Assembly (NCBI GenBank): GCA_026983675.1
Contig: JALSTP010000184.1
Coordinates: forward strand, 1 to 35,040
Direction of reading: 5' to 3'
DNA length: 35,040 nt
Source: Sedimenticola sp.
Lineage (GTDB): Bacteria > Pseudomonadota > Gammaproteobacteria > Chromatiales > Chromatiaceae
Both the position numbers and the translations under genes were made by a program. The number at the start of each line of letters is the position of its first letter. Position 1 is the stretch's first letter. Shown here piece after piece: positions 1 to 35,040 of this stretch. The notes under the pieces are model-generated. The model made no database searches. It worked only from the letters and a program-made list of their open reading frames with translations, and was not told where the DNA came from.

Positions 1-126
1 AGACTGCGTTGCCCCATCTTGCTGTAGGGTGGCTACAGCGGCGATGGGGCGCCTTGCTGCGAACCGGCACGCCACGGCTGAATACGATATATATTGTTGC
101 CGGGTTAATAACCCGGCAACAATATA
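1..126. repeat. Right part of a small inverted-repeat element, plus an abutting inverted end
   Basis: Bases 51-110 match 31725-31784 at 55 of 60 positions, so this is a second copy of the element described at 31664-31784. Its right terminal repeat (91-110) is followed at once by an inverted copy, giving a near-perfect 37-nt palindrome at 90-126 with a single central base (108). Bases 11-50 hold a separate nested hairpin: GCCCCATC (11-18) pairs with GATGGGGC (43-50), and GCTGTA (21-26) with TACAGC (34-39). That hairpin could also be the terminator of a gene left of the window. The left end of this copy is not visible here. Confidence 0.75.
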
Positions 127-153
127 GCCCAATTGATTCAGCCCAATTGATTT
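126..153. repeat. Two tandem 14-bp units
   Basis: AGCCCAATTGATTC (126-139) is followed directly by AGCCCAATTGATTT (140-153), differing only in the last base. It starts where the palindrome ends. The rest of the stretch up to 338 is AT-richer than its surroundings and presumably holds the promoter of the cytochrome operon; I could not pick out a convincing -35/-10 pair. Confidence 0.7.
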
Positions 154-338
154 ATCTCATTGCCTAATCTCCCGGATGACCTAGAATAGCGGCGTAAATA
201 ATATAAGAGTCTTCGTGGTAACGGCCCGCCAAGAGGTCGAAAGACAACAACATAAAAAAGCGAAGAATCAACAACCTGCCGTTTTGCTGTAACAGCGGTT
301 CTTGCAAAAATGAAAATCAAACCTAGGAGGGCAACTCC

Positions 339-2087
339 GTGGATAGAACAGCGTTCGCGTCTCAGGCTGGAGCGAGGTCGTGGGTCATTCCGTTTCTTTT
401 GTTACTCATGGTCCCGGCTTCCCCGGATTCATACGCCAAAGACACGCCGAAGATCGAGAACATCATCGACGAGCCGGCAGGCAACAGGGGGGGGATTGAG
501 CTGGGAATCAAAGAGTATGAGGAGACCGCCAAAAAGCGCCCAGTGGACAAATCCGTCACGAAACTCGGGGAGAAGGAGGAGGACAAGTCCACCACCGATC
601 ATTCCAAACTCGAAGAACTGAAAGGTCCGTTTTCCAGCGGCCCGGAGGTGACCAAGGCCTGTCTAAAGTGCCATAACAAGGCAGGTCACCAGTTCATCAA
701 AAACAAGCACTGGACCTGGAAGTATCACAACCCCAAGACAGGGCAGGATCTCGGCAAGAGCGTACTGGTAAACAATTTCTGCACCAACGCCGCCGGCAAC
801 GAAGGCATGTGTGGCCAATGTCATGCCGGCTTCGGGCTGAAAGATTCCCGGACCTATGACTTCAGTAACGAAGAGAATATCGATTGCCTCGTCTGCCACG
901 ACAGCACTGGTACTTACTACAAGCTGCCGCCCACAAGAGGCAACAAGGCCTGCGCCGTGTTATTCGAGGGCAAACCGGCCATCGATTGGGTGAAGGTGGC
1001 CCAGAGTGTCAAGCTGCCCGGCCGCAACAACTGCGGCGCCTGCCATTTCTACGGTGGCGGCGGCGACAACGTGAAGCACGGCGACCTGTCATCCGCCTTG
1101 TTCAAGCCCACCCGGGATATCGATGTTCACATGGCGGAAGATGGGGAGAATTTCTCCTGTATCATCTGTCATGTGGGCGAAGGGCATCAATGGTCCGGCA
1201 GTCGCTATGCCCCCATCGCCAAGGATACGACCAAAGGCAAGCCCGGCCTGCCGCGACAGACGGCCACTTGCGAGAGCTGCCATGGACAACAACCTCATCC
1301 CACCACATTGATGGGCATCAAACTCAACGATCACACCGACCGGGTCGCGTGTGAGACCTGCCACATCCCGGAATTCGCCAAGGGCGGTGTTGCCACCAAG
1401 GTCCATTGGGACTGGCGGACCATGGGGCGATTGAAGAATGGAGAAGGCTTTCGGGAAGAAGGCTACATTCAGGGTAATGGCGAGCCGCGCCATACCTATA
1501 AGTCGATCAAAGGCAGCTTCAAGTACGCCGAACACGTCAAACCCATCTACCGGTGGTTCAATGGCACGGAAATCTACACCACGGTGCATGACAAGTTCGA
1601 TCCCAGCAAGCCGGTGGAGATCAATCACCTCGAAGGTGGGCCCAACGACCCGGATTCACGCATCTGGCCTTTCAAGAAAATGGTCACCATCCAACCCTAT
1701 GACAAGGGCAACAACACGCTGGTGTACATGCACTTATGGGGCGACGACAAGGATGCCCTCTGGGGCAATTACAAGTTTGATCGCGCCATCGCGCACGGCA
1801 TGAAGGATTTCAATCTTCCCTACAGTGGCGAATATGGCTTCGTGGAGACCTGGTCCTACTGGCCCATCGTCCACATGGTCGCACCGAAAAAAGACGCCCT
1901 CGCCTGTCAGGAGTGTCATGCGCGGGAGGGGCGTCTGAAGGCATTGTCCGGTTTCTATATGCCGGGCCGCGATCACAATGAATGGGTGGACCGCCTCGGG
2001 ATACTCATCGTGCTCGCCACCCTGCTCGGCGTGCTGGGACACGGCTTCCTGAGAATCATCCTTTCCGCCAGCAGGAGGAAATCATAA
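339..2087 (+). CDS. Octahaem c-type cytochrome, tetrathionate reductase (OTR) family, membrane-anchored
   Basis: Periplasmic multihaem enzyme expected to reduce tetrathionate or related sulfur/nitrogen oxo-compounds; the true substrate is unproven. The 582-residue product has an N-terminal hydrophobic signal segment (about 14-32) and exactly eight CxxCH haem sites: C108, C158, C183, C232, C274, C311, C338 and about C523. This matches the eight haems of the OTR family. In the Shewanella enzyme one haem has a lysine ligand; lysines around 121-128 are candidates here. A C-terminal hydrophobic helix (about 552-576) followed by basic residues should anchor it in the membrane. The start is GTG with AGGAGG (325-330) eight bases upstream; an in-frame ATG is absent nearby. 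Its stop overlaps the next ATG by one base, so the b-type cytochrome subunit is probably its electron donor. Confidence 0.88.
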   Translation: MDRTAFASQAGARSWVIPFLLLLMVPASPDSYAKDTPKIENIIDEPAGNRGGIELGIKEYEETAKKRPVDKSVTKLGEKEEDKSTTDHSKLEELKGPFSSGPEVTKACLKCHNKAGHQFIKNKHWTWKYHNPKTGQDLGKSVLVNNFCTNAAGNEGMCGQCHAGFGLKDSRTYDFSNEENIDCLVCHDSTGTYYKLPPTRGNKACAVLFEGKPAIDWVKVAQSVKLPGRNNCGACHFYGGGGDNVKHGDLSSALFKPTRDIDVHMAEDGENFSCIICHVGEGHQWSGSRYAPIAKDTTKGKPGLPRQTATCESCHGQQPHPTTLMGIKLNDHTDRVACETCHIPEFAKGGVATKVHWDWRTMGRLKNGEGFREEGYIQGNGEPRHTYKSIKGSFKYAEHVKPIYRWFNGTEIYTTVHDKFDPSKPVEINHLEGGPNDPDSRIWPFKKMVTIQPYDKGNNTLVYMHLWGDDKDALWGNYKFDRAIAHGMKDFNLPYSGEYGFVETWSYWPIVHMVAPKKDALACQECHAREGRLKALSGFYMPGRDHNEWVDRLGILIVLATLLGVLGHGFLRIILSASRRKS

Positions 2088-2743
2088 TGAGTCTGTACAA
2101 GGTCAAGGTATTCAGCCGCTTCGAGCGGTTCTGGCACTGGACCCAGGCGCTGCTGATCATTACGCTGCTGTTCTCGGGTTTCGCCATTCACGGGTTCTAT
2201 CACCCCATGTCGTTCGAAAAGCTGGTATGGATCCATATCATTGCGGCGCTGTCCCTCATCACCCTATGGATCTTTGCCATCTTCTGGCACCTCACCACGG
2301 GCAACTGGCGTCACTATCTGCCCACCACGAAGGGATTGTGGAAGGTGGCGCGCTACTATGCCTGGGGGATTTTCCGTGGGGAGGAACACCCATACAAGAA
2401 ACGCTTCTGGCACAAACACAACCCGTTACAGGCGCTTTCCTACCTGGGGCTTAAAATGGGGCTGTTCCCGGTCTTGTGGATCACGGGACTTGCCTATCTC
2501 TCCTACGGGTTCTGGTCACAGGGTCCCTTGACCGCGTCCTCATTGCAGTGGGTGGCGGTCATCCACACCCTGTTCGCCTTCTTCATGGCGGCATTCATCA
2601 TCATCCACGTCTATCTGCTTACCACCGGTCATTCCTTCAAGGAACACGTGATGCCGATGATCACCGGCTATGACGAAGTCGACCTGACGGATGCCGAGAG
2701 GTCTTATCTGGAGCAGGACGAGCCAGGCAGGATCATCGAGTGA
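2087..2743 (+). CDS. Cytochrome b561-type membrane subunit
   Basis: A 218-residue integral membrane protein with about four transmembrane helices, of the Ni/Fe-hydrogenase/formate-dehydrogenase b-type cytochrome superfamily. Histidines within or beside helices (H17, H50, H68, H160, H174) are the candidate haem b ligands. It probably oxidises quinol and passes electrons to the octahaem protein encoded just upstream. The ATG at 2087 shares one base with the upstream TAA and has AGGAGG at 2073-2078, a strong translational coupling signal. An open frame continues upstream to 1982, but that part overlaps the cytochrome c gene and lacks membrane-protein character, so I exclude it. The stop overlaps the next gene by four bases. 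Confidence 0.86.
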   Translation: MSLYKVKVFSRFERFWHWTQALLIITLLFSGFAIHGFYHPMSFEKLVWIHIIAALSLITLWIFAIFWHLTTGNWRHYLPTTKGLWKVARYYAWGIFRGEEHPYKKRFWHKHNPLQALSYLGLKMGLFPVLWITGLAYLSYGFWSQGPLTASSLQWVAVIHTLFAFFMAAFIIIHVYLLTTGHSFKEHVMPMITGYDEVDLTDAERSYLEQDEPGRIIE

Positions 2744-4011
2744 CACTGACGGTGGGCGTGGATCTCGGCACCTCCGGGTGCCGGGCAATCGCCATCAATC
2801 GTGAAAACCGATCCATCGTCGCACAGGCCAGCGTCTCCCTCCCGCCCTCGCGCAGGACTGCCGCGGGGGCGTCGGAACAGGACCCCGCCGATTGGTGGAG
2901 GGGGGTAGAGAGGGTACTGCAGGATTTGACGGGGACCCTCGATGGGCGCGAGATCGACGCCATCGCCGTGGATGGCACCTCCTCCACGCTGCTGCTGACC
3001 GACATCGAGGGGACGCCGCTCACCCCAGCGCTCATGTACGACGACACCCGGGCCCGAGATCAAGTGCCTCGGATAGCGGAGGTGGCGCCCGGAGGATCCC
3101 CGGTCCACAGTGCCGGATCGAGTCTGGCCAAACTCCTGCATCTCATCCATCATTCCGCCCCGCCGCCCCATTTTCGAGTGTTGCATCAGGCTGACTGGAT
3201 CAGCGGGCGTCTACTGGGCCGCTACGGTCTCGGCGACGAGAACAATGCATTGAAGCTGGGGTATGATCCGGTCCATCGCTGCTGGCCGGAGTGGATGGGA
3301 CGCTTCGGTTTCGACATGGGGAGGCTGCCTGAAGTCATCCCGGCGGGTACCCCGCTCGGCCGGATCGCACCCGCCGTGGCGAAGTCCACCGGACTGCCCC
3401 CGGAGACCCGGGTGATTGCCGGTACCACGGATAGCACGGCGGCCTTCCTGGCCACTGGCGCCCGCCAGTGTGGCGAAGCCGTCACCTCCCTCGGCAGTAC
3501 CCTGGTGCTCAAGATCCTGTCGAACGCCCCCCTGTTCGACCCGGCCAGAGGCGTATACAGTCATCGTGTCGGCGATCGCTGGCTGGTCGGTGGCGCCTCC
3601 AACAGTGGGGGCGCGGTATTGGCCCACTATTTCAGCCGCGGCGAGATGACGGCCCTGAGCCAAAGACTGGATCCAGCCCGCCCCACCGGCCTCGACTACT
3701 ATCCGCTCCTCAATCCGGGAGAGCGCTTCCCGATCAACGATCCCCACTATCCCCCCCGCGTTGCCCCCCGCCCCCATGACGATCGCATCTTCTTCCAGGG
3801 CCTGCTGGAAGGCATTGCCGCCATCGAACAGCAGGGCTATGCCCTTCTGCACAATCTTGGCGCACCTGCGCCCCGCCAAGTGATCACCACCGGCGGCGGC
3901 GCAGCCAATGACGCCTGGCGCCGGATACGCCAACGCCTTCTTGGCGTCCCCGTCACCACCGCCGACTGTCACGACGCCGCTTATGGGGCCGCATTGCTGG
4001 CGCTGACGTAG
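2740..4011 (+). CDS. FGGY-family carbohydrate kinase, probably D-ribulokinase-like
   Basis: Sugar kinase of 423 residues that would phosphorylate a pentulose with ATP. The N-terminal VDLGTSGCRA (7-16) is the phosphate-binding loop of the actin-fold ATPases; GTTDSTAAFL near 227-236 carries the probable catalytic aspartate; TTGGGAAND near 386-394 is the adenosine-site glycine loop. It is shorter than typical xylulokinases (about 480-500), and the overall look resembles the compact plant/cyanobacterial XK1-like kinases described as D-ribulokinases. Substrate is therefore inferred. The GTG start lies in a GTGA overlap with the cytochrome b stop, so it is in one operon with the respiratory genes, an unexpected partner. 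Confidence 0.82.
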   Translation: MTLTVGVDLGTSGCRAIAINRENRSIVAQASVSLPPSRRTAAGASEQDPADWWRGVERVLQDLTGTLDGREIDAIAVDGTSSTLLLTDIEGTPLTPALMYDDTRARDQVPRIAEVAPGGSPVHSAGSSLAKLLHLIHHSAPPPHFRVLHQADWISGRLLGRYGLGDENNALKLGYDPVHRCWPEWMGRFGFDMGRLPEVIPAGTPLGRIAPAVAKSTGLPPETRVIAGTTDSTAAFLATGARQCGEAVTSLGSTLVLKILSNAPLFDPARGVYSHRVGDRWLVGGASNSGGAVLAHYFSRGEMTALSQRLDPARPTGLDYYPLLNPGERFPINDPHYPPRVAPRPHDDRIFFQGLLEGIAAIEQQGYALLHNLGAPAPRQVITTGGGAANDAWRRIRQRLLGVPVTTADCHDAAYGAALLALT

Positions 4012-4131
4012 CCCCTGTCTGTCAAGAAAAGCGCTCCACGGTCGATATTCCGGTCGCCGGGTCAGTGGCACGAGCGCACATGCGATACAATGCCCGCACG
4101 ACACCCACACACGTTCTCACAAGGAGTCAAA

Positions 4132-5139
4132 ATGAGAGTAATGATCACCGGCAGCGCCGGCTTTATCGGTTCTGCCCTCGCCCTGCGCCTGCTCGACCGT
4201 GGCGACGAAGTCATCGGCATCGACTGCCTGAACGACTACTATGACGTTTCCCTCAAGGAGGCGCGCCTGGCCCGCACCAAGGGGCACGACAATTACACCG
4301 ATCTGCGCCTGCATCTGGAGGATCGCGCCGGAATTGCCGAGGCGTTTGCCACCCACAAACCGGAACGTGTGGTCAATCTGGCGGCACAGGCCGGGGTGCG
4401 CTACTCCATCGAAAATCCTTTGGCCTATGTGGACACCAATCTGCTGGGCTTTGCCAACATCCTGGAAGGGTGCCGCCACAACGGGGTGGAACATCTGGTC
4501 TACGCCTCGAGCAGCTCGGTCTATGGCGCCAACACCAAGATGCCCTTCTCGGTGCATGACAACGTGGATCATCCGGTCAGCCTCTACGCCGCCAGCAAGA
4601 AGGCCAATGAACTGATGGCCCATACGTATAGCCACTTATACCGGATTCCCACCACCGGACTGCGTTTCTTCACCGTGTACGGGCCCTGGGGCCGACCGGA
4701 CATGGCGTTGTTCTCCTTCACCAAAAGCATCCTGGAAGGCAAACCCATCGACGTTTTCAACTATGGAAAACACCGCCGCGACTTCACCTACATCGACGAC
4801 ATCGTGGAGGGCGTGATCCGCGTGCTGGACCGCGTGCCGGAGCCCAATCCCGAGTGGTCCGGCGACCACCCGGATCCATCCAGCAGCAAGGCGCCCTACC
4901 GGCTCTACAACATCGGCAACAATCAACCGGTGGAGTTGATGCACTACATCAGCGTACTGGAGGATTGCCTGGGCAAGAAAGCAGAGAAGAACATGCTGCC
5001 ACTGCAGCCGGGCGACGTGCCGGACACCTATGCCGACGTTCAGGATCTGGTGGCCGATACGGGCTATAAGCCAAATACCAGCGTCGAGGAGGGTGTCGCC
5101 AACTTCGTGAAATGGTATCGCGAATTTTACAGCGTATGA
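4132..5139 (+). CDS. UDP-glucuronate 4-epimerase-like NAD-dependent sugar epimerase
   Basis: Extended short-chain dehydrogenase of 335 residues that probably interconverts UDP-glucuronate and UDP-galacturonate for surface polysaccharide. The NAD loop GSAGFIG lies at 7-13, the catalytic pair is Y152 and K156 (YAASK), and SSSVYG at about 127-132 supplies the active-site serine. The [12 protein letters not shown] stretch (31-42) is typical of the CapI/GAE branch rather than GalE. ATG at 4132 has AAGGAG at 4121-4126; an upstream ATG at 4090 lacks such a site. It is 120 bp after the kinase gene and followed by two hairpins, so it is probably its own unit. No other polysaccharide genes are adjacent. 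Confidence 0.88.
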
Positions 5140-5152
5140 AAAAATGGCAGGA

Positions 5153-5243
5153 GGCCTGCTGCCGGGAGGCAATCGGCAACAGGCCCCTCTATCTGCCTGA
5201 TAGCGCTCTGACGGTGCGGCGGATCACGAGACCCGCCGCACCG
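5153..5243 (+). terminator. Two consecutive stem-loops after the epimerase gene
   Basis: GGCCTGCTGCCG (5153-5164) pairs with CGGCAACAGGCC (5174-5185) with one mismatch. A second stem of 11 bp joins 5212-5222 to 5233-5243 around a 10-base loop. Neither is followed by a run of T, so they may act as transcript-end stabilisers or factor-assisted terminators rather than classic intrinsic ones. The region up to rdgC (5354) shows no further gene. Confidence 0.5.
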
Positions 5244-5353
5244 CCAACCACGGAAACGACCACTCCGTAAGCGACCTATAAACCATACACGATATTAGGT
5301 TTTTGCGCCATTGACCCAGATCAATGTTTTCCGTGCACCACTGACGGTCTTCA

Positions 5354-6268
5354 TCAACCGCCCTCTTCGATACCCCCAAACGTCTCCACCAGACTGGCCA
5401 GAAAACGGTCGAGTTCCAGCGTCATCAAGGCAAACTCGGCATCGAATCGCGCCGCTTCGTCCTCCGCACCGCTCTCCGCGGCCTCTTCGAGCATCAAATC
5501 GGGAAACCTCAGGCGCTTGACCGATAGATCCTCGTCGAGCATGCAAGTGATTCGCTCGTTCCACTCCACCGCCAACTTGACCACCTGCTTGCCGGCGTCC
5601 AGGTGGGTGCGAATCTCCTCACTCGCCAGCTCCTGATGGCGGCAACGCACAATGGCGCCGCCCTCTTGAGGGGAACGCAGTTCACATTCATCGCCCAACG
5701 CAAATGGAGCACTCTCCATATCGCCATGCACCCAGCGGGTAAACAGGTCCGCCGGGGCGTGTCGGACCTTCAGCGGCTGCACCGGCAGCGAGCCCAGCGT
5801 CTCCCGCAACAGGGTAATCGATTCTTCGGCGCGTTTGGCGCTGGAGGCGTCCACCACCATCCAGTGCTTGCGGGGGTCGATATAGGCATAGAGCCGGCTG
5901 GATCGGGTAAAGGCCTTGGGCAAGAGTTCCTGCTCGATATCGTCACGTTTCTCCCGCCGCTCCCGGCGGCCAGGATCGCGTCCCTCCTCTGTCCGCACCT
6001 TTTCCACCCACTCGTCCACCGCTTCTTTCACCACGACAGAAGGCAGGATGCGTTCCTCACGCCGGGCACAGAGCATCAAGTAGCCGTTGGCCGCATGGAC
6101 CAGCGGGGCGTCGCCCCCCCCGCCCACCGGTGGCGTCCAGCCGAGGGCGGCGTGCTCCAGCGCCCCACAGGGACGCGACACGCGGTCCAGCAAAGCGTCG
6201 TGCAACGCCTCCGGGGGCATATCGAAGGGCTTGGTCAGGCGATAGATCTGTAGATTTCTGAACCACAT
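5354..6268 (-). CDS. rdgC: Recombination-associated protein RdgC
   Basis: Ring-shaped, non-specific DNA-binding protein that limits RecA filament activity; found in Beta- and Gammaproteobacteria. The product begins MWFRNLQIYRLTKPF, the family's near-invariant opening, and is 304 residues long, almost exactly the usual 303. I use the internal ATG at 6268, preceded by GGAG, because the longer frame to 6319 adds 17 residues not seen in the family. Internal features fit: DPRKHWMVVDASSAKRAEE at about 135-153 and ERITCMLDEDLSVKRLRFPDL in the last third. It is convergent with the epimerase gene and appears to be monocistronic. Confidence 0.95.
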   Translation of the reverse strand: MWFRNLQIYRLTKPFDMPPEALHDALLDRVSRPCGALEHAALGWTPPVGGGGDAPLVHAANGYLMLCARREERILPSVVVKEAVDEWVEKVRTEEGRDPGRRERREKRDDIEQELLPKAFTRSSRLYAYIDPRKHWMVVDASSAKRAEESITLLRETLGSLPVQPLKVRHAPADLFTRWVHGDMESAPFALGDECELRSPQEGGAIVRCRHQELASEEIRTHLDAGKQVVKLAVEWNERITCMLDEDLSVKRLRFPDLMLEEAAESGAEDEAARFDAEFALMTLELDRFLASLVETFGGIEEGG

Positions 6269-6458
6269 AGACAGAGACTCCGGCATAGGGTGTGGCAAAG
6301 ACGCGGGATTATGCGGCATCCCTTCATCTGATGCCAGAACGAAATTCCTGTCTCAGTCCGGAAGTTTCACCCGTGTAGGCGGAATCGAGCCGATGGCATC
6401 GTTCCGTGGGGAAAATTCGATAGGGGTGTTGTTGGCCCCGCATCCATCTACGCCATCC

Positions 6459-6550
6459 TCAGGACGTCAGACAGAAGTCGGAACGCGGCGCCTCACCACG
6501 CGCCTTCCCGTGGTGGCTGAGGGCGACATAGAGTGTTGCCGGGTTGACAT
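6459..6550. repeat. Probable decayed copy of the inverted-repeat element
   Basis: TCAGGACGTCAGAC (6459-6472) resembles TCAGGACTTCAGAC at 31699-31712, and GAGTGTTGCCGGGTTGACA (6531-6549) resembles the right terminal repeat of the 31664-31784 element, at similar spacing. The part between is only loosely alike and no clear left end is visible. It lies between two minus-strand genes (rdgC start at 6268, AhpD-like stop at 6566). I see no gene in 6269-6565. Confidence 0.45.
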
Positions 6551-6565
6551 TTGTTCAGGGGAAAC

Positions 6566-6964
6566 TCAATCGTCGATCGGATTGCCGTTCTCATCGAGAT
6601 AGAACTCGTTCAGCGCGCGTTCCACCTCGGCCACGTGGGTCATGGCCGGCCCGCCGCCCATCATGACGGCCACGGCGCAGATATCCATGATTTCCTCGAT
6701 GGTCACGCCCGCGGTCCTACAGCTCCGCACGTGCAGTCCTATGCAGTAGGGGCACTGTTGCACCAAGGCCATACCGAGCGCCAGCATCTCTTTCGCCCTC
6801 TTATCGAGGGCGCGCGGCTTCATCGCCTGCGCCATAAAGGCCTGCGCCTTGCCCATCAGTTTGGGCTGATATTCGCTCAGCAGTTCCAGTCCCCGGTGGG
6901 CATGTTCCAGCAATTTACGTTCACTATCGGAACCCTTGGGTTTGCGTTTTTTCTGTTTGGCCAT
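6566..6964 (-). CDS. Carboxymuconolactone decarboxylase/AhpD-like protein
   Basis: Small all-helical protein of 132 residues with the AhpD-type redox site CPYCIGLH (C71, C74, H78). Relatives act as thiol-dependent peroxidase partners; those with CxxC and the trailing histidine are usually redox-active rather than true decarboxylases. A basic N-terminus (KQKKRKPKG) precedes the domain. The ATG at 6964 has GGAG six bases upstream. It is transcribed away from amrB and is separated from rdgC by a repeat remnant. A role in defence against peroxides is inference; substrate and reductant are unknown. Confidence 0.82.
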   Translation of the reverse strand: MAKQKKRKPKGSDSERKLLEHAHRGLELLSEYQPKLMGKAQAFMAQAMKPRALDKRAKEMLALGMALVQQCPYCIGLHVRSCRTAGVTIEEIMDICAVAVMMGGGPAMTHVAEVERALNEFYLDENGNPIDD

Positions 6965-7350
6965 CGTTTACTCCGATTGGATCTCCTGCCTACACGCCGG
7001 TGCGCCATTTTTCTCCCTTCAGCCCCTTTCGCCACCCACAGGGCGGTGAGGCGCAATGGACATCAGGGGCAAGAGGGACGGGATCGCGGAAGCACGAGCA
7101 TACCGTATTTTATACATTGATTCTCCGGGATATCGGCGAATGCCTCCCCAACTGAACCCCCGTCGGATCCAGCCATTTCTGCCGCCTACCCATTGTGTCC
7201 CCATGACGACCATAGAGCCCGAAGCAGACCGGGCGGAACGATGCGGTTTGAACGGTTTCAAACGAGAAACCCTTGAAATCTGATTACACCGCATTCATTT
7301 ACTTCCTGAAGTACACTATCGATCCAGCGCACAAGCTGGAGGAGTCGACC
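6965..7350. other. Divergent intergenic region with an operator-like palindrome
   Basis: This 386-bp stretch separates the AhpD-like gene (minus) from amrB (plus). I find no convincing gene in it. GTTTGAA (7246-7252) and TTCAAAC (7257-7263) form a 7-bp inverted repeat with a 4-base centre, about 90 bp before amrB, possibly an operator. Just after it TTGAAA (7273-7278) could be a -35 element, but no good -10 follows, so the promoter is unassigned. Confidence 0.35.
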
Positions 7351-8136
7351 ATGGCAACCGTTCGAAATCCCGCCGTCGCCGGGATGTTCTATCCCGACGA
7401 TCCCGAAACGCTGCGAAACGAAGTCATTGACTTTCTACGTCATGCAAAACACCCCACCCTCACCCCCAAGGCGATTGTGGCGCCTCATGCGGGTTACATC
7501 TATTCAGGCCCCGTCGCCGCCAGCGTCTACGCTGCGCTCCCCAATGAAGCCGATCGCATCCATCGTGTGGTGATGTTCGGCCCGGCGCACCGGCTGGCGT
7601 TCCGCGGTATCGCCTACAGCGATGCCGACTATTTCCGCACCCCTCTGGGCGATATCCCTGTGGACAAGGCGACGCTTGCCGAGGTGGCCGCCCTGCCCCA
7701 TGTTCACCCCTTCGAGGCTGCCTTCGAAGGTGAACACTGCCTTGAGGTGCAACTGCCATTTCTGCAGCTCACGCTCGATGATTTCCGCATTGTGCCGTTT
7801 CTGGTCGGCGACGCCACCGCCGACGAGGTGGCCGAGGTTATGGAGCGTCTGTGGGATGGCGACGAGACCCTGTTCGTGATCAGCTCGGACCTGAGCCATT
7901 ATCTCGATTATGACAGCGCGCGGGCGATCGACAGCCGCACCACGCAGGCCATCGAGGCGCTGCAACCGGAGGCGATCTCCTATGACCAGGCATGTGGACG
8001 AACACCGCTCACCGGTCTGCTGAAGGTGGCGAAGCACCACGGTCTCAAACCGGTGACACTCGATCTCCGTAATTCCGGCGACACCGCCGGTCCGCGTAAT
8101 CAGGTGGTGGGGTATGGCGCCTATGCCTTCGCATGA
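7351..8136 (+). CDS. amrB: AmmeMemoRadiSam system protein B (MEMO family)
   Basis: MEMO-like protein of 261 residues, related to extradiol dioxygenases, whose role in bacteria is not settled. It begins ATVRNPAVAGMFYPDDPETL, the usual family opening, and shows APHAGYIYSG (about 45-54), EHCLEVQLPFLQ and SSDLSHYLDY, regions supplying the conserved histidines of the metal-like site. I start at ATG 7351, which follows GGAGGAG, and not at the in-frame upstream codon at 7273, since the 26 added residues are not family-like. The 3' end overlaps the amrA start, so the pair is translationally coupled. Confidence 0.92.
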   Translation: MATVRNPAVAGMFYPDDPETLRNEVIDFLRHAKHPTLTPKAIVAPHAGYIYSGPVAASVYAALPNEADRIHRVVMFGPAHRLAFRGIAYSDADYFRTPLGDIPVDKATLAEVAALPHVHPFEAAFEGEHCLEVQLPFLQLTLDDFRIVPFLVGDATADEVAEVMERLWDGDETLFVISSDLSHYLDYDSARAIDSRTTQAIEALQPEAISYDQACGRTPLTGLLKVAKHHGLKPVTLDLRNSGDTAGPRNQVVGYGAYAFA

Positions 8137-8698
8137 GAGACAGACACTGAGTGATGAGCTGCGGGCGATGCTGATCGATGTCGCGCGCAGGTCCATCCAG
8201 CATGGATTGACGCATGGCCGGCCCTTGCAGGTGAACCCCCTCGACTACCCGGAGCCACTGCGGGAACAACGGGCGTCCTTCGTGACCCTCAACCGAAGCG
8301 GCCAGTTGCGGGGGTGCATCGGCCATCTCGAGGCGGTGGCCCCGCTGGTCGTCGACGTAGCGGAAAATGCCTTTGCGGCGGCCTTCAGGGACCCGCGCTT
8401 TCCACCGTTGAGCGCGGGGGAGTTCGATGATCTCGAGATCCATATTTCAGTACTCTCCCCACCGGAACCCATGTCATTCACCTCCGAGTCGGATCTTCTT
8501 GGCCAGATACGACCCGGGGTGGATGGTCTCATTCTGGAAGACGGCCACGCGAAGGGGACCTTCCTGCCCTCGGTGTGGGAATCGCTGCCCAATCCGCGTG
8601 ATTTTCTCGCCCACCTGAAGGTGAAAGCCGGTCTGCCGCCGACGCATTGGTCGCCCAGCGTCAAGGTCTATCGGTACGAGACCGAGTCCTTCTCCTGA
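8114..8698 (+). CDS. amrA: AmmeMemoRadiSam system protein A (AMMECR1 domain)
   Basis: AMMECR1-domain protein of 194 residues with the signature RGCIGHLE (about 65-72), conserved from archaea to man but without a proven reaction. ATG 8114 overlaps amrB by 23 bases; a second ATG at 8123 is an alternative start, and neither has a clear ribosome site, as expected for coupled reading. The third member of the named trio, a radical-SAM enzyme, is not adjacent: upstream lies an AhpD-like gene and downstream a pentapeptide gene. The last 31 bases overlap the tail of that gene on the other strand. Confidence 0.9.
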   Translation: MAPMPSHERQTLSDELRAMLIDVARRSIQHGLTHGRPLQVNPLDYPEPLREQRASFVTLNRSGQLRGCIGHLEAVAPLVVDVAENAFAAAFRDPRFPPLSAGEFDDLEIHISVLSPPEPMSFTSESDLLGQIRPGVDGLILEDGHAKGTFLPSVWESLPNPRDFLAHLKVKAGLPPTHWSPSVKVYRYETESFS

Positions 8699-9480
8699 AC
8701 GGATGACAGGCAGCGTTCGGGGCCAACGCCCTTGCATGTACGGCCATCTATCCAGATCGTATTACGCAACCGCACTGCTTTGAGCACTGCGCCACTGAGG
8801 CGGGCGCCGCGGAGGTCGGCGTGAGAGAGATCGACACCGGTAAGGTTGGCGCCGGCGAGATCGGCGTCACGTAGATCCGCGCCCTTCAGGTTCACCGACG
8901 AAAGATTGGCATGGTTGAGGTTGGCCCCTCGCAGGAGGGCGTATGAGGCATCGGCGCCGCTCAGATCCGCCCTTGACAGATCGGCCCCACGCATATGGAC
9001 CGCGCGCAAATCGGCGTGTTGCAGATGGCTGTCACGCGCATCGATACCATCGAGGGCGCAGTTGCGCCAGACGACCCCGGGGGCGGCTGGCGCCTGACAC
9101 TGGGGCGGCAGGAGCGCGCCCGGCTTCCCGTACCAGATCCCGAACACGACGATCAATAGGAAAAGGGCGGTAACCACACCCAGGGGCGCCAGTGGGAGCC
9201 TGACCCTGGAGGGCATCTCTTCTTCTCCCAACGGCCCCGCTTCCGCGGCCCTGCGCGCCGCGCGGCGACGCTGTTCGACGAGTGAGGTCGCCACCCGCGC
9301 CTCTTCCTGATGCAGTACTTTGTCCATTTGTGAGGCAGGCACCCAATACGACTGGTCGACGCTCACCTCGTCACTGGGCCGAATCTGCTTGGCGGCAAGG
9401 AATTCGCGCACCGCACCCGCCGCAAAAGGCCCCTTGACGGCATTGCCACGGCGTAGATAGAGCAGATTTCCGGCAGTCAT
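8668..9480 (-). CDS. GYF-like / transmembrane / pentapeptide-repeat protein
   Basis: Protein of 270 residues in three parts. Residues 6-54 look like a GYF_2-type domain (LYLRRGNAVKGPF, then YWVPAS). A charged Arg/Ala/Glu-rich linker (55-90) leads to one membrane helix (about 97-117). Residues 152-240 are pentapeptide repeats of the A(D/N)LxG kind, folding as a right-handed four-sided beta helix, closed by a Cys-containing tail (IDGRTCKGVGPERC). By charge, the repeats are probably outside and the GYF part cytoplasmic, but topology is not certain. ATG 9480 follows GAGGGG; the frame runs on to 9645 with 55 residues that look non-coding. It converges on amrA with a 31-bp overlap. Function unknown. 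Confidence 0.72.
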   Translation of the reverse strand: MTAGNLLYLRRGNAVKGPFAAGAVREFLAAKQIRPSDEVSVDQSYWVPASQMDKVLHQEEARVATSLVEQRRRAARRAAEAGPLGEEEMPSRVRLPLAPLGVVTALFLLIVVFGIWYGKPGALLPPQCQAPAAPGVVWRNCALDGIDARDSHLQHADLRAVHMRGADLSRADLSGADASYALLRGANLNHANLSSVNLKGADLRDADLAGANLTGVDLSHADLRGARLSGAVLKAVRLRNTIWIDGRTCKGVGPERCLSSVQEKDSVSYR

Positions 9481-9569
9481 ATTCCCCTCGCCGGCAAGAC
9501 GTTTTCCAGCCACCCGGCACGCAGAATTCTGTATGGCAACGCCTTGAGTATCAGTGTCATAGTCACAGT

Positions 9570-9578
9570 TGCTATAAT
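9570..9578 (+). promoter_or_regulatory. Extended -10 promoter candidate for the fliK operon
   Basis: TGCTATAAT is a perfect TGn-TATAAT extended -10 box on the plus strand. No good -35 is needed or seen. Transcription would start near 9585, and the leader would run through the 44-bp palindrome before fliK at 9720. Confidence 0.45.
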
Positions 9579-9648
9579 CGAACCTTGAATCGGTCTGGCG
9601 CCACGGAAACAGGCTGCCACAGGCCATATCGGCCGGTCTGGCCACAAC

Positions 9649-9692
9649 TTTATTAACCCGGCAACAATATATATTGTTGCCGGGTTAATAAA
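9649..9692. repeat. 44-bp perfect palindrome built from two fused element ends
   Basis: Every base from 9649 to 9670 pairs with 9671 to 9692, with no loop. The left half is the left terminal repeat of the 31664-31784 element and the right half its right terminal repeat, with the interior missing. It lies between the divergent pentapeptide and fliK genes, 27 bp before the fliK start. In RNA it would form a 20-bp or longer hairpin in the fliK leader. Confidence 0.9.
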
Positions 9693-9719
9693 TCACAGCA
9701 GATCATTTGAAGCTTCCCC

Positions 9720-10772
9720 ATGCATACCTCACCCGCTCCTCCATCGGCCCGGCTCGTGCTCACTGCACCTCGTGGCGGATTTGGTCTCGCTCTGCACGTC
9801 GGCCAGCGGCTCGATGCGATGGTGCTGGAGCGCGCCAAGGCCGGGACAGTAAAACTTGCCATCGGCACCCATACGGTGACCGCGCGGACTGCACTGCCCC
9901 TTTCATCCGGCACGGTCATCGGGCTGGAAGTCGTGCGGACGGGTCCGCAGCCGGAACTGCGGCTGATCCCTTCAAGCCGCCCCGCCGGGTTGATCGCGGA
10001 AGCGCTGAAAACCGCCCTGCCCAGGCAGATGCCGCTTGCCCAGGCATTGCAACAGATTGCGATGGTGCTCGAAGGCGGCGCATCCTCGTTGCCGCCAGGT
10101 CTGCGCGAGGCATTGCGCACCTTGTTGGACAACCTCATCTCGCGGCCATCGATGACCACACCCCAGGGCCTTAAACAACAGTTGAAAGCAAGCGGCCTCT
10201 TCCTGGAACGGACCCTCCTGCCCCACTCGAAGGTTTCGACAACCGACCTGAAAGCGGCCCTGCTGCGCCTCTACCGACTCACGCAACAAGCGCCCAACCC
10301 CGGTACGGACGCACTCAGGCAGAGCGTCGAGGGCGCGTTGGCCCGCATCCAACTGAATCAGCTCGCGGCATTTGACGCCTCCGGCATTTCGAATCAACAA
10401 TGGGGCTTCGATCTTCCGTTATGGACAGGCGAACGCTTCGAACCGCTGCATCTGCACATCCGGGGACACACGGCCAGCGGCAAGGAACGGAAAGAGGCGT
10501 CGCCAGCCTGGAGCGTCACCCTGGAATTCGACATGGAGCCCACCGGCCCCTTTCAGGCCCACCTCCACCTGTGCGGCACGGAGATCAGCGCCCATTTTCG
10601 GACGGAGAGGCCCCAGACCCAACAGCTTATTGCGCGTCATCTTGGCCAACTCAGGGCAACCTTCAAGAAAGCCGGGCTGCGAGTGGGAAAACTCGATTCC
10701 CGGATGGGCCTGCGCCCGGCGGAACCCTTTCCATGGCAACGGGTCGAACGGCTGGTGGATGAACAGGCATGA
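9720..10772 (+). CDS. fliK: Flagellar hook-length control protein, FliK C-terminal type
   Basis: Protein of 350 residues whose C-terminal third (about 235-335) matches the hook-length control domain: WGFDLPLWTGERFEPLHLHI, WSVTLEFDMEPTGPFQAHLHLCG and a final LRATFKKAGLRVGKLD. FliK is exported and measures the hook, then switches the export gate through FlhB. The N-terminal part is Leu/Ala/Pro-rich and variable, as in the family. It is somewhat short and lacks the long Gln/Ser-rich ruler of enteric FliK. The start ATG has no strong ribosome site. The assignment is supported by the FlhB-like gene in ATGA overlap and by the adjacent flagellar block. Confidence 0.8.
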   Translation: MHTSPAPPSARLVLTAPRGGFGLALHVGQRLDAMVLERAKAGTVKLAIGTHTVTARTALPLSSGTVIGLEVVRTGPQPELRLIPSSRPAGLIAEALKTALPRQMPLAQALQQIAMVLEGGASSLPPGLREALRTLLDNLISRPSMTTPQGLKQQLKASGLFLERTLLPHSKVSTTDLKAALLRLYRLTQQAPNPGTDALRQSVEGALARIQLNQLAAFDASGISNQQWGFDLPLWTGERFEPLHLHIRGHTASGKERKEASPAWSVTLEFDMEPTGPFQAHLHLCGTEISAHFRTERPQTQQLIARHLGQLRATFKKAGLRVGKLDSRMGLRPAEPFPWQRVERLVDEQA

Positions 10773-11068
10773 GCAACAACGAACACGATACCGAACAGGC
10801 TCCGGATCTTGCCGTGGCGCTCCATTACGATGGCCGCAACGCGCCCCGCGTCACCGCCAAGGGCCGGGGCGACATCGCCCGGCGCATCCTGGAACTGGCG
10901 CAGGAGAACGGCGTTCCCTTGGAGGACGATCCGCAACTCGCCGCACTGCTGGCACAGATCCCGCTCGGTGACGAAATTCCTGAAACGCTGTACCACGCCA
11001 TTGCCGAAGTGATCGCCTTTGCCTATCTCGTCTCTGGAAAACGTCCCCCAGGAACCCCTGATGTATAG
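10769..11068 (+). CDS. Stand-alone FlhB C-terminal-domain protein (FlhX/YlqH-like)
   Basis: Protein of 99 residues that corresponds to the cytoplasmic tail of FlhB, the part released after autocleavage. Residues from AVALHYDGRNAPRVTAKGRGDIA (about 15-37) match the segment right after the NPTH cleavage site, and GVPLEDDPQLAALLAQIPLGDEIPETLY (about 48-75) matches the rest of the domain. There are no membrane helices and no NPTH. Such proteins can substitute for the cleaved FlhB tail in some bacteria. It overlaps fliK by four bases (ATGA) and the sulfatase gene by eight. Confidence 0.85.
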   Translation: MSNNEHDTEQAPDLAVALHYDGRNAPRVTAKGRGDIARRILELAQENGVPLEDDPQLAALLAQIPLGDEIPETLYHAIAEVIAFAYLVSGKRPPGTPDV

Positions 11069-12758
11069 GATTCTTCCCAAGGGATCTAAGCCCTTGAAGT
11101 ATGTACTGTTCCTTGTTTTCTTCGTGATCTACTCGATCACCACCCATCTTATGGGTGGACAAAAGGTCAAGTGGTTATTGAGTTGGAGTCACTCTTATTT
11201 CATGGTGGAGATCCCGCTGGTCCTCTACCTCTACTACCTTTTCAACCAACTCCTGCGGCCGGGCAAATGGCGGCCAGTGCTCGCTGCTGCCCCCATCCTC
11301 CTGTGTTACCTGATCTATGACATCGTGTTCTTCTGGTATGGCAAGGTGGTGCGATTTATCGACATTCTGGAAGTACCCGAGTTGAGCCACGTACTGCCCT
11401 ATACCTGGCTGGCCGCGGCCGCCCTGCTGTTTCTGCTTCCCCTGCTGCTGTTTATCGGCCAGATCGATCTCCGCCGGCTCCGCCGCAACGGCCTCATCGC
11501 CCTGCCGCTGGTACTGCTGGTGGTCGGCGTCACCCTGTTTCCCGGCCATTTCGTCGCTGCCTTCAATGAAGTCGCACAGGTCAACCCCTGGTCCGATCAG
11601 CAGAATGTGAGGGACAACGGACGTCTCTCCATGGTGATCTATCTCGAGGCGCAGAGACGCATGGTGGCCGGGGCACTGGAAGAACACCGGCATCGAGCCC
11701 GCTACGAAAAACAGATCCAGACTCAGGCGGTTCGATTAAAGGCCGACATCAGACAGCCGCGAAATGTCTACCTGATGGTACTGGAGAGCTTTCTCGATCC
11801 CCATCTCTTCGCCAAGGTACGCTACTCCATGGAGCCCATGCATCCCGATTTCACGCCGTTCTACCGCAGTGAGGGCTTTTCCATCTCGCCGGTGTTTGGA
11901 GGGGGAACGGCACAGGCGGAGTTCGAGGCGTTGTGCGGGGTGCCCGCGTTTCGGGACTACAGCGGCATCGAGTTCAACAATTTCAGTGGGTCACCCGCCT
12001 ATTGCCTCCCCGGCCTGCTGGCCAAGGCGGGTTACCGTACGATCGCATCAAATGCCCACAAACCCGATTTCTTCAATGCCATTCCGGCCTACCAAAGCCT
12101 GGGTTTCTCGGAGATCTACTTTCCCAGAGAGTACGCCCCGCAAAGACAGACGTATCTGTCGGCCGGCGACGTGAGACGGGAAAAATACATGTTCGATGGT
12201 CCGCTGTTCGATCAGAATTATGGCTTCCTGTTCCGCAAGGCGACTTCCGATCGCCGTCCCGTGTTCAACTATATCCTGAGCATCTACGGGCATTTTCCCC
12301 ACTATCTCGATGAGAGGGTGCGACCGGAGAAGATCCGCATCGTCTCCAAGGCGACGGACAAGATGCTGGAACGGGCCACCAACCAGTACTATTACCGCAC
12401 CAAGGCGATGGCCCGCTACCTGAAGCGTATTATCAAGACCGATCCTCAAGCGTTGATCGTAATGGTGAGCGATCATCTGCCACCGCTCTCCTTTGGCGTA
12501 TCGAGCTACAAGAAGCTTGGCTACCTGGAAGGTGTAGCCGACAACATCCACAAAAACCGCCTCATCGTCATCGACCGTGGAAGAGTGAAAATCCACAACA
12601 ATCTGCACCATTACGACATCCCGTCGCTGATACTCGACTATTTGACCGATGGACGATACTGTAAGGGAACGACGTGCGGATTCAGGATGGAGCCCCCCCC
12701 TCCACGCGAGTCCTATCATGACCGCTACGTGGAGATCATGGCGCACGGGACAGAATAA
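11061..12758 (+). CDS. LtaS-like membrane sulfatase/phosphoglycerol transferase family protein
   Basis: Protein of 565 residues with five N-terminal membrane helices (about 14-31, 46-66, 73-93, 113-133, 145-163) and an outer alkaline-phosphatase-fold domain. The metal and nucleophile residues of the LtaS/OpgB family can be placed: E242 in LMVLESF, T283 in GGGTAQAEF, H411 in IYGHFPH and D471-H472 in VSDHLPP. Relatives move phosphoglycerol or phosphoethanolamine onto lipoteichoic acid, periplasmic glucans or lipid A; the acceptor here is unknown. I start at ATG 11061 after AGGA, overlapping the FlhB-like gene. Its place at the end of a fliK operon is odd and suggests a surface or flagellum-linked role. 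It converges on fliJ with 15 bp between. Confidence 0.85.
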   Translation: MYRILPKGSKPLKYVLFLVFFVIYSITTHLMGGQKVKWLLSWSHSYFMVEIPLVLYLYYLFNQLLRPGKWRPVLAAAPILLCYLIYDIVFFWYGKVVRFIDILEVPELSHVLPYTWLAAAALLFLLPLLLFIGQIDLRRLRRNGLIALPLVLLVVGVTLFPGHFVAAFNEVAQVNPWSDQQNVRDNGRLSMVIYLEAQRRMVAGALEEHRHRARYEKQIQTQAVRLKADIRQPRNVYLMVLESFLDPHLFAKVRYSMEPMHPDFTPFYRSEGFSISPVFGGGTAQAEFEALCGVPAFRDYSGIEFNNFSGSPAYCLPGLLAKAGYRTIASNAHKPDFFNAIPAYQSLGFSEIYFPREYAPQRQTYLSAGDVRREKYMFDGPLFDQNYGFLFRKATSDRRPVFNYILSIYGHFPHYLDERVRPEKIRIVSKATDKMLERATNQYYYRTKAMARYLKRIIKTDPQALIVMVSDHLPPLSFGVSSYKKLGYLEGVADNIHKNRLIVIDRGRVKIHNNLHHYDIPSLILDYLTDGRYCKGTTCGFRMEPPPPRESYHDRYVEIMAHGTE

Positions 12759-12773
12759 CGGGGCGTTTCGTGG

Positions 12774-13202
12774 TCAACGCCGGCGCTGGCTGCGGTCGTC
12801 CGATTCGCTTTGTTCTCGCCGCTCCTGCTCCAAGCGCTCTTTTTCCTGTGAGTGCGCCACCACCTTGTCCAAGGCCTGACTGCGGGAATAACGCTGCTGC
12901 CACTCGCGCCGCTGTTGCCGATGCCGTTCATTAGAGACGGCAACCACCTCCTCCTGCTGGTGAATCGCGGCCTCCAGTTTGACTAAAAAGGCGCGGTAGG
13001 ATTGCAATTGAGTGGCGCTCATGCCGTTGCGGGCCTCGCTTTCGAAGCGTTGCAGATACTCACGGTGATAGCTGCGCAACTCTTCGAGCTTCGCTTCTTC
13101 GCCACTCAAAACGCGCTGGGACGCGCCGAATGCCCGGGCTGCCTGGCGTTCGCTGTGACTGGCGATGCGCTGTACCGGGCGCAGACGTTTGGACGACGAC
13201 AT
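12774..13202 (-). CDS. fliJ: Flagellar export chaperone-like protein FliJ
   Basis: Coiled-coil protein of 142 residues, rich in Glu, Gln and Arg, that forms the central stalk of the FliI ATPase ring in the flagellar export apparatus. The opening MSSSKRLRPVQRIASHSERQA and the later YRAFLVKLEAAIHQQEEVV are FliJ-like, as are length (family about 140-150) and a strongly charged C-terminus. It follows fliI with a four-base gap on the same strand and is the last gene of the fliE-J run. Sequence conservation in FliJ is low, so context carries much of the call. Confidence 0.88.
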   Translation of the reverse strand: MSSSKRLRPVQRIASHSERQAARAFGASQRVLSGEEAKLEELRSYHREYLQRFESEARNGMSATQLQSYRAFLVKLEAAIHQQEEVVAVSNERHRQQRREWQQRYSRSQALDKVVAHSQEKERLEQERREQSESDDRSQRRR

Positions 13203-13206
13203 GCTC

Positions 13207-14613
13207 CTACTCCATCACCGCCGGGGCCGCCGGCTGCAAGTCGAGTTCCGGCTCTTGCGGTGGGAACAAGGCCGCCAAGTCGGCCAGACTCTGTTCGAGT
13301 GTGACCGGTGAACGCATGTCCTGCTGCAGGAATTGCCTCAATATCGGCATGGCGGCGATCGCCTGGTCGATCTGTGGATCGCTGCCGGCCTCATAGGCCC
13401 CGACGCTGATGAGATCGCGATTTTGCTGATACACCGACCAGATCTGTTTGAAGGCGCGCGCCGCCTCCTGGTGCTCCTGGGAGGTGATGTCGTTCATGGC
13501 GCGACTGATGGAGGCCTCAATGTCGATCGCGGGGTAATGGCCTGATTCGGCCAGTCGGCGGGAGAGCACGATATGGCCGTCGAGGATCGCGCGCGCCGCA
13601 TCGGCGATGGGATCATTATGATCGTCACCTTCGGTCAGTACCGTATAGAAAGCAGTGATCGAACCGCCGCCCATGTCGCCATTGCCGGCGCGTTCCACCA
13701 GATGCGGCAATTTGGCAAACACCGAGGGCGGATACCCCTTGGTGGCCGGAGGTTCATTGATCGCCAGACCGATCTCACGCTGGGCCTGGGCATAGCGGGT
13801 GAGTGAATCCATCAGCAACAGCACGTCCTTCCCTTCATCCCGAAAGTGTTCGGCGATGCTGGTCGCGAGCATGGCGCCGTGCATGCGCCGCAGCGGGGGG
13901 TTGTCGGCCGGCACCGCCACCACCACGGCGCGCCGCAGGCCCTCTTCTCCCAGGATGTTTTCGACGAACTCCTTCACCTCCCGGCCACGTTCGCCGATCA
14001 ATCCCACCACGATCACATCCGCATTGGTGTAGCGGGTCATCATGCCGAGCAACACGCTCTTGCCCACGCCGGACCCCGCGAACAGCCCGAGTCGCTGACC
14101 CCGTCCCACGCTGAGCAAGGCGTTGATGGCCCGAACCCCCACGTCGAGGGGCTCCCGAATCGGGCTGCGTGACAGGGGATTGAAGGTCTCGCCATTCAAC
14201 GACCGGCGCTGGTCCGCATGGATCGGACCCTTGCCATCGAGAGGTTTGCCCGCTCCATCGATCACCCTGCCGAGTAGATGATCGCCCACCACCGCTTCGC
14301 ATACGCGGCCGGTCGGGATCACCCGGGCGCCCTGTTCGAGTCCGCGGATTTCGCCGGTGGGCATGAGATAAAGGCTCTCGCCGGCAAAGCCGACCACCTC
14401 CGCCTCGATGCTGCCGCCGTTACTGCCCACGACCTCGCACTGCCCGCCCACGGCCGCCCGGCAGCCGATGGCCTCCAGGGTCAGACCCACCATGCGCGTG
14501 AGCTGTCCTTCCACCACCAATCCGCGGCTCTCTCCGAGGCGCCGGCGATTGGCCTCCAGGCGCGCCTTCCAGATAGGGGCGCGATCCGCTGTCGGGGGCT
14601 TGCCGAAGATCAT
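13207..14613 (-). CDS. fliI: Flagellum-specific ATPase FliI
   Basis: Export-gate ATPase of 468 residues, related to the F1 beta subunit, which unloads export substrates from their chaperones. Walker A is GSGVGKS (180-186), Walker B is LLLMDSLTR (about 266-274), followed by [26 protein letters not shown], diagnostic for FliI/YscN. The C-terminal helical part contains [15 protein letters not shown]. The N-terminus (residues 1-60) carries the FliH-binding region typical of FliI. Its ATG overlaps the fliH stop by four bases. Confidence 0.97.
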
Positions 14614-15284
14614 TGTTCGTCCGTATTACGTTGCTCACCAATGAGGGGGGCGATGAGATTGGCGATGCGTGATTCAAGGGTGGCATCGATCTGGGAGGTC
14701 TCGCTGACGATACGGCAGCCCCCGCGCTGCAACATGGGATCCTCCTCAATCTTCCAGTTCAGCCCGTTGTCGTGCAGTTCGTAGGTCTCCCGTACCAGGG
14801 TGGCGTCCTCCGGATGAAGCACCACCCGCACACCCCGCGCCGCCACCGGCAGGATACCGAGCGCCTCGCGGATGACGCCGATGATCTGATCCGGATGGAG
14901 CCGTATCTCGCGACGGACCAATTGTTTCACCATGCTGATCACCAACGTGATCAATTCGTGTTCCACCTGGTCATCGAGTTCCTTCAACGGCACGTCGAGA
15001 GTGGCAATCAGGCGGTCGAGTTGTTCTGTCCGTTGGCGGGTCTTATCGCGCCCTTCTTCCAGCGCCTCCTTGTGACCGAAGTCGAAACCCTCCTTCCGGC
15101 CCTGTTCGTACCCCTCCTCCCAGGCCTGACGCCGAATGGCCTCCAGTTCCTCTGCGGTGGGCGGCGCCGGCAGGTCCTCCTCCGGTGACAGGCGGGCCAT
15201 CTCGCCCTCCACCAAGGGGGGCGACCATTGTTCGATCTCGTCGAGGTTGCCAGAGGGAATGACTTTAGACGAATTCATCGCCAC
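14610..15284 (-). CDS. fliH: Flagellar assembly protein FliH
   Basis: Regulator and peripheral-stalk partner of FliI, 224 residues. A GxxxG-like helical stretch ([19 protein letters not shown], about 56-74) is the family's mark; the C-terminal half (about 100-220) is the V/F-ATPase E-subunit-like domain that binds FliI. Two starts are possible: GTG at 15284, which has GGGAGG five bases upstream, and ATG at 15278, eleven bases from it; I keep the GTG because spacing is better. Either one overlaps the 3' end of fliG. Confidence 0.93.
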
Positions 15285-16287
15285 CCGAGCCTCCCAGGCT
15301 TATCTCACCGGCATCGGACAGGCGGCGCGCCACGGCAAGTATCTCTTTCTGCGCCGCCTCCACATCGCTGAGCCGCGCCGGCGCAGCTGCCTCCAGATCG
15401 TCACGCAGCATCTCGGCCGCGCGCTTCGACATATTCTTGAATATCTTCTCCTTGAGCGCTTCGTCAGCGCCGCGCAGCGCCAGCAGGAGCTGTTCGGACG
15501 AAATCTCGCGCAACAATGTCTGAATGCCCCGGTCATCCACATCGATGAGATTTTCGAAGACGAACATGTTGTCCTGAATCTGTTGCAACAGATCGGCGTC
15601 CGCTTCCCCGATCTTTTCCATGATATCGCCTTCGATGCTGCCATCGACGAAGTTCAGGATATTCGCCGCGGACTTGACACCCCCGAGGCTGGAGGATTTC
15701 ACATTGGCATTGCCAGAGAACTGGGCCTCGAGGATTTCGTCCAGTTCCTGCAAGGCCGTGGGTTGAATCCCCTCCAGCGTCGCGATGCGCATCATCACAT
15801 CGGCGCGCACCTGCGGCGCGAATTGCGCCAACACATCGGCGGCATGGTCAGCATCCAGGAACGAGAGCACGATGGCGATGATCTGAGGGTGCTCCAGACG
15901 GATCAGTTCCGCCACCCCGCGGGCATCGAGCCACTTGAGCTGTTCCAGACCCTTGCTGTTGCGGCCAAGGAGGATACGGTCGATGACCCCACCCGCCTTG
16001 TCCGCACCCAATGCATCGGTGAGCACCTTGCGAATGTAGTCGTCCGAATCGACGCCGATGGCAGTCTGCTTGCCCAAGGTGGCCACGAACTCCGCCATGA
16101 CATCTTCCATCTGGTCACTGGTGACGCTGGTCAGGGTGGCCATCGCCAGCCCCAACTCCTGCACCTCCTTGGGACCCATATGCTTCATGATGTCCGCCGC
16201 ATCCTTCTCGCCAATGGCCAGCATCAGAATGGCGGCGCGCTGGACCCCGCTCAGTTTGTTGTCCGACTCTTGCGCCGCTTCAGCCAT
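15265..16287 (-). CDS. fliG: Flagellar motor switch protein FliG
   Basis: Rotor protein of 340 residues that joins the MS-ring to the C-ring and carries the torque-generating charges. The N-terminal KLSGVQRAAILMLAIGEKDAA, the middle EHPQIIAIVLSFLDADHAADVLAQF (an EHPQ motif) and the C-terminal MFVFENLIDVDDRGIQTLLREI with charged helix residues are all present. Length equals the family norm (about 330-345). It overlaps fliF by eight bases and fliH by about 20. Confidence 0.97.
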   Translation of the reverse strand: MAEAAQESDNKLSGVQRAAILMLAIGEKDAADIMKHMGPKEVQELGLAMATLTSVTSDQMEDVMAEFVATLGKQTAIGVDSDDYIRKVLTDALGADKAGGVIDRILLGRNSKGLEQLKWLDARGVAELIRLEHPQIIAIVLSFLDADHAADVLAQFAPQVRADVMMRIATLEGIQPTALQELDEILEAQFSGNANVKSSSLGGVKSAANILNFVDGSIEGDIMEKIGEADADLLQQIQDNMFVFENLIDVDDRGIQTLLREISSEQLLLALRGADEALKEKIFKNMSKRAAEMLRDDLEAAAPARLSDVEAAQKEILAVARRLSDAGEISLGGSGGDEFV

Positions 16288-17959
16288 TTTCTGATACCCA
16301 TCTCTTTACCACCTGTGCCACCCGCTTGGGATCATCGGCGATGATCTGGCGAGCGGCCTCCAGTGTCTCTTCATAACTCTGGGGCCCCACGAGGCGCAGC
16401 TTGCCGTCCTCGCCAATCGCCTCGGCATCCTTCGTCGCCCCCTCCGCGCCGCCTTCGCCGGCGGCGCCTCCTTCCTGGTCTTCTCCCTCATCGCCGCCCT
16501 CCGGCGCCAGGGCAACAGGCGGCGCGGTAAGACGCTTCATCGTAGGACGCAGCACGCCGAAGATGAGCAGCAATACCAGCAGTACACCTCCGCCCTGCTT
16601 CACCGCATCCCAGAACCAGGGCTGTTCCCACATCGGGGGTTCCGGCAACGGTTCCGCGGGTGGCGGCACATGGAAGGAGGAATTGATCACCTGAATACTG
16701 TCGCCCCGCGCCGCATTGAAGCCCACCGCCTCGCGTACCAGGTTGGTGATACGGGCGATCTCTTCCGGGCTGCGCGGCACGCGGACGACATTGCCATCGG
16801 CATCCGTCTTCACCTTGTCGTCGACCACGACCGCCACGGAGAGGCGTCTCAACGCACCGGGGGCGAGCCGGGTATGACTCAGGGTACGATCGAGTTCATA
16901 GTTGCGGGTGGCGCGCTTTGACGTATTGAGCGGCTCTCCTGCCGTACCGCCCTGGCCACCCTTCCCTTTGGCCTGCTCCGGCGCTGTCCCCGCTGCGGGA
17001 GGCTGGTTGCTCAGTGAACCCGGTACGCCTTGTACCGCGCTGAGCCGGCTCTGCTGTTCGTCCACTTGTTCACTGCGAAGGGCGGGCTGATCCGGGTTGT
17101 AGGTCTCCTGGGTCTTTTCGACGGAGGTGAAATCCAGTTCCGCGTTGACCTCCGCCCTCACCTTGTCGGCGCCGAGGACCGGCGTGAGCAGATCCTCGAT
17201 CCGTTGCTTGTAGTGTTGCTCCAGATTCTGCGCATATTCGAGTTGACTGGTGGTCATCTCCATCGCCCGATCTGATTTGTCATGGCTGAGCAGACGCCCT
17301 TTCTGATCCACCACGGTCACCTTCTCGGGCGTCAGTTCAGGCACGCTCGAGGCCACCAGATGCACGATGGCCTCTATCTGTCCTTTCTCCAATGTGCGAC
17401 CGGGATAGAGCCGCAGGGTGACAGATGCGCTCGGCGCCTTGCGTTTGCGTATGAATACCGACTGTTTCGGAGTGGCCAGGTGAACCCGCGCACTCTCCAC
17501 ATTGGACAGGGTCGCAATGGTGCGCGCCAGTTCCCCCTCCAGGGCGTGTTGAAACCGGGCCGCCTCCATGGCGCGACTGGTGCCGAAGCCGGTCTCATGC
17601 TGGAGCAGCTCGAAACCCATCCCGTTGCTCTGCGGCAGACCTTGTCCAGCGAGTTTCATGCGGGCCTTCTGGACGTCGGCGGTAGGCACCATCACCGCAC
17701 CGGTGGTTTCGTCCACCTTGTAATCGATATCCGCCTTTTGCAAGGCGTCGATCACCTCGGCCGCATCTTTCTGCGCCAGATTGCCATACAGCAGGCTGTA
17801 GTTTGGCGTCTGCGACCACAATACGATCGAGACCCCCAACGCCACGCTGAGGGCGATGCCGATCATGACGGCAAGCTGGCGCACCACAGGGTTGCGCGTC
17901 AACGCTTGGGGGGTCACACCGGTTTCGATGGCAGTCTGTTCTGCTTTTACCAATTCCAT
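16280..17959 (-). CDS. fliF: Flagellar MS-ring protein FliF
   Basis: Builds the membrane-supramembrane ring on which the flagellum assembles; 559 residues. A first membrane helix (about 31-50) precedes a YscJ-like ring-building domain (YSLLYGNLAQKDAAEVIDALQ; LPQSNGMGFELL). The central part shows SVFIRKRKAPSASVTLRLYPG. A second helix lies at about 455-472, and the tail ends in VVKRWVSENG, the FliG-binding segment. A Gly/Glu-rich stretch (about 480-510) before that tail is more acidic than usual. ATG 17959 follows GGAAAG. Confidence 0.97.
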   Translation of the reverse strand: MELVKAEQTAIETGVTPQALTRNPVVRQLAVMIGIALSVALGVSIVLWSQTPNYSLLYGNLAQKDAAEVIDALQKADIDYKVDETTGAVMVPTADVQKARMKLAGQGLPQSNGMGFELLQHETGFGTSRAMEAARFQHALEGELARTIATLSNVESARVHLATPKQSVFIRKRKAPSASVTLRLYPGRTLEKGQIEAIVHLVASSVPELTPEKVTVVDQKGRLLSHDKSDRAMEMTTSQLEYAQNLEQHYKQRIEDLLTPVLGADKVRAEVNAELDFTSVEKTQETYNPDQPALRSEQVDEQQSRLSAVQGVPGSLSNQPPAAGTAPEQAKGKGGQGGTAGEPLNTSKRATRNYELDRTLSHTRLAPGALRRLSVAVVVDDKVKTDADGNVVRVPRSPEEIARITNLVREAVGFNAARGDSIQVINSSFHVPPPAEPLPEPPMWEQPWFWDAVKQGGGVLLVLLLIFGVLRPTMKRLTAPPVALAPEGGDEGEDQEGGAAGEGGAEGATKDAEAIGEDGKLRLVGPQSYEETLEAARQIIADDPKRVAQVVKRWVSENG

Positions 17960-17988
17960 CTATATCTTTCCACGGTTTTGAAGTGTAA

Positions 17989-18303
17989 TCAGATCGGCAT
18001 GTTCATGATGTCTTTGTACGCCTCGACCAGCTTGTTGCGCACCTGCACCATGGCTTGAAACTCGATATTCGCCTTCTGGCTCGCGATCATGACCTGGGCA
18101 AGATCCAGCCCCGCTTCCCCCTTTTCGAAGCGCGTCTGCAAATCACTGGAGGTCTGTTGGGTATTGTTCACGTGCTCGATGGAATTTTTCAGCAAAGCGC
18201 CGAAGCTGGTATTGTCCGCCTCGACGGGCGGCTTGACGCCCTGTGCCTCTGCCCGCAAGGTGCGAATCTGGGCCAGGACCTGGTCAATACTCATTGTGCT
18301 CAT
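17989..18303 (-). CDS. fliE: Flagellar hook-basal body complex protein FliE
   Basis: Small adaptor of 104 residues that joins the MS-ring to the proximal rod. The C-terminal half, GLDLAQVMIASQKANIEFQAMVQVRNKLVEAYKDIMNMPI, is the strongly conserved FliE signature, ending in the typical MPI. Two ATGs are possible, at 18303 and 18294; I use the first. It is the first gene of the fliEFGHIJ run and has a sigma-54-type promoter about 50 bases upstream. Confidence 0.95.
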   Translation of the reverse strand: MSTMSIDQVLAQIRTLRAEAQGVKPPVEADNTSFGALLKNSIEHVNNTQQTSSDLQTRFEKGEAGLDLAQVMIASQKANIEFQAMVQVRNKLVEAYKDIMNMPI

Positions 18304-18352
18304 AGCGTTGTATTCCCCAACTGCGTCAAATAGTTAACTTTCAGGACAGGTA

Positions 18353-18368
18353 TGCACGAAACGGGCCA
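18353..18368 (-). promoter_or_regulatory. Sigma-54 (-24/-12) promoter candidate of fliE-J
   Basis: Read on the minus strand, TGGCCCGTTTCGTGCA has GG and GC exactly ten bases apart, as in the consensus TGGCAC-N5-TTGCA. Transcription would start near 18341, leaving a leader of about 38 bases to fliE. It overlaps the end of the activator gene fleR, which would be its regulator. Confidence 0.6.
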
Positions 18369-18369
18369 T

Positions 18370-19689
<1,320 letters not shown>

Positions 19690-19813
19690 TCACTACCCCT
19701 TGAAAATTTCCTTTCCCGGTGATGAATGGCAGCCAAAACGGAAAGGCGTCGCGCCATGGCGCGCGCTCCCCTCCGTCGACCAGGCGTCACCGTCCGGGCG
19801 TCGGGGTGTTTTT

Positions 19814-19829
19814 AGCAACAAGCATGCCT
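19814..19829 (-). promoter_or_regulatory. Sigma-54 (-24/-12) promoter candidate of fleR
   Basis: Minus-strand AGGCATGCTTGTTGCT has GG-N10-GC spacing, a GGCA -24 core and a perfect TTGCT -12 core. The start would be near 19803, with a leader of about 115 bases. FleQ, encoded just upstream, is the known type of activator for such a promoter. The leader also holds a 14-bp perfect palindrome (19750-19763). Confidence 0.65.
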
Positions 19830-19891
19830 AACTAAAATATTAAGTGTGAATTCAATTAGTTATAGATTATCTGCAACGAAGTTCGTCAAAC

Positions 19892-21370
19892 TCATGACGC
19901 TTCATGGGTGCGCTGCAACCCATATTTTCGCAACTTCTCGACCAGCGTCGTCCGGCGCATGTTGAGGCGCTTCGCGGCGTGAGCGACGATGCCGTCGCAC
20001 TCGTCCAGCGCCTGCTTGATCAGGTCCAGTTCCAGCTCGGCCAGATGGGCCTTGAGGTCGATGCCTTCGGATGGGAGGCGCAGCGCATGGACAATGGTCC
20101 CCTGCTCCTCGCCGGGTACGGTCACTTCCTGCAGGTTCCCCACCGGCAGCGGCGCCACCACCCCACCTTCCGGCTGGAACTTTTCCGGCAGATCCTTCAC
20201 ATCGACCACGCCAAAGGGAAACAGGATTGCCAGGCGTTCAATGAGATTCGCCAGCTCGCGCACGTTGCCCGGCCAACTGTACTGGCACAGCGCCGTCACC
20301 GCTGCGGGCGTGAGCCGGACCGAGCCTCGCTTCTCATTCTCTATGCGGGCAATGAGATCATTGACCAACACCGGTATATCTTCGACGCGCTCCCGCAATG
20401 GCGGCATCTCAATGGGAAAGACGTTGAGGCGGTAGTAGAGGTCTTCACGGAACTTGTTCTGCTTGATGGCCTCTTCCAGATTACGGTGGGTGGCGGCCAC
20501 GATCCTTACATTGGCCTGCAGCGTCTTGTTGCTGCCCACCCTTTCAAAGGTGCGCTCCTGCAGTACCCGCAGCAGTTTGACCTGCATGGGCATGCTCATG
20601 TCGCCGATCTCGTCCAGGAACAATGTCCCTCCGTCCGCCATCTCGAAACGCCCCTGGCGGGCGGAGATGGCCCCGGTGAAGGCCCCCTTTTCATGCCCGA
20701 ACAACTCGCTTTCCAGGAGATCCGCTGGTATCGCACCGCAGTTGACCGGCACAAACGGCTTGCCGCGCCGCGATGAATGGTAGTGGAGCTTACGCGCCAC
20801 CACCTCCTTGCCGGTACCGGATTCGCCCAGGATCAACACCGTGGCCTCCGAGTCCGCCACCTGCTCGATCAGCTTGTTGATCTGCCGCGTGGCCCGGCTG
20901 TTCCCCGACAGGCTGCGGAACAGTTCCACCGGCCGGGCCTTTCCCTTGCGGTTCGAGCGTTGGGATTCGTTGAACACCTGCGCCTTGTGTAACAAGCCCA
21001 TCAGCGGATCCAGGCGGGTCGGGAGCGAGAGACTGCCCAGCGCCGTCACGCCCTCCGTCCTTGGAAGCTCGGGGGCCGGCTCATCCGAAGCGTGCAGCAG
21101 GAACAATGGCAGCGTTCTACCCGATTTCGCAAGAACGGCCAACAGCGCATCGCGTTCCCTTTCCTCAAGGGCGGCACTCAGGAATATCGCCAGGTCACCC
21201 TCTTCCCCCGTCAGCGCCTCTTCGAGCATGTCGGCATCCGTGATCGCCACGGTTTCATGATCCACGAATTCCAGAATGTGGGTCAGATAGGCCTGCCGCT
21301 CCGGATCCCTGTCCAGCAAAAGGACCCTGCTTTTCAGCAACACCGCTTTGTCAACGCCTTTCTGTTCCAT
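19892..21370 (-). CDS. fleQ: Flagellar master regulator FleQ/FlrA (sigma-54 activator)
   Basis: Top regulator of flagellar genes, 492 residues. An N-terminal receiver-like FleQ domain (about 13-130) lacks a phosphorylation site, as is normal for FleQ. The AAA+ domain has Walker A GESGTGKE (182-189), GAFTGA (229-234) and LFLDE; a Fis-type HTH ends the protein ([19 protein letters not shown]). LFRS (150-153) matches the motif through which Pseudomonas FleQ binds c-di-GMP; the post-Walker motif reads KEVVARK where I recall KExxxRN in Pseudomonas. ATG 21370 is preferred over GTG 21412, which adds 14 non-family residues. Confidence 0.93.
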
Positions 21371-21612
21371 CCCGCTCTGCCTCTCTTTGCGATATGGACC
21401 GCAGTTAAGCACTCATCGGGCAAAATGTCAAAATATTGGCATTCTCCATATACGCTATAACAATAAATCACAACCTATTGATATATCATTGCCATCGCGG
21501 ACGTTTCGAAGCACGCGGCTTACTCAACGGAAACCGCGCCAGGAATCAAAATCCTGCATGTCGAAACCCTGACGAGGCCCGCGCCCGTGCTCCATCCCCT
21601 GAAATACGGACG

Positions 21613-22182
21613 CTATCCACCCTTCTCCATTGCCACCTGGTGACGATGCTGAAGAAATATATAGCGGGTCAGTGCCTCTTCCACCTTCTCGCCGAGGTCA
21701 ACAAAGGAAACGATCACCTCATGAGAACCGGATTTTGGATGAATCTCCTCCACCCGGCCCGTCAGCTCCAAGGTGTGGGGAAAGTGGGGATCCATGGAGA
21801 GTCCGATCTCCACCCAGTCTCCTTCGGCGGGTGCGATTTCATCCGTGGTGAGCAGCCAGCCAAGCCCTTTGGCGGAGAGCCGGACATCACGCGCTTGCGG
21901 CAACAGGTTCTGGGTGCGGGCGAGGGCCGAGAGCATATCGAGGGCCATATCGAGCTTCATCTCCAGTCGCAACAGGGCGCTTCCGAGTTCGTGGTCATCG
22001 TCGCCGCTATCCGGCCGGTGACTCTCACCAAGGTTAAGTGCCTGTAACAAACGCTCGTTTCGCTCCTGTCGGCGGGCGAGGCTCCCACGTGGCAACGGAT
22101 CGTTGAGCCGGTGCCAGACAATGGGCATCCGAGCCTCGAATAGCAGGATGCCTGACAGTGGATGGGCGGTGTTCTGATCCAT
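21613..22182 (-). CDS. Atypical PilZ-type protein (possible c-di-GMP receptor)
   Basis: Protein of 189 residues. The opening LLFEARMPIVWHRL (13-26) is followed by a long helical, heptad-like stretch (about 65-92) and then a beta-rich part with VRLSAKGLGW (100-109) and a final helix TRYIFLQHRHQ. This resembles atypical, tetramer-forming PilZ proteins. The canonical RxxxR is not seen and the D/NxSxxG motif reads RLSAKG, so c-di-GMP binding is uncertain. ATG 22182 follows AAGGAA; the frame runs on to 22413 over the divergent gene and is not used. It lies next to fleQ, on the same strand. Confidence 0.75.
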   Translation of the reverse strand: MDQNTAHPLSGILLFEARMPIVWHRLNDPLPRGSLARRQERNERLLQALNLGESHRPDSGDDDHELGSALLRLEMKLDMALDMLSALARTQNLLPQARDVRLSAKGLGWLLTTDEIAPAEGDWVEIGLSMDPHFPHTLELTGRVEEIHPKSGSHEVIVSFVDLGEKVEEALTRYIFLQHRHQVAMEKGG

Positions 22183-22275
22183 TTTGGTGTTCCTTCGTAT
22201 GCGCTGGTCACTTGACAGCGGCGAGGCCGCGCCGTAGAACGTGATACCGGATTCCTGCCCAAGGTGACATACCGA

Positions 22276-23565
22276 TTGAACGATATTCCCCTCAGTTTTC
22301 TGTTTGTGGCGCTGCTGTTGTTGATCCTGCTTTCCGCCTTTTTCTCCGGCTCTGAAACCGCACTCATGACCCTCAACCGCTATCGCCTGCGGCACCTCGC
22401 CGAAGAAGGGCATGCGGGCGCCCAGCGTGCGCGGCGGCTATTGGAGCGGCCAGACCGGTTGATAGGCCTCATCCTGTTGGGCAACAACTTCGTCAACATC
22501 CTCGCCTCCTCCATCACTACCATTATAGCGCTGCGGTTGGGTGGCGAGGCGTTGCTTGCGGCGGCGGCCGGTGTTCTCACGTTCGTAATCTTGATCTTCG
22601 CCGAGGTCGCGCCCAAGACGCTTGCGGCGTTGCACCCGGAGAAACTCGCCTTTCCCGCGGCCTTCGTCTACGAGCCGCTGCTCAGACTCCTTCTGCCGCT
22701 GGTATGGGTGGTCAATACCATCTCCAACGGTCTGCTCAGATGGTTCGGCGTATCGCAAGAGGAGGCCAAAGGACATATATTGAGCCGCGAGGAATTGCGC
22801 ACCGTTGTCATGGAGGCGGGGGCGATGATACCAGAACGCCATCAGAGCATGCTGCTCTCCATCCTCGATCTGGAAAAAATCACCGTCGAGGACATTCTCA
22901 TCCCCCGCCACGAGGTGGACGGCATCGACCTCAACGATCCCCTGGACGAGATCATCGACGAACTGCGCGCCAGCCCTTACTCAAGGCTGCCCGTATACGA
23001 GGGCAGTATCGACAATATCATCGGTGTCCTGCGCCAACGTGACGCCACTCAAGCATTGCTGGAAGGCAAACTCACCAAGGAAAGGATCCGCAAGATCTGC
23101 CGTCCGCCCTATTTCGTCCCTGAGGGCACCCCGCTCACCCGGCAATTACTCAATTTCCAGCACGAAAAGCGCCGCTTCGCGCTGGTGGTCGACGAATATG
23201 GCGACATCCTGGGAATTGTGACACTGGCCGACCTGCTGGAGCAGATCGTGGGCGAGTTCACCACCGACCCTTCTTCCGAACTCCCCTTTCTCTACCCCCA
23301 GGAGGATGGCAGTTATCTGGTCGACGGAAGTGCCAACGTACGTGACCTGGCCCGGACGCTGGACTGGCCATTGCCCACCGACGGACCCAAGACCCTCAAC
23401 GGTCTGATTCTGGAATACCTGGAGACCATTCCGGAGCCCGGTACGAGCCTAAAGCTGGCCGGCTTCCCGGTCGAGATACTTCAATGCGCGGGCAACGCAG
23501 TCAAGACGGTCCGGGTGTTCCCCACCTCCCCAAAAGCCGCCGGACGGCCGCCAAACGAGACATGA
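22276..23565 (+). CDS. CNNM/CorC-HlyC family membrane protein with CBS domains
   Basis: About 429 residues. A DUF21/CNNM membrane part with about four helices (opening SAFFSGSETALMTLNRYRL, the family mark) is followed by two CBS domains (about 205-325; HEVDGIDL, SRLPVYEG, RFALVVDEYGDILGIVTLADLLEQIVGE) and a C-terminal CorC/HlyC domain (DGSYLVDGSANVRDLARTL). Relatives take part in Mg2+ or Co2+ export and resistance. I prefer TTG at 22276, giving MNDIPLSFLF, because AAGGTG (22261-22266) is at the right distance; GTG at 22264 lies inside that site. It is divergent from the PilZ gene. Confidence 0.9.
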   Translation: MNDIPLSFLFVALLLLILLSAFFSGSETALMTLNRYRLRHLAEEGHAGAQRARRLLERPDRLIGLILLGNNFVNILASSITTIIALRLGGEALLAAAAGVLTFVILIFAEVAPKTLAALHPEKLAFPAAFVYEPLLRLLLPLVWVVNTISNGLLRWFGVSQEEAKGHILSREELRTVVMEAGAMIPERHQSMLLSILDLEKITVEDILIPRHEVDGIDLNDPLDEIIDELRASPYSRLPVYEGSIDNIIGVLRQRDATQALLEGKLTKERIRKICRPPYFVPEGTPLTRQLLNFQHEKRRFALVVDEYGDILGIVTLADLLEQIVGEFTTDPSSELPFLYPQEDGSYLVDGSANVRDLARTLDWPLPTDGPKTLNGLILEYLETIPEPGTSLKLAGFPVEILQCAGNAVKTVRVFPTSPKAAGRPPNET

Positions 23566-23703
23566 TCGGTCCGTGTCCGCACCCCATGCGGAATGCACGA
23601 AGACAGCAGCGAGAATAAAAAGCGCGTATTGTCAAAAGAAGTTCAAGTTGGACATTCATCCTGCCGATGAAGCTCAAAGATTCCATCAGGAAGATTGAGC
23701 ACC

Positions 23704-24348
23704 ATGGCAAAACTGACTCTATCCTTCAAAGGACATATCATAGACGCCTTCCACGCGGGGAAAGCGAGCACCCTCATTGGACGAGATCCCGGTTGCGATA
23801 TAAGAATCGACAGCCTCGCCATTGCCCCGGTGCATGCCCAACTCGCCCAGAAGCAGGATGCCTGGCGTCTCGCCGCCATCGACTCCGGCTACCCGGTTCG
23901 CGTAAACCAGAAGGTGGTAACCGAGGCAGAGCTTCATCATGGCGACGTTATTCAGCTTGGCAAACACACCCTCACCTTTTCCGACGACGCCATCAGTTTT
24001 GCCACTCACCAAACCAAAGACGACGACGTCATCGATCTGAATCTCGATCCGCCCTTGCTGGGTTACATCCAGATCCTCAACGGCAGTAACATCGGGCGCA
24101 TCATCCCCTTGATCCAATCCTTGACGCGGCTCGGCCATGCCAATCATGAGAGCGCTATCGTTGCGCATCGCGGCAACGGATTTTTCCTCTCGCGCCTCGA
24201 AGGCGACAAACCCATCACGGTCAACGACCAACCCCTGGAAGAAAGGAGCCTTCAGTTGCACGACGGCGATGTCATCGAAATCGGCAATGTCCAGATGCGT
24301 TTCCACCTCGAGGACACGCAGGAAATGAAGAAGGCAGGTGAGGGATGA
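23704..24348 (+). CDS. Protein with two FHA domains
   Basis: Soluble protein of 214 residues with tandem forkhead-associated domains, which bind phosphothreonine peptides. The first (about 10-85) has TLIGRDPGCDIRI and the second (about 125-205) has LTRLGHANHESAIVAHRGNGFFL followed by VNDQPLEERSLQLHDGDVIEIG. The second lacks the usual GR pair (it reads RLGHANHES), so only the first is likely to bind phosphopeptides well. ATG 23704 lies downstream of AGGAAG; TTG at 23695 is too close to that site. It overlaps the next gene by four bases. Partner kinase and ligand are not in the window. Confidence 0.85.
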   Translation: MAKLTLSFKGHIIDAFHAGKASTLIGRDPGCDIRIDSLAIAPVHAQLAQKQDAWRLAAIDSGYPVRVNQKVVTEAELHHGDVIQLGKHTLTFSDDAISFATHQTKDDDVIDLNLDPPLLGYIQILNGSNIGRIIPLIQSLTRLGHANHESAIVAHRGNGFFLSRLEGDKPITVNDQPLEERSLQLHDGDVIEIGNVQMRFHLEDTQEMKKAGEG

Positions 24349-24719
24349 ACAGCGCCTGCACCACGCCTGAAGAGCGCCGCCAATTTCAGCGGATCCTTTT
24401 CGAGCAGCCGCTCACCGTGCTGCTCAATGGCCGCTACCACGACACCCTGCTGATCGATATCTCGCTACGTGGCGCCCTGGTGAAGCGCCCCTTGGGGTGG
24501 CCGACTCATGACGAAGGAAAGGCCATTCTGGAAATCGCCCTAAGCGATGCGGACTCCATCATTCGCATGGAAGCCGAGATCGCGCACCAGGACAGGGACA
24601 AGGTCGGGTTCCATACCCGTTTCATCGACATGGAGAGCATGACCCATCTGCGGCGCCTGGTCGAGCTGAACGTCGGCGATCCACAACTCCTGGAACGGGA
24701 ACTGGCCGCCCTCGGGTGA
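24345..24719 (+). CDS. PilZ domain protein, canonical c-di-GMP-binding motifs
   Basis: Cytoplasmic protein of 124 residues, made up of a single PilZ domain. Both c-di-GMP motifs are complete: RxxxR as R12-Q-F-Q-R16 and DxSxxG as D38-I-S-L-R-G43. The last 20 residues form a helix. ATGA overlap with the FHA gene shows one operon, which pairs a phosphopeptide reader with a c-di-GMP reader. The effector target is unknown; motility control is plausible given fleQ nearby. It converges on radA with only six bases between the stops. Confidence 0.92.
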   Translation: MNSACTTPEERRQFQRILFEQPLTVLLNGRYHDTLLIDISLRGALVKRPLGWPTHDEGKAILEIALSDADSIIRMEAEIAHQDRDKVGFHTRFIDMESMTHLRRLVELNVGDPQLLERELAALG

Positions 24720-24725
24720 TCCCCT

Positions 24726-26105
24726 TCAGAGGGCCGAGAGCGCCTCACTCAAACGCTCCACCGGAATAATCTCCAGCCCCTTCACACCCCCCTTTGGCAC
24801 GTTGGCCCTGGGCACGATGGCGCGCCGGAAGCCATGCTTGGCGGCCTCCTTCAGCCGCTCCTGCCCACTCGGCACCGGTCGGATCTCCCCCGCCAGCCCC
24901 ACCTCGCCGAAGGCCGCAAGATCCACCGGCAACGGCTGGTTGCGAAAGCTGGAGAGCACCGCCAGCAATACCGTCAGATCGGCCGCCGTCTCGGTGATAC
25001 GCACCCCGCCCACCACGTTCACGAATACATCTTGATCGAACATGGCGATGCCACCATGGCGGTGCAGCACCGCCAACAGCATCGCCAGCCGGTTCTGCTC
25101 CAATCCGAGGGTCACCCGGCGCGGATTGGCGAGATGGCTCTCGTCTACCAACGCCTGCACCTCCACCAACAACGGCCGGCTCCCCTCGCGGGTCACCAGC
25201 ACAATACTGCCCGGCACGTCTTCCGCGTGCCGGGAGAGAAATATCGCCGAGGGGTTGCTCACCTCGCGCAAACCACGGTCGGTCATGGCGAAGACACCCA
25301 ACTCGTTGACCGCGCCGAAGCGGTTCTTGATCGCGCGGATGAGGCGGATGTGGCTGCCGGCTTCTCCCTCGAAATAAAGGACAGTGTCCACCATGTGCTC
25401 CAGTACCCGCGGCCCCGCCAGCGCCCCCTCCTTGGTCACGTGACCAACCAGAAAGATCGCCGTGCCGGTCTGCTTGGCAAAGCGCACCAATTGCGCCGCA
25501 GTCTCGCGTACCTGCGCCACTGATCCGGGGGCCGATTGCAGCAGTTCCGTGTACATGGTCTGCACCGAATCGATGACGAGGATCGCAGGCCGCTCCCGGG
25601 CGGCGGTGGCCAGCACCTGCTCCACCTGGGTTTCGGCCAGCAGGCGCAAATCGTCGCCCTGAATGCCAAGCCGTTGCGCCCGCAGACTGATCTGCTCCGG
25701 CGACTCCTCGCCAGACACGTAGAGCACGGGCCGGCGGGCGGAGAGGTGGCCCAGGGTCTGGATCAGGAGAGTGGACTTGCCGATACCAGGATCACCTCCG
25801 ATCAGCACCACTGATCCCTGCACCAGCCCCCCTCCGAGCACCCGGTCCAATTCACCAATCCCGGTGCCGGTTTTGGTCTCCGCCTCCGGCTGCACCGCGG
25901 AAAGGGGCTGCACCCGCGCGCGGTGGGCGTCGCCGGAATAGCCCGCAAAACGGGCGCCGCCCGCTTTCGACGGCTGTACCTGCACTGTCTCTTCCAACGT
26001 GTTCCAGGCGCCGCAGTCGGGACACTGGCCCGACCACTTGGAGGCCGTCCCGCCGCATGAACTGCAGGTGTAAACCTTCTTGGTCTTGCCCGCTGCCTTC
26101 GTCAT
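24726..26105 (-). CDS. radA: DNA repair protein RadA (Sms)
   Basis: RecA-like branch-migration helicase of 459 residues. A four-cysteine zinc finger (C14, C17, C28, C31) opens it; Walker A is GGDPGIGKS; the RadA-specific KNRFG motif follows at about 265; the C-terminal part is a Lon-protease-like domain (GGVRITETAADLTVLLAVLSS; FGEVGLAGEIRPV). ATG 26105 overlaps the alr stop by four bases; an upstream in-frame start at 26150 would cut into alr. Last gene of the dnaB-alr-radA run. Confidence 0.97.
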   Translation of the reverse strand: MTKAAGKTKKVYTCSSCGGTASKWSGQCPDCGAWNTLEETVQVQPSKAGGARFAGYSGDAHRARVQPLSAVQPEAETKTGTGIGELDRVLGGGLVQGSVVLIGGDPGIGKSTLLIQTLGHLSARRPVLYVSGEESPEQISLRAQRLGIQGDDLRLLAETQVEQVLATAARERPAILVIDSVQTMYTELLQSAPGSVAQVRETAAQLVRFAKQTGTAIFLVGHVTKEGALAGPRVLEHMVDTVLYFEGEAGSHIRLIRAIKNRFGAVNELGVFAMTDRGLREVSNPSAIFLSRHAEDVPGSIVLVTREGSRPLLVEVQALVDESHLANPRRVTLGLEQNRLAMLLAVLHRHGGIAMFDQDVFVNVVGGVRITETAADLTVLLAVLSSFRNQPLPVDLAAFGEVGLAGEIRPVPSGQERLKEAAKHGFRRAIVPRANVPKGGVKGLEIIPVERLSEALSAL

Positions 26106-27187
26106 GGTGTCGCATACTCCAGAAAGTCGACCCGCTCCGCCACATTGCACAGCAGCTCGTAGGCAATGGTGCCCGCCCGGGCGGCGACGTGCTCCACCGG
26201 CACACCCTCACCCCACAGCGTCGCCCAATCCCCCACCGAGACCTTCGGAGCCCGGCGCAGATCGACGGTGATCATGTCCATCGACACGCGACCGATCAGC
26301 GGGACCTCACGATCGCCGATCCGTACCGGCGTCCCCTCCGCGGCGTGGCGGGGATAACCATCACCATAGCCGATGCCAATCACCCCCACCGGCATCGCCT
26401 CGGGACAGCGGTAGCTTCCGCCATAACCCACGGCATCCCCCGCCTCGAGCCGCCGGACGGCGATGAGGGGCGCCTGCAGGGTCATCACGGGGCGCAGGCC
26501 CTCCTGCTCCGCGCTGGTCCCGGTAAAGGGCGATACGCCGTACAGCATAATGCCGGGCCGCACCCAGTCGCCCTGCGCCTCCGGCCAGCCCAGCACCCCC
26601 CCGGAATTACCGATACTCAACGGCCGCCCCGAGGCTGCCGGGAGCCCGCGCACCATTTCACACTGGTGGAGGGTCAGGGGGTCGCTGCGGTCGTCCGCGT
26701 TGGCCAGGTGAGTGATCAGCCCCACCTTGCCTCCCACCGACGGCATCGATTCCAACCGGTGCACCACTTCATCCACCTCTTTCGGCGGGAAACCCAGGCG
26801 GTGCATGCCCGTGTCGACCTTCACCCAGACAGTCAGCGGCGTGGCGGTGGCGGCCCCCTGCAATAAATCGAGATGCCGCCTCTGGTGCACCACCGGCTGT
26901 AAGCGAGCGGCCGACGCCAGCGCCAACTCCTCGCCTCTCAAGACCCCCTCCAGCAGCAGGATGGGCTTGTCGACGCCGGCCTCCCGGAGCGCCATCCCCT
27001 CATCGGGGCGGGCCACCGCGAAACCGTCCGCCGCCTCAAGCCCCTTCGCCGCCCGTAGCAGGCCGTGACCATAGCCATTGGCCTTGATCACCGCCCAGAC
27101 ACGGCTATGGGGGGCGGCTCGACGCACGCAGTGGAGGTTGTGCCGGAAGGCGGCGTGATCGATCAGCGCCCGCGGAGCGAACGCCAT
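26102..27187 (-). CDS. alr: Alanine racemase
   Basis: PLP enzyme of 361 residues making D-alanine for peptidoglycan. The PLP lysine is K35 in VIKANGYGHG. The second catalytic residue, a tyrosine, is in the segment VGYGGSYRCPE, and the fold type III barrel motifs LWVKVDTGMHRLG-like (TVWVKVDTGMHRLGF) and GDWVRPGIMLYG are present. Its ATG shares one base with the dnaB stop and its stop overlaps the radA start, so all three are coupled. Confidence 0.97.
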   Translation of the reverse strand: MAFAPRALIDHAAFRHNLHCVRRAAPHSRVWAVIKANGYGHGLLRAAKGLEAADGFAVARPDEGMALREAGVDKPILLLEGVLRGEELALASAARLQPVVHQRRHLDLLQGAATATPLTVWVKVDTGMHRLGFPPKEVDEVVHRLESMPSVGGKVGLITHLANADDRSDPLTLHQCEMVRGLPAASGRPLSIGNSGGVLGWPEAQGDWVRPGIMLYGVSPFTGTSAEQEGLRPVMTLQAPLIAVRRLEAGDAVGYGGSYRCPEAMPVGVIGIGYGDGYPRHAAEGTPVRIGDREVPLIGRVSMDMITVDLRRAPKVSVGDWATLWGEGVPVEHVAARAGTIAYELLCNVAERVDFLEYATP

Positions 27188-28593
27188 CAGTACTCCTCGC
27201 CACCGTAGTCGCCATAGCTGTCGTTGGCGAAATTCTCGAACTTGGTGTACTTGCCGAGGAAGGTGAGGCGGACGGTGCCGATGGGGCCGTTACGCTGCTT
27301 ACCGATGATGATCTCGGCAATGCCCTTGTCGGGGCTGTCCTCGTTGTAAACCTCGTCGCGGTAGATGAACACCACCAGGTCAGCGTCCTGTTCGATGGAG
27401 CCGGACTCGCGCAGATCCGACATCACCGGCCGCTTGTTGGGCCGTTGCTCCAGGTTGCGGTTGAGCTGGGACAACGCGATCACCGGGACATTGAGCTCCT
27501 TGGCCAGCGCCTTCAGCCCTCGCGAGATGGCGGAGATCTCAGTGGCCCGGTTCTCGCCCTCCCCCGGCGCCTGCATCAACTGTAGATAATCGATCACGAT
27601 CAGCCCCAGCCCGCCGTGCTCGCGCTTCAGCCGCCGCGCCCGCGCCCGCACCTCGGTGGGCGAGAGCGCCGGGGTGTCGTCGATAAAGAGTGGCGCCTCG
27701 TTGAGCAGGTTGAGGGCCGACGTCAGGCGCGGCCACTCGTCGTCCTGCAGCTTGCCGGTGCGCACGCGGTGCTGGTCGATGCGTCCCAGCGACGACATCA
27801 TGCGCATCGCCAGCGAGTCGCCTGGCATCTCCATGCTGAACACCGCTACCGGCACCTGCGAATCGATGGCCACGTTTTCCGCGATGTTCATGGCAAAGGT
27901 GGTCTTGCCCATGGAGGGCCGCCCGGCGATGATGATGAGGTCGGCGGGCTGAAGCCCCGAGGTCCGTTCATCGAAATCAGCAAAACCCGAAGCAAGACCG
28001 GTGATCGCCTCATCCTGCTCATAGAGGGTCTCGATCCGCTCCAATGCCTGACTGAGCAGCTTCTTCAGCGGCTGAAAGCCCCCGCCGCCGCGTGACTGTT
28101 GCTCGGCGATCTCGAACACCCGTCTTTCCGCATTGTCGAGGAGCTCTGCCGCCTTGCGGCCCTGGGGATTGAAGGCGCTGTCGGAGATATCCGTGCCCAC
28201 AGAGATCAACTGCCGCATCACCGAATATTCGCGCACGATGTCGGCGTAGGCCTGGATGTTGGCGGCACTCGGCGTATCCTGCGCCAGGGCGCCGAGGTAG
28301 GAGAGCCCCCCCGCGTCTTCGAGTTCACCGCGCCGTTCCAGATTCTCGGCCAACGTCACCACGTCGAAGGGCTGGCTATGGTCGGCAAGATCGGCCACCG
28401 CTCGCCAGATCAAGCGGTGTTCGTTGCGGTAGAAATCCTGCTCGATCACCTTGTCCGCCACCTGATCCCAGGTACGGTTGTCGATCATCAGTCCCCCGAG
28501 CAGGGACTGCTCCGCCTGAATGGAGTGCGGCGGCACCTTCAGTGCATCGGCGCGGGTGGTGTCTGTCATGGGAGGAGCAAAGGCTTCAGACAT
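27187..28593 (-). CDS. dnaB: Replicative DNA helicase DnaB
   Basis: Hexameric helicase of the replication fork, 468 residues, close to the 471 of E. coli. The N-terminal domain (about 20-125) starts VPPHSIQAEQSLLGGLMIDN; the RecA-like domain has Walker A GRPSMGKT, Walker B LIVIDYLQLM, and the arginine-finger region SDLRESGSIEQDADLVVFIYRDE. There is no intein. The start is uncertain: ATG 28593 is used; ATG 28569 and a GTG at 28629 are alternatives, none with a strong ribosome site. It heads the dnaB-alr-radA run. Confidence 0.96.
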   Translation of the reverse strand: MSEAFAPPMTDTTRADALKVPPHSIQAEQSLLGGLMIDNRTWDQVADKVIEQDFYRNEHRLIWRAVADLADHSQPFDVVTLAENLERRGELEDAGGLSYLGALAQDTPSAANIQAYADIVREYSVMRQLISVGTDISDSAFNPQGRKAAELLDNAERRVFEIAEQQSRGGGGFQPLKKLLSQALERIETLYEQDEAITGLASGFADFDERTSGLQPADLIIIAGRPSMGKTTFAMNIAENVAIDSQVPVAVFSMEMPGDSLAMRMMSSLGRIDQHRVRTGKLQDDEWPRLTSALNLLNEAPLFIDDTPALSPTEVRARARRLKREHGGLGLIVIDYLQLMQAPGEGENRATEISAISRGLKALAKELNVPVIALSQLNRNLEQRPNKRPVMSDLRESGSIEQDADLVVFIYRDEVYNEDSPDKGIAEIIIGKQRNGPIGTVRLTFLGKYTKFENFANDSYGDYGGEEY

Positions 28594-28667
28594 AGGAAAT
28601 CTCAGATCGAAACGTGCTTCCGATCGCACACCCTGTCCGGGTGAGTGATACCCCGTGGGGCAGGATT

Positions 28668-28688
28668 CATAGGATAACCATTCCTATG
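28668..28688. promoter_or_regulatory. Short inverted repeat before dnaB
   Basis: CATAGGA (28668-28674) and TCCTATG (28682-28688) are perfect inverted 7-mers seven bases apart, 75 bases before the dnaB start. It could be an operator or a small leader hairpin; no further support is visible. Confidence 0.3.
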
Positions 28689-28831
28689 CTGGAACGCTAT
28701 AGATCCCGGGGACGGGAGAATAGCCCCCAGGGGTCTGTCGAACTCGACGCTGATCAGCAGCCAATCCCTGGAGAGCGTTCTACTCAGCTTGTCGAGTCCG
28801 CTGTTATTGCCCCAGAGGCAATGTATGCTGT

Positions 28832-28946
28832 ATTCAGGGCTTCAGGCAGGCGCCGGAGGTCAAGGGTCATGATGCCTCCAGTGCATCCATGCACTCGCAA
28901 CACTCACGCCGGAACGCAGGTCCGGCGCCTGCCCGAAGCCCTGAAT
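28832..28946. repeat. Large inverted repeat, possibly related to the dispersed element
   Basis: Arms of 26 bases (28832-28857 and 28921-28946) pair with one mismatch around a 63-base middle. The middle contains its own hairpin (GTGCA/TGCAC around 28880). Bases 28833-28855 match 31699-31721, the interior of the 31664-31784 element, at 20 of 23 positions. It fills most of the 416-bp gap between rplI and dnaB (28594-29009), in which I find no gene. Confidence 0.7.
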
Positions 28947-28961
28947 GCCATATTTATTTAT

Positions 28962-28988
28962 GGCTGCCGGGTCAACACGCCGGCAGCC
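28962..28988 (-). terminator. Hairpin after rplI
   Basis: GGCTGCCGG (28962-28970) pairs perfectly with CCGGCAGCC (28980-28988) around a nine-base loop, 22 bases after the rplI stop on the minus strand. The bases after it (ATAAATAAATAT on the minus strand) are AT-rich but not a T run. Likely end of the rpsF-rplI transcript. Its TGCCGGGT core also resembles the ends of the dispersed element. Confidence 0.55.
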
Positions 28989-29009
28989 CCCACGACGAGG
29001 GGCTCGGGT

Positions 29010-29459
29010 TCATTCTTCAGCCGCTACCACCAGACGCAAAACGGCATTGACATCGCTGTGCAGGTGCAGGTCGACCTCGTATTCCCCTGCCAGCCGGAAT
29101 GGCCCCTCAGGCAGGCGCACCTCCTGCTTTTTCAGTTCCACCCCTGCCTCGACCACGGCATTGGCAATATCGGCCGTGCCCACAGAACCGAACAACCGCC
29201 CTTCCTCACCCGCCTTGCGGCTGATCGTGATCGACAGCGCCTCGAGCTGCGCCTTGCGCGTCTCGGCCGCCTGTAATGCCTCTGCCGCCGTCCTTTCCAG
29301 CTCGGCGCGACGCGCCTCGAACGCCTTCAAATTCTCTTCGGTTGCAGGAACCGCTTTCCCCTTGGGCACCAGATAATTTCGCCCATAACCGGGCTTCACA
29401 CTTACCTTGTCGCCAAGGTTGCCCAAATTGTCGATTTTCTCTAGCAGAATCACTTCCAT
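29010..29459 (-). CDS. rplI: 50S ribosomal protein bL9
   Basis: Large-subunit protein of 149 residues, exactly the family length. The N-terminal [36 protein letters not shown] is the bL9 signature; a long connecting helix (about 41-74) leads to the C-terminal rRNA-binding domain (about 78-149). It follows the DUF2232 gene by 54 bp and ends the rpsF operon. Confidence 0.98.
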
Positions 29460-29513
29460 CTTCAGTTCACCTCAATTCTCTAATTTGTCATGGCTGGGAT
29501 TGCGAATGCCAGA

Positions 29514-30443
29514 TCACGCACCTTTGCCACTGCTTGGACCAGAGCCGCCATTGCGCCGGGCGCGGAAATCCACCCATGGGTCCACCAAGCCGATCAGCGC
29601 CAACACGATCTCCGCGTAAGGCAATCCGATCACCAACAAGACATAGAGCCCTGCCAACCAGCCACTATGCATACCCGACCGTTTTACGATGTTGTGGGCA
29701 ACCGCCATACCCTGCAAGAAAAACGCCGCCAACATCAGTAACGCTACATAGCGCACCAGCAGCGGCGCCGCCTCTCCCTGCAACAATATCCATCCACTAA
29801 ACACCGCGCCGCCGACTGCGGCCACGGGGCTCAGACGCAGGTCATGGAACTCCTTTTGAAACCCACCGGGATTGTAGAGCCCCGCCTGCCACCATCGCGC
29901 CAAAAACAAAGCCAGAATGGTCTGCAGATAAAACGCCGCAGCCAGGATACCGGTCATCCAGCCTGCCATCCGCGCCACGAATCCTTGCGCCTGGCCGGCA
30001 TCCATCACCCGGGCGTCCACCAGGCTCTTGACCACCGGTTCGAGCACGCCTTTCCAAGTTGCCACGGGATCTCCGCCGTGCAGATAGCCCGCGGCGATAA
30101 TCAAAGCGCCGAATCCCAGTCCTGCTTCCACCGTGACATTCAGTGACCGAGTGGCACGCAGCATGATCGCGAGCGCCCATACCGGCAACCAGGCCAACAG
30201 CAGCAACCCCGCTGCGGCCTTCGAATGCCCGACCGCTGCCCAGATCAGCACACCGCAGGCGAAGGTGGAGGCGAAGATCAGCCCGAAACCGATCATGCCT
30301 CCGCGACGCAAGGTCATCAGGCCAATGGCGGCAGAGGCTACGATACCAAGCGGCGGCAGGACAAATGAGAGCACCGCAAACACGGTGACCACCATCACCG
30401 CGGGCGAATAACCCCGCATCACAAAGGCTGCCAGTCCTCGCAT
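29514..30443 (-). CDS. DUF2232 (YybS-like) membrane protein
   Basis: Polytopic membrane protein of 309 residues with about eight helices, matching the DUF2232/YybS family often found between rpsR and rplI. Its role is unknown. The last two thirds contain GGFQKEFHDLRLSPVAA followed by several helices, as in relatives. ATG 30443 has only a weak AGG upstream. It lies 51 bp after rpsR and 54 bp before rplI, in the usual Proteobacterial position for this family. Confidence 0.85.
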   Translation of the reverse strand: MRGLAAFVMRGYSPAVMVVTVFAVLSFVLPPLGIVASAAIGLMTLRRGGMIGFGLIFASTFACGVLIWAAVGHSKAAAGLLLLAWLPVWALAIMLRATRSLNVTVEAGLGFGALIIAAGYLHGGDPVATWKGVLEPVVKSLVDARVMDAGQAQGFVARMAGWMTGILAAAFYLQTILALFLARWWQAGLYNPGGFQKEFHDLRLSPVAAVGGAVFSGWILLQGEAAPLLVRYVALLMLAAFFLQGMAVAHNIVKRSGMHSGWLAGLYVLLVIGLPYAEIVLALIGLVDPWVDFRARRNGGSGPSSGKGA

Positions 30444-30494
30444 GGCCTGCGATCCGGGCGCGCCGTAGTGCCCTCGCGCCCTGGTAGCCGCCTC

Positions 30495-30719
30495 TCAGTG
30501 GCTGTCGGTGTATGGCAACAACGCAAGAAAACGCGCCCGCTTGATCGCTGTCGCCAGCTGGCGCTGATATTTGGCCTTGGTGCCGGTTATGCGGCTCGGA
30601 ACGATCTTGCCGCTCTCGCTGATATAGGCCTTGAGCAGATTCAGATCCTTGTAATCGATATCGGTAATACCCTCGGCGGTAAACCGGCAATATCTCTTGC
30701 GACGAAAATAACGTGCCAT
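30495..30719 (-). CDS. rpsR: 30S ribosomal protein bS18
   Basis: Small-subunit protein of 74 residues, near the family's 75. [68 protein letters not shown] cover the whole bS18 profile. It binds 16S rRNA as a heterodimer with bS6, which is encoded 12 bp upstream. Confidence 0.98.
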
Positions 30720-30731
30720 GGGTGCGTCCTC

Positions 30732-31145
30732 CTATTCTTCGGGCTGCTCGGTGGTTTTCGCTTCCGGCGCGGATTCCGCGGCCGGCGCCTCCGCAGGTGG
30801 CGCTTCCCGCTGCGTCTCCCTCTCGCTGGGCTCTTTTGCCAACGGGGACGGCCCGGTGATCGCCTCCTCGCGGCGAATCACCAGATTCCGGAGTACTGCA
30901 TCGTTGAAACGGAAGGCACTCTCAAGTTCGGCGAGCGTCTCCGCCCCACACTCGATATTCATCAGCACATAATGCGCCTTGTGGATCTTGTTGATGGGAT
31001 AGGCCAGCTGCCGGCGGCCCCAGTCTTCCAGACGGTGGACCCTGCCCTCACCCTCGGTGATCATCGCGGTATATCGCTCGATCATGGCAGGAACCTGCTC
31101 GCTCTGGTCCGGATGGACCAGAAACACGATTTCGTAGTGTCTCAT
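30732..31145 (-). CDS. rpsF: 30S ribosomal protein bS6
   Basis: Small-subunit protein of 137 residues. [45 protein letters not shown] and [16 protein letters not shown] are standard bS6. The last 35 residues form a Glu/Ala/Pro-rich tail; E. coli bS6 also has an acidic tail, but this one is longer and more proline-rich. ATG 31145 follows AGGGAGAG. First gene of the rpsF-rpsR-DUF2232-rplI run. Confidence 0.97.
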
Positions 31146-31149
31146 TGTC

Positions 31150-31195
31150 TCTCCCTACGGTTAACAGCCTTCCGTTCGAGTACGGTAAGGCAAGG
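31150..31195 (-). promoter_or_regulatory. Possible S6:S18-binding leader of rpsF
   Basis: On the minus strand the rpsF leader folds into a hairpin (31191-31167): GCCTT pairs with AAGGC and CCGT with ACGG, with one bulged A and a six-base loop. It is followed by AACCG and the ribosome site. Many bacteria autoregulate rpsF by an RNA with a CCG motif that binds the S6:S18 dimer; this could be such a leader, but I judge it by eye only. Confidence 0.4.
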
Positions 31196-31315
31196 AGCAC
31201 GGACGTCCTTCACAACGCCCCAGCGGTAAAAGGGCGAAATTCTACATGCGCCCTACTTTACGTTCAAGCCAAATTTGTGCATGCTCTTGGGTTGCACGAT
31301 TTGAGGTCCAGGAAT

Positions 31316-31669
31316 ATGGGTAAATTATTGCGGACATTTTCGACCCTGCTGCCCGCGCTACTGTTGGCGGTTACAGTATCGAGCGACGGAATCGCGGGAG
31401 AAACGGGGCTCGGCATCGGCAAACAGCCTCGGGTCGAGAACCGTTTCAGTCAGGGACATCGACGTGGGGGCTTCTCCGCCTCGCCGCAACGCCCCCGCCG
31501 GGGATCCGACCAGAGCCGGCGCGGAGATCATCCCGATTTCCGGCCGGGACATTATCCCCTCTTCTACCGCCCGGGATACTGGCCCAACATTTACCACCCC
31601 GGTTATTGGCCCTCGTACAACGATCGCCGCCTTCCCGATGACGCCGGGGCGCGCTGGCGTCGATATTAA
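31316..31669 (+). CDS. Small secreted basic protein with PGYWP repeats
   Basis: Unrecognised protein of 117 residues. Residues 1-28 form a signal peptide (basic start, hydrophobic LLPALLLAVTV core, then a DGIAGE cleavage area). The mature part is rich in Arg, Gly and Pro, with two PGYWP units in the sequence RPGYWPNIYHPGYWPSY (about 85-101). Several inner-membrane-exported, Tyr/Trp/Pro-rich proteins of this kind exist in Gammaproteobacteria without known role. ATG 31316 follows AGGA; the frame to 31145 lacks coding character. Its stop codon TAA lies inside the left end of the repeat element at 31664, so the C-terminus may have been set by the insertion. Confidence 0.6.
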   Translation: MGKLLRTFSTLLPALLLAVTVSSDGIAGETGLGIGKQPRVENRFSQGHRRGGFSASPQRPRRGSDQSRRGDHPDFRPGHYPLFYRPGYWPNIYHPGYWPSYNDRRLPDDAGARWRRY

Positions 31670-31784
31670 CCCGGCAACACTATTTATCGTTATCGCAGTC
31701 AGGACTTCAGACGGGCGCCGGGCCGCCTTGTTGCGAACCGGCACACCACGGCTGAATACGTTATATAGTGTTGCCGGGCTAATA
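31664..31784. repeat. 121-bp element with 20-bp terminal inverted repeats (MITE-like)
   Basis: Left end 31664-31683 and right end 31765-31784 are inverted repeats of 20 bp with one mismatch. The 81-bp interior codes for nothing. Its right 60 bases match 51-110 at 55 of 60, and its two ends, fused, give the 44-bp palindrome at 9649-9692. The element lies exactly between two convergent genes, starting inside the stop codon of the small secreted protein and ending 14 bases before the rlmB stop. It is probably a non-autonomous mobile repeat, possibly also used as a two-way terminator. Both ends carry TAATA/TATTA, so a short TA-type target duplication is possible but not provable here. Confidence 0.8.
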
Positions 31785-31798
31785 ATGTTATGTTGTCA

Positions 31799-32551
31799 TC
31801 AACAGGTCAGGAACCCGCGCTGGCGTATCGCCTCGTAGAGACAGATACCGGTGGCGACCGAGACGTTGAGGCTTTCCACCCCGCCCGCCATTGGCAACTT
31901 GACGAGCAAATCACAGTGCTCCCGGGTCAGACGGCGAAGGCCTTTGCCCTCTCCGCCCATCACGATGCCCAGTGGGCCCGCCAGATCCGCGTCATACAGC
32001 ACCCTGTCGGCCTCGCCCGCTGTACCGACAAGCCAGATATTGTATTCCTCCCGCAGTCGGCGCAGCACCCGGCCAAGGTTGGTCACCTGGACGAACGGCA
32101 CGTTTTCCGCGGCTCCGCTGGCCACTTTGCGGACCGCGGCGGTGAGTCCCGCCGAGCGAGCCTTGGGCGCGATCACCGCATGCACGCCGGCGCCGTCCGC
32201 GGTGCGTAGACATGCCCCAAGGTTGTGGGGATCCTGTACGCCATCGAGCACCAGCAGAAACGGGGGCTCGGTCAGTCCCTGTAACAAGGGCCACAGAGCC
32301 TGCTCATCGAGGGCAGTCACACCGGTGACGCGGGCCACCACACCCTGGTGGTTGGCCTCTCCCGACAACCGGTCGAGCTGTTCCCGGTCGACGTTCTTGA
32401 CGGCCACGCCGGCCTGCCGCGCCAGTTGCCGGATCTCACCGATACGACGGTCGTGCCGCCGGACATCGATCCATAGCGCCTCGACGCCGCCCACATTGCG
32501 CAGTGCCGCGCGCACGCTGTGCAGACCGAATACGATCCGGGAATTGCCCAC
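31799..32551 (-). CDS. rlmB: 23S rRNA 2'-O-methyltransferase RlmB (SpoU family)
   Basis: Knotted SPOUT methyltransferase of 250 residues that methylates G2251 (E. coli numbering) of 23S rRNA. The N-terminal substrate domain opens IVFGLHSVRAAL; the SpoU motifs are LDGVQDPHNLGACLRTADGAG (motif 1), GIVMGGEGKGLRRL (motif 2) and LPMAGGVESLNVSVATGICLYEA (motif 3). The start is GTG, eight bases after the rnr stop, in the classic rnr-rlmB pair. Confidence 0.96.
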   Translation of the reverse strand: MGNSRIVFGLHSVRAALRNVGGVEALWIDVRRHDRRIGEIRQLARQAGVAVKNVDREQLDRLSGEANHQGVVARVTGVTALDEQALWPLLQGLTEPPFLLVLDGVQDPHNLGACLRTADGAGVHAVIAPKARSAGLTAAVRKVASGAAENVPFVQVTNLGRVLRRLREEYNIWLVGTAGEADRVLYDADLAGPLGIVMGGEGKGLRRLTREHCDLLVKLPMAGGVESLNVSVATGICLYEAIRQRGFLTC

Positions 32552-32559
32552 CGCCGGCT

Positions 32560-34854
32560 TCAGGACCTCTTGCCGCCGCGGCTCCGCCGGCTGCCGGAGC
32601 GGCGGCGTTTGTTCCTTTTCTTGCCTCGCGGCTCTTCTTTTACCGAAACATCGGGGACGAAGTCGATCTTGCGATCATCGAGGTTCACTGCCGCCACCTT
32701 GACGCGCATCGGGTCGCCGAGGCGAAATACCTGCCCTGTGCGCTCCCCCACCAGACGGTGGCCGGCCGGCTCGAAGTGATAGTAGTCATTGGCCAGCGCG
32801 GTGATATGCACCAACCCGTCCACATAGATGTTGTTCAGCTCCACAAACACGCCGAAGGAATTGACGCTGGTGATAATACCGTCGAACGACTCGCCCACCT
32901 TGTCCATCATGTATTCGCATTTTAGCCAATCCACCGCATCGCGGGTCGCCTCATCCGCCCGGCGTTCGGTACTTGAGCAATGCTCGCCAAGAGTCTGCAA
33001 CTGCGCCTTGGAATACTCGAACGCCGATGGCTTGCCACCATTGGCCAAGTGTTTGAGTGCACGGTGGACCACCAGATCGGGATAACGCCGAATGGGTGAA
33101 GTGAAATGGGTGTAGGCCGGATAGGCCAAGCCGAAATGACCGATATTCTCCGAACTGTAGACTGCCTGCGAAAGCGAACGCAGCATCACTGTCTGGATCA
33201 GATGGGCATCGGGGCGGTCTTTTACCGACGCCAATAACTGTGCAAAATGCTTGGGCTCCGGTTTGTCCCCTCCTGGCAGGTTCAACCCCAATTCGCCGAG
33301 AAATTCCCGCAGATCATTCAGCTTCTCCTCGCTCGGCCCCTCGTGAATGCGATACAGCGCAGGAATTTTTCGACGCAGCAAAAGGCGCGCGGCAGCCACA
33401 TTGGCCGCAAGCATGCACTCCTCGATGAGCCGGTGGGCATCGTTGCGCTCCACCGGCTCGATGCGCTCCACCTTTTTTTCGTCGTTGAAGATGATGCGCG
33501 TTTCCGTGGTCTCGAAGTCGATGGCGCCCCGTTGCTTGCGCGCGGCATACAGCACCTTGAACAACGCATGCAGATCCTCGATATGCGGAAACACTGCCTG
33601 ATACTTCTTGCGCAGATCCTTGTCGCCCTCCAGCATCGCGGCCACCTTGTCATAGGTGAGCCTCGCATGCGAGCGCATCACGGCTTCGTAGAATCTTGAA
33701 CGTTGAATCTGACCCTCATTCGAAATATACAGATCACAGGTCATGCACAGACGATCAACCTTTGGGTTGAGCGAGCAAAGGCCATTGGACAAGACCTCCG
33801 GCAACATGGGAATCACCCGATCGGGAAAATAGACCGAGTTGCCGCGTTTTTCCGCCTCGGCATCGAGACCCATCCCTGATTCGACATAGGCCGATACATC
33901 CGCAATACACACCACCAACCGCCATCCTTTCGGCTTGCGCTCGCAATAGACGGCGTCGTCGAAATCGCGCGCATCGGCGCCGTCGATGGTGACCAGTGGT
34001 AAATTGCGCAGATCCGTCCGCCCCTGCTTGGCCTCCTCGGGCACCTCCTCGCCAAAGGCCTCAATCTCGGCTTCAACCGCCTCGGGCCATTCCACCGGGA
34101 GATTGTGGGCGCGAATGGCAATGTCGATCTCCATCCCAGGCGCCATATGGTCACCCAATACCTCGATGATACGGCCGATCGGCTGGGTGCGGCGCGTGGG
34201 CTGCTCCACGATCTCCGCCACCACCATCTGACCCTGGGTGGCGCCCCCCAGGTCCGTTTTGGGAATGATGATGTCCTGATTGAGCCGCTTATTGTCCGGC
34301 ACCACGAAACCGACACCGCTCTCTTCATAAAGGCGCCCCACCACTGTCTTGGTGTTACGCTCCAGCACCTCAACGATGGCGCCTTCGAGCCGCCCGCGCC
34401 GATCCTTACCGATGACACGCACGACCACGCGGTCATCGTGGAACACCGCGCGCATTTCACGCGGTGACAGATAGAGATCGTCGCCGCCGTCGTCTGGCTT
34501 GACGAAGCCAAAACCGTCAGGATGGCCGATCACCCGCCCCACGATCAGATCCCGCTTGTTCACCAGACAGAAGTCACCCTTGCGATTACGCAACACCTGA
34601 CCATCGCGCTCCATCGCCCGCAGGCGACGACGCAGGGCCTCCTGCTGCTCCTCGCCACTCAACTCCAACTGCTTATAGATCGCGTTAAAACTCAACGGCG
34701 CACCATGCGCCTTCAACAGTTCGAGAATGAACTCCCGGCTGGGGATGGGATTGGCATACTTCTTTGCCTCGCGCTCCCGGTGCGGATCTTTCTTGTTTAA
34801 CTTCTTTTTCCGTTTGTCTCTCGCCACGTCTCGCTTCTTCTGGTAATGATGCAA
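32560..34854 (-). CDS. rnr: Exoribonuclease R
   Basis: Processive 3'-5' exoribonuclease of 764 residues that degrades structured RNA. Residues 24-42 (HREREAKKYANPIPSREFI) match the start of enteric RNase R; two cold-shock domains follow (about 85-230), then the RNB catalytic domain with the aspartate cluster DGADARDFDDAV (about 295-306), an S1 domain (DGIITSVNSFGVFVELNNIYVDGLVHI) and a Lys/Arg-rich tail. The TTG at 34854 is the first start but lacks a ribosome site; GTG at 34827 (codon 10) is an alternative. A TAGAAT box lies six bases before the TTG. Confidence 0.96.
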   Translation of the reverse strand: MHHYQKKRDVARDKRKKKLNKKDPHREREAKKYANPIPSREFILELLKAHGAPLSFNAIYKQLELSGEEQQEALRRRLRAMERDGQVLRNRKGDFCLVNKRDLIVGRVIGHPDGFGFVKPDDGGDDLYLSPREMRAVFHDDRVVVRVIGKDRRGRLEGAIVEVLERNTKTVVGRLYEESGVGFVVPDNKRLNQDIIIPKTDLGGATQGQMVVAEIVEQPTRRTQPIGRIIEVLGDHMAPGMEIDIAIRAHNLPVEWPEAVEAEIEAFGEEVPEEAKQGRTDLRNLPLVTIDGADARDFDDAVYCERKPKGWRLVVCIADVSAYVESGMGLDAEAEKRGNSVYFPDRVIPMLPEVLSNGLCSLNPKVDRLCMTCDLYISNEGQIQRSRFYEAVMRSHARLTYDKVAAMLEGDKDLRKKYQAVFPHIEDLHALFKVLYAARKQRGAIDFETTETRIIFNDEKKVERIEPVERNDAHRLIEECMLAANVAAARLLLRRKIPALYRIHEGPSEEKLNDLREFLGELGLNLPGGDKPEPKHFAQLLASVKDRPDAHLIQTVMLRSLSQAVYSSENIGHFGLAYPAYTHFTSPIRRYPDLVVHRALKHLANGGKPSAFEYSKAQLQTLGEHCSSTERRADEATRDAVDWLKCEYMMDKVGESFDGIITSVNSFGVFVELNNIYVDGLVHITALANDYYHFEPAGHRLVGERTGQVFRLGDPMRVKVAAVNLDDRKIDFVPDVSVKEEPRGKKRNKRRRSGSRRSRGGKRS

Positions 34855-34860
34855 TCGGTT

Positions 34861-34866
34861 ATTCTA
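34861..34866 (-). promoter_or_regulatory. -10-like box just before rnr
   Basis: TAGAAT on the minus strand, with GAGACA (34885-34890) as a poor -35 at 18 bp. A start seven bases on would fall at the TTG itself, giving a leaderless message, or argue for the GTG at 34827 as true start. Confidence 0.35.
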
Positions 34867-34869
34867 CCG

Positions 34870-34898
34870 TTGACAAGCCCTTTTTGTCTCGGTAGAGT
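34870..34898 (+). promoter_or_regulatory. Sigma-70 promoter of tRNA-Leu
   Basis: Perfect TTGACA (34870-34875), a 17-bp spacer and TAGAGT (34893-34898). The predicted start near 34905 leaves about 50 bases of leader before the tRNA. It overlaps the divergent rnr promoter region. Confidence 0.7.
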
Positions 34899-34953
34899 TC
34901 GGCATCCTCACCGCATGGCGACGAATGCCGTGCATCCGGGAGTCATACCTCGA

Positions 34954-35040
34954 GCCGAGGTGGCGGAATTGGTAGACGCGCATGGTTCAGGTCCATGTGG
35001 GGGAAACCCCGTGGAGGTTCAAGTCCTCTCCTCGGCACCA
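34954..35040 (+). tRNA. tRNA-Leu (anticodon CAG)
   Basis: An 87-base tRNA with encoded CCA, ending on the last base of the window. The acceptor stem is GCCGAGG with CCTCGGC, the D-loop region contains GGTAGACGC, the anticodon arm is CATGG-TTCAGGT-CCATG, giving CAG, and the long variable arm typical of class II tRNA (leucine) follows. The T arm carries GTTCAAGTC. It reads CUG codons. Confidence 0.97.

Follow-up and report, generated by a model that had tools for sequence, protein, structure and literature searches.

IS630-derived MITEs form a known class of small bacterial repeats, with RUP and Correia as precedents (PMC3049150, PMC2229807, PMC2817692). RUP, a non-coding repeat of 107 bp that accompanies IS630-Spn1 in Streptococcus pneumoniae, has ends resembling those of the resident IS630, a TA target and clusters of nested insertions (PMC3049150, PMC2229807, PMC10969869), all of which it shares with the Sedimenticola MITE described here; however, it has one short interior, and no two-hairpin body recurring between unrelated ends and across many genera is known for it. 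The Correia (NEMIS) elements of Neisseria are MITEs of ~107 and 155 bp with TA ends and a proposed processing by RNase III, and their variants, in which an internal block of 50 bp is present or absent (PMC2229807), recall the 284- and 335-bp forms of the Sedimenticola element, which differ by 51 bp. They occur, however, in another group of organisms and, by description, lack an inverted pair of modules common to elements with other ends; it is on their descriptions that we set both RUP and Correia apart. CIR elements, conserved between Caulobacter and Brucella, likewise have a pair of hairpin arms with a linker between them (PMC2229807) but carry a GANTC motif and no such terminal inverted repeat, whereas in the Sedimenticola MITE both arms lie within a terminal stem. 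ISY100 and other bacterial IS630/Tc1-mariner elements, on which the mechanism proposed for the MITE is modelled, move by cut-and-paste at TA with a 2-bp duplication (PMC2170065) but, unlike the MITE, are autonomous and ~1 kb long. Finally, Candidatus Thiomargarita nelsonii, a sulfur-oxidising gammaproteobacterium, carries hundreds of MITEs, one of them thought to be IS630-like with TATAG ends (PMC4853749); compared by description, the reported ends differ from those found here. The literature searched (ISfinder and subscription papers were outside the search) held no account of a family with TTAACCC ends, of its module or of a body common to MITEs with unrelated ends, and searching the literature with the module or end strings brought up no bacterial repeat family. 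Descriptions of bacterial MITEs usually deal with single species and take the ends as the defining feature; here the interior is the conserved part and the ends are the changing part.

The window analysed, a stretch of 35,040 nt, is an entire contig (C184) of the source genome, a Sedimenticola assembly of 3.08 Mb in 232 contigs. A sequence-only reading of the window had proposed five related sites, and all five proved real when aligned to a 284-bp reference element (L010). The 121-bp copy at 31664-31784 (forward strand) has TA, the target duplication, at each end and corresponds to reference positions 1-52 joined to 214-284; judging from this alignment, it is an internal deletion of the 284-bp element. 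Its left terminal inverted repeat, beginning TATTAACCCGGCAACACTATTTATCG, occupies 31664-31696 (forward strand; reference 258-284 to 27-1, 96%) and its right one 31752-31784 (reverse strand; reference 1-33 to 121-89, 91%), so that the unit with inverted ends stands as proposed while the end length of 20 bp has to be replaced by 33 bp at 91%. The copy noted at 51-110 turned out to span 1-110 (forward strand; reference 175-284, 96%), that is, hairpin module B and the right end of a 284-type copy truncated by the contig start; a covariance model recognizes its module (R1) with 71.7 bits and E 5e-14. It is followed on the same strand by the left-end remnant of an older copy at 106-127, and the junction, GGGTTAATAACCC, fits an insertion of the first copy into a TA within the TTAACCC end of the older one. 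The fused ends placed at 9649-9692 are a perfect palindrome of 40 bp at 9651-9690 (no strand assigned), i.e., two ends joined without an interior. The two weaker relatives are decayed copies, both on the forward strand: at 6459-6550 one right end of an old copy is kept (6515-6549, 86% over 29 bp), and at 28832-28988 the arms of module A and the right end remain (28832-28977) with the left end lost, the hairpin pieces matching the reference at 100% over 26 bp and 90% over 31 bp. As a separate observation, a reading frame at 31145-31669 stops at a TAA made by the TATTAA end of the 121-bp element, and the insertion may have supplied the stop codon; this frame has no Pfam match and is possibly not a gene.

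The family is indeed spread genome-wide, as had been predicted from the five sites. A 22-mer end motif (≤3 mismatches) matched the source genome 185 times in forward and 182 times in reverse orientation, and a 24-mer (≤3 mismatches) 168 and 172 times, while the reversed pattern used as a control had 0 matches in the same genome. The elements are short and non-coding, have terminal inverted repeats and are numerous (367 ends), the features by which IS630-derived MITEs are recognized. Among 68 paired copies read from selected stretches, sizes ranged from 38 to 376 bp, with 284 bp (12 copies), 335 bp (11) and 245 bp (7) the most common; the 284-bp copies of the source genome share a mean identity of 96.9%, and nine of the 40-bp palindromes consisting of two ends only were found. 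Four loci with end pairs 2-4.6 kb apart (L086, L121, L123 and L143) were considered as transposase carriers and rejected, the sequence between the ends being ordinary genes separating distinct elements. A spaced-end pattern gave no match in the genome contigs, in which the plain end pattern did match.

The element begins with TTAACCCGGCAA (the outer 12 bases), located between TA dinucleotides. Aligned copies show a sharp edge, with TA at 95-97% outside TTAACCC, then TTAACCCGGCAACA, and beyond the TA the flank preference is mild (T 63%, A/G, T). One copy of the source genome (C130:9586-9869) interrupts an ammonium-transporter gene as TTTGCAAT-TA-[284 bp]-TA-TTACACCC. A single TA at this junction restores the frame (...MTFA-II-TPAL..., reading FAIITPAL), and with it PF00909 spans the junction over 232 residues (E 3.5e-68). 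Further, two elements of a sister genome (G029) are missing from another (G217) in a region that is 94% identical: GTTAC-TA-[...]-TA-GTGG corresponds to the empty site GTTACTGGTGG, and CCACATA-TA-[...]-TA-AGATG to CCACATTATAAGATG, both empty sites being one base off the exact prediction (TG or TTATA where TA is expected). At the second locus, a third genome (G216) carries a 287-bp element within the end of an older remnant. The interrupted gene and the two empty sites show that the MITE inserts at TA with a 2-bp duplication; target duplications, which the sequence-only reading had left for the flanks to decide, are therefore present at filled as well as empty sites. Nested insertions are frequent, and their junctions (GGGTTAATAACCC and GGGTTAATATTAACCC) are what would be expected from insertion at a TA inside or beside the end of another copy. 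A piggyBac-like TTAA target was considered and rejected since conservation of the TA beyond the TTAA also reaches 95-97% and the empty sites agree with a TA target.

The window contains no transposase, and it had been suggested that the family relies on one encoded elsewhere. This suggestion is borne out by IS630 elements with the same ends in relatives and by fragments in the same genome. Specifically, a Chromatiales MAG (JALSHD, locus L189) carries an intact IS630 transposase of 341 aa (NF033545, E 5.9e-67; PF13358, E 1.4e-40) between TA-flanked copies of TATTAACCCGGCAATAAAGAAT (the far side closes ...GAAC) that are 1,095 bp apart, both TA counted. Homologues at 70-84% identity in genomes of the same order have ends ~1.1 kb apart, with both ends present in three genomes (G136, G174 and G129) and one end in a fourth (G207). 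In relatives, intact IS630 elements of ~1.09 kb thus have outer ends that match the 12 bases opening the MITE, TTAACCCGGCAA, and a comparison with the ends of full-length transposons, proposed earlier, gives identity over the first 12-14 bases at both ends of the element with the 341-aa transposase. Further inward, the ends of the MITE differ from those of IS630 (best case 18/20), and the similarity is confined to the outer 14-22 bp. In the source genome, contig C214 holds a 180-residue IS630 piece (88% identity) with its end attached and cut by foreign sequence, and contigs C199 and C192 both break off within a further IS630 with TATTAACCCGGCAATAAAATATTGC, which in C199 directly adjoins a MITE end. 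The matching transposon is therefore represented in the same genome by fragments with ends, none intact in the assembly: tblastn with the relative's transposase recovered fragments only, and the DDE_3 profile had no match in the source genome. Mobilization of the MITE by IS630 in trans is accordingly well supported as a reading of the shared ends; as every IS630 transposase recovered from this assembly is a fragment, the MITE is only possibly mobile in this genome at present. Elsewhere in the source genome (contig C26, L252:500-760), a 40-bp palindrome abuts a decayed IS630 transposase fragment that lacks its 5' part; this arrangement may have arisen by deletion within an IS630 copy.

The full element is predicted to fold into a Y shape, with a terminal stem and two hairpins, at energies far below those of shuffled sequences (z = -15.7 as DNA and -16.2 as RNA). 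When 18 elements were aligned across several genera, base pairing held in 94.1% of 2,004 cells in 112 pairs, 45 of the 112 pairs have double changes, and the double-change cells number 144 vs. 41 when shuffled and 17-29 with partners slid. The hairpin fold is maintained by compensatory change. The two hairpins are paralogous and mutually inverted, each a module of ~83 nt (82-84 nt) in which CAAGGCG (5' side) and AACGC (3' side) surround two variable stems. In an alignment of 46 module sequences, 13 of 15 pairs had double changes, with CAAGG and AA invariant. A set of 115 unique modules, read on the strand with CAAGGCG, had 125 G-U and 21 A-C cells, in an alignment that was fitted to the covariance model and with counts that ignore the kinship of the sequences; strand-specific folding of the modules is suggested by this excess, although a hand count on the alignment of 284-bp elements gave similar numbers of G-U and A-C in the B arm. 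No Rfam family scored above its gathering threshold, and a relaxed threshold gave chance matches only.

The same body was found between at least five very different terminal repeats, all starting with TA and mostly closing on TTCAG. The end types include TTAACCCGGC, GTACTCYTTCAA/GTGCTCC, GTGTACTGCG, GTGTCCTGTC, CTAAGRA, GTGGGCCAAG and GTGGTCC, and the total size of the elements is mostly 265-288 bp across them; one MAG (JALSIC, L139) carries both TTAACCC- and CTAAG-ended forms. A second IS630 subgroup, 32-38% identical to that of JALSHD, has CTAAG-like ends, which suggests that the CTAAG-ended type is also linked to IS630; for end types other than TTAACCC, any such link is only a resemblance, and at most for CTAAG. 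In a survey limited to Gammaproteobacteria, the module covariance model matched 112 of 369 genomes (89 of 272 genera), and the maximum of 12 copies scored per genome was often attained. A single structural model thereby finds elements of which most are unlinked by plain sequence search with the element. Viral contigs had no exact module pattern, and plasmid searches returned no full element, only a single module from Azotobacter and another from Pseudomonas. The former, on Azotobacter chroococcum plasmid pAcX50f (L316:520-820), lies between TA-flanked repeats TAGGGTCTGTTGACGTTTTG, which represent another end type. Because the body recurs between unrelated ends and the model matches so many genomes, the family belongs, on this evidence from sequence, to a widespread superfamily of IS630-type MITEs with a conserved body and changing ends. 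The family proposed from the window alone is thus upheld; the 121-bp unit as a deleted 284-bp element and the body common to elements with unrelated ends go beyond it.

We conclude with high confidence (about 0.9) that the repeat is a non-autonomous MITE of IS630/Tc1-mariner type, very probably mobilized in trans and probably built on an old core that changes its ends. Under this model, an IS630 transposase acting in trans would bind the shared ends, excise the MITE and paste it at TA (preferably TRTTA/TAAYA), with the ends of copies already present as frequent targets, and internal deletion would afterwards produce the 121-bp and 40-bp forms. The body would be the old MITE core, its ends swapped to follow whichever IS630 transposase is available; this history of trans mobilization and end exchange is what we infer for the hairpin body. 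The alternative that had been named beside the MITE-like reading, REP/REPIN-type palindromes spread by RAYT or by local DNA processes with no DDE transposase, would account for abundant, palindromic and often intergenic repeats and for the bare 40-bp palindromes. Such repeats should show no target duplication and consist of single palindromes without long defined ends, whereas the element has two well-defined ends of ~33 bp, shared with IS630, and a TA duplication that both filled and empty sites display, which makes this origin very improbable; the genome-wide copies, the TA duplication and an IS630 with the same ends all speak for the MITE-like reading instead. Transcription terminators or other convergent hairpins, similarity to which had been named as a refutation, are likewise GC-rich and close to gene ends; nonetheless, the 96.9% mean identity among 284-bp copies, the precise ends and the insertion inside a gene rule them out for practical purposes.

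What maintains the hairpin body is a separate question. The body might have been selected as a folded RNA, for instance in processing, terminating or stabilizing transcripts, with mobility only its vehicle. The loop letters kept among covarying stems, the G-U excess, the preservation of the body while ends differ, and the inverted pair, which puts one sense module on either transcript, would all agree with such a role, but the excess is a lead only given how the alignment was made, the B arm does not repeat it and Rfam offers no match, leaving an RNA function doubtful. Alternatively, the covariation may have arisen by template-switch DNA repair of imperfect palindromes, the fold having no function, and most changes do jump directly between Watson-Crick pairs (the 144 double-change cells). 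However, conservation is highest in the unpaired internal-loop letters (CAAGG does not vary in 46 modules), which counts against template switching because palindrome correction would erase such loops, and module length is constant at 82-84 nt across genera; we therefore regard this explanation as unlikely. A broader proposal, to which we give tentative and less than even odds, is that the inverted hairpin pair is a mobile non-coding cassette, carried by about a third of gammaproteobacterial genomes, that outlives its transposon and has been repeatedly re-housed between unrelated IS630-type ends, its fold being selected on a single strand (RNA or ssDNA). If so, the inverted pair would make the fold independent of the direction of insertion. 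The findings raise testable questions about the use of the hairpins to element or host and about the way in which ends are exchanged.

A few additional observations concern the assemblies themselves. Many contigs of the source genome (G000) begin or finish within a MITE copy, e.g., C184 (1-110), C2, C54, C124, C194 and C231, and the family therefore helps explain the fragmentation into 232 contigs. Exact end motifs also occur in two contigs binned as Bacteroidales and Desulfobacteraceae (L114 and L117), which could be due to transfer or misbinning. Finally, in the sister genus, genome G029 carries a second, unrelated dispersed family of ~157-bp inverted repeats (contig C10; L271:15370-15530 and 5541-5697), for which the orthologous site is empty in G216.
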